Both the position numbers and the translations under genes were made by a program. A stretch of 46,074 nt of DNA, taken from NCBI RefSeq assembly GCF_001624705.1, contig NZ_JSEO01000024.1:1-46074 (forward strand). The letters are read 5' to 3'. The notes under the pieces were generated by a model, which saw nothing but the letters and a program-made list of their open reading frames with translations, was not told the origin of the DNA and searched no databases. The stretch comes from Marinomonas sp. SBI8L (GTDB lineage Bacteria > Pseudomonadota > Gammaproteobacteria > Pseudomonadales > Marinomonadaceae). Shown one piece after another: positions 1-46,074 of this stretch (position 1 is its first letter; every line of letters begins with the position of its first letter).

Positions 1-126
1 CTCACAGAGCAGGACATTACAGTCACGCAAATGCTAATCAATTTTAGGCCGAGAAAATCGCTAAATTATCTCACACCAATTGAAGTATTATTAAATAAGC
101 GTGTGTCACTTATTGTTGAGATCTAG
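1..126 (+). pseudogene. IS30-type transposase, C-terminal end (cut by window start)
   Basis: Frame 1 is open from the first base to a TAG at 124-126 and encodes 41 residues. The stretch NFRPRKSLNYLTPIEVL matches the conserved tail of IS30-family DDE transposases, where 'N.RPRK.LGY.TP.E' follows the catalytic core. The rest lies outside the window, so I cannot tell whether the element is intact. No recognisable inverted repeat follows the stop, which favours a relic, but this is not decisive. Confidence 0.6.
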
Positions 127-728
127 GAAGTACTTGATAAAGGAGAAAAAACTAGTTTATTTTAAAGTGCTTTTGCTTTTAATGTAGCAAAGAGGCTTCA
201 GTAGATAAGTTTTTAATCTTAGAAAAATGCGATTATAAGGGGTGATAACCTTGTCCTTTAAATAAAGGGTCAAGTAATTTTGTTAGATTTATTTTTAAAT
301 TCACTACTTTTTCCGAAATATGTTTTCTACGGTTTTTAAATAAGCAGATTCCTCCATTTTTAACTGCACTTTTAGCCTGAATGTGAATAAAAAATGTAGA
401 TCTTCATAATTTTATGTTTCTATATAAATTGTTATTTATCAATGCTTTAGGTTGGTTTTTGATTTTATCTTCTTAGTTTATGTAATTATGTATTAGCAGA
501 ATATGAAGAAGTCGTGGATGTTAAATTCATTTCATTTACTCAGCTAGTTTCCCGTCGTACTATTTTTATCAACAAGACGAGTTAATTTTAAAAACCTCTT
601 AGTTAGGTTTTAAATAAAAGCTTCAGTTTTATGAAGTTTGTTTAACAAAAGAATTTAATTTTTCTTGGAATTAACTTTTAGGTTTTTAAAATTTATTGAT
701 ATTTAATTGAAATATAAGGAATTAAATT
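127..728. other. 602-bp AT-rich non-coding region upstream of hcp
   Basis: No credible gene on either strand. It holds a hairpin at 591-611 (arms AAAACCT/AGGTTTT, 7-nt loop) and a smaller CTTCA/TGAAG hairpin near 620-640, both 90-140 bp before the hcp start. I cannot name a promoter with confidence. The length suggests a long leader or regulatory region for hcp, or decayed sequence left by the upstream insertion element. Confidence 0.4.
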
Positions 729-1256
729 ATGGCTACTATATATATGCGTATTGATGGTGTTGATGCAATTAATGGTGCAGCAACAATTGGTGAAGTAGGT
801 GGTAAAAAAGGTTTCTTCGCAATCGATTCTCTTTCTTGGGGTGCTGTTCGTGGTGTAACTGTTGATGTTGGTAACGCAAACAATGCAGATCAAGGTATGG
901 TCGGTTTAGGTGAACTTAGCATTTCTCGCGGTTCTGATGGTGCAAGCCCATTACTAACCACTTTCTTGTTCTCACCAGGTGCTGAAGGTAAAACATGTGA
1001 AATCATGATTACCAAACCATCTCGTGAAGGTAATGGTGCTGATCCATACCTAGTTATCACGGTAGAGAAATCACGTATTGCTAGCTATAACGTTGGCTGT
1101 GGCGACGGCTCTTTACCAAGCGAATCATTCGCTTTGGCTTATGCAACTATGAGCCTAGTTTACTACTACGAAGATGATGCTGGTAAAATCCAAAAAGGTG
1201 ACACCATTAAATATGATGTTCCTACAGCTACTTTGGCATCTAAAGCTAGCCTATAA
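729..1256 (+). CDS. hcp: Type VI secretion tube protein Hcp (orphan copy)
   Basis: Encodes 175 residues, the usual Hcp length. Hcp forms the stacked hexameric rings of the type VI secretion inner tube and also serves as a chaperone or receptor for small effectors. The start is typical (MATIYMRIDGVDA), and the middle has the beta-barrel pattern with ISRGSDGASP and the late MSLVYYYEDD strand. An AAGGA ribosome site lies 8 nt before the ATG and a strong terminator follows, so it is probably a single-gene transcript. No other T6SS gene (vgrG, tssB/C, clpV) is in the window, so this is an orphan copy that would depend on a machine encoded elsewhere. The C-terminus carries no obvious effector extension. 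Confidence 0.93.
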   Translation: MATIYMRIDGVDAINGAATIGEVGGKKGFFAIDSLSWGAVRGVTVDVGNANNADQGMVGLGELSISRGSDGASPLLTTFLFSPGAEGKTCEIMITKPSREGNGADPYLVITVEKSRIASYNVGCGDGSLPSESFALAYATMSLVYYYEDDAGKIQKGDTIKYDVPTATLASKASL

Positions 1257-1281
1257 AAGCGTCTCTTTTAAAAAAGAAATG

Positions 1282-1315
1282 AAAAAAGGTCTGATTTTAT
1301 CAGGCCTTTTTTATT
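1282..1315 (+). terminator. Rho-independent terminator after hcp
   Basis: AAAAAAGGTCTGAT and ATCAGGCCTTTTTT form a long stem (one G-T pair) with a 3-nt loop, ending in a T run, 25 nt after the hcp stop. The stretch from here to 1569 holds nothing else I can recognise. Confidence 0.85.
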
Positions 1316-1569
1316 GGGATTTAAAATGTTATTTCGCATGTTTTTGTAAATATTGATGGTGTAAAATTTAATAATTTTGATTTTCATTTAACCTGAATTT
1401 AAGTGATTTTGCTTCCATATATGTTGGATTTTATATTGTGAATCAAGGTTTAAGCCGTTATCTATTTTATTCTGAGTATTAAACTGGATTTTTTATGAAC
1501 TTACTTTTAATTTTAAAGTAGCCGGAAGTTTTGTGTTTCATTAGTCAATGTATAGGGAGCTTGCTAATT

Positions 1570-1980
1570 ATGAAGGTTTCTAAATTAATGAGTGAAGACT
1601 TGGTTACGGTATTGATGGATGATGAGCTTGATATGATAAAAGCGATTTTTGATACAAAGAAGTTCCATCATTTATTGGTTGTGGATGAGAAATGTAGCAA
1701 GTTATACGGTGTGCTATCAGATAGGGACTTACTTAAGGCGTTAAACCCGAAAGTCTTTGGTAAGGTGGCTACCCATGATGACCTAGCTTGCTTAAATATT
1801 AAAGTGCATCAAATCATGACGCGAAAGCCCATTGTTCTCAATGAGGATGATGTATTAGCTAAAGCCATCGCGTTATTTAATGAATTCAATCTATCCTGTT
1901 TACCCGTTGTAAATCATGAGGGAAGACCCGTCGGCATACTGAGTTGGCGCGATATCATCAAGGCAATGGCTGCTGCCTAA
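1570..1980 (+). CDS. CBS-domain pair protein
   Basis: 136 residues made of two CBS motifs: about residues 5-60 (MSEDLVTVLMDDELDMIKA...HHLLVVDE) and 77-133 (IMTRKPIVLNEDD...LPVVNHEGRPVGILSWRDI). CBS pairs bind adenosyl nucleotides and act as energy or redox sensors; no catalytic domain is attached. The frame is open back to a TTG at 1531, but the ATG at 1570 is the family-like start (MKVSKLM) and has GGGAG upstream. It lies 60 bp before the PAS gene on the same strand, so the two may be co-transcribed. The partner protein cannot be inferred. Confidence 0.85.
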   Translation: MKVSKLMSEDLVTVLMDDELDMIKAIFDTKKFHHLLVVDEKCSKLYGVLSDRDLLKALNPKVFGKVATHDDLACLNIKVHQIMTRKPIVLNEDDVLAKAIALFNEFNLSCLPVVNHEGRPVGILSWRDIIKAMAAA

Positions 1981-2040
1981 GGACTGTTATGCAACCAAGC
2001 TCGAAGGTGTAATAAATACTTGAGGATAGTGGAGGCATCA

Positions 2041-2772
2041 GTGTCAAAACAAAAAATACAGTCCTTGAATGATGAAATCAGTGAGTTAAAGCAAGAGATT
2101 ACTAATCTTAAGTGCTTAGCAACTAAGCTTTCAGAGGCAGCAAGTCACTCTCAAGACAAAGAAACCAGCTGGATCTACGCAATGGAAGGTAATATGGATG
2201 GCGTATGGGATTGGAATGCCGTGACAAACCAAGTCTACTTTTCGCCAAGGTGGAAAGAGATGCTAGGCTTTGTTGATGATGAGATTAGTAATGAACTTGC
2301 TGAATGGGATAAGAGGTTGCACCCAGAAGATAGGGAGGCGGTTTACAAGGATTTAAATGATCATTTACAAGGTAAAACCCCTTTTTATCACAATGAACAT
2401 AGGCTTTTATGTAAGGATGGCTCGTACCTTTGGATTCTTGATAGGGGGAAGATATTCAGTTGGACAGAAGAAGGGAAGCCATTAAGAGTGGTAGGTGCTC
2501 ACACGGATATACATGTAAGAAAAGAGGCCGAATTAGAAAACCAACGTTTAGTGTTGGAGCTAAGTGAGGCATTGGATAAGGTCAACTTACTCAGTGGTTT
2601 TCTACCTATCTGCGCATCCTGTAAAAATATTCGGGATGATAAAGGCTATTGGAATAAAATAGAGAGCTATATTAGCAAGCATTCAGAAGCTGAATTTAGC
2701 CATGCTATTTGTCCTGCCTGCACCAAAAAGCTTTATCCTGGGCTTGACCTTAAAAATGAAAAAGATGACTAA
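2041..2772 (+). CDS. PAS-domain signalling protein with C-terminal Cys-pair module
   Basis: 243 residues. An N-terminal coiled coil (about 1-45) leads to a PAS_3-type domain with PAC (about 45-160: DGVWDWNAVTNQVYFSPRW ... VVGAHTDIHVRKEAE), then a helical linker, then a C-terminal module LPICASCKNIRDDKGYW ... ICPACTKKLYP with two CxxC pairs near 193 and 225. This Cys module is commonly found at the end of proteobacterial PAS and receiver proteins and may bind zinc. No kinase, GGDEF or HTH output domain is present. A GTG start at 2041 is chosen because GGAGG sits 5 nt upstream; the frame is open to a TTG at 2020. Probably a sensory adaptor; the ligand is unknown. Confidence 0.8.
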   Translation: MSKQKIQSLNDEISELKQEITNLKCLATKLSEAASHSQDKETSWIYAMEGNMDGVWDWNAVTNQVYFSPRWKEMLGFVDDEISNELAEWDKRLHPEDREAVYKDLNDHLQGKTPFYHNEHRLLCKDGSYLWILDRGKIFSWTEEGKPLRVVGAHTDIHVRKEAELENQRLVLELSEALDKVNLLSGFLPICASCKNIRDDKGYWNKIESYISKHSEAEFSHAICPACTKKLYPGLDLKNEKDD

Positions 2773-2825
2773 AAACGCTTTCTTAAGTTACTCTAAACAC
2801 CCCGTAACTTGAGATAAGGAAGTGT

Positions 2826-3578
2826 ATGCAAAGTTCAAAAGTAGTTGTCATCACAGGATCTGGCCGTGGTATAGGGGCAACAACAGCAGAGTTATTTGCT
2901 GAGCATGGTTATGCCATCTGCCTAAACTATAAATCTCAAGCTGCGCCAGCCAATGAATTAGCTGAGAAACTCCGTTCTCAAGGTGCAAAATGCATTGTGG
3001 TTCAAGCCGATGTTGCCCAAGAAGAAGATGTAGTGCGTCTGTTTGAGCAAGTAGATAAAGAGCTGGGTCCAGTTTCTGTCTTAGTGAACAATGCAGGTAT
3101 CTTAAAGCAGCAAATGCGTTTAGAAGACATGACGGCTGAGCGTATTAATACCATCCTAATTAATAATGTAACCAGTGCTTTTTTGTGTGCCAGAGAGGCA
3201 GTTAAGCGTATGTCATTTAAATATGATGGCCAAGGAGGCTGCATTATTAATGTGTCTTCAGGGGCTGCAAAAACAGGTTCACCTAATGAATATGTCGATT
3301 ATGCAGCCTCAAAAGCCGCGATGGATGCCATGACAAGAGGCTTGTCCCTTGAGGTTGCAACTCAGGGTATTAGGGTGAATGGTGTGAGACCCGGTCTTAT
3401 TTATACGGATATGCATGCCGATGGTGGCGAGCCAGGTAGGGTAGATCGTTTGAAAGAGAAAATCCCTATGCAAAGGGGCGGCGAGCCAATTGAAATTGCC
3501 GAAGCTATTTATTGGCTCGCATCCGACAAAGCATCCTTTGCAACAGGCACTAACATCGACCTAATGGGCGGTTTATAG
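2826..3578 (+). CDS. SDR-family oxidoreductase (YgfF-like)
   Basis: 250 residues, a classical short-chain dehydrogenase. It has the cofactor motif TGSGRGIG (10-17), NNAG near 90, the catalytic Ser in VSSGA, and Tyr159-x3-Lys163 in DYAASKAA. Segments such as GEPGRVDR and IPMQRGGEP closely resemble E. coli YgfF, whose physiological substrate is not established; the group is often labelled glucose 1-dehydrogenase. It converges with the glycerate kinase gene. A NAD(P)-dependent alcohol/ketone reduction is secure as a class, the substrate is not. Confidence 0.88.
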   Translation: MQSSKVVVITGSGRGIGATTAELFAEHGYAICLNYKSQAAPANELAEKLRSQGAKCIVVQADVAQEEDVVRLFEQVDKELGPVSVLVNNAGILKQQMRLEDMTAERINTILINNVTSAFLCAREAVKRMSFKYDGQGGCIINVSSGAAKTGSPNEYVDYAASKAAMDAMTRGLSLEVATQGIRVNGVRPGLIYTDMHADGGEPGRVDRLKEKIPMQRGGEPIEIAEAIYWLASDKASFATGTNIDLMGGL

Positions 3579-3580
3579 CT

Positions 3581-3600
3581 CTAGGTTATTGTTAACCTAG
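3581..3600. terminator. Inverted repeat between convergent genes
   Basis: CTAGGTTA (3581-3588) and TAACCTAG (3593-3600) form an 8-bp stem with a 4-nt loop between the SDR stop and the last codon of the glycerate kinase gene. No T run follows on either side, so a terminator role is uncertain. Confidence 0.3.
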
Positions 3601-4725
3601 GCTTAGCTTTAATGTCGCGGCGATATTTGAGGCAAGATGAACTAGATTCTTCTCTGCCTCAACTAATGCTTGCTCTAATGGCATAGAAGCGCGAGTCGAA
3701 TCAAAAATCGCATCGAAGTAATCTTCTAATCCGCTTGTATCTGCGCCCAAAGAGCCTGAAATACCAATTACCTTGATGCCTTTTTCTTTCGCTGCTTTGG
3801 CAACACCAAAAGGGGCTTTACCGTGAAGCGTTTGATAATCCATCTGGCCTTCACCGGTAATAACAAGATCAGCGCCTTCAAGGTGCTGCTCAAAATTAGC
3901 TGTCCTTAAAACGATATCGATACCCGCTTCGAGTTTAGGTCGAGCAAAAAGTGAGATACCAAGCGCCGTGCCGCCAGCAGCACCGTAACCAGAGGTTGTA
4001 GCGTGGTCCTCTTTGGTTAGGTCTGCTATCTGTTTAGCAAAATGCGCTAAGGCAGCATCGAGCGTTTTTACCTCAGCTTGTGTGGCACCTTTTTGTGGTC
4101 CAAAAACAGCGCTTGCCCCTTTTGGGCCACATAATGGATTATCCACATCACAAGCTAGAAGCCATTCTATTTGGCTTGCTCTTGGGTGAAGATTATCAAT
4201 ATTGATCTTATCTAATTGGGATAATGCCGCGCCGCCTTTTTCTATCTCATTACCGGCTTTGTCTAATAGTTGAATGCCAAGGGCTTGTGCAATACCTGCG
4301 CCTGCATCATTGGTCGCACTGCCACCAAGGCAGAGTATAATTTGCGTAACACCAAGATCTAATGCTTGCTTGATGATTTGCCCTGTTCCATAGCTGGATG
4401 CCGCTAAAACCTGCCTCTTTTCAGGCGCAACTAGCGCTAAACCAGACGCTTCAGCAAGCTCAATTACCGCAACGTCCCCTTGATTGATTAATCCCCATTT
4501 TGCTTTAGTTAAATCTCCTAAAGGGCCTTCAACCAGACTTGTTTTTATCTCTCCTTGGTTGCTAGAAACCAAAGCGGCCAAGGTGCCTTCGCCACCATCT
4601 GCAATCGGGACGTGATGATAATCTGCCTCTGCAAAATGTTGTCTAAAACCTTGTTCAATCGCCTTAGCCACTTGTTCAGCACTGAGGGATTCTTTAAACG
4701 AATCTGGAGCAATTAAAATTTTCAT
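3592..4725 (-). CDS. Glycerate kinase (GK type I, GarK/GlxK family)
   Basis: 377 residues, full length for the family. It phosphorylates D-glycerate with ATP, feeding glycolysis from glyoxylate/tartronate or glucarate routes. The start MKILIAPDSFKESLSA is the family signature; further motifs are ADGGEGT, CLGGSATNDAG and VITGEGQMD. The frame runs upstream to 4818 into the LysR gene, but the signature fixes the start at 4725, although I see no good ribosome site there. It lies 43 nt downstream of the LysR gene on the same strand and is probably co-transcribed with it. No other glycerate-pathway gene is adjacent. Confidence 0.92.
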   Translation of the reverse strand: MKILIAPDSFKESLSAEQVAKAIEQGFRQHFAEADYHHVPIADGGEGTLAALVSSNQGEIKTSLVEGPLGDLTKAKWGLINQGDVAVIELAEASGLALVAPEKRQVLAASSYGTGQIIKQALDLGVTQIILCLGGSATNDAGAGIAQALGIQLLDKAGNEIEKGGAALSQLDKINIDNLHPRASQIEWLLACDVDNPLCGPKGASAVFGPQKGATQAEVKTLDAALAHFAKQIADLTKEDHATTSGYGAAGGTALGISLFARPKLEAGIDIVLRTANFEQHLEGADLVITGEGQMDYQTLHGKAPFGVAKAAKEKGIKVIGISGSLGADTSGLEDYFDAIFDSTRASMPLEQALVEAEKNLVHLASNIAATLKLSLG

Positions 4726-4768
4726 AGGAGAATATCTGTTTATCTTATTTAGTTGAAATAGCCATTTT

Positions 4769-5677
4769 TTAATAATTAAGAAAGCGAGTGAGTTGCATTT
4801 CTTTGAGTTTTTCGACAAACCAAGCTAATGCTTTTCCATGATTATCTTTACGCCAAGCAATGCATAGTTGGTGTTGTCTTGCCTCTGCATTTTCTAATCT
4901 GGGGCTAATTAATTCACCACTTTGTAAGTAGTCTTGGATTCGATGCAAAGGCAAATAACCAACACCCAATCCGAAGCGCTGAGCATCAATTTTTTTCTGC
5001 AAATCGGGTACTGTAATACGAGCTTGCCCGTCTAATAAACCTGCCGATCTTGGCGGTAAGTATCTTGAGCTATCCATAGCGACAATGGAAGGATACTGCT
5101 TGATCTTGTCAGAGGTAAGAGGCTCGGGCTCAAGACTTAAAGGATGATCTTTAGCAATGGCAAAAATGAACTCAGCCAAACCTAATGGATGGGTGTCAAA
5201 ATCATTAGTGTAGGGTTCGTCAGAAGCGCCAATGATAAGGTCGGTTTCACCCGCGCTTAAAGAATCCCAAGTGCCACCAAAGTTCTCTTGAGTGAGGCGA
5301 ATGTCTATCCAAGGGTAACTTTGTTGGAATAGGTTAATTAGATCGTAAATCGCCTGATAATGCAGAATGCTGTCCATGCATATTCTCAGCTCTAACTCCC
5401 AACCACTTGCCGCTTGTTTTGCCATATGAGTTAACTCATCACTGGCTTTTAAAATAGCGCGGCCTTGTTGCAAGATGAGCTGACCCACCTGAGTAAATTC
5501 AGCCTTACGCTTAGAGCGGTCAAATAAGGCAACGCCCAAGTCTTCCTCAAGTTTGTTGATGGTATAGGAAATAGCAGAGGGAACACGAAATAATTCATCT
5601 GCTGCTGCAGCGAAACTTTGCTTTCTATCTATCGCATCAAGTACACGTAACGCATCTAAGGTTAGCAGATTCTGCAT
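4769..5677 (-). CDS. LysR-family transcriptional regulator (YhaJ-like)
   Basis: 302 residues. The N-terminal winged HTH (about 1-62) reads LDALRVLDAIDRKQSFAAAADELFRVPSAISYTINKLEE, close to E. coli YhaJ; a LysR substrate-binding domain occupies about 90-295. YhaJ activates yqjF and is known from nitroaromatic biosensor work to respond to dinitrotoluene-derived products. Here the gene diverges from a DoxX (YqjF-class) gene followed by YhaK- and YqjG-like genes, the same families that YhaJ sits near in E. coli, which supports a conserved regulon. A perfect palindrome lies just upstream. The inducer is inferred, not shown. Confidence 0.87.
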   Translation of the reverse strand: MQNLLTLDALRVLDAIDRKQSFAAAADELFRVPSAISYTINKLEEDLGVALFDRSKRKAEFTQVGQLILQQGRAILKASDELTHMAKQAASGWELELRICMDSILHYQAIYDLINLFQQSYPWIDIRLTQENFGGTWDSLSAGETDLIIGASDEPYTNDFDTHPLGLAEFIFAIAKDHPLSLEPEPLTSDKIKQYPSIVAMDSSRYLPPRSAGLLDGQARITVPDLQKKIDAQRFGLGVGYLPLHRIQDYLQSGELISPRLENAEARQHQLCIAWRKDNHGKALAWFVEKLKEMQLTRFLNY

Positions 5678-5690
5678 TACTTCAATCCTT

Positions 5691-5707
5691 TTGAACTAAA
5701 GGTTCAA
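5691..5707. promoter_or_regulatory. Palindromic operator between the LysR gene and doxX
   Basis: TTGAAC-taaag-GTTCAA is a perfect 6-5-6 palindrome, 14 bp upstream of the LysR start codon and about 80 bp upstream of doxX. Its position between a LysR gene and its divergent operon is the classic place for the regulator's site. Binding by this LysR protein is an inference. Confidence 0.55.
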
Positions 5708-5785
5708 TATATATCGTTATTTTTTAATTAATACAGGAAATATAATCTCTCCATCGATCAAAAACAATGAAGTTTGGAGAATGTT

Positions 5786-6229
5786 ATGTCTTATTTAGAA
5801 ATGATTACCCGTTCAAATAATAGCTTTGCCGCTTTCGCTTTACGTCTACCTGTCGGTTTAACTTTCATGGCTCATGGTGCCCAAAAACTGTTTGCTTGGT
5901 TTGGTGGTTATGGCTTAGAAGGCACAGGACAATGGATGGCATCCATTGGTTTAGAGCCAGGTTATTTTATGGCGTTAATGGCAGGTAGTGCAGAGTTCTT
6001 TGGTGGTCTAGCCCTTGTATTTGGCTTTTTAGTTAGGCCTGCTGCTGCCATGCTTGCTGTCACCATGCTAGTTGCAATTTTCAGCGTACATTTTGTCAAT
6101 GGACTCTTTATGAGTAACAACGGCTATGAGTTTGCATTAGCGTTATTAGCTGTTTCAGTTTCATTGGTTGTAAGTGGCGCAGGGAATCTGTCACTGGATA
6201 AGCTGATTGCAAAAAAGCAATTCAACTAA
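5786..6229 (+). CDS. DoxX-family membrane protein (YqjF class)
   Basis: 147 residues with four predicted membrane helices and the DoxX features FALRLPVGLTFMAHGAQKLF and a glycine-rich AGSAEFFGGLALVFGF. DoxX/YqjF proteins are small inner-membrane proteins linked to redox or quinone stress; a biochemical role is not firmly defined. A TTG at 5774 extends the frame, but ATG 5786 has GGAGA six nt upstream and gives a normal start. It is the first gene of a four-gene run (DoxX, pirin, nitroreductase, glutathionyl-hydroquinone reductase) with gaps of 23, 56 and 65 nt. Probably activated by the divergent LysR. Confidence 0.9.
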   Translation: MSYLEMITRSNNSFAAFALRLPVGLTFMAHGAQKLFAWFGGYGLEGTGQWMASIGLEPGYFMALMAGSAEFFGGLALVFGFLVRPAAAMLAVTMLVAIFSVHFVNGLFMSNNGYEFALALLAVSVSLVVSGAGNLSLDKLIAKKQFN

Positions 6230-6252
6230 ACCCTTTAAGTAAGGAGCGCAGC

Positions 6253-7014
6253 ATGGAAAGGATAGAAAAACGAGATGCATCAAAACTACATTACTTAGCC
6301 AGTAGTCCGATGCATCCAGCGAATACTTATTTCCATTTCTCATTCGCGAATTATTACGATCCAAAGCGCATGGGGTTTGGTGCACTTAGAGTGTTCAATG
6401 ACGATGACATTAGCCCAAAAAATGGTTTTGGGCGCCATCCTCATAGGGACATGCAAATTATTAGCTATGTGGTGCGAGGCCAGCTTACCCATTGGGACAG
6501 TGTTACCAATACGCAAGAAACTATAGGCCGAGGCCATGTGCAGGCAATTTCAGCTGGCACAGGTTTATGGCACTCAGAAATGAATATTCATGATGAATGG
6601 TGTCGTTTTCTACAAATCTGGATTTTACCTGAGCAAGCAGGTGGTCCAGTACGCTATGAGCATAAAGCGTTCATCCCAGAAGATAGGGCTAATAAGCTAG
6701 TTCATATAGTAGGCAACCCAAGTAACAAGGCAGACGTGCCTCTATATGTGAATAGCAATGTAAACCTTTATGCCAGTGAAGTGCTTGATGATAAGAGTCA
6801 GGTTGAATTTCAGCTTAAAGCTGGTCGACAAGCTTATATCAATTGTATTGAAGGAGATCTTAACGTCACCTTAACAGCAGAAGGCCAAGTAGAAGCAAGG
6901 GCTGAAGTCTTAAGTGAAAAAGACACGCTAGAAATAAGAGATGCGCAGTCTTTGGTGTTTTCATCGAGCAAAGGCTATGGGCACTTCATCATTATTGAGA
7001 TGCCAGCAGGTTAA
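6253..7014 (+). CDS. Pirin-family protein (YhaK-like)
   Basis: 253 residues, a bicupin. The N-terminal cupin holds HFSFANYYDPKRMGFGALRVFNDD, FGRHPHRDMQIISYVVRG and ISAGTGLWHSEMN, very like E. coli YhaK; the His residues of HPHRDM and the HSE motif are the expected metal ligands. Pirins bind Fe, and some (YhhW) have quercetin dioxygenase activity; YhaK is redox-sensitive. A good AAGGAG ribosome site precedes the ATG. Second gene of the electrophile/quinone operon. An aromatic or quinone-related oxidation, or sensing, is plausible but unproven. Confidence 0.9.
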   Translation: MERIEKRDASKLHYLASSPMHPANTYFHFSFANYYDPKRMGFGALRVFNDDDISPKNGFGRHPHRDMQIISYVVRGQLTHWDSVTNTQETIGRGHVQAISAGTGLWHSEMNIHDEWCRFLQIWILPEQAGGPVRYEHKAFIPEDRANKLVHIVGNPSNKADVPLYVNSNVNLYASEVLDDKSQVEFQLKAGRQAYINCIEGDLNVTLTAEGQVEARAEVLSEKDTLEIRDAQSLVFSSSKGYGHFIIIEMPAG

Positions 7015-7070
7015 GCTAGCGAAAAGGTCACCGAATAAGCCTAAGTCGACTAATTTTAGAGGAGTAGACA

Positions 7071-7676
7071 ATGCAAGTAGCACAAGAGAGTCAAGTATCA
7101 GCGCAAACACTAGAACAGGTCTTTAGCTCTGCCAGAAGTTTTAACCGTTTTCAAGATATCCAAGTAAGTGATGAGCAAATCAAACAGCTTTATGACCTGC
7201 TTAAATGGGCCCCAACTTCAATGAACTGCCAATCAAGTCATTTTGTTTTTATTAAAGGCCAAGAGGCGAAGCAAAGATTGCAAAGCTCATTGATGCCGGG
7301 CAATCAAGAGAAAAGTTTAGCCGCGCCAGTAACGGTTATTGTCGCAAGCGATATGCAATTTTATCAGCATATGCCAACGCAATTTCCAGCAGTACCGGGT
7401 GCTAAGCAAATGTTCGAAGAAAATGCAGCGCTACGTGATAGCACCGCTTTTCGTAATAGCTCATTACAAGGTGCTTACCTGATAATGGCTGCGCGTATGT
7501 TAGGGCTAGATTGTGGTCCAATGAGTGGGTTTGATAATGCAGCTTTAGATGCTGAGTTCTTCCCAGAAGGGCGTTATCAATCAAACTTTTTAATTAACTT
7601 GGGTTATGGTGAAAAAGACGGCGCACACCCAAGAGGCCCAAGATTGGCCTTTGAGGAACTGGCTCAGATCCTTTAA
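7071..7676 (+). CDS. Nitroreductase-family FMN protein (RutE-like)
   Basis: 201 residues, strongly like RutE: LKWAPTSMNCQ near the start, then STAFRNSSLQGAYLIMAARMLGLDCGPMSGFDN and SNFLINLGYG. The family binds FMN and uses NAD(P)H; RutE itself is assigned to malonic semialdehyde reduction in pyrimidine breakdown. No other rut gene is nearby. Its place between a pirin and a hydroquinone reductase argues for a role in reducing quinones, nitro compounds or reactive aldehydes. A GAGGAG ribosome site precedes the ATG. Confidence 0.88.
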   Translation: MQVAQESQVSAQTLEQVFSSARSFNRFQDIQVSDEQIKQLYDLLKWAPTSMNCQSSHFVFIKGQEAKQRLQSSLMPGNQEKSLAAPVTVIVASDMQFYQHMPTQFPAVPGAKQMFEENAALRDSTAFRNSSLQGAYLIMAARMLGLDCGPMSGFDNAALDAEFFPEGRYQSNFLINLGYGEKDGAHPRGPRLAFEELAQIL

Positions 7677-7741
7677 TTCAGAAGGTATCAACTAAATCCA
7701 ATATAAGACGTTTACCCAAAGCAGGTGAAGGGGAGAGTAAG

Positions 7742-8725
7742 ATGGAAAAGATTCAATCAAATTGGAAAACCAGTATTAAAGCTGGTGAATACAAACGCAA
7801 AGATTCGCAGTTCAGACATTGGATAACCGCCGATGGCAGTGCGGGTATGTCAGGAGATGCTGGCTTTCAAGCAGAAGCGAATAGATACCATCTTTTTGTT
7901 TCCCTTGCTTGCCCTTGGGCACACAGAGCGCTTTTGTTTCGCAAACTAAAAGGGTTGGAAGAGTTAATCAGTGTCAGCGTGGTTCACCCTGATATGCATA
8001 GCCAAGGTTGGAGTTTTGAACATGATGAGAATTCAGCCAAGCTTTATGGCACAACAGGTGATACCTTAGCAGACAGTACTTACCTCTCTGAAAAGTACTT
8101 TGCCAACCAAACGGATTACCAAGGTAATATCACAGTACCTTTGCTTTGGGATAAACAGCAAAACCGTATTGTTAATAATGAGTCATCTGAAATAATTCGC
8201 ATGTTTAATCAAGCGTTTAATGGCATCACAGGTAATGACTTAGACTTTTATCCGAGTGATTTACAAGCGCAAATTGATGAGATCAATGAACTGGTTTATC
8301 ACAAAATTAATAATGGCGTGTATAAATCAGGCTTTGCTACGACACAAGGTGCCTACGAGAAGAATGTCACAGGTTTGTTTGATGCACTCAAGGTTATCGA
8401 AGGCATACTTTCTAAGCAAAGATACCTAGTAGGAGATCAACTCACCGAAGCAGATTGGCGTCTATGGACCACTTTAGTTCGCTTTGATGCGGTTTATCAT
8501 ACTCACTTTAAGTGCAACCTAAAGCAACTGAATGAGTTCCCTAATATTTACCAATACATGCTCGAACTCTATCAAATGCCGGGTGTTGCCGAGACAGTTA
8601 ATATGGCGCATATCAAGCGTCATTATTACGCTAGTCATTTGGCCATTAACCCTTATGGCATAGTGCCTGTCGGGCATGAGCAAGATTGGACTATCCCTCA
8701 CTATCGTGATGCGCAATTTGACTAG
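7742..8725 (+). CDS. yqjG: Glutathionyl-hydroquinone reductase (YqjG family)
   Basis: 327 residues, full length for the Xi-class glutathione transferases. The catalytic Cys57 lies in SLACPWAHRALLFRKLKGLEELISVSVV, nearly the YqjG sequence. The enzyme uses glutathione to remove a glutathionyl group from hydroquinones, returning free hydroquinone in the cytoplasm. An N-terminal thioredoxin-like part and an all-helical C-terminal part (about 160-300) are present. A GGGGAGAG ribosome site precedes the ATG. Last gene of the operon; its stop overlaps the stop of the convergent GlxA-like gene by 4 bp in a shared CTAG. The clearest functional anchor for the cluster. Confidence 0.92.
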   Translation: MEKIQSNWKTSIKAGEYKRKDSQFRHWITADGSAGMSGDAGFQAEANRYHLFVSLACPWAHRALLFRKLKGLEELISVSVVHPDMHSQGWSFEHDENSAKLYGTTGDTLADSTYLSEKYFANQTDYQGNITVPLLWDKQQNRIVNNESSEIIRMFNQAFNGITGNDLDFYPSDLQAQIDEINELVYHKINNGVYKSGFATTQGAYEKNVTGLFDALKVIEGILSKQRYLVGDQLTEADWRLWTTLVRFDAVYHTHFKCNLKQLNEFPNIYQYMLELYQMPGVAETVNMAHIKRHYYASHLAINPYGIVPVGHEQDWTIPHYRDAQFD

Positions 8726-9666
8726 TTTGTTTTTCTCAAGGCAAATTGACGACGATATTGACTAGGAGAAATAGTCAAATACTGACGAAAACAATGGCGC
8801 AGGGTCATAGGATTATTAAAGCCAGATTGAATGGCGACTTGCTCCATATTAAGTTTGTCTTCCTCTAGCAGACGTTTAGCAAGGTTTAAACGCTGTTGAG
8901 TCAGCCAAGTTTTAGCACTCACCCCCATACTGGCTCTAAAGTGTCGATCAAAGCTACGTCGTGACATTGCCGCTTGTTGCGCTAAAGAGTCCACATTAAT
9001 CTGTGTATCGAGATGAGCTTTCGCCCAGTCTAGCGTTTTCGCGAATAATACCTGATGAGAAAGTATAGGTGTTTCCACAAACTGAGCCTGTCCACCATCC
9101 CTATGGGGAGAGACGACCAAACGTCTTGCTACTTGGTTAGCGATAGTATGACCAAAATCTTCACGTATAACGGCAAGGCTAAAGTCTATGGCGGCAGCAC
9201 TGCCCGCTGAGCAGCCAATATTGTCTTTATAAACATACAAAACATCCTCAACAAAAGTGACATCAGGGTAGAGTGTTTTAAAGGTATCTGCATAGGCCCA
9301 ATGGGTTGTTGCTTCGCGGTCAGTTAAAAGCCCACATTCAGCCACAAAAAAAGCGCCAGTACAAAAAGATAAGATGCGGCCCCCCTTGTGATAAAAAGAC
9401 TGCACCCTGTCTATTACATCCTTATCGAGAGTTTGTTCTGGATACCAACTTGGGATAACAAGCGTATCAAACTCATCTAAAGACCGAATCAGCCTGATAT
9501 CCATACTGACTCCCGCCACAGTGTTTACTTTTTGATGCTCAAAGCTGATTACTTCGCCCTGATACCAGTTTGGAACCTCAGGTCTTGCTAACGCAAAGAA
9601 CTCAGTGGCACAACCAAGCTCAAATAAAGACGCGTTTTGTTTGCAGAGAATAGCAACCTTGTTCAT
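8722..9666 (-). CDS. GlxA-family AraC-type regulator
   Basis: 314 residues. The N-terminal DJ-1/PfpI-like class I glutaminase-amidotransferase fold (about 1-185) includes RILSFCTGAFFVAECGLL with the elbow Cys; the C-terminal AraC double HTH (about 215-310) includes QAAMSRRSFDRHFRASMG and VAIQSGFNNPMTLRHCFRQYLTISPSQYRR. Such proteins act as transcriptional regulators whose N-domain probably senses a small molecule. ATG 9666 is chosen over the upstream in-frame start at 9693 because AAGGAAA precedes it and MNKVAIL fits the family. It diverges from the NIPSNAP gene across an inverted repeat. Confidence 0.9.
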   Translation of the reverse strand: MNKVAILCKQNASLFELGCATEFFALARPEVPNWYQGEVISFEHQKVNTVAGVSMDIRLIRSLDEFDTLVIPSWYPEQTLDKDVIDRVQSFYHKGGRILSFCTGAFFVAECGLLTDREATTHWAYADTFKTLYPDVTFVEDVLYVYKDNIGCSAGSAAAIDFSLAVIREDFGHTIANQVARRLVVSPHRDGGQAQFVETPILSHQVLFAKTLDWAKAHLDTQINVDSLAQQAAMSRRSFDRHFRASMGVSAKTWLTQQRLNLAKRLLEEDKLNMEQVAIQSGFNNPMTLRHCFRQYLTISPSQYRRQFALRKTN

Positions 9667-9707
9667 GGGTTTCCTTCTATGGGTTGTAGGCAAAAGGCTT
9701 ATGAAAT

Positions 9708-9748
9708 AATTGGCTTATTTTTATCGATAAATGACTTATAAGCCAATT
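9708..9748. promoter_or_regulatory. 11-bp inverted repeat between GlxA-like and NIPSNAP genes
   Basis: AATTGGCTTAT (9708-9718) and ATAAGCCAATT (9738-9748) are perfect inverted arms 19 bp apart, lying between two divergent start codons. A third TTTGGCTT follows at 9753-9760. Spacing of about two to three helical turns fits a dimeric or looped regulator site, probably for the adjacent AraC-type protein. Confidence 0.45.
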
Positions 9749-9808
9749 TTTTATTTGGCTTTCATTACTTAAGATGGCTTTTAAATAAACAAGCGAAGGA
9801 GAAATATC

Positions 9809-10114
9809 ATGGTGACTTGTGTCATTCATTATCGAGTCGATGCGGACAAATTAGCGGAATTTGAGCAGTATGCAAAATTATGGATAAGTCTGGTAAACAA
9901 GTTCGGTGGTCAGCACCAAGGTTACTTTTTACCTTCAGAAGGCGATAACGACCTAGCGATTGCCATGTTTACCTTTGCGAGTTTGGCTAAATATGAAGAG
10001 TATAGAAATGCTTCTTTTGCAGATGAAGACTGCCAAGCAGCGTTTGAATATGCAAAACAAACCAAGTGTATAAAATCCTATAAGCGACGCTTTTTTAGAC
10101 CTGTATTTTCATAG
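9809..10114 (+). CDS. NIPSNAP-family protein
   Basis: 101 residues, one ferredoxin-like alpha/beta domain. CVIHYRVDADKLAEFEQYAKLWISLVNKFGGQHQGYFLP and MFTFASLAKYEEYR match the NIPSNAP/dimeric alpha-beta-barrel pattern. These proteins usually form dimers and bind small aromatic or hydrophobic ligands; some are monooxygenases, but no catalytic residue is evident. AAGGAG lies upstream. Divergent from the GlxA-like regulator and likely controlled by it. Confidence 0.8.
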   Translation: MVTCVIHYRVDADKLAEFEQYAKLWISLVNKFGGQHQGYFLPSEGDNDLAIAMFTFASLAKYEEYRNASFADEDCQAAFEYAKQTKCIKSYKRRFFRPVFS

Positions 10115-10169
10115 GGCAGTGATATACCTTGTAACGCTTTTTTAACCTATCGTTTTAGTTTCTGTCTTT

Positions 10170-10230
10170 CAGATAAGAGTTTCAGGCAAAAGAATTTGTT
10201 AAATGAGTCAGGTAAGAGTTTCAGGTAAAA
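10170..10230 (+). repeat. Pair of 22-bp direct repeats upstream of the YCII gene
   Basis: CAGATAAGAGTTTCAGGCAAAA (10170-10191, read in parts) and its copy at 10209-10230 differ at two bases and start 39 bp apart, ending 55 bp before the next ATG. Could be a repeated activator site or a local duplication. Confidence 0.4.
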
Positions 10231-10285
10231 AATAATTTTTATATTAGAGTTAAACCATAAAGCTTATTTTTATCCTGAGGTTAAC

Positions 10286-10603
10286 ATGACACATTATTTA
10301 ATTACCTATGTGGGCACACCTAGAGAAATGGGTCGAGATGAAGGACGACAACATATGGTGAAATACAGAGATTGGCTAGATAACCTAGGTGACGCGGTTG
10401 TGTCAGCGGCCAATCCTGTAAGAAACACCAAGACCATAGATAGTGAAGGCAAGGTTAGTGAAGGCAGTGCAAGTCATATGTCTGGTTACACTATTATCCA
10501 AGCCGAGTCAGATGAGGCGGCTTTAGCTATTGCTCAAGCTTGCCCTTATTTAGAAGTAGGAGGGCAATTAGAAGTGTCAGAATTGGTGCAGCTATCTAGC
10601 TAA
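10286..10603 (+). CDS. YCII-related (DGPF-type) domain protein
   Basis: 105 residues. MTHYLITYVGTPREMG ... HMVKYRDWLDNLGDAVVSAANP ... GYTIIQAESDEAALAIAQACPYLEVGGQLEVSEL is the usual YCII layout, a dimeric alpha/beta fold related to muconolactone isomerase and often encoded beside ECF sigma factors. No sigma factor is present here. TGAGGT is a modest ribosome site. Function unknown. Confidence 0.82.
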   Translation: MTHYLITYVGTPREMGRDEGRQHMVKYRDWLDNLGDAVVSAANPVRNTKTIDSEGKVSEGSASHMSGYTIIQAESDEAALAIAQACPYLEVGGQLEVSELVQLSS

Positions 10604-10734
10604 TAATATGAGTTAAATAAGATTTTTAAAACAGTGCTTTTTTAGTGGGTTTAGCCTAAAGACATTTGCGTTATAAGTGTTATGATGAAATGAATATTTA
10701 TCAGGCTTTGCTAATTTAAGGAGTTGTTTTATAT

Positions 10735-11154
10735 ATGGAAATTAAAGAATATGATGCGAAGTACCAAGCCCAGTTAGAGCATATATATTTAACCGCACGA
10801 CAAGATACTTTTCAGTGGATGGATACCAGTCACTACAAACTTTCAGATTTTATTGAAGACACAAAAGGCGAAAAAATTTGGTTAGCAGAAGACAGTTCGG
10901 GTGTCTTAGGCTTCATTGCTGTTTGGTCTCAAGATCAGTTTATTCATCATCTTTATGTCGATAAAAGAGCCCAACGAAAAGGTGTTGGAAAAGCTTTAAT
11001 TGATACTGTTAGTCAGTTTTATCAGCAAGCAATTAGGCTTAAATGCCTTTGCAATAATCAAAATGCCATCCAGTTTTATCAGTCTCAAGGTTTTAAAGAA
11101 TTAAGCAAAGGCGTGGATAAGGAAGGGGATTACCTTTTTCTTCAAAGGGGTTAA
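10735..11154 (+). CDS. GNAT-family N-acetyltransferase
   Basis: 139 residues with the acetyl-CoA binding motif near 78-88 (YVDKRAQRKGVGKALI) followed by the late LKCLCNNQNAIQFYQSQGFKEL segment typical of GNAT enzymes. AAGGAG lies upstream of the ATG. The acceptor substrate cannot be told. Its stop codon falls in a 17-bp tandem duplication. Confidence 0.87.
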   Translation: MEIKEYDAKYQAQLEHIYLTARQDTFQWMDTSHYKLSDFIEDTKGEKIWLAEDSSGVLGFIAVWSQDQFIHHLYVDKRAQRKGVGKALIDTVSQFYQQAIRLKCLCNNQNAIQFYQSQGFKELSKGVDKEGDYLFLQRG

Positions 11155-11188
11155 TGTCTACATAAGGTTAACGTCTACATAGGGTTAA
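11151..11188 (+). repeat. 17-bp tandem repeat
   Basis: Two units of TTAAYGTCTACATARGG (11151-11167, 11168-11184) plus the start of a third. The first covers the GNAT stop codon. It lies about 50 bp before the next gene; a slippage duplication or a repeated regulator site. Confidence 0.5.
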
Positions 11189-11233
11189 TCAGAGCGATGC
11201 TTAAAAGAATAATAAAGGGAAATTCCACCTACT

Positions 11234-12397
11234 ATGTCCATTACTATCATCAAAAATGCCGACCTATATGCCCCAGAGTCTTTGGGCTTGAATCATCTCC
11301 TCATTTGTCATGACAAGATAACCAGCATCAGTAAAGAGGTAATTGAATTACCTAACACCATCGAACATCAAGTGGTTGACCTAGCTGGCGCAAAGTTAGT
11401 GCCAGGCTTTATAGATGCCCATGCGCATATAACAGGAGGTGGAGGAGAAGCAGGCTTCGCGACTCAAGTACCCGTATTGCCCATTAGCGAGTTTACCTCA
11501 GCCGGTGTGACGACGGTTGTAGGCTTATTGGGCACAGATGATACAACTCGAAGCATGGAAAATATGATTAGCCGAGTGTATGGCTTAAGAGAAGAGGGCA
11601 TGAGCGCCTATTGTTGGTCCGGCGGCTATCATTATCCTCCTAAAAGTTTAATGGAAACTGCCAAGCAAGATATGGTGTTTCTAGAACCCGTGATCGGTAT
11701 TGGTGAATTTGCGATAAGTGATCACAGATCGAGCCAGCCCACCTATCAAGAAGTGATCCGTCTAGCGAGTGAGGCCCATGTAGCAGGTTTGATGACAGGT
11801 AAAGCAGGCATAGTGCATTTTCATCTAGGCGATGGGGAGCGAAAACTGGCGCTTCTGGAACGTGCCATTAAAGAAACAGAAATCCCTGCTAGAGTATTCA
11901 ATGCCACCCATGTTAACCGCAATAAGGCCTTATTTGATAATGCGTGCGAGATAATCAAACTAGGGGCCTATATCGATATTACCGCTTTTCCAGAGTCTTT
12001 TAATAAGCAGGGTTATCATGTTTATCAAGCGATTAATCTTGCTGTCGAACGTAGTTTGCCTCTAAACCAAATTACCATAAGTTCAGATGGCGGAGGCTGC
12101 TTACCTCAATTCGATGCATGCGGTAAATTGCAACACATGGAGTTTGGTAGAGCGCAAACCTTGCCCGATACCTTGTACTCTCTTGTGCAAGCAGGCCACT
12201 CCTTAAGCTTGGCCCTAAGCTTTATCACAAGCAATGTTGCCGACCTGTTAAAGTTTTCACACAAAGGCAAGATAGCCAAAAATATGGATGCCGATTTAGT
12301 GGTACTAGATGCTAACTATCAAGTAACAGATGTCATGGCGCTGGGTAAATGGCATAAGCGTGATGGCGAAATGTGTATTAAGGGAACCTTTGCATAA
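11234..12397 (+). CDS. iadA: Isoaspartyl dipeptidase (beta-aspartyl peptidase)
   Basis: 387 residues, close to the E. coli IadA length of 390. It hydrolyses isoaspartyl dipeptides arising from damaged proteins. An amidohydrolase fold is shown by PGFIDAHAHITGGGGEAGF (first metal ligands), GIGEFAISDHRS, a Lys in GLMTGKAGIVHFHLGDG where the carbamylated ligand region lies, FNATHVNR, and ISSDGGGCLPQFD (terminal Asp). Cytoplasmic, no signal peptide. Stands alone; the upstream GNAT gene is 80 bp away. Confidence 0.92.
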   Translation: MSITIIKNADLYAPESLGLNHLLICHDKITSISKEVIELPNTIEHQVVDLAGAKLVPGFIDAHAHITGGGGEAGFATQVPVLPISEFTSAGVTTVVGLLGTDDTTRSMENMISRVYGLREEGMSAYCWSGGYHYPPKSLMETAKQDMVFLEPVIGIGEFAISDHRSSQPTYQEVIRLASEAHVAGLMTGKAGIVHFHLGDGERKLALLERAIKETEIPARVFNATHVNRNKALFDNACEIIKLGAYIDITAFPESFNKQGYHVYQAINLAVERSLPLNQITISSDGGGCLPQFDACGKLQHMEFGRAQTLPDTLYSLVQAGHSLSLALSFITSNVADLLKFSHKGKIAKNMDADLVVLDANYQVTDVMALGKWHKRDGEMCIKGTFA

Positions 12398-12504
12398 AAG
12401 CTGCGGATGTTAAGGTTAAATTAAGGCTTTTAAACGGCAAAAATAAAAGAATATAGATAAAGCTAAAAAATGGTTTAGATACACTGAAAATTCATTGATA
12501 ATAT

Positions 12505-12517
12505 TTCACATTGTGAA
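12505..12517. promoter_or_regulatory. Palindrome TTCACA-T-TGTGAA
   Basis: A perfect 6-1-6 palindrome 63 bp before the next start codon. The half-sites resemble CRP half-sites (TGTGA) but inverted and closely spaced, so it is not a standard CRP site. A candidate operator only. Confidence 0.3.
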
Positions 12518-12579
12518 TAAATTATAAAAATAGTGATTAGAACCACTAAAAACTGGAATCAGAACAACAGGGATGAGAT

Positions 12580-12936
12580 ATGTTATTAGGCGAACTGCCA
12601 TTTGGAACTTTTGAAGAAGTTGAACCTAAGGTTATGGAGATTACGATCAATCAAGGGGTTCAAGTCAGCGAAAAAAACATAGAAGAAATTGAACAAGGTT
12701 TGTTAGAAAAGTATCAAGATAAATACGCTCTTTTAATTAATCGTAAAAATGCTTACTCTCATGGACATGAGTCCTTAGCAAGAATTGGCGAACTTAAGAA
12801 TGTCAGTGCCATAGCAATTCTTGTTTATAGCGAGCCCTCTCTAATGGCTGCAAAAATACACCTAGTTTACTCAAATAATGTTCAAATATTTACCAATAGA
12901 AATGCGGCAATAAACTGGTTAAGAAACTGCCAATAA
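12580..12936 (+). CDS. Conserved-looking hypothetical protein, STAS-like shape
   Basis: 118 residues, no signal peptide or membrane segment. Alternating strands and helices (VMEITINQGVQVSEKNIEEIEQ, YALLINRKNAYS, ISAIAILVYS-like core, QIFTNRNAAINWLRN) recall small STAS/SpoIIAA-like proteins, often found in marine bacteria, but I cannot assign a family. GGGATGAG is a weak ribosome site. No operon partner; a palindrome lies upstream. Confidence 0.65.
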   Translation: MLLGELPFGTFEEVEPKVMEITINQGVQVSEKNIEEIEQGLLEKYQDKYALLINRKNAYSHGHESLARIGELKNVSAIAILVYSEPSLMAAKIHLVYSNNVQIFTNRNAAINWLRNCQ

Positions 12937-12998
12937 GTTAGTTTTAAACGAAATTTTATCTATACTGGATTGAATAAGAGAGGCGAGTCGAGAATAAG

Positions 12999-13052
12999 AC
13001 TTCCCAAAACAGGGAGTGTAAGCAGTTTAAGTTAGGTATGGCTTTAACTGCT
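12999..13052 (+). promoter_or_regulatory. Two stem-loops in the leader of the GGDEF gene
   Basis: Stem 1: ACTTCCC/GGGAGT around AAAACA (12999-13016). Stem 2: AGCAGTTTAAG/CTTTAACTGCT with one mismatch and a 10-nt loop (13021-13052). No T run follows, so not an ordinary terminator, and it does not match the c-di-GMP (GEMM) riboswitch consensus. The first could also end the previous transcript. Confidence 0.35.
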
Positions 13053-13129
13053 GGGTATCCTTAGGTTTATACATAATCTATTTAATATCAGCCTTAATAC
13101 TCTTCTTTAGATAATAGGGTTAATTAAAA

Positions 13130-14302
13130 ATGGGCGACCTGATAGACATACGTACCTTGCTGATGAATAGCAGTTTTCTCAGTTTGTTCTTTGCTATAGG
13201 CTTATTTCTGTTTTCCCGCTTTTACCCCACCTTTAATGGCATTAAGTTAATCGCTGGCGCTCTGCTAATAAACTTCTTCTCTCTAAGTTTAAATGGTGCC
13301 CAACAACATGTGCCTGACTTCATTTCAATCGTCTTAGCGAACAGCGCTATATATGTGAGTTTCTATCTCGTTTTATTAGGTTTCTCTCGTTATCTTTCTG
13401 TGCCCATTCCCAAGAGTAGCTGGCTAAGCTTAGTGGGCTTCTGTGCGATGGTTGCAGGCATGATGCACTTTACCTTCAACCAATATGATGTGAATGCACG
13501 TATTATGATAATGAGCAGCACGAGTGCGATACAGCTTGTATTAATCAGCTTGCTTTTATTAAAAGGTAATGACGAGTTCGGCAAAGCCAGCATGCGAGTT
13601 CTTTCATCAATCTGTTTACTCTCAGCGGCCTATTTCAGCTTACGAGTCTTTATTGTGAGTCAATCCGTGCAGTTAGACTTCTTTATGAATGCAGGCTTGT
13701 TGCACTCTATGGTGCTTATCGTTTATCAAGTCTTAGTCGTCAGTTTTAGTTTTTCGATTGTATGGATGACGACGACAAATCTAGAGCTCAAATTAAGACT
13801 CCAAGCATCGTTAGACCCATTAACACAGGTTTATAACCGTCGAGCATTAGATGAAATTGTGGCGGACAGCGATGTGGACTCTAAACTCAACCAAGTACCA
13901 TTGTCAGCAATCATGCTTGATATTGATTACTTCAAAAAACTAAACGATGGTCATGGGCATAAGGCTGGCGATACGGTATTGCAAAAGCTCGCCATGATAC
14001 TCACCAAAAATACCCGAGAGAACGACTCAGTCGCGCGCTACGGTGGCGAGGAGTTTATTATTTTACTGCCAAATACTAGCCGGGAGCAGGCAGAGCGAAT
14101 GGCAGAAAACCTCAGAGTTCAGCTATCGGATGAACACTTTAGTTTGGATAACGGTTCAGATGAAGCCTTACATATTAGCGCCAGCTTTGGCGTCGCAACC
14201 CGTGAGAGTGAAGTCGAAAACTGGGAGAATGTATTCAAAAGAGTAGATGTTGCTTTATACAAAGCAAAACGAGCTGGTCGTAACAAAGTAGAAAGTGCTT
14301 AG
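13130..14302 (+). CDS. Membrane diguanylate cyclase (GGDEF)
   Basis: 390 residues. The first ~215 hold six or seven hydrophobic helices, a membrane sensor with no recognised name; a short helix (LELKLRLQASLDPLTQVYNRRAL) leads into a full GGDEF domain (about 225-388). The active-site motif is GGEEF in ARYGGEEFIILLP, and an inhibitory-site RxxD (REND) lies exactly five residues before it, so the enzyme should make c-di-GMP and be product-inhibited. The ribosome site is weak (AGGGTTAA). The leader has two stem-loops. Confidence 0.93.
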   Translation: MGDLIDIRTLLMNSSFLSLFFAIGLFLFSRFYPTFNGIKLIAGALLINFFSLSLNGAQQHVPDFISIVLANSAIYVSFYLVLLGFSRYLSVPIPKSSWLSLVGFCAMVAGMMHFTFNQYDVNARIMIMSSTSAIQLVLISLLLLKGNDEFGKASMRVLSSICLLSAAYFSLRVFIVSQSVQLDFFMNAGLLHSMVLIVYQVLVVSFSFSIVWMTTTNLELKLRLQASLDPLTQVYNRRALDEIVADSDVDSKLNQVPLSAIMLDIDYFKKLNDGHGHKAGDTVLQKLAMILTKNTRENDSVARYGGEEFIILLPNTSREQAERMAENLRVQLSDEHFSLDNGSDEALHISASFGVATRESEVENWENVFKRVDVALYKAKRAGRNKVESA

Positions 14303-14389
14303 TACGAATTTTCACCTTTTATAAACATACATGTCGCTCAGCATAAATGTGTACAAAAAAAGAAAAACTTCATTGCCACTTTAATTAAA

Positions 14390-14402
14390 AGACGATCGGT
14401 CA
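14390..14402 (+). promoter_or_regulatory. TetR-type operator before the tetR gene (copy 1)
   Basis: TTAAAAGACGATCGGTCAT recurs as TTAAAAGACGACCGGTCTA upstream of the Old Yellow Enzyme gene at 15316-15332. The inner part has GAC and GTC arms around five bases. A TATACT at 14403-14408 lies 6 nt before the ATG, so the site would sit over the promoter. Confidence 0.55.
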
Positions 14403-14414
14403 TATACTCTCCAA

Positions 14415-15032
14415 ATGGCAAGACCAAGACGAAGTGAATCAACCAGAGAAGCATTAATAGAAGCAGGGATCACCCACCTTTCTGCTAATGGCTATCATGG
14501 AACCGGAATAAAGCAGATCCTTGATGAGGTGAAAGTACCTAAAGGATCTTTTTACAATTTTTTTGCTAGCAAAGAAGCTTTTGTAGCCGAGTTAATTAAG
14601 GCATACACCCAAGATTTAATAAGGCAATTTAGTCAGTTTTTTGAGCATGAAGGGGCGCAAATGGATGCCCTAGCTAAACTAAAAACAATTGTTAACTTAA
14701 GTCTTATTAAGTATGAAAAAGTTGAATTTAAGCATAGCTGCTTAATCGCGACCATATCGGCTGACATTGATGAAGGGAATGACCTTTGCAAACAAGCTTT
14801 AAATCTTTCGGTAGAAGAATGCTTAAGAATCTTCACCAAGTTGCTTGAAATAGCACAAACTGAGGGAACTATTCGAAAGGATATCGAGGCAGCAAAAATG
14901 GCCAAGCTTTATTGGTCAACTTGGCAAGGAGTATTACTGAGGATGCGAGTCTCTCGGGATAAGCAAGAAGCCCAAGAAAGCATGTTTCTATTGCTAGGGA
15001 GTCTGCGAACAAGTCCTCCCGACTCAGCGTGA
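14415..15032 (+). CDS. TetR/AcrR-family repressor (NemR/AcuR-like)
   Basis: 205 residues. N-terminal HTH (about 8-55) with GITHLSANGYHGTGIKQILDEVKVPKGSFYNFFASKEAFVAELI; C-terminal ligand domain of the TetR_C_11 style with HSCLIATISADIDEG. It shares an operator with the Old Yellow Enzyme gene 320 bp downstream, the same pairing as E. coli nemR-nemA, whose repressor senses electrophiles through Cys residues; Cys residues occur here in HSCLIA, LCKQAL and ECLRIF. There is no Shine-Dalgarno site and a -10-like TATACT ends 6 nt before the ATG, suggesting a leaderless message. Confidence 0.88.
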   Translation: MARPRRSESTREALIEAGITHLSANGYHGTGIKQILDEVKVPKGSFYNFFASKEAFVAELIKAYTQDLIRQFSQFFEHEGAQMDALAKLKTIVNLSLIKYEKVEFKHSCLIATISADIDEGNDLCKQALNLSVEECLRIFTKLLEIAQTEGTIRKDIEAAKMAKLYWSTWQGVLLRMRVSRDKQEAQESMFLLLGSLRTSPPDSA

Positions 15033-15112
15033 GGATAAAAGCCTCTAGATTTATGGCGAGGGGCATAACTTAATAGTTATTCTATTGATAAGGTGCTCAA
15101 CGTAAAGGTAGG

Positions 15113-15251
15113 GCTTTTAGACCACGCCCTTCGGTCTTTGTGAAAAAGTAACACCCTGTGTTGTCCCTTCTCGAAAGGTGCCTACATTAGGTTAAAGTGA
15201 CGCCTTGCTTAATCCTTTTTCTTAAAAGACTGAGAAGAGGTGACTTAATCG
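15113..15251 (-). repeat. Dispersed intergenic repeat, copy A
   Basis: Read on the minus strand it aligns along its length with 28569-28706 on the plus strand. Shared blocks include AGTCACC-CTTCTCAGTCTT, AAGGCG, AATGTAGG-ACCTT-CGAGAAG, CAACACAGG and AAAGACC-GAA-GGC. CTTCTC and GAGAAG near the two ends can pair. No ORF. A non-autonomous mobile repeat or an RNA-structure family. Confidence 0.65.
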
Positions 15252-15283
15252 CAGGCTCCCTAAAGACTTATTAATAAAATAAA

Positions 15284-15309
15284 TAAAAGCCCGTGGGGCT
15301 TTTTATTTA
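15284..15309 (+). terminator. Terminator downstream of the tetR gene
   Basis: AAAAGCCC-GTG-GGGCTTTTT, a compact GC-rich stem with T and A runs, so it may work both ways. It lies directly before the Old Yellow Enzyme promoter region and isolates it from tetR read-through. Confidence 0.8.
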
Positions 15310-15315
15310 CACAGT

Positions 15316-15332
15316 TAAAAGACGACCGGTCT
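15316..15332 (+). promoter_or_regulatory. TetR-type operator before the Old Yellow Enzyme gene (copy 2)
   Basis: TTAAAAGACGACCGGTCTA, differing from the tetR copy by one base in the core. It is 20 bp before the ATG, where a bound repressor would block transcription. Confidence 0.6.
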
Positions 15333-15351
15333 AATAATATTGGAGAAGTAA

Positions 15352-16605
15352 ATGCAAAACACACAAACGAAAGAGCAAGGGCTAAATGGACTTGGCGACA
15401 GCTTCACCTTAGCAGGCGGTCAGACAATCAAAAATCGTTTTTTCAAGTCTGCCATGAGTGAGCAGCTGGGTGATAAAGAACACAATCCTATTCCAGGGCT
15501 GGCTATGCTTTACAGCCGCTGGGCGCAAGGGGGCATTGGCTTATCTATGACAGGCAATATCATGATAGATAGAAATGCCCTAGGTGAACCTAAAAATGTC
15601 GTATTGGATGAAAAATCAGATCTTGTTCAGTTCAAAGCTTGGGCGAAAGCTGGCCAAGAAAACGGCTCTCATCTTTGGGTTCAACTTAATCACCCAGGTA
15701 AGCAGATCCCAAAATTTATTTGTGAAGAACCCGTCGCCCCTTCAGCCATTGCCTTAGAAGGGGGGTTAGAAAAAGGCTTTAACAAACCCCGCGAACTAAG
15801 CGAAATTGAAATAGAAGGCATTATCAAAAAATTTGCGACCAGTGCTGAACTGGCTAAAAATGCAGGTTTTAGTGGTGTGCAAATTCACGGTGCACACGGT
15901 TATCTTGTAAGCCAGTTTTTATCCCCAAGACACAATCAAAGACAAGACCAGTGGGGCGGCAGTATTGAAAACCGCATGCGTTTTGTCTTGGCGGTTTACC
16001 ACGCAATAAGACGCAAAGTGGGCAATAACTTCCCAATTGGTATCAAGCTTAATTCCGCCGACTTCATGAAAGGCGGCTTTACAGAAGAAGATTCAATGCA
16101 AGTGGTGAAAAGCTTAGCTCAAGCTGGCATTGATCTAATCGAGGTGTCTGGTGGCACTTATGAAAGTCCTTCAATGATGGGACACAAAGCCAAAGAATCG
16201 ACCCTAAAACGTGAAGCTTATTTCTTAGATTATATTGAGAAGGTGCGTGAGCTGGTGGATACACCGCTTGTGCTAACGGGTGGTTTTCGCTCTGCTCAAG
16301 GTATGCAAGCTGCATTAGATACAGGTGCGACAGACTTTATCGGTATTGCCCGAACGACAGCGGTAGATCCAGATTTTCCTAACAAGCTGTTAGTCGATGT
16401 TAACCATAAGCAAGAGCTTAAAGTACTGACAACGGGGGTGAGGTCTCTCGATAAAATGGCCATGTTAGATATCACTTGGTACGAACAGCAACTCGCTAGA
16501 ATGGCGAAGGGTAAAGCACCAAAGCCTAATTTGAGTGAGGTGAGAACCTTTATCAAGGTGTTTATGGGGGCAGGTTTTTACGCTTTTAAGAAGAGACGAG
16601 CTTAA
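15352..16605 (+). CDS. Old Yellow Enzyme-family NADH:flavin oxidoreductase
   Basis: 417 residues, a FMN TIM barrel. IKNRFFKSAMSEQLGD opens the barrel; VQIHGAHGYLVSQFLSPRHNQRQDQWGGSIENRMRF carries the substrate-binding His and the usual OYE signature; LVLTGGFRSAQGM and IGIARTTAVDPDFP form the phosphate-binding end. These enzymes reduce activated C=C bonds of enones, quinones or nitro compounds using NAD(P)H. No C-terminal FeS/FAD extension, so a single-domain reductase. GGAGAAG precedes the ATG. The shared operator makes it the likely target of the TetR protein. Confidence 0.9.
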   Translation: MQNTQTKEQGLNGLGDSFTLAGGQTIKNRFFKSAMSEQLGDKEHNPIPGLAMLYSRWAQGGIGLSMTGNIMIDRNALGEPKNVVLDEKSDLVQFKAWAKAGQENGSHLWVQLNHPGKQIPKFICEEPVAPSAIALEGGLEKGFNKPRELSEIEIEGIIKKFATSAELAKNAGFSGVQIHGAHGYLVSQFLSPRHNQRQDQWGGSIENRMRFVLAVYHAIRRKVGNNFPIGIKLNSADFMKGGFTEEDSMQVVKSLAQAGIDLIEVSGGTYESPSMMGHKAKESTLKREAYFLDYIEKVRELVDTPLVLTGGFRSAQGMQAALDTGATDFIGIARTTAVDPDFPNKLLVDVNHKQELKVLTTGVRSLDKMAMLDITWYEQQLARMAKGKAPKPNLSEVRTFIKVFMGAGFYAFKKRRA

Positions 16606-16674
16606 AAAGAGACAGGCTTAGTTGTTTTAACAGAATACAAGAGTTTCAAGCCTTTTGAACATAGTAGGCTTAGG

Positions 16675-16702
16675 GCGTCTTTTTATGAAGACGCTTTTTT
16701 TT
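16675..16702 (+). terminator. Terminator after the Old Yellow Enzyme gene
   Basis: GCGTCTT-TTTATG-AAGACGC followed by eight T, 70 bp after the stop. On the minus strand no T run follows, so it serves the plus-strand gene. Confidence 0.9.
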
Positions 16703-16734
16703 GTCTGCTATTTTTACTTACTTTCCTTTATCTA

Positions 16735-17589
16735 CTATTTGTAAAGGTCGTGCATCTTAATTGTGAACCCACTGGCTTTTAATCCATACAGCTTTTCTAA
16801 TTCAATGAGATAACCACTAGCGTGCCAATCAATCACTATGTCTTTAAGATAGGTTTTAAACTCATTTTCACCGAGTTTGACCACAAGGCCCCAAGGTGTG
16901 CCTTTAATAGAATTGAGCGGCATTTCAAACCGTTTTTGCCAACGAACATCATGTAGTTGATGCTTAATAAAAGAGTCATCGTATACAAATGCGAGACACT
17001 GACCTTTACGTAACGCTAATAAGGCCTCATCCGTTTTATCGAAAGGAATGATAATCGCACCATAATCCATCTTGGTGGTGTGATTATAAAAAGCCCCACG
17101 AATACCACATACCTTTTTTCTATGTAGTTGTTCCCAATAGTGTAATTTAGCATTCTTCCAGGCTAAAACATTGGTACCTGAGGAGTAATAGGCGGGCTCC
17201 ACAAAGCTCACAACTCTGTGTCTTTCAAAATGATTACTGACAGTCGCAATTAATAAATCGGCCTGATCTTGGATCAAATACCGCATTCTATTGCTACTTT
17301 TTACAGGGACAAGTTTAAGCTCAACCCCAAGCCTTTGGGCGACATCTTTCGCTAAATCGACTTCAATGCCAGTTAAAGTACCATCCTCTAGTTTAAAACC
17401 ATAAGGCTGGTAATCCGCTTTGACACCGATAGTGATATAGCCTTTTTCTTTAATGTTCTCTAAGGCTTGAGCATGGATGAGTTGAGATGAAAAGGACAAT
17501 AAAATTAAGGCGCTGACAAGTGAAGTATGCCAAGCAAATTGGATAAAGGCTTTATAAATACACGCGCAGAAACAAGACAAAGCATTCAT
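16735..17589 (-). CDS. Periplasmic amino-acid-type substrate-binding protein
   Basis: 284 residues. A long signal peptide (about 1-41) ends in HAQA; the mature part is a SBP_bac_3 domain: ENIKEKGYITIGVKADYQPYGFKLEDGTLTGIEVDLAKDVAQRLGVELKLVPV, a solute-binding start typical of amino acid ABC transporters, then two lobes. No permease or ATPase gene is adjacent, so it may work with a distant transporter or as a signalling receptor. AAGGGGA precedes the ATG at 17589. The ligand cannot be told. Confidence 0.87.
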   Translation of the reverse strand: MNALSCFCACIYKAFIQFAWHTSLVSALILLSFSSQLIHAQALENIKEKGYITIGVKADYQPYGFKLEDGTLTGIEVDLAKDVAQRLGVELKLVPVKSSNRMRYLIQDQADLLIATVSNHFERHRVVSFVEPAYYSSGTNVLAWKNAKLHYWEQLHRKKVCGIRGAFYNHTTKMDYGAIIIPFDKTDEALLALRKGQCLAFVYDDSFIKHQLHDVRWQKRFEMPLNSIKGTPWGLVVKLGENEFKTYLKDIVIDWHASGYLIELEKLYGLKASGFTIKMHDLYK

Positions 17590-17943
17590 CTGTTTGTCCC
17601 CTTAATTCAATATTTAACGATGAGAAAACTTACTCATCCAAATGCAACAATATCGAGACCTATCTCTCAGCATGAGGCATAGCAGAAAGGTTAATCGTCA
17701 CTTATTAAAGTTAGTAACTCGATCACTCTTGTCAAATTTAAGGGCATTTTTGAGATAAGAATTCTTTATATGGCAAGGGATAAAATGCATATTTATGTTT
17801 CTATTTTTCAGAAAATGAACTTTGTGTGGAGATGGTGTGTTTTGGCCTTCGAAAAGTGGCATTGTATTAATCCCGTGCCTTATGATTAGGTTTTGATAAA
17901 ACGCATTCTTCGACATTTCTTTTTTATTCAATAGGTAGGTTTC
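17590..17943. other. 354-bp intergenic region, divergent promoters
   Basis: Lies between the minus-strand binding-protein gene and the plus-strand metal exporter, so it must hold both promoters. I see no strong palindrome or metal-regulator box and no credible gene. A minus-strand open frame across 17698-17970 has no good ribosome site or family resemblance. Confidence 0.4.
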
Positions 17944-18831
17944 ATGGGTCATGACCACAATCACGATCAAGGTACAAATAGCCAGCTAGTGATGGCTGTT
18001 GCAGTGAATGTGCTACTCACCATAGCCCAAGTAATAGGTGGTGTTTTATCAGGAAGCTTATCTCTCATTGCCGACGCGCTACATAATTTAAGTGATGCTG
18101 GTGCCATTTTAGTTGCCTTGATTGCACGCAGCATAGGTAACCGTTCGGCCACATCCAGCATGACATACGGCTATAAAAGGGCCGAGATTATTGGTGTGCT
18201 GATCAATAGTACCAGTTTGATCCTAGTGGGCATTTACCTCATATTCGAAGCCATAGACAGCTACTTTAACCCAACGCCAATTAATGGTTGGATTGTATTT
18301 TGGGTGGCAGGTATCGCCTTGGTTATCGACATTATCACCGCCTTTCTAACCTACAGTGCTGGCGCGAAAGACAATATGAATATCAAGGTGGCATTTATTC
18401 ATAATGTGTCAGATGCACTTGCCTCAATTGTGGTCATTATTGCTGCCATACTTATTATCAATTACGAACTTTATATTTTTGATGTTATTGCCACTATCGG
18501 TATTTCAGCTTATGTCATTTTCCATGGCATTCTTTTACTGAGAAAGAGCGTACTAATTATCATGCAAGCTGTACCAGATAATATCGATCTTACTGAGTTA
18601 AAACTCACCATCAACACCATAGAGGGCGTGGCGAATATCGAGCATGTTCATGTATGGCAACTAGACGATAAAAAAGTCTTTTTGGAAGGTCACCTTGTTT
18701 TAGATGAAGGCAATGCTGAACAGATTAAACAACGTGTACGTAATGTTCTTGAAAGCCAATTTAGTATTGGTCATAGCACCTTAGAAACCAGCTACGATAT
18801 TAAGCGTGCTATCTTGGATGATCCAATTTAG
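17944..18831 (+). CDS. Cation diffusion facilitator metal exporter (CzcD/ZitB-like)
   Basis: 295 residues: a His-rich N-terminus (MGHDHNHDQ), six membrane helices and a cytoplasmic C-terminal dimer domain (about 205-290). The transport site is shown by ADALHNLSDA in helix 2 and FIHNVSDALAS in helix 5, the HxxxD pairs of the Zn/Cd-type CDF exporters. It exchanges Zn2+ (perhaps Cd2+ or Co2+) for protons to the periplasm. The ribosome site is GTAGG. Stands alone. Confidence 0.93.
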   Translation: MGHDHNHDQGTNSQLVMAVAVNVLLTIAQVIGGVLSGSLSLIADALHNLSDAGAILVALIARSIGNRSATSSMTYGYKRAEIIGVLINSTSLILVGIYLIFEAIDSYFNPTPINGWIVFWVAGIALVIDIITAFLTYSAGAKDNMNIKVAFIHNVSDALASIVVIIAAILIINYELYIFDVIATIGISAYVIFHGILLLRKSVLIIMQAVPDNIDLTELKLTINTIEGVANIEHVHVWQLDDKKVFLEGHLVLDEGNAEQIKQRVRNVLESQFSIGHSTLETSYDIKRAILDDPI

Positions 18832-19139
18832 CCTTTTGTTAAATCGCTTTTCTCTAGGCTAGATGCAAACCGAATAAGCCTCTTTTCTTCTTGTATTGAT
18901 TCTTCTATCAAGCATCAACTTAGCCTGTTAATGCCTAATTAATGGCAGAACAGACTCGTTTCCCAAAAACGTATCTTTCTAATGGTTTGTTTGAAAAATA
19001 AACTATTTTCATCTCTATTATCAAAAATATCTTAATTATTTTTCTTGAAAAAGGCTAATTATCATCAAATTTTAAAAAGTTATACTGCTTGTCATTGAAG
19101 TCGAATAGACACTCAGCACAGAGAATTCAGGAGAAGAAG
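18832..19139. other. 308-bp intergenic region
   Basis: AT-rich, no gene seen. AGCCT at 18832 and AGGCT near 18858 could form a weak stem after the CDF gene, without a convincing T run. The promoter of the CmcJ-like gene should lie here. Confidence 0.3.
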
Positions 19140-19916
19140 ATGCAAGCAACGGCAATGGTTAACTATCATGTTACCAGTGATAAACAACAAGCTTTTCACA
19201 TTGATGCTAATGGCGAAAAAGGCAAAATAGTCTCTCCTGAACTCGCGCCAACTCAAGTTAAAGTAAAGGATGTTCGAGACGGAAACATTCAACTTAATTT
19301 CTGGGAAGACAGCCTGCTTTATGTGCAAAGTCCTTCCGTAATAAAAGACTTTACTCAATCACAAGATTGGCGAGAAACCTACAACGCTGAGTTAAGTCGG
19401 CTACTGGTAGAACAGCTTGGCGCCAAAGAAGTCATTATTTTCGACCATACAATTCGTATCGATGATCCAAACTCAGATCGTAAACCAGCGCGTAATGTGC
19501 ATAGTGATTACAGTGCGTGTGGTGCGATGAAAAGGCTTGAAGACATTCTAGGGGCAGAAGAAGCGAAAAAATGGCAAGACCAGCATTTTGCTTTTGTTAA
19601 CTTATGGCGTCATATTCAAGCGCCTATTGTCAGCGCACCACTGGGTTTTATCAGACCAAAAAGTGTCAGTGAGAAAGATTGGCTATTGTTACAGCTTATC
19701 TATCCAGATCGTATCGGGCAGATCATGGGGCTAACGGTAAATGACGCCCACGAATGGATTTATCTATCTAATATGACACCAGACGACATAGCGATATTTA
19801 ATATTTTCGACAGCAAAGCCTTACCATCAATCGGTCATAGTGCTTTGGATGTTATGGGGCAAAATAATCAGGCTTTTCGTCGAAGTATCGAAAGTCGAAC
19901 CTTAGTACGTTATTAA
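19140..19916 (+). CDS. CmcJ/NvfI-family putative Fe(II)/2-oxoglutarate oxygenase
   Basis: 258 residues. MVNYHVTSDKQQAFHIDANG ... VIIFDHTIRI ... RPARNVHSDYSACGAMKRL ... FAFVNLWRHIQAPIVSAPLGF ... HEWIYLSNMTPDDIAIFNIFDS ... SIESRTLVRY is the layout of the CmcJ/NvfI group, often mislabelled methyltransferase. The HSD in VHSDY fits the first two ligands of an HxD...H iron site. Substrate unknown; relatives act on secondary metabolites. The ATG at 19140 has CAGGAGAAG upstream; the frame extends to a TTG at 19089 with no ribosome site. Confidence 0.8.
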   Translation: MQATAMVNYHVTSDKQQAFHIDANGEKGKIVSPELAPTQVKVKDVRDGNIQLNFWEDSLLYVQSPSVIKDFTQSQDWRETYNAELSRLLVEQLGAKEVIIFDHTIRIDDPNSDRKPARNVHSDYSACGAMKRLEDILGAEEAKKWQDQHFAFVNLWRHIQAPIVSAPLGFIRPKSVSEKDWLLLQLIYPDRIGQIMGLTVNDAHEWIYLSNMTPDDIAIFNIFDSKALPSIGHSALDVMGQNNQAFRRSIESRTLVRY

Positions 19917-20029
19917 AGCAACTAAATTCAGACCTAAATGGGCAGGCTTTGAAGCGAGTTTGATAAAACCCACTATGATAAGAACCTAAGGTCATTCATT
20001 TTATTTAAACAAAAAGAGCGGGAGTTTTT

Positions 20030-20275
20030 ATGTTAGGCGAAAACCATTTACTTACAACAGACTTTCCTGAATTCACAGATACGATCAAAACTTTGTGTGA
20101 GCAGGACAGTCAATTTCAACAAGAGAACAGCCGTTACACCTTGTTAGATAAAGAAATACGTGAGCTTGAGCTAAGCAATACACCGATTAGCGATGACGAA
20201 ATGCACAAACTAAAGCATGATAGAAGCACACTTAAAGATGCCCTCTATGCACGCCTTAAAAAGGTGCCTGCTTAA
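20030..20275 (+). CDS. YdcH-family (DUF465) small protein
   Basis: 81 residues, almost wholly helical: HLLTTDFPEFTDTIKTLCEQDSQFQQENSRYTLLDKEIRELE ... HKLKHDRSTLKDALYARLKK. The late K-x-x-R-x-x-L-K-D pattern is the DUF465 signature. A short coiled-coil hairpin of unknown function. The GGGAG ribosome site is good and a strong terminator follows. Confidence 0.88.
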   Translation: MLGENHLLTTDFPEFTDTIKTLCEQDSQFQQENSRYTLLDKEIRELELSNTPISDDEMHKLKHDRSTLKDALYARLKKVPA

Positions 20276-20309
20276 TTAAATCAGAGCATGTTTGCACCGC
20301 GTAAAAAGC

Positions 20310-20340
20310 AAAAAGAAGAGCCACTGCTCTTCTTTTTGTT
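20310..20340 (+). terminator. Terminator after the YdcH-family gene
   Basis: AAAAAGAAGAGC-CACT-GCTCTTCTTTTT, symmetric, so it can also terminate the convergent minus-strand operon that ends at 20364. Confidence 0.88.
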
Positions 20341-20363
20341 TAAGCTTTTTAAAGATAGAAAAT

Positions 20364-20762
20364 TTACGGTTTAGGAATAAAGCCTGCATCCTGTAAGTGC
20401 TTAGTCATTTTATCGAACATAAGCTGTAGGCCATTCATAGGGCGCAGCATAACTTCAAAGTGAACGATCTGACCTTGTTCATTCCAACGGATCAAATCTA
20501 TGCCTTTAATCTTCTTATCATCAACGCGAGCACTAAATTCAAGGGCAAGGTTTTGGTCATCTACCCATTGTCTTTGATATTCGAAATCTTCAAAGATATC
20601 CATCACCATTTTAAGAATGTATTGAGTAATATCTCGACCTTTTTTAGGCGCCCAAAGGGTAGGGGAATGGAACTCAACGTCTTCGGCTAATAGCTCTCTT
20701 AATAGAGCCATATCTTTGTTATATACAACCTGATGCCAACGTTCTAAATTTTCCTGACTCAT
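20364..20762 (-). CDS. NTF2-like (SnoaL-type) protein
   Basis: 132 residues. LERWHQVVYNKDMALLRELLAEDVEFHSPTLW ... FEYQRQWVDDQNLALEFSARVDDKKIKGIDLIRWNEQGQIVHFEVMLRP is the cone-shaped NTF2 fold with the usual D/H-rich pocket. Members may be isomerases or ligand carriers; no activity can be assigned. AAGGA lies upstream. It follows the crotonase gene by 57 bp on the same strand, so it is probably in that operon. Confidence 0.82.
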   Translation of the reverse strand: MSQENLERWHQVVYNKDMALLRELLAEDVEFHSPTLWAPKKGRDITQYILKMVMDIFEDFEYQRQWVDDQNLALEFSARVDDKKIKGIDLIRWNEQGQIVHFEVMLRPMNGLQLMFDKMTKHLQDAGFIPKP

Positions 20763-20819
20763 GTTTTATCCTTTTTATTTTTATGGTTTAAAACGGGTGT
20801 AACCTTTATTTTGATAGCC

Positions 20820-21680
20820 TTATTCTAATGGGGCTTTTACTGGGCAAAGTTCGGCGAAATTTGTATCTCGTTTCTGGGTTTTGGCCATAAAGGCTTCCAT
20901 CATGTCGGTTTCAGGTTGAAACATACCCGCCTGCCAAAGGGCCATTTGTTTAAGGCTTTCATCCACACTGTGATCACGGCTAAAGTTGATCATCTCTTTA
21001 CAGCCAGTTACCGCAAGAGGAGAGCGTTGGGCAATTTCAGCGGCAATTTCTAATACGCCTGCCACCATGCTTTCTTGATCATCAAAAACACGGTTAACCA
21101 AGCCCGCTTCTTTGGCTTCATCACCATACATACGACGGCCGGTAAAGGCTAATTCTCGTACTAATCCTAATGACATTAGGCTAGGTAATCTTTGTAGGCT
21201 ACCCACATCAGCTGTCATGCCAAGCTTGGTTTCTTCAATACTAAAGAAAGCGTCTTTGGTGCTATAACGACAATCTGCCGCCGCGGCTAAATCTAATGCA
21301 CCACCTATACAGCCACCTTGTACCGCGACTAAAACAGGCATGCGAACTTCTTCTAAGACACTTAAACAAGCTTGAAGCTGTTGCACAGTACGGCGCAGGT
21401 TTTCGTGCTTACGGCCAAGTTCCATTTTTTTACGTTTAGCACCGGTGAAAACAGAAAGGTCCATACCCGCGCTAAAATGTTTACCAGTAGAGGAGATAAC
21501 AACAACACGGGCTAATACTTCGTCATTTATCTTGTGCATTAACTCAGGTAGCTCACGCCAGAAATCAAGATTCATCGTGTTTAACTCATCAGGTCGAGTA
21601 AATTGCACATGGGCAACTTGGTTCTGAATCTCAACCTTCATTGTTTTATAAATAAGGGTGTTATCGTCTTGATCACTCAT
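20820..21680 (-). CDS. Crotonase-family protein, dienoyl-CoA isomerase-like
   Basis: 286 residues. The oxyanion-hole segments GKHFSAGMDLSVFTG and AVQGGCIGGALDLAAAADCRYS are present. KLGMTADVGSLQRLP is close to the signature of delta3,5-delta2,4-dienoyl-CoA isomerases (ECH1 type), which handle odd-position double bonds in unsaturated fatty acid breakdown; the acidic residues in EETKLGMTADVG sit at the expected place. AAGGAAT precedes the ATG. Upstream lies a nested palindrome that overlaps a probable promoter. The neighbours suggest lipid or alcohol oxidation. Confidence 0.88.
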   Translation of the reverse strand: MSDQDDNTLIYKTMKVEIQNQVAHVQFTRPDELNTMNLDFWRELPELMHKINDEVLARVVVISSTGKHFSAGMDLSVFTGAKRKKMELGRKHENLRRTVQQLQACLSVLEEVRMPVLVAVQGGCIGGALDLAAAADCRYSTKDAFFSIEETKLGMTADVGSLQRLPSLMSLGLVRELAFTGRRMYGDEAKEAGLVNRVFDDQESMVAGVLEIAAEIAQRSPLAVTGCKEMINFSRDHSVDESLKQMALWQAGMFQPETDMMEAFMAKTQKRDTNFAELCPVKAPLE

Positions 21681-21769
21681 GGTAATTCCTTAAGGCAAAT
21701 GGCTCGGGCCAGAAAAATGGATAACAAAAGCGCCAGAATCTAAGGCTCATTTTGTTTAGCTTGCTTTAA

Positions 21770-21809
21770 ACTATAGATGTATTTTGACACTGTCAAGATT
21801 CAAAATACA
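21770..21809 (-). promoter_or_regulatory. Nested palindromes over the crotonase promoter
   Basis: Outer arms TGTATTTTGA (21778-21787) and TCAAAATACA (21800-21809) are perfect and 12 bp apart; inside sits TTGACA-C-TGTCAA (21784-21796), also perfect. On the minus strand a consensus -35 TTGACA (21791-21796) is followed after 15 bp by TATAGT (21770-21775). A bound regulator would cover the -35 box. Confidence 0.55.
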
Positions 21810-21892
21810 AATGTGATTTACCAATAGTTATAAACAATGGTGATTTCTTTCGAGGGAAAAATTAGCCTTATTCGACACTATTTGGGATTGTT

Positions 21893-23497
21893 TTAGCCCT
21901 GCTTTAGGCTTTTTTTCGCCAAAGCCGTCGCATTTTTACAGGCCATACCATAAATCGATAATTGCGGGTTCGCGCCAATGCTGGTGGGGAATACAGAGCC
22001 ATCAAATACATAAAGATTATCTAAATAATGGTATTTGCCTTGGCTATCTACTAGACATTGGTTTTTGTCTTCACCCATGGCAAGGCCACCCATAACATGG
22101 GCGCTACCCACAAGAGGTCGACAAGCAATATAAGGGAAGTTTTCGATCGCGGTTTTGCAATCAGACCAAGAGGTGTACCACTCACTATCAATATGAGCCA
22201 GCTTAACGGCCTTAGCGCCAGCGGCAAATTGTAGCTCTGCCATTTTAAAGTGAGCATCTTGAATGCCTTGCCAAAGATAATCATTGATAGGGTAATCAAT
22301 AATCGGGCTGCCATCCTCGGCAAGTTCAATAGAACCACCAATACTGTCTTCGTTAAAACCATCACGCATCAAGGCGATCATGGCATTGAGGTGAGGCAGA
22401 GACTGCATGTCTTTCACATGTTCTGGCCCATGGCCTAACAACAGGGCCGAGGTTAAACTGGGGTGAAGTGGCGGCACTTCAAGCTTATAGCCTATTTTGC
22501 CTGTCACACTTTGCCATTGGTAATGGTCCGAATAAACTGATTGTGGCGCGCCATAATAAGGGGCGATTTCTTCATCAAATTTAGCAAACGAAAAGGCCAC
22601 AGGGTGCAAAAAAGTACGTTTGCCAATCAGGCTTTCTGGGTCTGGCGCATCAGATCTCTGCATCAAAGCTGGGCTATTAATACCGCCTGCTGCCATCACA
22701 AACGTATCCGCTTTTATTTCAAGTTCGCCTACTTTTGTTTTGATTTTAACGCCAAGCACTTTCTGCTTTTTATCATCAAAAATTAGCTGCTCAGCAGGGG
22801 CGTTATAAATAAGTTGTGTATCTTTTTCTAACGCTGCAGGAATCGTGGTTACCAACATGGACTGCTTTGCATTCGTCGGACAACCTGTACCGCAATAACC
22901 AAGGTTCCAACAACCTAATACATTACGCGGAATCGTCTTCCAAGGGATGCCAAGCGCTTCTGCCCCTCGGCTTAATACCGCATTATTCTCATTAGGAGGA
23001 ACAGGCCAAGGGCTGATGTTTAATCGTGTCTCCATTTTCTCAAACCAAGGTGCCATCTCGCTTTCAGAGCAGTTTTCCAGCTGGAATTCATCCTGCCAAT
23101 ATTGCAAGGTTTGTTTGGGCGTACGAAAACTAGAAGTCCAGTTAATCACAGTCGAACCACCGACACAGCGACCTTGTAAAATCGACATACTGCCATCTTT
23201 GTTCATACGGCCAGCGTGCTCTTGGTAGAGATTTTTATAGGCGCGGGTTTCGTCCATATCAAAGTCATTGGTGGTTTTAAGCGGGCCTGCTTCTAATATG
23301 ATGACCTTCAACCCAGCGTGCGCCAATATCTCAGCACTGGTACCACCGCCAGCCCCCGAACCTATGATAACAACATCTGCTTTGAGTGTTTGGCTTTGGC
23401 TAATTTGGTTGCCATCTAAAGTGCGCCAGCCTTGATTAATACCCTTTAAAACTGGGTCTGGAATACCGCGAATTTCTGCAAAGTTACGTTCTGCCAT
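21893..23497 (-). CDS. GMC-family FAD oxidoreductase (alcohol dehydrogenase type)
   Basis: 534 residues. The FAD-binding motif VVIIGSGAGGGTSAEILAHAG lies at about 41-62, followed by ILEAG; LQGRCVGGSTVINWTSSFRTP is the GMC signature. The C-terminal part holds ACRPLVGSAHVMGGLAMG and LDNLYVFDGSVFPTSIGANPQLSIYGMACKNA, with the catalytic His in SAHVMGG. The cysteine cluster CWNLGYCGTGC is typical of the bacterial subgroup. Members oxidise long-chain or cyclic alcohols. It lies 24 bp after the Tat-exported partner gene, itself downstream of an aldehyde dehydrogenase, suggesting alcohol to aldehyde to acid oxidation. Confidence 0.92.
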   Translation of the reverse strand: MAERNFAEIRGIPDPVLKGINQGWRTLDGNQISQSQTLKADVVIIGSGAGGGTSAEILAHAGLKVIILEAGPLKTTNDFDMDETRAYKNLYQEHAGRMNKDGSMSILQGRCVGGSTVINWTSSFRTPKQTLQYWQDEFQLENCSESEMAPWFEKMETRLNISPWPVPPNENNAVLSRGAEALGIPWKTIPRNVLGCWNLGYCGTGCPTNAKQSMLVTTIPAALEKDTQLIYNAPAEQLIFDDKKQKVLGVKIKTKVGELEIKADTFVMAAGGINSPALMQRSDAPDPESLIGKRTFLHPVAFSFAKFDEEIAPYYGAPQSVYSDHYQWQSVTGKIGYKLEVPPLHPSLTSALLLGHGPEHVKDMQSLPHLNAMIALMRDGFNEDSIGGSIELAEDGSPIIDYPINDYLWQGIQDAHFKMAELQFAAGAKAVKLAHIDSEWYTSWSDCKTAIENFPYIACRPLVGSAHVMGGLAMGEDKNQCLVDSQGKYHYLDNLYVFDGSVFPTSIGANPQLSIYGMACKNATALAKKSLKQG

Positions 23498-23521
23498 AGT
23501 GCTAACCTAATCTAAAAAGGG

Positions 23522-24145
23522 CTATAAAGAATTGGAAACGGGAGTGGGGATTTTGACAGGAGGCCCAGGATAGCCTGTTTGAGCAAAGCTCTCTTTTCTG
23601 GCGTACCAACACAAATTAATCAGCTTACAAACTGAGAGATATCCCATACGTTTTAATTCAAAGCGGCTATCACGCCAACCAACCAAAAAGGACTGGATAT
23701 CCTCATGGCTGGCTTCTGGCCAATTTGCCCAAGGTGCGCCCGCTACAAAGCGTATAGGTGCATAAGCCATCACATCAAAAAGCTGCTGCATCTGCTTTTG
23801 GTTAAAGGCACTAAAATGGAAAATCATCTTATCTAATGCCATCAGTAAGGCGTTATTCTCATCCTGATTGAGCGATGTCTTCGCTAGCACAACCGGGAAG
23901 AGGGCTGCTAAAAACTCAGCAGAACTGGGTGTTAAAAAACGGTATTCAAGCTTTTCAGTACTACTATTCTCACTTGCCACAGCCTTCACGGGAACAAGAG
24001 CAGGAGCAAGAGTAGATACAAGACCAGAAGCCAAGCTTAAGCTGATTGAAGAGGCGAGACTCAACTGCAAAAATCCACGACGGCTCGTGCTTAATCGCGT
24101 TTGAGGATTGTCATTATTTGCTTGTCTGTGCTCAGAATGAGGCAT
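23522..24145 (-). CDS. Tat-exported gluconate 2-dehydrogenase subunit 3-like partner
   Basis: 207 residues. The N-terminus has a twin-arginine signal (STSRRGFLQLSLASSISL, about 16-45); the rest (LTPSSAEFLAALFPVVL ... LDKMIFHFSAFNQKQMQQLFDVM ... WRDSRFELKRMGYLSVCKLINLCWY) is the small-subunit domain that accompanies GMC dehydrogenases. It may escort or anchor the FAD subunit, which has no signal of its own, so co-export as a complex is plausible. ATG 24145 is chosen over 24178 because AAAGGTGA precedes it. Middle gene of the ALDH-this-GMC run. Confidence 0.85.
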   Translation of the reverse strand: MPHSEHRQANNDNPQTRLSTSRRGFLQLSLASSISLSLASGLVSTLAPALVPVKAVASENSSTEKLEYRFLTPSSAEFLAALFPVVLAKTSLNQDENNALLMALDKMIFHFSAFNQKQMQQLFDVMAYAPIRFVAGAPWANWPEASHEDIQSFLVGWRDSRFELKRMGYLSVCKLINLCWYARKESFAQTGYPGPPVKIPTPVSNSL

Positions 24146-24235
24146 GAATTCACCTTTATTATTTTTGTGGTGAGGCACTGGCTATGACAGCCAGTGCGAG
24201 CAATATGTTTGGAACTAGATTGAGATAGGGAAAAG

Positions 24236-25687
24236 CTAACGAATAAAAAATTTATAGATGAGCTTATGGATAGGGCTTTTATAAGGCGCGTAGGCAAACT
24301 TAGCGCTGTTGAAATGCCCTTTGGTATGTACAGCTTTCGCTTTAGAAAAGGTTAAGAAGCCTTCATAACCATGATATTGACCCATGCCAGAGTCACCTAT
24401 GCCACCAAATGGCATATCTTCTTGAGCAAGGTGTACCAGAGTGTCATTCACGCACACACCGCCTGCATGGCTATGTTGCAACACATGTTCTCGTTCTTGT
24501 TTGTTGTAACCAAAATAATAAAGGGCAAGAGGGCGCGCTCTATCATTCACATAATCAAGGGCTTCATCTATGTCTTGGTAGCTAATAATCGGCATGATAG
24601 GCCCGAATATCTCATCTTGCATGAGCGTAGATTCTGCATCCGCATCTTCCACAATAACAGGTGCCATTTTTCGGCCTGAGCTTAAATCTTCGTTTTTCGG
24701 GTTAACCTCATGGAGAATCGCACCTTGCTCTTTGGCTTCATCCAACCAGTTATTGAGCCTTTGGTGTTGCGCCTCGTTAATGATGGCGCTGTAATCATCA
24801 TTGTCTTTAATGCTTGGGTACATCTTGGCAAAGACTTGCTGATAGGTTTGGACAAACTCTTGTTCGCGACCTTTAGGCAATAAAATATAGTCAGGGGCTA
24901 CACAGGTTTGCCCTGAGTTAAGGGACTTACCAAAGCACAAACGCTCGCAGGCCTCGACCATGGGTGCATCTTGGCTAATAATCGCAGGAGATTTACCACC
25001 TAATTCTAAAGTCACTGGCGTTAAGTTTTTCGCCGCCGCAGCCATCACATGGCGACCAACCGAGGTAGAGCCAGTAAATAAAAGGTGGTCAAAAGCTTGT
25101 TCGGTAAAGGCAATCGCAGTTGGTGCGTCGCCTTCGATAATCGCCACCTTATCTAGCTTGTAAATACTGGTTAATAATTTAATTAGCACTTTATTTAGGT
25201 TAGGCGTAAATTCCGACATCTTGATCATGGCACGGTTACCCGCGCTTAATGCGCCAACCAAAGGGCCTAGCGCCAAAAAGATAGGGTAATTCCAAGGCAC
25301 GATAATCCCTACAACTCCAACAGGCTGAAAATGCACCTTATTGCTTGCTGGCATAAAGAGTAAACCCACCTTACGTTTGCTGGGTTTCATCCATTGTTTG
25401 AGATGTTTAATCGCATAGTTAATGGACTCTATCGTCGGCATAAACTCAGCCAGCAAGGTTTCATCACGAGAACGCACATTAAAGTCTTGATTAATCGCTT
25501 CAATCAGCGGCTCTTTATATTCAAGCAAGGCTTGTTTTAGCAGCTTAAGCTGGTGGATACGTTCTTGATAAGTGGGAAGCGGGTTTTTACGATAGGCCGT
25601 TTTTTGTGAAGCGAGCAAGTTACTAATATGCAAACTTGGACTAAGTTCGGTGAGTTTCGAGCATGATTCTACGATTCTAGGTTGCAT
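24236..25687 (-). CDS. Aldehyde dehydrogenase, coniferyl-aldehyde type
   Basis: 483 residues. VVGIIVPWNYPIFLALGPLVGALSAGNRAMIKMSEFTP (cofactor), LLFTGSTSVGRHVMAAAAKNLTPVTLELGGKSPAII (catalytic Glu) and FGKSLNSGQTCVAPDYIL (catalytic Cys) are intact. The C-terminal HLAQEDMPFGGIGDSGMGQYHGYEGFLTFSKAKAV matches the CalB/fatty-aldehyde class 3-like group, and the late hydrophobic KSPIHKLIYKFFIR may touch the membrane. NAD(P)-dependent oxidation of aldehydes, probably those made by the GMC enzyme. The frame opens at a GTG at 25699, but GGAG lies six nt before ATG 25687. Confidence 0.92.
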   Translation of the reverse strand: MQPRIVESCSKLTELSPSLHISNLLASQKTAYRKNPLPTYQERIHQLKLLKQALLEYKEPLIEAINQDFNVRSRDETLLAEFMPTIESINYAIKHLKQWMKPSKRKVGLLFMPASNKVHFQPVGVVGIIVPWNYPIFLALGPLVGALSAGNRAMIKMSEFTPNLNKVLIKLLTSIYKLDKVAIIEGDAPTAIAFTEQAFDHLLFTGSTSVGRHVMAAAAKNLTPVTLELGGKSPAIISQDAPMVEACERLCFGKSLNSGQTCVAPDYILLPKGREQEFVQTYQQVFAKMYPSIKDNDDYSAIINEAQHQRLNNWLDEAKEQGAILHEVNPKNEDLSSGRKMAPVIVEDADAESTLMQDEIFGPIMPIISYQDIDEALDYVNDRARPLALYYFGYNKQEREHVLQHSHAGGVCVNDTLVHLAQEDMPFGGIGDSGMGQYHGYEGFLTFSKAKAVHTKGHFNSAKFAYAPYKSPIHKLIYKFFIR

Positions 25688-25749
25688 GTAACGCTCCACA
25701 TAAAACTGGCGATTATTATTCTTGATAATTTAAATACTGAAAGTCAGTT

Positions 25750-25767
25750 TAGAGTAAATACTCTAAT
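25750..25767. promoter_or_regulatory. Palindromic operator between ALDH and tetR genes
   Basis: TTAGAGTA-aa-TACTCTAA, a perfect 8-2-8 palindrome, 62 bp upstream of the ALDH start and 152 bp before the divergent TetR gene. A typical TetR-family site by size and position. Confidence 0.55.
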
Positions 25768-25919
25768 TTGCAATACGCATGCTATGATAATGTGATATAA
25801 CTTTAAATTATTATATTTCTCGATCTGTTCCGATAAAATGATGGCTATGCATTGCGAATGACAGATCAATTGAAAAAACCAGCTAAATAGAAAGCCAGCT
25901 AAAAGAGCCCAGAGATTTT

Positions 25920-26567
25920 ATGAAAACCCGTGACCGTATTTTAAATGCCGCTTTAACCTTGTTTAACGAGCAAGGCGAGCGCAAAGTGAGCACCAATCAT
26001 CTGGCTGCCCATTTAGGTATGTCCCCGGGGAATCTCTATTATCATTTCAAAAACAAACAAGACATCATCTACGACTTGTTCTTACAGCACGAAGCCCAGA
26101 TAGAATCAGCCCTAAGCCTGCCTAAAGGTGCTCAAGGTATCATGACATTAGAAGACAAATTCAACGTCATGCTAGGGGTATTCGAAAGCCTTTGGCATTA
26201 CCGATTCATTCATCTCAATTTAAGCCAATTACTGAGTGATAACCCAAAGCTCAAACAGCGTTATCGTGAGTTTTATCAAGCTTGTTTAGGTAAGCTAGAT
26301 GCTGTTTATCAAGGCCTTAACGAAGCTGGCATTATCAGCATTAGCCAAGAGCAGAGAAAAGGCCTAGTGACCAATACTTGGATAAACGTCACAGGCTGGT
26401 TTGCCTTTTTACAATCTTGCGTATTAGAAGAAGGCCAAAACATCAGTAAAAACATGGTAGAAGGGGGCATGTACCAAGTGCTACAACTGGAAAGCCCCTA
26501 TATCAACCCAGACTACTTGACTGATATAGATGCTCTCAAACAGGCTTATCAATTAGCCTTGGTTTAG
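25920..26567 (+). CDS. TetR-family repressor
   Basis: 215 residues. HTH at about 5-50: TRDRILNAALTLFNEQGERKVSTNHLAAHLGMSPGNLYYHFKNKQDIIYDLF. The C-terminal domain is all helical with aromatic residues (ESLWHYRFIHLNL, WINVTGWFAFLQ) fitting a hydrophobic ligand. It diverges from the aldehyde/alcohol oxidation operon and a palindrome lies between, so it probably represses that operon and responds to a fatty alcohol, aldehyde or acid. GAG-rich leader; the ribosome site is poor. Confidence 0.9.
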   Translation: MKTRDRILNAALTLFNEQGERKVSTNHLAAHLGMSPGNLYYHFKNKQDIIYDLFLQHEAQIESALSLPKGAQGIMTLEDKFNVMLGVFESLWHYRFIHLNLSQLLSDNPKLKQRYREFYQACLGKLDAVYQGLNEAGIISISQEQRKGLVTNTWINVTGWFAFLQSCVLEEGQNISKNMVEGGMYQVLQLESPYINPDYLTDIDALKQAYQLALV

Positions 26568-26597
26568 CGCTTTTATTCTATAAGGGTTATTAAACGG

Positions 26598-27839
26598 CTA
26601 CCAAGAAACCTGTACATCCATTTGTTGCTCACTCTCATGTATATCTAGCTTCCAGTTTTGCTTCTTTGTCACCTTATTAACCAGATGTAAGCCCAGGCCA
26701 AAGCCTTGATGCTGCTGTCCATGGGGCGGTATTTGTTTTTGAGTATAAATAGGGTTAGAGATAGAAATGCCATCTCTAGAGTGATGCAAAATAATTTTAC
26801 CGCCAGCACTGTTCTCAAAGGCGTTACGAATCAAATTACTAATCACCACATCTACCAAGGCACGGGCTTGATCTACCTGAATATTCTCACGATTAAACAC
26901 CACCTCAATCGCTTTATTTGAAATGAGATGGTCAAGCTGGTGCAGATGTAACTCAATCAATTCAGACAAATTAAACTCGCAGGTCTTAAAGCTCTTCTCT
27001 TCTTTTGAGAGCCACAACAGGGCTTGAGTGAGCTGTGTCATCTGGTGATAACAGCGCTTTATTTGCAGTAACTTATCATCAAACCCCAAACCTTTTGTTT
27101 GGCGCAGATTAATCACATGTAAAGCACTGCCTATTGTCGCAAGTGGGCTACGCAACTCATGGCTGGCGTTTTGTAGAAACTGCTTTTCTCTGTCTTGTTG
27201 TTCACGAATATTATGTAAAGAGTGGTTGAGCGCTCTGGCGACATCGCCAATTTCGTCTTCTCTTTCTGCCAAAGTACTGGGGATCTCAATCGTGCCAGTT
27301 TCATTCTTTTTAGCGAACTCAGCCAGCATATTTAAAGGCTGCATAATGTTCTTTGCCAATAAATAAGCGACTAAAAACATAAGCACCAGAGTCGCGAGGA
27401 TATAAAGCAGAATCCCTGTATTTACTCCATTCATATGTTCCGGGAGGTCGTTTTTATCAAGCTCTAGTAGATAGTAAATCACCTTATTATCACTGTTTCG
27501 ATAAGGCAAAATAGCCGTAAACTTGTTTACCTCAGCACTTTCTAAACTCAGCCTATTTTCACTTAGCTTAGTCACATCAAATTGAGCACGAATGCTAATA
27601 GGCGCTAAAGACCAATTGTCATAACTGGTTAAGCGGCCTAAGTAAGCCTCGCTAATAATGCCGCCAGTATCCTTGTCTCGCTTTTCAGCTAATGCCCTCA
27701 GGCTTATTTCTAAGGTATTGATAACAGAGCTTTTCTGCACCGAATCATGCACCAAGGCACCAAACACTAAAATAATAATAAAAGAAGATAAGAGATAAAT
27801 GGTGCACAGAGATCGTAACTTAAACATTGGCTTCAACAT
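26598..27839 (-). CDS. Sensor histidine kinase
   Basis: 413 residues. Membrane helices at about 11-30 and 142-163 enclose a periplasmic sensor of ~110 residues; then HAMP (about 164-215), HisKA with the phospho-acceptor His227 in QNASHELRSPLATIGSALH, and a short HATPase domain with the N box NLIRNAFENS and a G2 box QGFGLGLHLV. The usual DxGxG of the G1 box is replaced by DGISISNP, as in some OmpR-type kinases. The start codon lies inside the end of the response-regulator gene (20-bp overlap) with AGGA upstream, so the two are translationally coupled. Signal unknown. Confidence 0.92.
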   Translation of the reverse strand: MLKPMFKLRSLCTIYLLSSFIIILVFGALVHDSVQKSSVINTLEISLRALAEKRDKDTGGIISEAYLGRLTSYDNWSLAPISIRAQFDVTKLSENRLSLESAEVNKFTAILPYRNSDNKVIYYLLELDKNDLPEHMNGVNTGILLYILATLVLMFLVAYLLAKNIMQPLNMLAEFAKKNETGTIEIPSTLAEREDEIGDVARALNHSLHNIREQQDREKQFLQNASHELRSPLATIGSALHVINLRQTKGLGFDDKLLQIKRCYHQMTQLTQALLWLSKEEKSFKTCEFNLSELIELHLHQLDHLISNKAIEVVFNRENIQVDQARALVDVVISNLIRNAFENSAGGKIILHHSRDGISISNPIYTQKQIPPHGQQHQGFGLGLHLVNKVTKKQNWKLDIHESEQQMDVQVSW

Positions 27840-28533
27840 GGCGTTTTCCTAATACCACTCCCCGGCCACGTACAGTGTGCAAAAGTGGTTTATCAAAAGA
27901 TTTATCAATCGCCTGACGCAAGCGATAGAGGTGAACCTTGGTGACATCCGTTTCAGGGGTCGCATTATGCTTCCATAAGTGTTGTTCTATTTGCTCCTTA
28001 CTCACAAGACTAGGGCTTTTACGCATTAAAAAGACCAATAACTCCCAGCAAATAGGCGATAGAAATATCGGCTTACCTGCACGGGTAACACTATAGGTCT
28101 TAAGGTCTACCTGAAGGTCTTCAACAACCAGACGAGAGGGGTTGATGCGTTTTTTTTCCGAAAGAGAGCGGATTCTGGCAATTAATTCCAGCATCTCAAA
28201 AGGCTTAACTAAATAGTCATCCGCACCCACACTAAAACCTGTGACCTTATCCTCAATATGATCAAGGGCCGTTAACAGAAGAATGGGCGTAGTGATATCT
28301 AAAGCACGTAACTTTTTGCAAATGGTAATGCCATCCATTGCCGGCATTAAGATATCAGATACGATGACATCAAAATGGTATAGCTGAGCGAGACTAAGTG
28401 CCTGAACACCGTTTTTTGCATAGTCACACTCAATATTAAACTCCTTTAAACTCTCAATAATATTGGCAGCTAAAGCAGTATTGTCTTCAACAATTAAGAC
28501 GAGTAACGGCGTTTGTTTGAATTGTTCTAACAT
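27820..28533 (-). CDS. OmpR-family response regulator
   Basis: 237 residues. Receiver domain (about 10-125) with the acidic pair VEDN, phospho-acceptor Asp60 in IVSDILMPAMDG, Thr in LLTALD and Lys in YLVKPFE; C-terminal winged-helix (about 140-232) with VHLYRLRQAIDKSFDKPLLHTVRGRGVVL. First gene of the pair with the overlapping kinase. Target genes cannot be told; no gene divergent to it is close by. Confidence 0.93.
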   Translation of the reverse strand: MLEQFKQTPLLVLIVEDNTALAANIIESLKEFNIECDYAKNGVQALSLAQLYHFDVIVSDILMPAMDGITICKKLRALDITTPILLLTALDHIEDKVTGFSVGADDYLVKPFEMLELIARIRSLSEKKRINPSRLVVEDLQVDLKTYSVTRAGKPIFLSPICWELLVFLMRKSPSLVSKEQIEQHLWKHNATPETDVTKVHLYRLRQAIDKSFDKPLLHTVRGRGVVLGKRHVEANV

Positions 28534-29288
28534 TTATCATCATATCCATATCGAGTTACCTGGAAAGGCGAAATAGTCACCACTTCTCAGTCTTATCAGT
28601 GAAAAACTCAAACAAGGCGCATTTCGACGCAATGTAGGTACCTTACGAGAAGAGGCAACACAGGTTGAGGTTCTCTCTTAAAGACCCGAAAGGCATGCTC
28701 TAAAGCGTTTTTTATCGACTGAAAATTCCCCTTAAGCACCTGTGATTAAGTTTCATTTCATATCCGATATACAAGACACTTTAGCCCCATGCTGAGGCGG
28801 GAAGACTTGTTTACGCCTTCCTTCGCACTCTATCAATATGAAAGTAAATGCTAGGTAAACGTGGGTTTGAGAAGTAGTCTAATTAATTAATCTTAAAAGA
28901 CAAAAATCGTTTGTAGATCAATAAGTAACCAGCAAGTAGGTAGGAAAAGAAAAGGCTAAGTAAAAGTAAGATTAACGAGAATAATTCCTATTAATATCTT
29001 AGTGAAAACGCACTTAAAGAAGGGAAACTTACCATATAACTTAATGCATTAAGATAAACAAAAGTTAGCTAAAACAACAAAATACGAGCTAAAAACACTA
29101 AAAATGAAGCATAATTCACTTATTAAGATGAATCACACTTAAGGAAACAGAAAGTTAAAAACTTTGTGGAAATTTGAGAAAAAATGAATATTTTTTATTA
29201 CAAATAATTACAATAATGAGCTTATTTATTGACTCAAAACATGACGAAAGTGAGCCTGCATACAAAAAACGGCAATAAAAAATTAATT
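28534..29288. other. 755-bp non-coding region
   Basis: Holds the dispersed repeat copy B (28569-28706), then AT-rich sequence with a perfect 14-bp palindrome CTTAATGCATTAAG at 29040-29053. No ORF with a ribosome site. The response-regulator promoter must lie in the first part. Confidence 0.5.
28569..28706 (+). repeat. Dispersed intergenic repeat, copy B
   Basis: Matches the minus strand of 15113-15251 in at least five blocks in the same order (see copy A), with only small gaps. It starts 36 bp upstream of the response-regulator start, in the opposite direction. A TTTTTT run follows at 28708-28713. Confidence 0.65.
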
Positions 29289-29843
29289 TTAAAATAAAGT
29301 TTCTTGAACGAACTTGGCGTTTTCTAAATCAAGCAAACGCTTCTTTAAAGGTAAACCGCCAGCATAACCCGTTAATTCACCGTTCGAACCGATAATACGA
29401 TGGCAAGGTACAATGATAGAAATCGCATTCGCACCATTGGCACTGGCGACCGCACGAATGGCTTTCTCATTATTTAACCGTTTGGATAAATCCAAGTAAC
29501 TCGCCGTCTCCCCGTAGGCTACTTCTAACAAAGCACGCCATACACCTTGCTGGAATTCACTGCCAACCAAAAGCAGAGGGATATCAAACTCAGAACGCTC
29601 GCCTAAAAAATACTCATTCAGCTGAGCCTTGGTTTGCTCAAAAACCGGCACCTCAGCCGAGCTTTCCTCAACCTCAAGATAGTCCGCCTTTAACAAACGC
29701 TGCAATCTCGCATCCACCGCATCGCGAGATTTACGATAGCGATAGTCCAACATACACAACTCTCCCTCATAAGCCCCTAAGATAAACTCAGCATATTTGG
29801 TTTTGTAATATTGGATGAGAATAGGGGAGTTGGATTGAGACAT
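29289..29843 (-). CDS. ogt: Methylated-DNA-protein-cysteine methyltransferase
   Basis: 184 residues. It removes alkyl groups from O6-alkylguanine by transfer to its own Cys. The active-site motif is IIVPCHRIIGSNGELTGYAGGLPLKKRLLDLE; the helix-turn-helix FQQGVWRALLEVAYGETASYLDLSKRL and the Asn hinge precede it. The N-terminal ~85 residues match the Ogt-type domain (no Ada N-terminal). AAAGGACG precedes the ATG. Stands alone. Confidence 0.93.
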   Translation of the reverse strand: MSQSNSPILIQYYKTKYAEFILGAYEGELCMLDYRYRKSRDAVDARLQRLLKADYLEVEESSAEVPVFEQTKAQLNEYFLGERSEFDIPLLLVGSEFQQGVWRALLEVAYGETASYLDLSKRLNNEKAIRAVASANGANAISIIVPCHRIIGSNGELTGYAGGLPLKKRLLDLENAKFVQETLF

Positions 29844-30296
29844 TGAACGTCCTTTGGTTGGCGTTATCTAAAAATTAGAAATTGAGGTGTTGGTAAAGTA
29901 ACAAATAAAAGACTGTTTGAACATACAGTGGTTTGTTAAGAAAGCACCAATGAAACTCAACAAAGGCAAAAATCATAGGTATAACAGCCTCTGTCAATTA
30001 ACCAAAAAAGGAAGGATTAAGGCTTATTGTGAGTTTATCTGTCTCTTTTTTTACAATGCACTCAGCAAACAAAAGCCACAAATGAAGCCGCTTATTATTT
30101 CGTTAAATAAATCTTTTAAGACAGCAACTTAGTGTAATTGAAATGTGGAGAAGAGGGGCGTATAAAGAGAGGTTCACTTTAAAGGTACGAAAAACTGAAG
30201 CGGGTTTGGTTTATAACCATAATTTTATTCATTGATTAGTGAAATTAGCTTCAGAAGTACTGGGCTTTTTTTAGAACGAAATGCAAGGAGGCGCGT
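29844..30296. other. 453-bp intergenic region before the R-M operon
   Basis: AT-rich. An open frame at 29917-30132 (plus) has no family features or good ribosome site. CTGAAGC near 30194 and GCTTCAG at 30248-30254 are inverted and could pair. The boundary between backbone and accessory island is likely here. Confidence 0.35.
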
Positions 30297-30404
30297 ATGG
30301 TAATGTGTATTCATCTTATTTCATTTTTACAATATTTAAACGCCGCGTTTTACCGCCTTCGCTTAGCCCAAAAACTCACTTATTTAACACATACTCCTAC
30401 TTAG
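30297..30404 (+). CDS. 35-residue leader ORF before hsdM
   Basis: ATG at 30297 is preceded by a perfect AGGAGG at optimal spacing (better than the site of hsdM itself) and the frame ends with TAG 7 nt before the hsdM ATG. The peptide begins MVMCIHLISFLQYLNAAFYR. No family known. The arrangement fits a leader peptide that couples translation into hsdM; it could also be chance. Confidence 0.4.
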   Translation: MVMCIHLISFLQYLNAAFYRLRLAQKLTYLTHTPT

Positions 30405-30411
30405 GTTACCC

Positions 30412-32109
30412 ATGACAAGTTCTGCAGAACAAACATTTTTAAATGACTTAGAAAAAAAGCTGTGGACAGCCGCAGATAAATTGCGCTCCACCTTAGATGC
30501 TGCCCAGTATAAACACACTGTTTTGGGTTTAGTGTTTATCAAATATGTCTCCGATGCCTTTGATATTAGGCACGCTGATTTGAAAAAGCAGCTACAAAAC
30601 CCCGAGCATGACTACTTTTTAGACCCAGAAGACTTTGGCGGTGTAGAAAGCGAAGCGTACCAAGAAGAACTCGCAGCAGAACTCGAAGTCCGTGATTATT
30701 ATGCCGAAACCAATACCTTCTGGGTGCCAGCTGGGGCTCGTTGGCAGTTTTTGCAAGACAATAACAAAACCGTGATCGGCGGTGCTGAACTTACTATTCA
30801 AAACGGTGCGAACAGTCAAGTTAAAAAGAAATTCAGCTCAGTCGGTCATCTTATTGATAACGCGCTAGAACTGATCGAAGCCGACAATGCCAAACTAAAA
30901 GGCGTATTGAACAAGCAATATACCAGATTGCAAATTGACCAAGCCAAGCTGGCTGAGTTAATCGATCTGATTGCGACGGTACCTTTTGAGAAAGAAGGTT
31001 TAGAGCTTAACTCCAAAGACATTTTAGGCCATGTGTACGAATACATGCTGGGCCAATTTGCTTTGGCAGAAGGTAAAAAGGGGGGGCAGTTCTATACTCC
31101 TAAATCCATCGTTAGCCTGATCGTACAAATGCTCGAACCCTTTAAAGGGCGAGTGTATGACCCTGCCATGGGCTCAGGTGGTTTCTTTGTGCAATCCGAG
31201 CATTTTATTAATGCCCATAAAGGTCGTATTGATGATGTGTCTATCTACGGCCAAGAGTATAACCATACCACTTGGCAGCTAGCGGCCATGAACATGGCCA
31301 TTCGTGGCATCGACTTTAATTTTGGTAAAGAGCCAGCCAGTACCTACACCCATAATCAGCACCCGGATTTAAGGGCCGACTTTGTCATGGCCAACCCGCC
31401 TTTTAACATGAAGGAATGGGATTTAGGCGTGGCAGAGGATGACCCGCGCTGGGTCTATGGCACACCGCCTTCTGGCAATGCCAACTTTGCTTGGTTGCAA
31501 CACATGCTGTATCACACGGCACCCAACGGCAGCTTAGGGCTTTTATTAGCTAACGGCTCCATGAGCTCGAATACCGGTGGTGAAGGCGATATTCGTAAAG
31601 CCCTGATTGAAAACGACTTGGTGGAATGTATGGTGGCCTTGCCCGGTCAGCTCTTCACCAATACGCAAATCCCCGCCTGTATTTGGTTTTTGACCAAGAA
31701 TAAAAAAGCGCGCACCTCGGCCAGCGGCAAAAAACTAAGAGATCGCACTGGCGAAGTGCTCTTTATCGATGCGCGCAATCTAGGTTTCATGAAAGACCGC
31801 GTACTGCGTGACTTCACCCAAGAGGATCTTAATACCGTTAGTGAGACGTTTCATGCATGGGAAACCGGACAAAATTATGATGACGAGGCTGGATTCTGTA
31901 AATCAGTCAAACTTGCTGAATTAGAAAAACACGACTTTGTCCTCACACCGGGCCGTTATGTGGGCGCTGCTGCCGAAGGGGAAGACAGCGAGCCCTTTGC
32001 CGAAAAAATGGCACGCTTAACTAGCCAGCTAAAAAGCCAATTTGAAGAATCGGATCGATTAGAAGCTGAGATTAAAAAGAACTTAGCGGGGTTGGGCTTT
32101 GATGTCTGA
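30412..32109 (+). CDS. hsdM: Type I restriction-modification, methyltransferase subunit HsdM
   Basis: 565 residues. An N-terminal helical domain (about 10-150) is followed by the N6-adenine methyltransferase: motif I DPAMGSGGFFV near 250-260, motif IV NPPF at about 328-331, and GQFYTPKSIVSLIVQML just before motif I. With two copies of HsdM and one HsdS it methylates the host site. Translation of hsdS starts within the last codons (ATGTCTGA). The ribosome site is weak, so translation may depend on the leader ORF. Confidence 0.96.
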   Translation: MTSSAEQTFLNDLEKKLWTAADKLRSTLDAAQYKHTVLGLVFIKYVSDAFDIRHADLKKQLQNPEHDYFLDPEDFGGVESEAYQEELAAELEVRDYYAETNTFWVPAGARWQFLQDNNKTVIGGAELTIQNGANSQVKKKFSSVGHLIDNALELIEADNAKLKGVLNKQYTRLQIDQAKLAELIDLIATVPFEKEGLELNSKDILGHVYEYMLGQFALAEGKKGGQFYTPKSIVSLIVQMLEPFKGRVYDPAMGSGGFFVQSEHFINAHKGRIDDVSIYGQEYNHTTWQLAAMNMAIRGIDFNFGKEPASTYTHNQHPDLRADFVMANPPFNMKEWDLGVAEDDPRWVYGTPPSGNANFAWLQHMLYHTAPNGSLGLLLANGSMSSNTGGEGDIRKALIENDLVECMVALPGQLFTNTQIPACIWFLTKNKKARTSASGKKLRDRTGEVLFIDARNLGFMKDRVLRDFTQEDLNTVSETFHAWETGQNYDDEAGFCKSVKLAELEKHDFVLTPGRYVGAAAEGEDSEPFAEKMARLTSQLKSQFEESDRLEAEIKKNLAGLGFDV

Positions 32110-33451
32110 TTGGAAAATTGTAAAGCTAACGGACATAACATCTAAGATCACGAAGGGCACAACGCCGTCAAAAAAAGATGGTGGGTTTTCAGAATCAGGC
32201 ATTAATTATATCAAGGCAGAGTCTGTTGGTTACGATGGTCGAATTGATAGTAGTAAGTTTTCATACGTTACCGAAGCCATCCACAACAAGCTAAAACGAT
32301 CACAGTTAGATGTTGATGATATTTTATTTTCTATGGCTGGTGCTCATCTTGGTAAGTCTGGGATAGTAGAAGAAAAACATGTGCCTGCGAACACTAATCA
32401 GGCTTTGGCATTGATCCGACCGAAGCAAGATATAGTTGAACCGTTATATCTACTCTACTTTTTACAGCAAAAAGAAGTTGTATATTTTGTTAATAATGCA
32501 ACATCTCAATCGGCTCAGCCAAATATTAATCTTCAACAGATAGGTAACCTTGAGATTAGATTACCTGAAATAGAAGTTCAGAAAAGCATAGTGAAGATGC
32601 TTTCTTCTTTGGATAGAAAAATCGAACTCAACCGCCAAACCAACCAAACCCTAGAAGAAATGACGCAAGCCATATTTAAAAGTTGGTTTGTGGACTTCGA
32701 ACCGACCCGCGCCAAGATGACTGCAAAAGAAACAGGTCAAGACCCAGAACTCGCGGCCATGGCGACTATTAGCGGTAAGCCACTCACTGAACTCGACCAA
32801 CTCCCTCCAGAAAAATATCAAGAACTCAAAACCACCGCTGCTTTATTTCCAGACTCACTGGTGGATTCGGAGTTGGGTGAAATACCGGAAGGGTGGGAAG
32901 TTAAAGCACTTGATAAAATTGCACATTATCAAAATGGTCTAGCTCTTCAGAAATTTAGGCCAGAAGATGAAAATGATTTTTTGCCAGTTCTAAAAATAGC
33001 GCAACTCAAGAAAGGTTTTGCCGATGGCGAAGAGAAGGCATCCCCAAATATTAAGCCTGAGTGCATAGTGGATAACGGTGATGTAGTTTTTTCATGGTCA
33101 GGATCTTTAGTTGTTGATGTTTGGTGTGGTGGAAAGGTGGCGTTGAATCAGCATCTCTTTAAGGTTACTTCGTCTGATTACCCTAAATGGTTTTATTGCT
33201 ATTGGACAAAGCGACACCTTGGCGTGTTTCAACAAGTCGCTGCAGATAAAGCTGTGACCATGGGACATATCAAGAGGAGTCATTTATCTGAGGCTGAGTG
33301 CGTAGTGCCGAATATTGAGTTGTCGAATTTTAGAATGATTGGTGATTTTATCGAAAAACAAATAGAGCAGAGATTAGAAAACACAAGTTTGGAAAATATT
33401 AGAAATTCGCTATTGCCAAAGCTTCTTTCTGGTGAAGTAAGCATTAGCTGA
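32102..33451 (+). CDS. hsdS: Type I restriction-modification, specificity subunit HsdS
   Basis: 449 residues. Two target-recognition domains (about 1-150 and 255-405), each followed by a conserved helical spacer: LSSLDRKIELNRQTNQTLEEMTQAIFKSWFVDFEPTRAKM and the C-terminal IEQRLENTSLENIRNSLLPKLLSGE. Each recognition domain opens with a DWKIVKL/GWEVKAL-type start. Defines the bipartite DNA sequence recognised; the target cannot be read from sequence. The ATG overlaps the hsdM stop by 8 nt. Confidence 0.95.
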   Translation: MSDWKIVKLTDITSKITKGTTPSKKDGGFSESGINYIKAESVGYDGRIDSSKFSYVTEAIHNKLKRSQLDVDDILFSMAGAHLGKSGIVEEKHVPANTNQALALIRPKQDIVEPLYLLYFLQQKEVVYFVNNATSQSAQPNINLQQIGNLEIRLPEIEVQKSIVKMLSSLDRKIELNRQTNQTLEEMTQAIFKSWFVDFEPTRAKMTAKETGQDPELAAMATISGKPLTELDQLPPEKYQELKTTAALFPDSLVDSELGEIPEGWEVKALDKIAHYQNGLALQKFRPEDENDFLPVLKIAQLKKGFADGEEKASPNIKPECIVDNGDVVFSWSGSLVVDVWCGGKVALNQHLFKVTSSDYPKWFYCYWTKRHLGVFQQVAADKAVTMGHIKRSHLSEAECVVPNIELSNFRMIGDFIEKQIEQRLENTSLENIRNSLLPKLLSGEVSIS

Positions 33452-33468
33452 TTAGAAAAGGATTGATT

Positions 33469-35022
33469 ATGAAAATAGGATTGTTTTTTGGAGCGGGTGC
33501 TGAAATCGGATATGGCCTTCCTTCAGGCGGTAAGTTTGCAATTGATTTGTTTAGACAGGACGTTAGTCAACATAAAACTGCGCTGAGAGAGCAACTTAGA
33601 AATATCAATCACCTTAGCCCTTATGCAGTTGATTGGTTGCCTCAGAGGTATCAGACAAGCCGAATTCATGCATTTGGTAAAAACGAATTTACCAGTTTAA
33701 TTGAGTCATCCATCGAATACCGCAAGAATGAGATCATTCGTCGATTAAATGACTTTGATACTGAAGCAGATTGGGCAATGCAGCAGCTAGGTATTGAAAA
33801 GCAGGCTCTCATCGTCCAGTTTAATAATGAGATGGAAACCGCTTTTGGAGAAGAGCTTTATGCTCATGCTGTTAGGATGAATCAAATATTAGCTAATGAG
33901 GTACAGCTATTTGGTTCTGAATTTTATTCGGCGATTCTTGATGTCATTAAACGTGGTGGTGATACAGCAAATATTCAAAGATATGCAGCAGCATTCCTTC
34001 AGTTATTGGTTGGTGCTCACGGTCAAGACTTAGTGCAGCGTTTGAATCAAGAGCTATTCGAAGCAGCACCGGATGATATCCCTATTTTTGATGACGTGAC
34101 CGGGATGTTTAAGATTGAATTTAGCCGTGCCGGTATGACGGCATTGGAATTGCTTCTAGAAGAGCGCCATGAGTTTGATACAGAAAATGGTGATGTGGCT
34201 GAACTTATATGTGCTGTTGCTCAACAAATGTTAGAAAATATCTTCACAACTGTCTTGGATTATCAATCGTTAATCGACAACCATTTTCGTTATATCTACT
34301 CACCAAAAACTGAGTGGGCTAAGTTTACCAAGATGGTAGTGTTTTTAAGGGCAACAAGAGAATATATAGTTCAACAACTTGAAGGTGCGGGAGAGCTACC
34401 GGAGCAGGGGTATTACCATGACTTGCAGCAATGCGAAGAATTAGGTGTAGAAATCGAGGCTGTTGGTACAGCTAATTATAACAATTTAGTTGAATCGATA
34501 TCCGAGCAGATAGGATACGATCTGCCTGATGTTAAGCACTTAAACGGTGGAGTGAAGGACTATTATAATCCTTATAAAAATTCAGTGGTGACCATTGATA
34601 ATGCCGATGACGTGCCTAAAGATCAAATACATGTTCCGTTTATATTGACACAAAGTGGTTTGAAGCCTTTAACCTCCGTTGATATGTCGAGGCGTTATGT
34701 GGGCCTATATGATCAGTATCAAGGTGCAGATGCAATCATTGTTATTGGATACGGTTTTAATATTGACGATAGCCATATTAATGGACTGTTTCGGCAATTA
34801 ATTGAAGAAGCGGGTAAGCATTTATATTGGATCAGCTTGGCTACTGAGGGGGCTGCAGAACACCAAAAAAGAAACTTGGTGAAGCGACTGCGTATAAGTT
34901 CAGAGAACAGAGCAAAAGTCACTGTTATTCCTGTTGGTGCAGAATCTCGTTGTATTCAAGACCAAAATTGGTTAGAGCATATTGTACAAAATCATCAAGA
35001 AAATGGTGGTGCGGTTGCATGA
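33469..35022 (+). CDS. SIR2-like protein inside the type I R-M operon
   Basis: 517 residues. N-terminal GLFFGAGAEIGYGLPSGG (residues 4-21) is the nucleotide-binding start of SIR2-like proteins (GAGAS...GLP). Later come GTANYNNL (near 333-340, the TNYD-type motif), HLNGGVKD where active SIR2 proteins have HG, and IIVIGYGFNIDDSHIN (near 423-438). The middle ~300 residues are a helical insertion with no family I know. SIR2-like domains in defence proteins deplete NAD+ and stop infected cells. ATG 33469 has AAAAGGA upstream; the stop overlaps the hsdR start as ATGA. It is thus translated as part of the R-M operon. Confidence 0.85.
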   Translation: MKIGLFFGAGAEIGYGLPSGGKFAIDLFRQDVSQHKTALREQLRNINHLSPYAVDWLPQRYQTSRIHAFGKNEFTSLIESSIEYRKNEIIRRLNDFDTEADWAMQQLGIEKQALIVQFNNEMETAFGEELYAHAVRMNQILANEVQLFGSEFYSAILDVIKRGGDTANIQRYAAAFLQLLVGAHGQDLVQRLNQELFEAAPDDIPIFDDVTGMFKIEFSRAGMTALELLLEERHEFDTENGDVAELICAVAQQMLENIFTTVLDYQSLIDNHFRYIYSPKTEWAKFTKMVVFLRATREYIVQQLEGAGELPEQGYYHDLQQCEELGVEIEAVGTANYNNLVESISEQIGYDLPDVKHLNGGVKDYYNPYKNSVVTIDNADDVPKDQIHVPFILTQSGLKPLTSVDMSRRYVGLYDQYQGADAIIVIGYGFNIDDSHINGLFRQLIEEAGKHLYWISLATEGAAEHQKRNLVKRLRISSENRAKVTVIPVGAESRCIQDQNWLEHIVQNHQENGGAVA

Positions 35023-38000
35023 TCACGGAAGACCAGCTAGAACAACTCTGCCTTAAATGGTTTCAAGATATCGGTTATTACACAGTTTGCGGTTATGACA
35101 TCGCCCCAGGAGAAGCCGCTGCCGAGCGGGATAACTATCGCCAAGTCTTGTTGCATGCTCGTTTACTAGCTCAACTTGAAGTCATTAACCCTCAAGTGCC
35201 TCTCGCCACCTTAGAGCAAGTTGCTCAGCAAATCGCAAAAGCAGATACGCCCATTTTAACTAAGAACAACCGTGCTTTTTATAAGTGGCTGTTAGAAGGA
35301 GTGAAGGTTGAGTACAAGGACGCAAAAGGGGTTGAGAAAATCGATTATGTGAGATTAATCGATTTTAAGCAGCTAGCTAACAATCAGTTTTTAGTGGTCA
35401 ATCAGTTCACTATTACAGGGTCTAAGGGGAATCGACGCCCTGACTTGTTGGTTTTTATTAATGGTCTGCCGCTGGCCGTTATTGAGCTGAAAAATCCAAA
35501 AGACGAGCAGGCGGATATCTGGTCGGCTTATCAGCAGTTACAAACCTATAAAGAGGAATTGTCTGATTTATTCATCTTCAACCAAGCCTTAATTATTAGT
35601 GATGGCATTAAAGCAAGGCTCGGTTCTTTAACGGCAAATAAAGAGCGCTTTCAACCTTGGCGTGTGATCAAGAATGAAAAAGACAGACCCAATGATAAGC
35701 TTGAATTAGAAACCTTGGTTCGGGGCTTTTTTGAGCCTGAGTATCTTTTGGATTTTGTGCAAAACTTCATCCTCTTTGAAGAAAATGAATCCGGTGACTT
35801 GATTAAAAAAGTAGCCGGTTACCATCAGTTCCATGCGGTGAGAGCGGCGGTGCAAAGCACCATACTCGCAAGTAGAACTGCAACCCCCATTGAAAGTACG
35901 CTTGATGAAGTGGCTGAGCAGTCTGTTCTTTATGCGCTCTCTAATCAGCCTAAGACGGCTAGCATATACCAAGGGGAGTTAGCGCAAATTGAACTCGCCT
36001 CGGGTAAGGCGGGGGTGGTTTGGCATACTCAAGGCAGTGGTAAGTCTATCTCCATGTTGTGTTATGCGGCTAAGTTGTTGGCACAACCTGAAATGAATAA
36101 CCCCACCATAGTGGTGGTAACAGACCGAAATGATTTAGATGGCCAGCTGTTTAATACCTTTGTGACCGCCGCAGACACCTTAAAACAAACACCGATACAG
36201 GTGGATGATAGGGAAGCACTAAGAGAAGTATTAGGTTCTCGCCAAGCGGGTGGCATCTTCTTCACCACGATTCAAAAATTCGGCTTGATGACAATTGACG
36301 GCGTAGAAGAGAGCCGGTTTCCGACCTTGAGTGAACGGGGCAATATTGTGGTGATCAGTGACGAAGCCCACCGTAGCCATTACGGGGAAAAGGCCAAGCT
36401 GAAAACCAAAAAAGATAATGACGGCAAGGTGATTAGCGCCAAGTATACCCATGGTTATTCTAAGTATTTACGTGACGCCTTACCCAATGCGGCTTTTATT
36501 GGCTTTACGGGCACCCCGATTGAACAGGGTGACAAGATAACAACCAGTGTCTTTGGTCCGAAGATTTCCACTTATGATATTCAAGATGCAGTAGATGATG
36601 GTTCTACCGTGCCTATTTATTATGAATCTCGTTTGGCTCGCCTCAATATAAAAACCGAGAAGCTTTATACCTTGGATGATGAAGTGGATGAGGTGATTGA
36701 GGACGAAGAAGACAGCGGTAAACGCGAGCAAACTAAATCCAAATGGGCAGCTCTTGAAAAGCTAGTGGGGGCGGAAAACCGCATCAAACTGGTGAGTCAA
36801 GATTTGGTGCATCATTTTGAATTGCGTAATAGCACCTTAGACGGCAAAGCCATGATAGTGTCCATGAGCCGTGACATATGTGTGGCCATGTACGACGCTA
36901 TAGTTGCCCTAAGGCCCGATTGGCATCATGCCGACCCTGAGAAGGGCGCCATTAAAATTGTCATGACAGGTTCAGCCTCAGATAAAAAAATACTGCAGCC
37001 TCATATTCATGATAAGAAAACCAAAAAGCTGTTTGAAAGGCGCTTCAAAGATGTGAATGACCCGCTAAAAATAGTCATTGTACGAGACATGTGGCTCACA
37101 GGTTTTGATGCACCAAATTGCCATACTATGTATTTAGACAAACCCATGAAGGGCCATAACCTGATGCAGGCGATTGCGAGGGTTAACCGAGTATTTAAAG
37201 ATAAACCCAGTGGTTTGGTGGTGGACTATATCGGCATAGGTAATGAGCTAAAAGAAGCGCTTAAGGTATATACCAATGCGGACGGTAAAGGCAAAACCAC
37301 CTTGAACACTGAAGAAGCTTTGGCGGTGTTTATGGAGAACATGGATAAGTTACATGGCCTGATGCACGGTTGTGATTATGCTGGGTTTGAGCAAGAGCCC
37401 TTGTTACTTTTCCCAAAAGTGATGAACCATATCGCCTCAATTGAAAGCCCAGTTAAAAATGATAAAGGTAAGGGCAAGCTCGATGGTAAAAGCCGTTTCT
37501 TAGATATCATGGCAAACATTCGAGCGGCTTATACGCTTTGCGCTACGTTAGATGAAGCTAAGCCCTATTCCAAAGAAATTGCCTTTTTCGATGCAATAAA
37601 AGCGGCCATTTGCAAAAGCACCAATGTAGACAAAAAACGCAATGATGAGGCGAAGCATTCGGCCCTTAAACAGATTCTCGATAACGCCATCGAAACAGAA
37701 AGTGTTGATAATATTTTTGAGCTGGTGGGCTTAGAGAAACCTAATATCGGTTTGTTATCGGAAGGCTTTCTTGAAGACCTTGCCAATATTGAGCATAAAA
37801 ACCTTGCGGTAGACCTGCTTGAAAAACTGCTTAAAGATGAAGTGAAAGCGCGCATGAGCACAGATGTGGTCTCTGAGAAAAGCTACACAGACAGAATCAC
37901 CGAGACAATGCGCAAATATCATAACCGCGGTATTGAATCTGCCCATGTGATTGAAGAGATGATTCAGATGGCCAAAGACATGGCCAATGATGCTGAACTT

Positions 38001-38300
38001 GCCAAAAAAATGAACCTCAACTCTGATGAAGTTGCCTTCTATCGTGCGCTGATTCAAAACGAATCGGCAGTGAAAGAGTTAGGTAATAACAACTTAAGAG
38101 AACTGGCTAAATACGTTACTGGCCAACTTAGAAAATCCACCACTGTCGATTGGCAAGTACGAGACAGTGTACGGGCCAAACTACGTAACCTAGTACGTCG
38201 AGCATTGCGAAAATGGAAATACCCACCGGATAAAGCCGACGAAGCCATAGAGCTTTGCCTAAAACAGGCCGAAGCCCTGAGTAACAGCTGGAGTGTGTAA
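35019..38300 (+). CDS. hsdR: Type I restriction-modification, restriction subunit HsdR
   Basis: 1093 residues. The N-terminal nuclease domain has D141 in RRPDLLVF and VIELKNP (about 155-161), the PD-(D/E)xK site. The translocase follows: Walker A TQGSGKS at about 337-343, DEAH at 447-450, FIGFTGTPIE, and a second RecA lobe with LTGFDAP and QAIARVNRV. The C-terminal part (about 850-1093) is helical and should bind HsdM. Cuts DNA distant from unmethylated sites after ATP-driven translocation. The start codon overlaps the SIR2 stop by 4 nt (ATGA); the frame extends upstream but MITEDQLEQLCLKWF is the family-like start. Confidence 0.96.
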   Translation: MITEDQLEQLCLKWFQDIGYYTVCGYDIAPGEAAAERDNYRQVLLHARLLAQLEVINPQVPLATLEQVAQQIAKADTPILTKNNRAFYKWLLEGVKVEYKDAKGVEKIDYVRLIDFKQLANNQFLVVNQFTITGSKGNRRPDLLVFINGLPLAVIELKNPKDEQADIWSAYQQLQTYKEELSDLFIFNQALIISDGIKARLGSLTANKERFQPWRVIKNEKDRPNDKLELETLVRGFFEPEYLLDFVQNFILFEENESGDLIKKVAGYHQFHAVRAAVQSTILASRTATPIESTLDEVAEQSVLYALSNQPKTASIYQGELAQIELASGKAGVVWHTQGSGKSISMLCYAAKLLAQPEMNNPTIVVVTDRNDLDGQLFNTFVTAADTLKQTPIQVDDREALREVLGSRQAGGIFFTTIQKFGLMTIDGVEESRFPTLSERGNIVVISDEAHRSHYGEKAKLKTKKDNDGKVISAKYTHGYSKYLRDALPNAAFIGFTGTPIEQGDKITTSVFGPKISTYDIQDAVDDGSTVPIYYESRLARLNIKTEKLYTLDDEVDEVIEDEEDSGKREQTKSKWAALEKLVGAENRIKLVSQDLVHHFELRNSTLDGKAMIVSMSRDICVAMYDAIVALRPDWHHADPEKGAIKIVMTGSASDKKILQPHIHDKKTKKLFERRFKDVNDPLKIVIVRDMWLTGFDAPNCHTMYLDKPMKGHNLMQAIARVNRVFKDKPSGLVVDYIGIGNELKEALKVYTNADGKGKTTLNTEEALAVFMENMDKLHGLMHGCDYAGFEQEPLLLFPKVMNHIASIESPVKNDKGKGKLDGKSRFLDIMANIRAAYTLCATLDEAKPYSKEIAFFDAIKAAICKSTNVDKKRNDEAKHSALKQILDNAIETESVDNIFELVGLEKPNIGLLSEGFLEDLANIEHKNLAVDLLEKLLKDEVKARMSTDVVSEKSYTDRITETMRKYHNRGIESAHVIEEMIQMAKDMANDAELAKKMNLNSDEVAFYRALIQNESAVKELGNNNLRELAKYVTGQLRKSTTVDWQVRDSVRAKLRNLVRRALRKWKYPPDKADEAIELCLKQAEALSNSWSV

Positions 38301-38313
38301 TTAAGATTGACAG

Positions 38314-38351
38314 ATTATTTAATGGTTATTTTTAGATAACCATTAAATAAT
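38314..38351. terminator. 16-bp inverted repeat after hsdR
   Basis: Perfect 16-bp arms (38314-38329 and 38336-38351) around TTTTAG, starting 13 bp after the hsdR stop. The stem is AT-rich and no T run follows, so terminator function is possible but weak. Confidence 0.45.
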
Positions 38352-38374
38352 ACAAAGATGGGTAGTTGCTTGAT

Positions 38375-39802
38375 ATGTTGGATGTAGTAAGTGAATTCGT
38401 AATTGTTTTTTCTAAAAAATTTTATTTGAATGCGATAACGTTAGGAAAATCAATAAAAATAATTTTAACAACTCCATATGTTTTTATGATAACTAGGGAA
38501 AACTATAAGTCTATTGTTTTAGTTGGAACATTTATATTATTAGTAGTGACTTCAATTTCTGACTATCAATTTAGACGTGAAGCAAATAAGTTAACTTTAT
38601 TGAATGAGATTAATAAAAGTTGGAGTGTAGTTCAAGACAAAACCTCATCGGTTAGATCTCGACATTTAAATAACCTAAATGAAAACGATCCCGATATGAA
38701 GGATTTAATTCTAAAAGGGGATAGGGAGAATAGTCATGCTCTAATTGATATAAAACTATCAAATAAGGACATGAAAATAAATTTCACCGACATTGGATTC
38801 TATCAAATAAAACTTATTGAAAGTTATATTTTTGCATCAAAAATACAAAACTCTTTTTTATTAAACTATAATATTAAAGACTTAGTGGTAGAGCGCTTGA
38901 GTATTGTTGATTCCTATTTAGTTGGTGAGTCTAGAGAAAGTGAATTTCATAATTTAACTGCTGAAAATTCATTTTTAGTATTTACATTAAATAAATACTT
39001 AAATAAAAGGTCTAATATTATTGATGATATTCTAGTTAAAGATTCAGTTTTTATAGTGTCAGATAAATTTGATTTAATTGAGGCTAATGTATTAAATAGT
39101 TGTTTTTACATTAATATGAATAATGGTGCTTTTAGAAGTGTTAGCTTTGAAAATGACTATGGCACTGATAAATGTAATAGTGTATTAGGAATTAATGATG
39201 CTGATTTAAAAGATACTATGTTTAAAGGAATAGACTTTATTGGACTTGAATTTTATGAAGTTAATATGGAAAATGTAGAGTTTAATTCTGTCAATACAAG
39301 TTTTGTTAATAATGTAGAAAAATTTAATGCTTATGATAAAATCAATTTGATGGGTGATAAGATTTTTGGGCGTTCATTGTTTGAAGATTTTTTTAATGAA
39401 AAGGTAAAGCGAAACTATAAAACTGTATTTATGAATATCGCTTCTAAAAATAAAAGGACTGAAAATGTAAGTAGGGCTTATTTTACTAGATCTAAACTAG
39501 TAGATGTTGATTTTAAAAGGAGTAGGATGGAGAGATCTTTTTTTACTAATTCAATTCTCAATAATGTTAGCTTTATTGAAACCGACTTAATGAACTCTAA
39601 ATTTATCGAAAATGAAATGCTGAATATAAACCTTACTGGTAGTGATATCTCTGGTGTAGATTTTTCAACATCGACACTAACTTGGTTCGATGAAAAAACT
39701 AAAAAACCGCTTGATGCGTGTACAGAGTTTAAGAAAGCAAAAAATTGGCATTTATCAATACGGCCAAAAAGTTTAGCGTGTGGTGAAAAAATACCAAATT
39801 GA
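38375..39802 (+). CDS. Membrane-anchored pentapeptide-repeat-like protein
   Basis: 475 residues, much richer in A+T than the R-M genes. A single membrane helix at about 46-63 (VLVGTFILLVVTS) follows a hydrophobic N-terminus; the rest is dominated by short beta-helix steps such as ARMERSFFTNSILNNVSF-like, NINLTGSDISGVDFSTSTL and LKDTMFKGIDFIGLEFYEVNMENVEF, resembling degenerate pentapeptide repeats (A/N-x-L/F-x-x). No catalytic motif. ATG 38375 is preferred over a TTG at 38366, though neither has a good ribosome site. Foreign-looking; possibly a defence or immunity accessory, which is only inference. Confidence 0.7.
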   Translation: MLDVVSEFVIVFSKKFYLNAITLGKSIKIILTTPYVFMITRENYKSIVLVGTFILLVVTSISDYQFRREANKLTLLNEINKSWSVVQDKTSSVRSRHLNNLNENDPDMKDLILKGDRENSHALIDIKLSNKDMKINFTDIGFYQIKLIESYIFASKIQNSFLLNYNIKDLVVERLSIVDSYLVGESRESEFHNLTAENSFLVFTLNKYLNKRSNIIDDILVKDSVFIVSDKFDLIEANVLNSCFYINMNNGAFRSVSFENDYGTDKCNSVLGINDADLKDTMFKGIDFIGLEFYEVNMENVEFNSVNTSFVNNVEKFNAYDKINLMGDKIFGRSLFEDFFNEKVKRNYKTVFMNIASKNKRTENVSRAYFTRSKLVDVDFKRSRMERSFFTNSILNNVSFIETDLMNSKFIENEMLNINLTGSDISGVDFSTSTLTWFDEKTKKPLDACTEFKKAKNWHLSIRPKSLACGEKIPN

Positions 39803-39846
39803 ATAATTGTAATTATCAAGTATATAAAAAAAATTGGAGATTCTTC

Positions 39847-39969
39847 GTGTTGTTATCTAGTTTGCTAAAAAAGTTTAAGAAAGTACCAACACCTAATGAA
39901 CTGATACTTGATGAAAAGTGCGACAGAATATTCATTGATTTATCAATTTACCATGGACACCCTTCGTAA
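39847..39969 (+). pseudogene. 40-residue gene remnant cut by the REP-type element
   Basis: A GTG start with GGAG 9 nt upstream encodes 40 residues (start MLLSSLLKKFKKVPTPNE, end IDLSIYHGHPS). The last codons fall in TTACCATGGACAC, directly before the left side of the transposase gene, so the ORF probably lost its 3' part to that insertion. No family recognised. Confidence 0.4.
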
Positions 39970-39981
39970 TTTGACCTGCAT

Positions 39982-39996
39982 CTAGTCTCAGACTAG
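39982..39996 (+). repeat. Small perfect hairpin before the transposase gene
   Basis: CTAGTCT-C-AGACTAG followed by TTTT. Lies 36 bp before the transposase ATG. It could be a REP-like hairpin bound by the transposase or a terminator of the upstream genes. Confidence 0.45.
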
Positions 39997-40031
39997 TTTT
40001 ATTGGATTCACTCAAGGATGAGGAATCTAAT

Positions 40032-41033
40032 ATGCCTAAACCAAGAAAATCTTTAATAAGCCTTCAAGATACACCTTACTATCACTGTGTTTCACGTTGT
40101 GTGAGGCGCGCTTTTCTCTGTGGCCAAGATGAACAGACAGGCCAAAGTTACGAACATAGACGTGGTTGGATAGAGGATAAGATATTCTCTCTTGAAGCTA
40201 TCTTTGCAATAGATGTATGTGCTTATTCGGTCATGCCCTTTTTTAGGGAAGCATACCCATTTAGTGCTTCATGTGAATGAAGATGAAGCGAATAATTGGT
40301 CTATTAAACAGGTACTTGAGCGCTGGCATTCTCTTTAACTTCAGATAAGCATAAATGCACCCAGTTCACGCAAAAGTATCTAGAGAACAAAGTCTTAGAA
40401 GAGTTTGAGCTAGCCTCTGTTTATGATAGCTGTGAGAAGTACCGTAAACGTTTAATGGACATAAGTTGGTTTATGCGAGAGCTCAATGAATCTGTAGCGC
40501 GTATGGCTAACAAAGAAGATAAATGTACAGGACGATTTTGGGAAGGTCGCTTTAAATCTCAAGCCTTGTTGAATGAAGCCGCGCTAGTATCATGTATGGC
40601 TTATGTTGACTTAAATCCTGTACGCGCAAAGATGGACAAGACACCTGAAACTTCAAAACATACAAGTATCAAGACTCGTATTGAAGTCGCCAAAGCGAAT
40701 CAGACGCAACCCAAAAACTTATTTCCTTTTATTGGTTATGAAAGAGAAGATCAGCCCCAAGGCTTGCCTTTTAAACTTACTGATTACCTTGAATTAATTG
40801 ATTTAACGGGGAGGTTGGTGAGAGAAGATAAAAGAGGATCGTTGGATATCTCCTTGGCTCCAATTCTTCAGCGAATCAATCTTACATCAGAGCAATGGTT
40901 AGAGGTTTCAACAGGGTTTGAAAAGCATTTCACCACAGCTGTTGGGTCTGACAGGCAATTGGCTAAGTACTGCCAACATACTCATATTAAAAGGCGGCCC
41001 AATTTAACTACATGTAGAAGACTTTTGTCTTAA
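40032..41033 (+). pseudogene. REP-associated Y1-type (IS200-like) transposase, frameshifted
   Basis: MPKPRKSLISLQDTPYYHCVSRCVRRAFLCG and the later CTGRFWEGRFKSQALL and MAYVDLNPVRA are the marks of the TnpA-REP/Y1 transposase group common in marine gammaproteobacteria. The frame is broken twice: after YSVMP at about 40230, where CCCTTTTTTAGGG replaces the residues just before the catalytic HTH (HTHLVLHVNEDEANNW continues in another frame from about 40250), and again near 40338 (a stop after WHSL; SDKHKCTQFTQKYL continues). The third part, to TCRRLLS, is intact. The protein should be inactive. Confidence 0.85.
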
Positions 41034-41095
41034 CTCGACAAGCTTAACACATCTAATTCTTCCTAATCGTTAATGCGAGATACCTGCTCGACCAA

Positions 41096-41241
41096 AATAC
41101 GAAAAGCTTCAATGAATACTTTATAGTTAGCCTCCAACTTAAGAATTTCTTATTATTTTCAACCTTAAATTGATGAACATGAGCCAAGTGAGTGATGTTC
41201 AGGTGTAGTCGTGTTTGATCTCTTTTAGAATGGCTGTTTTT
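41096..41241. repeat. 146-bp direct repeat, left copy
   Basis: Aligns without gaps with 44597-44742 (constant offset 3501), including AATACGAAAA-CTTCAATGAATA, TTCTTATTATTTTCAACC, GATGAAC-TGA and AAGTGAGTG-TGTTCAGGTGT. On the minus strand both copies keep a related reading (HLNxTHxxxVHxFxVENNKK), ending in this copy with a run LEANYKVFIEAFRILVEQ in a shifted frame, so the repeat may derive from a decayed gene. Confidence 0.8.
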
Positions 41242-41322
41242 GAAGTTTTTGAATGTGTTCTGAAAAATGCCTTTTCTGAGCTATTTGTTATGAATAAGAA
41301 CTTAGCTTATAAATTACGTAAC

Positions 41323-41538
41323 CAAATTAATTAGTACGGTACTCAAATTAATTAGTACGGTACTCAAATTAATTAGTACGGTACCAAATTAATTAGTACG
41401 GTACCAAATTAATTAGTACGGTACCAAATTAATTAGTACGGTACTCAAATTAATTAGTACGGTACCAAATTAATTAGTACGGTACTCAAATTAATTAGTA
41501 CGGTACCAAATTAATTAGTACGGTACTAAATGAATTAG
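41323..41538 (+). repeat. Tandem array of ten 20/21-bp iteron-like repeats
   Basis: Unit CAAATTAATTAGTACGGTAC with an optional extra T. Starts at 41323, 41344, 41365, 41385, 41405, 41425, 41446, 41466, 41487 and 41507; unit lengths 21, 21, 20, 20, 20, 21, 20, 21, 20, 21, then a degenerate part-unit. Apart from the extra T the ten units are identical. Each contains AATTAATT and GTACGGTAC. A period of two helical turns places every unit on the same DNA face. Confidence 0.95.
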
Positions 41539-41668
41539 TTTTTAGTTTCAGTGTTAAAATGATGGTTTTTTATTTAAATTTTTGATATTGTTTTTTTAAT
41601 TGAAATGTCTTGATTTTATTTTTTAAATGATTAAGTCTTGTTATTTTTAATAGTTTTCCAATTCTTAA

Positions 41669-44575
41669 ATGAGTTTTAAAATATACAATATGATTAAAAT
41701 AAAAAAATGGCAGATATTATTAGGTAAGATAAGTATAAAGTCATATCAAGAAGGTTTGAAAATTAATAAATATAAATACCCGTACCCTTCAATAAGTATC
41801 AATGTTTCTCTGAAGCTAAGTGGCCCTTTCATGATTTTATGTTGGGCTGAAAATCATTTTTTATTTTTTAGAAATAAAAAATTAATAAGTGCTATTTATA
41901 AAGTTATTGAGTGTCGTAATGAGTATTGGATAAGCCAATCTCGTTCAGAACTCGAAGCCTTTATAGTGCGAGGTAATGAATTTGATGACCTACTGAAAAG
42001 TAAAAATAGATATATTAAAACCAGCTACTTATATGAATTGATGGATGTTTTCTCAAAAGATAAATCAGTCCTTGCTGAAGAATCCAAGTGGTTAGTATTA
42101 GGTTTGAATACTCAACCTATATCAGAATCCTTTAGGTTATTTTTGAATGAGCCAGTTGTATTTCAGAGATTATATAATGAGCAGTGGATTACATCTCAAG
42201 TTAAAAAAAATAAAAGTTTATTTGATCAACTTGAAGAACACCCCTTAACAGACATGCAGCGTTTAGCATGTGTGACAGATGAAGATAATATTCTTGTATT
42301 AGCTGGTGCAGGAACAGGAAAAACAAGCACGATGGTGGCTAAAGCTAAATACCTAGTTGTTAATGGTTACGCAGAAGCTTCTGAAATTATGATGTTAGCC
42401 TATGGGGCTGAAGCTAAAGATGAGTTAGAAGAGAGGGTAAAAGAGCACAAAAAACTTGAGGGTGTTCAAGTTAGAACTTTTCATTCCCTTGGCAAAGGAA
42501 TAGTTAATTTTCATGAAAAAAATTCAGTAAGTAAGTTTGCTATAGATGAAAAAATCTATACAAAATTTATTGAAAATAAAATTCAAGAGTTACTAAGAAA
42601 TGAAAAATTAGGTGAAGTTTTTAAACAGTTTACGACTAAATATCTCTATCCAAAACCTAGTGATTTGGATTTTAAGTCTCATGGCGAATATTTACGTTAT
42701 GTAAAGGATAACGGTTTACGAGCCCTTTCTGGTGACTTAGTAAAGAGTTTTGAAGAATTATCTATTGCAAACTTTCTATACTCTAATAATATTAAGTTCG
42801 AGTATGAAAAAGTATATCCATTCTCGTCAAAAGATCCAGGGCGTGGATCTTACCAACCTGATTTTTATCTTTCAGATTTTGATATTTATCTAGAGCACTT
42901 TGGCATTGATGAAAATGGTCATACAAAAAAAGGTATCGATTCCAAAAAATACAAAGAAGAAATGGAGTGGAAACGTAATTTTCATAAAGAAAATAGAACA
43001 GTGCTTTGGGAAACATTTAGTCATCAAGCAAAAACACCTGATAGTTTAACAAAGTTTTTAGATAAGAAGATTAACGACTATTGTGATCTTAATAATATTA
43101 ATTCCGAAGATATCTACTACCCACTGAGCCCGAGTAATATCTATTTACGATTGAAAGATTTAGGTATGGTTTCGGCATTCTCCAAATTATTAGCAAGTTT
43201 TCTCTCTTTATTCAAAGCTTCACCATATGGCTTAGAGGCAATTAAAACTGGTCATCTAGATGATTATAATCATAATAGATGGCAGATATTTGAACGCTTA
43301 TTTCATTTCATTTATAGACAGTATCAGAGTGAATTAGAGATAAAAAACACTCTTGATTTTTCAGATATGATTAATAAAGCAACAGTCTATGCTGGGAAAA
43401 ACGATTTCCATAAAATAACGAGAAACTCTTTTAAACTAAAGTATCTTTTAGTTGATGAATTTCAAGATATATCTCCTATAAGAGCGTCACTTATTAAAGC
43501 GCTAAAGTCTGCAAGTCCAGCGTCTTCGTTGATGGGAGTAGGAGACGACTGGCAGGCAATTTACAGATTTACGGGCAGTGATGTTAGCTTAACCACTGAA
43601 TTTTCGAAGAACTTCGGTACAAGTGAAGTATTACAATTAGATCGTACCTTCCGCTTTAATGATCGCATTGAGAAAGTTGCTTCTGGGTTTGTTCAAAAGA
43701 ACCCAGCACAGATTCCTAAAAAATTACTTACGCACTCCCATAGCAATCACCCAGAAGTATCAATTATCAAGGATACTAAAGAGGAAGCGATAGCTCGGAT
43801 AATGAATGCTTTAGGTGAACCTGAAACGGGCACCAGACCAACCCTTATGTTTTTAAGTCGTTTTAAAAAGGCCCTAAAAGTTATTGAAGGGTTGCAATCG
43901 AAATTTCCAAACTATGAGGTTAAAGCTATGTCTGTTCATGGCTCTAAAGGAAAACAAGCAGACTATGTGGTTATTTTAGATGTTATTGATGCTAAATGGG
44001 GTTTTCCATCAAAGATTGAAACAGATCCTATTCTCCTTTCCTTATTGCCCTCTGTAGATGATTTTAAATATTCAGAAGAGCGACGACTTTTTTATGTTGC
44101 ATTAAGTCGAGCCAAGCAATCTGTATTTATTCAAACCGAGCTTGGACGTGAATCTGTCTTCATAAAAGAGCTTGAGGAAAATAAACAGGATGTACGTGTG
44201 TTTTCAAATAATCTAAGTTCATTATTTAAAAAAAACGTGAGTTGTCCTGAATGTTTAGAGGGAAACCTTGTTCCTTTGGAAGGCCGTTACGGGCCTTATT
44301 ATGCGTGTTCATTAGGAAAGTATTACTGTAAAACTAAAGTTAAGGTTTGTGCCAATTGTAAAGAGGCACCAATATTACCAAATGAACATCATTATGAATG
44401 TTCTTCTGAAGACTGTGACTTCAGGTTAAAACGTTGCCCTGCTTGTCATAATGGGGTGCTAGAAGAACGTAAAAACTCGATAGATGGCAGTGTTTTTTTA
44501 GGATGTAGTAATTATCGTGGAAAAAAAGATAATTCTTGTACCTATTCTGAGAGTATCTACCAAGAGGTAATTTAA
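41669..44575 (+). CDS. HelD-like UvrD-family helicase with nuclease-like insertion and zinc ribbons
   Basis: 968 residues. Like E. coli DNA helicase IV it has an N-terminal domain (about 1-190), Walker A AGAGTGKTS (about 211-219), LLVDEFQDISP (near 592-602), GVGDDWQAIYRFTG (near 623-636) and SVHGSKGKQADYVVI (near 754-768). Inserted between helicase motifs, about 375-440, is SYQPDFYLSDFDIYLEHFGIDENG, which resembles a PD-(D/E)xK/Vsr-like nuclease core and is absent from E. coli HelD. The C-terminal ~110 residues carry several CxxC pairs (CPEC, CANC, CPAC), as in topoisomerase-type zinc ribbons. No good ribosome site; ATG 41690 is an alternative start. Unusually AT-rich. Confidence 0.88.
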   Translation: MSFKIYNMIKIKKWQILLGKISIKSYQEGLKINKYKYPYPSISINVSLKLSGPFMILCWAENHFLFFRNKKLISAIYKVIECRNEYWISQSRSELEAFIVRGNEFDDLLKSKNRYIKTSYLYELMDVFSKDKSVLAEESKWLVLGLNTQPISESFRLFLNEPVVFQRLYNEQWITSQVKKNKSLFDQLEEHPLTDMQRLACVTDEDNILVLAGAGTGKTSTMVAKAKYLVVNGYAEASEIMMLAYGAEAKDELEERVKEHKKLEGVQVRTFHSLGKGIVNFHEKNSVSKFAIDEKIYTKFIENKIQELLRNEKLGEVFKQFTTKYLYPKPSDLDFKSHGEYLRYVKDNGLRALSGDLVKSFEELSIANFLYSNNIKFEYEKVYPFSSKDPGRGSYQPDFYLSDFDIYLEHFGIDENGHTKKGIDSKKYKEEMEWKRNFHKENRTVLWETFSHQAKTPDSLTKFLDKKINDYCDLNNINSEDIYYPLSPSNIYLRLKDLGMVSAFSKLLASFLSLFKASPYGLEAIKTGHLDDYNHNRWQIFERLFHFIYRQYQSELEIKNTLDFSDMINKATVYAGKNDFHKITRNSFKLKYLLVDEFQDISPIRASLIKALKSASPASSLMGVGDDWQAIYRFTGSDVSLTTEFSKNFGTSEVLQLDRTFRFNDRIEKVASGFVQKNPAQIPKKLLTHSHSNHPEVSIIKDTKEEAIARIMNALGEPETGTRPTLMFLSRFKKALKVIEGLQSKFPNYEVKAMSVHGSKGKQADYVVILDVIDAKWGFPSKIETDPILLSLLPSVDDFKYSEERRLFYVALSRAKQSVFIQTELGRESVFIKELEENKQDVRVFSNNLSSLFKKNVSCPECLEGNLVPLEGRYGPYYACSLGKYYCKTKVKVCANCKEAPILPNEHHYECSSEDCDFRLKRCPACHNGVLEERKNSIDGSVFLGCSNYRGKKDNSCTYSESIYQEVI

Positions 44576-44596
44576 CAGGACAAGCATGTCAATTTG

Positions 44597-44742
44597 AATA
44601 CGAAAAACTTCAATGAATATTTTAAATTTAGCCTAAAATTTAAGATTTTCTTATTATTTTCAACCATAAAATGATGAACTTGATCGAAGTGAGTGTTGTT
44701 CAGGTGTTGTTTCCTTTTATTTCTTTTAAAATGGATGTCTTT
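44597..44742. repeat. 146-bp direct repeat, right copy
   Basis: Starts 22 bp after the helicase stop. Partner of 41096-41241; together they bracket the tandem array and the helicase gene. More A/T-rich than the left copy, so the two have diverged. Confidence 0.8.
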
Positions 44743-44796
44743 AGTAATTAAGCTGTTAGTTTACTAAATTATCAAGTGGAGTTAGAAGGTAACAAT

Positions 44797-45348
44797 ATGT
44801 TTAGCGAAATTAAAATAAACCATCAAGAACACGTATTAAATATTGAAGAAGCTTATTCTAAGTCTAAAAAACTAGGATTAAGCCCCGATTTTTTGAGTTA
44901 CAGAAAACTAGACAAGAATGACTTTAATAATCTTTTTTCTATTATTGACAGGCTTCAACCTGTAATGAATTATGACCACTTATCAGGTGCATGTTTACTC
45001 GTCCATTCTAATTTGAAAGAGGCATTTGCAGCACACGGTTATTCTTCAGAATTAGTTTTTGGAGATATATATATAAATGGCGAGCCTCATATGGGTTGCA
45101 GCATAAATACATTAATGGAGCAGTTAAATGAAGGGGTTTCAAATAAAACTCAAAAAGTTCATTGTTGGTTATTGTTAGAGAGTGGGCAATTCTTTGATGC
45201 AACTATATTTCGTGACTTTACGGGGGGAGTTTATGCCGCAGAACTGTATGGTTATAATAAATCAGAATTAGATGGATATACTTTCGAATTTAAACCAATG
45301 CTAGTAGGCAATGGTTTTCTTGAAAAAACAAACCCAATTATTAAATGA
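44797..45348 (+). CDS. Uncharacterised protein with Cys-His-Asp pattern (transglutaminase-like)
   Basis: 183 residues, no signal peptide. Cys66 in HLSGACLLVHSNLKEAF starts a helix; His122 and Asp134 follow in KVHCWLLLESGQFFDATIF. This Cys-helix, then His-strand, then Asp-strand order is that of transglutaminase/papain-like folds, including lasso-peptide proteases. I cannot name a family and the catalytic reading is inference. The ATG 44797 has GAAGGT upstream. It follows the right 146-bp repeat and precedes the 360-bp tandem repeats, so it is probably part of the mobile region. Confidence 0.65.
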   Translation: MFSEIKINHQEHVLNIEEAYSKSKKLGLSPDFLSYRKLDKNDFNNLFSIIDRLQPVMNYDHLSGACLLVHSNLKEAFAAHGYSSELVFGDIYINGEPHMGCSINTLMEQLNEGVSNKTQKVHCWLLLESGQFFDATIFRDFTGGVYAAELYGYNKSELDGYTFEFKPMLVGNGFLEKTNPIIK

Positions 45349-45385
45349 AAGATGTAGTCGGTTGTTCAAGTAAACTAATAATATA

Positions 45386-45745
45386 AATTACCATAGACAT
45401 ATATGGACGCTCCCGTGCCGTCAAGGCAATAGTTACCCAAACCACTTTTTAATTCTGAATATTAAGTGGTTTTGTCTTTTTCTTATTAACCGCTTTTGAT
45501 CTTTACCAATTCCAAAAACTCGATGAAGGGTCGTACTAGACATATATCCGGCCTGTTATGAAAACGCTTTTTGTTGGTTTTCTGGCCTTGATGAGATCCG
45601 TACTTAACTGTCTTTATCACCCAATCGGTTTCAAGAACCTTGTCCATGCCAGACTGTCGTTAAGTGCGGAAAACCCGCTTTCACATCATTTGTTCGTCGA
45701 CTTTGGTTAGATCTTTTTCGGCTGTTTAACTCTTTAGTTGTTTTC
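45386..45745 (+). repeat. 360-bp tandem direct repeat, copy 1
   Basis: Identical to copy 2 except at five positions over the 329 bp that can be compared (45395, 45414, 45429, 45436, 45500). It contains a hairpin AAACCACTT...AAGTGGTTT at about 45439-45473 followed by T-rich sequence, and CCAT...ATGG near the start. Such low divergence means a recent duplication or ongoing homogenisation. Confidence 0.95.
45486..45647 (-). CDS. 53-residue ORF inside repeat copy 1
   Basis: Begins MDKVLETDWVIKTVKYGSHQ, ends ELVKIKSG. Copy 2 keeps it with one change (Ile to Val near the end). No Shine-Dalgarno site is evident and an overlapping plus-strand ORF of 50 codons (45558-45710, MKTLFVGFLALMRS...) is equally conserved, so neither is proven coding. 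Confidence 0.25.
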   Translation of the reverse strand: MDKVLETDWVIKTVKYGSHQGQKTNKKRFHNRPDICLVRPFIEFLELVKIKSG

Positions 45746-46074
45746 AATTACCATGGACATATATGGACGCTCCTGTGCCGTCAAGGCATTAGTTATCCAA
45801 ACCACTTTTTAATTCTGAATATTAAGTGGTTTTGTCTTTTTCTTATTAACCGCTTTTGACCTTTACCAATTCCAAAAACTCGATGAAGGGTCGTACTAGA
45901 CATATATCCGGCCTGTTATGAAAACGCTTTTTGTTGGTTTTCTGGCCTTGATGAGATCCGTACTTAACTGTCTTTATCACCCAATCGGTTTCAAGAACCT
46001 TGTCCATGCCAGACTGTCGTTAAGTGCGGAAAACCCGCTTTCACATCATTTGTTCGTCGACTTTGGTTAGATCT
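45746..46074 (+). repeat. 360-bp tandem direct repeat, copy 2 (cut by window end)
   Basis: 329 of 360 bp are visible. Its first bases TCAATTACCATGGACA also occur, with one base inserted, at the end of the gene remnant at 39944-39959. Further copies may follow outside the window. Confidence 0.93.
45846..46007 (-). CDS. 53-residue ORF inside repeat copy 2
   Basis: Same frame and length as the ORF in copy 1, with Val in place of Ile in the tail LVKVKSG. The overlapping plus-strand ORF is at 45918-46070. Coding status uncertain. Confidence 0.25.
   Translation of the reverse strand: MDKVLETDWVIKTVKYGSHQGQKTNKKRFHNRPDICLVRPFIEFLELVKVKSG

Follow-up and report, generated by a model that had tools for sequence, protein, structure and literature searches.

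The SIR2-like gene of the window, the 46,074-nucleotide stretch of Marinomonas sp. SBI8L DNA analysed here, is best explained as a mobile defence-type module, one autonomous gene that rides as cargo between hsdS and hsdR of a type I restriction-modification (R-M) operon, a reading to which we assign a probability of roughly 0.6. Two routes of spread are proposed, one in the form of integron cassettes and one through insertion into R-M operons, where the packed layout suggests a landing place with steady co-expression. The protein combines a modelled SIR2 fold and an intact nucleotide-binding frame with an altered active site, in which GAGAE has Glu and Asn replaces both the Asp of NYD and the catalytic His; its helical insertion, some 295 residues long, would most likely sense infection or drive assembly. 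The pocket may perform non-standard chemistry on NAD+ or a related nucleotide, or act as a ligand-holding switch, and the output would be growth arrest of infected cells. We infer the defence role, the autonomy, the ligand, sensing by the insertion and the toxicity of the protein alike.

The gene (33469..35022, + strand; 517 amino acids) sits between hsdS and hsdR in an otherwise whole type I operon. It is preceded by hsdM (30412..32109, +), which encodes the methyltransferase subunit (N6_Mtase 1.5e-108; HsdM_N 1.7e-20), and by hsdS (32102..33451, +), whose specificity subunit contains two target-recognition domains (Methylase_S, two stretches, 1.1e-32); it is followed by hsdR (35019..38300, +) for a HindI-like restriction subunit (T1RH-like_C 1.9e-106; HSDR_N 4.1e-49). 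The AAAAGGA at 33456..33462 (+) is the likely ribosome-binding site of the SIR2-like gene, and its stop overlaps the hsdR start within the ATGA at 35019..35022 (+). The window sequence thus confirms the packed hsdM-hsdS-SIR2-like-hsdR order, the 517-residue frame and the ATGA overlap given in the initial annotation; its identification of the product as SIR2-like is borne out by the structure model, and operon membership and a defence-type setting are supported. Just 3′ of hsdR, an ORF of 478 amino acids with a TTG start (38366-39802) carries C-terminal pentapeptide repeats (Pfam Pentapeptide_4, 6e-14). Further on, a 192-residue ORF (40455-41033), whose letters we take to resemble a piece of a REP-associated transposase, may mark an island edge.

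The predicted model of the window protein displays the SIR2 Rossmann fold. No model in Pfam, NCBIfam or PADLOC fits the protein across its length, and it misses the curated cut-off of Pfam SIR2_2 (PF13289) with 16.5 against 24.5 bits. In the nucleotide-binding motif GAGAE (residues 8-12; codons 33490..33504, +), Glu replaces the usual Ser of GAGxS in 29/29 covering family rows. A profile alignment of the family against SIR2_2, the latter represented by up to 17 proteins from relatives of the window's host, pairs NYN with NYD and LNG with LHG at a probability of 96.6%. On this alignment, the GTANYN stretch (residues 333-338; 34465..34482, +) presents N336 as the Asn of TTNYD and N338 at the site of the usual Asp, and N359 of HLNGG (34543..34545, +) occupies the site of the catalytic His of SIR2 NADases. 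By secondary structure, the mainly helical insertion (residues 30-326; 33556..34446, +) lies between the first two SIR2 strands; it is possibly a sensor or oligomer domain, and its model, folded alone, gave no clear structural match.

These replacements are uniform in the family. The catalytic His of the LHG motif is Asn in all 30 aligned members, and the nicotinamide-binding Asp (the Asp of TTNYD, D135 of DSR2) is Asn in 27 and Ser in three. N336, the catalytic Asn of the NYD motif, is kept in 30/30 rows, G8, G10, D433, D434 and H436 are retained in the alignment, and E12, Q395 and K399 are invariant in all rows covering them. As a control, SIR2_2 proteins were examined at 20 loci out of 29 matches, and the motif pair could be read in 19 (none in L062): 18 have His and one (L061) Asn, and all 19 have Asp, with a pattern that permitted only His/Asn and Asp/Asn/Ser, so that a third residue at the His site would escape, and with some of the proteins near relatives of one another. 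The His is also retained, as FHGG, in two distant sister proteins, L041_6 (435 amino acids; L041 7761-9068; 24% identity over 245 columns) and L045_7 (444 amino acids; L045 7508-8842; E 3.9e-6 against the family profile). Because these sisters keep FHGG, the change from His to Asn is likely derived, and their family of about 440 amino acids offers a means of tracing how the His was lost. They resemble the family in having an acidic residue in GAGVD, as in GAGAE, but differ in keeping the His. Among close family pairs dN/dS is 0.03-0.19 (9 of 10 pairs; dS was not computable for L013/L020), and the altered protein is therefore maintained by purifying selection. The window's own genome also encodes another SIR2_2 protein, of the ordinary kind, whose large open frame contains TTNFD and LHG (L055; genome G000, contig 11, 51600-52040).

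The residues replaced here matter in characterized relatives. According to PMC10981675, the NADase activity of DSR2 drops when N133 or H171 is changed to Ala, and function is said to suffer significantly from Ala at D135 or W59; in FAM118 proteins, His and Asn are reported to be required (PMC12700824). The replacement of His and Asp, set beside these needs of DSR2 and FAM118, argues that ordinary NAD+ hydrolysis by the window protein is unlikely. Consumption of NAD+ by the usual SIR2 mechanism, as the initial annotation proposed, is accordingly at odds with an alignment in which His is replaced by Asn, and Asp by Asn or Ser, in all 30 members. Compared with the SIR2_2 defence NADases (ThsA, DSR2, the SIR2 of SIR2-HerA, KomBC), the window family differs further in having GAGAE for GAGxS and in its helical insertion. 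A caution follows from the loss of needed residues in every aligned member despite strong purifying selection: a SIR2-like gene in a defence locus need not be an NAD+-burning suicide gene.

Homologues of the gene are rare yet taxonomically widespread. A single scan of genome contigs with exact peptide patterns, which captures close relatives only, returned 21 family loci. Family matches were found in 9 of 72,556 plasmid records, in 6 of 5,426 E. coli genomes at the DNA level, in 2 of 144 genomes of relatives (the window's own included), in 1 of 369 genomes of the class sample (the window's own), and in 5 of 390 and 3 of 398 of the order and phylum samples, each of these two counts comprising the own genome and one distant match. 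Hosts include Bacillota, Verrucomicrobiota, Ignavibacteriota and a MAG labelled Flavobacteriales, and copies in different bacterial families share 91-97% protein identity. The genus-mate genome G006 carries the same gene as the Marinomonas foliarum locus L013. Duplicate finds were merged (L003/L035, L013/L033, L020/L040), and E. coli matches H11-H13 and E. faecalis matches H2-H4, near copies by the listed scores, were left out of the locus set.

Thirty-three loci were sorted by genomic context (the window, L002-L022, L023-L025, L026-L031, L039 and L044): 16 are linked to type I and two to type III systems, six (L002-L007) are, or resemble, integron cassettes, four are neither, and five remained unsorted, in a set that does not amount to 33 independent events (L028/L029 are 96% and L023/L024 94% identical). 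The unsorted loci comprise a short contig (L008), two partial copies (L017, L021), a copy split by an IS66-type element (L018) and one cut beside IS1 (L025). No R-M gene was seen near the SIR2-like gene at L022, L026, L027 and L044, where the search at stand-alone loci used BLAST against the window hsd proteins and a small reference set, Pfam on selected neighbours, and annotation where present, so that distant R-M genes could escape. A maximum-likelihood tree places the window in a 12-row set with L002-L008 and L039 (96/94). The 11 other rows of this branch are six integron cassettes or cassette-like copies, L039, three R-M/Septu clusters and one unsorted locus. At least six changes between R-M-linked and unlinked settings are needed on the tree, whose deeper nodes are unsure because of long branches.

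Outside the gene, pairs among L002-L008 and L039 are homologous only for about 35-47 bp on its upstream side and 35-74 bp on its downstream side (on neither for L008). In L002, L004 and L007 the upstream homology begins at a GTTACATC junction, and a TAA...CGTT inverted repeat lies downstream. In L004, consecutive genes on one strand are joined by CGTTA junctions at 6917, 7963, 9574, 11008 and 11592, and L003 contains three attC-like pairs (660-708, 2298-2363 and 2953-3001). Overall, attC-like sites or junctions flank both sides of the gene in L002, L003, L004, L005 and L007, and an attC-like end is present at the 3′ side only in L006 and L039. The idea that the stand-alone copies are accompanied by a conserved partner was dropped, as the 1-kb flanks of eight loci have only cassette ends in common.

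Bottom-strand folds of these ends are attC-like at L003 (z -2.6; 3/200 shuffles as good), L002 (-2.4; 6/200) and L005 (-2.0; 8/200), strongest at L039 (-6.0; 0/200), and weak at L006 (-1.8; 7/200), L004 (-1.3; 21/200) and L007 (-1.3; 21/200). The end of L008 has no attC-like fold beyond shuffles (z -0.3); for the window copy the scan detected no attC-like pair at the gene, and the sequence on its 3′ side gives a fold that does not beat shuffles (z +0.93). The genomes of L002, L003, L004 and L005 contain an integron integrase that passes the TIGR02249 cut-off (4/9, against 0/14 controls), and none passes it in those of L006, L007, L008, G711 (L039) and the window. Matches below the cut-off, which occur in 9/9 genomes and 14/14 controls, were read as ordinary tyrosine recombinases and discarded. 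The strict attC motif (RYYYAAC, GTTRRRY) gave almost no matches, and a relaxed scan gave matches near the shuffled expectation at many loci; given these poor motif scans, the cassette assignment is drawn from shared boundaries, CGTTA junctions, folds and integrases combined.

At L039 (8235-9820, genome G711), the SIR2-like gene lies right behind the hsdR of another type I operon and ends in the attC-like 3′ site described above; it is possibly a cassette inserted outside an integron. An integron cassette normally brings a single gene that has to function by itself, an argument for the SIR2-like protein having an output of its own.

We consider it possible, and put it forward tentatively, that the proteins form an undescribed SIR2 family in which the Glu of GAGAE, N359 and a conserved TQSGxKPxTS loop make up a new, His-free site acting on NAD+ or another nucleotide, with the gene moving between integron arrays and R-M operons and L039 representing a cassette caught beside a type I operon. 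If true, L039 would show a route by which integrons supply defence genes to R-M cargo slots. The His might be dispensable for some SIR2 reactions, and the control L061 also has Asn there, both of which count against the favoured reading of a cargo module with a rebuilt pocket.

A more doubtful proposal is that the SIR2 fold is a dead scaffold without catalysis, which would serve as a sensor or decoy for nucleotides and act through a host partner. The loss of His and Asp alongside retention of N336, G8, G10, D433, D434 and H436 would fit it, as would a PDB title naming a KomBC(H146N) complex with NAD fragments; that title suggests an inactive form, in which Asn at such a site can block turnover yet permit binding. 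However, the seven stand-alone copies and L039 have, cassette ends aside, no common neighbour within 1 kb, so that any partner must be a host protein, and the invariance of E12, Q395 and K399, where covered, points to more than a scaffold. As to chemistry, the dead scaffold and the autonomous cargo module overlap.

The surroundings of the R-M-linked copies bear on autonomy. Eight of the 16 type I-linked copies lie between hsdS and hsdR (the window, L012, L014, L015, L016, L019, L020 and L030). Four directly follow hsdS with no downstream hsdR (L013, L028, L029 and L031, the last with hsdR upstream of the SIR2-like gene), and four occupy other positions (L009, L010, L011 and L039), with no hsdR in the stretch examined at L009 and L010. 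In E. coli, the gene follows type III mod and res at L023 (PADLOC MTase_III 3e-281; REase_III 2.7e-9, weak) and at L024, assigned by annotation and clustering. On whether homologues lie mostly outside R-M operons, a check named in the initial annotation, the answer is split: 18 of the 28 assessable loci are beside R-M genes, and the position between hsdS and hsdR is held by eight, with R-M types and positions differing. At the Vibrio locus L009 (and at L010 by clustering), PtuA, PtuB and a PLD-domain protein are among the neighbours, and at the Photobacterium locus L011 a PtuA-like ATPase; RhuM and YgjP-like genes recur, and DUF1016 and DUF6161 appear once each. At L012, a 494-residue protein with no Pfam or PADLOC match at E 0.001 is encoded between hsdS and the SIR2-like gene (4878-6362).

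Some copies accompany broken or partial R-M sets. The copy at L019 is full length (501 amino acids) beside shortened hsdM, hsdS and hsdR, hsdS is in two pieces at L030, and in the stretches examined L013 has no hsdR and L028 and L029 have hsdS only; this argues for independence of the SIR2-like gene. An alternative that we consider improbable makes the protein an accessory part or regulator of the R-M system: it would bind HsdS or HsdM to adjust restriction, with the cell's NAD state read by its SIR2 pocket. Ten of the 16 type I-linked copies follow hsdS without an intervening ORF of at least 90 amino acids (L015 after a 343-nt gap), which could reflect a real HsdS partnership and counts against autonomy. 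A lone hsdS that directly precedes the gene on two Lactococcus plasmids also speaks for such a role. Such a role, however, sits poorly with the type III partners in E. coli, with the cassette-like copies without hsd genes, with the four loci at which no R-M gene was seen, and with HsdM and HsdR neighbours that are only about 26-39% identical to those of the window over the aligned pieces.

The operon itself was followed through its HsdR relatives (E up to 1e-100), which occur in 30 of 293 order genomes as 31 matches, the window's own among them. Slot contents were determined at 19 of the 30 other matches. The 12 close operons among them (HsdM 61-82% and HsdR 57-69% identical to those of the window; two from one genome) all carry other genes in the hsdS-hsdR gap, none matching the SIR2-like family. 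At least one cargo protein with a match to a known or candidate defence family in Pfam or PADLOC was found in 10 of the 11 close operons scanned, labels that are not fully independent, since PADLOC candidate families are partly picked by genomic context. The kinds of cargo are Hhe, DUF4917/PDC-S21, SoFic (twice), RhuM-Fic with Abi_2, Mrr-type PDC-S02, DUF4268/PDC-S11 with Abi_2, HEC-01 with DUF4276, a ThsA-like SIR2_2 protein and an AbiJ-like protein. The cargo of L100 has no Pfam or PADLOC match, and the same holds for some genes in the other ten (two in L099); that of L098, outside the 11 scanned, agrees in length and N-terminus with the cargo of L096. Among more distant operons (HsdM 43-52%), six of seven gaps are filled, and the empty gap, at L114, lies between fragmented hsdM and hsdR genes. 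From these filled gaps it follows that the hsdS-hsdR gap of the window's operon family is a general cargo slot rich in defence-type genes. The proposal of a dedicated back-up arm of the window's restriction enzyme finds no support here, since 12 of 12 close relatives carry other cargo in the slot and the family itself varies in R-M type and position and includes cassettes.

A canonical NAD+-hydrolysing suicide arm triggered by failure or inhibition of restriction, in the manner of PrrC guarding EcoprrI, is the least probable reading: the predicted SIR2 fold, the embedding and coupling in the operon and the reported precedent of PrrC, which guards from within a type I locus (PMC12707154), speak for it, but the catalytic His and Asp are replaced in 30/30, the reported H171 and D135 substitutions in DSR2 (PMC10981675) weigh against activity, the family also occurs with type III genes and in integron-like settings, and the operon relatives hold other cargo. 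Individual family copies may possibly have a PrrC-like guard role, although the distribution does not suggest it. Compared by locus position only, PrrC/EcoprrI and the window gene are both extra genes inside a type I locus (PMC12707154), whereas the window family is not confined to one type I kind and is also found with type III genes and away from R-M genes.

The cargo module has counterparts in described systems. DarTG2 is reported between hsdS and hsdR in EPEC, at a site called a potential recombination hotspot (PMC12255303), and TgvAB in the V. cholerae VPI-2 cluster and RloF between hsdR and hsdS in C. jejuni (PMC11411939). The window gene shares the same or a similar type I position but belongs to a different protein family, and the slot contents are counted here over the relatives of one operon family. 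SIR2/HerA genes adjoining R-M systems are reported in Streptococcus thermophilus (PMC11514479), and phage-defence cassettes in integrons by the Darracq/Littner and Kieffer studies, as related in PMC12409362. Like the latter, the close relatives L002-L005 and L007 each consist of a single gene with an attC-like site on either side; by contrast, the window copy lies in an operon and lacks attC.

Both elements, a SIR2-family protein and the embedding of a defence-type gene in an R-M operon, are already known in kind. As far as our searches show, what is new is the family, the absence of the catalytic His throughout its aligned members and its dual occurrence as integron-type cassette and R-M cargo; no description of the family came up in the literature searched, in which integron defence cassettes were covered through PMC12409362. 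One gene family hereby ties together two exchange systems, integron cassettes and the hsdS-hsdR cargo slot, and its chemistry and transfer route are now directly testable.

Two slots of operon relatives merit separate description. In L100 (7267-8300), two slot genes of 184 and 160 amino acids, without Pfam match at E 0.001, form a possible unknown pair. In the close relative L106, the slot is occupied by a different, ThsA-like SIR2_2 gene (4880-6085, - strand). Of the SIR2-like proteins in the same slot of other operons, that of L106 keeps the His in LKLHG, and so, by eye, does the DUF4917 protein of L097 in YPHG, DUF4917 being a family that we take to be SIR2-like.
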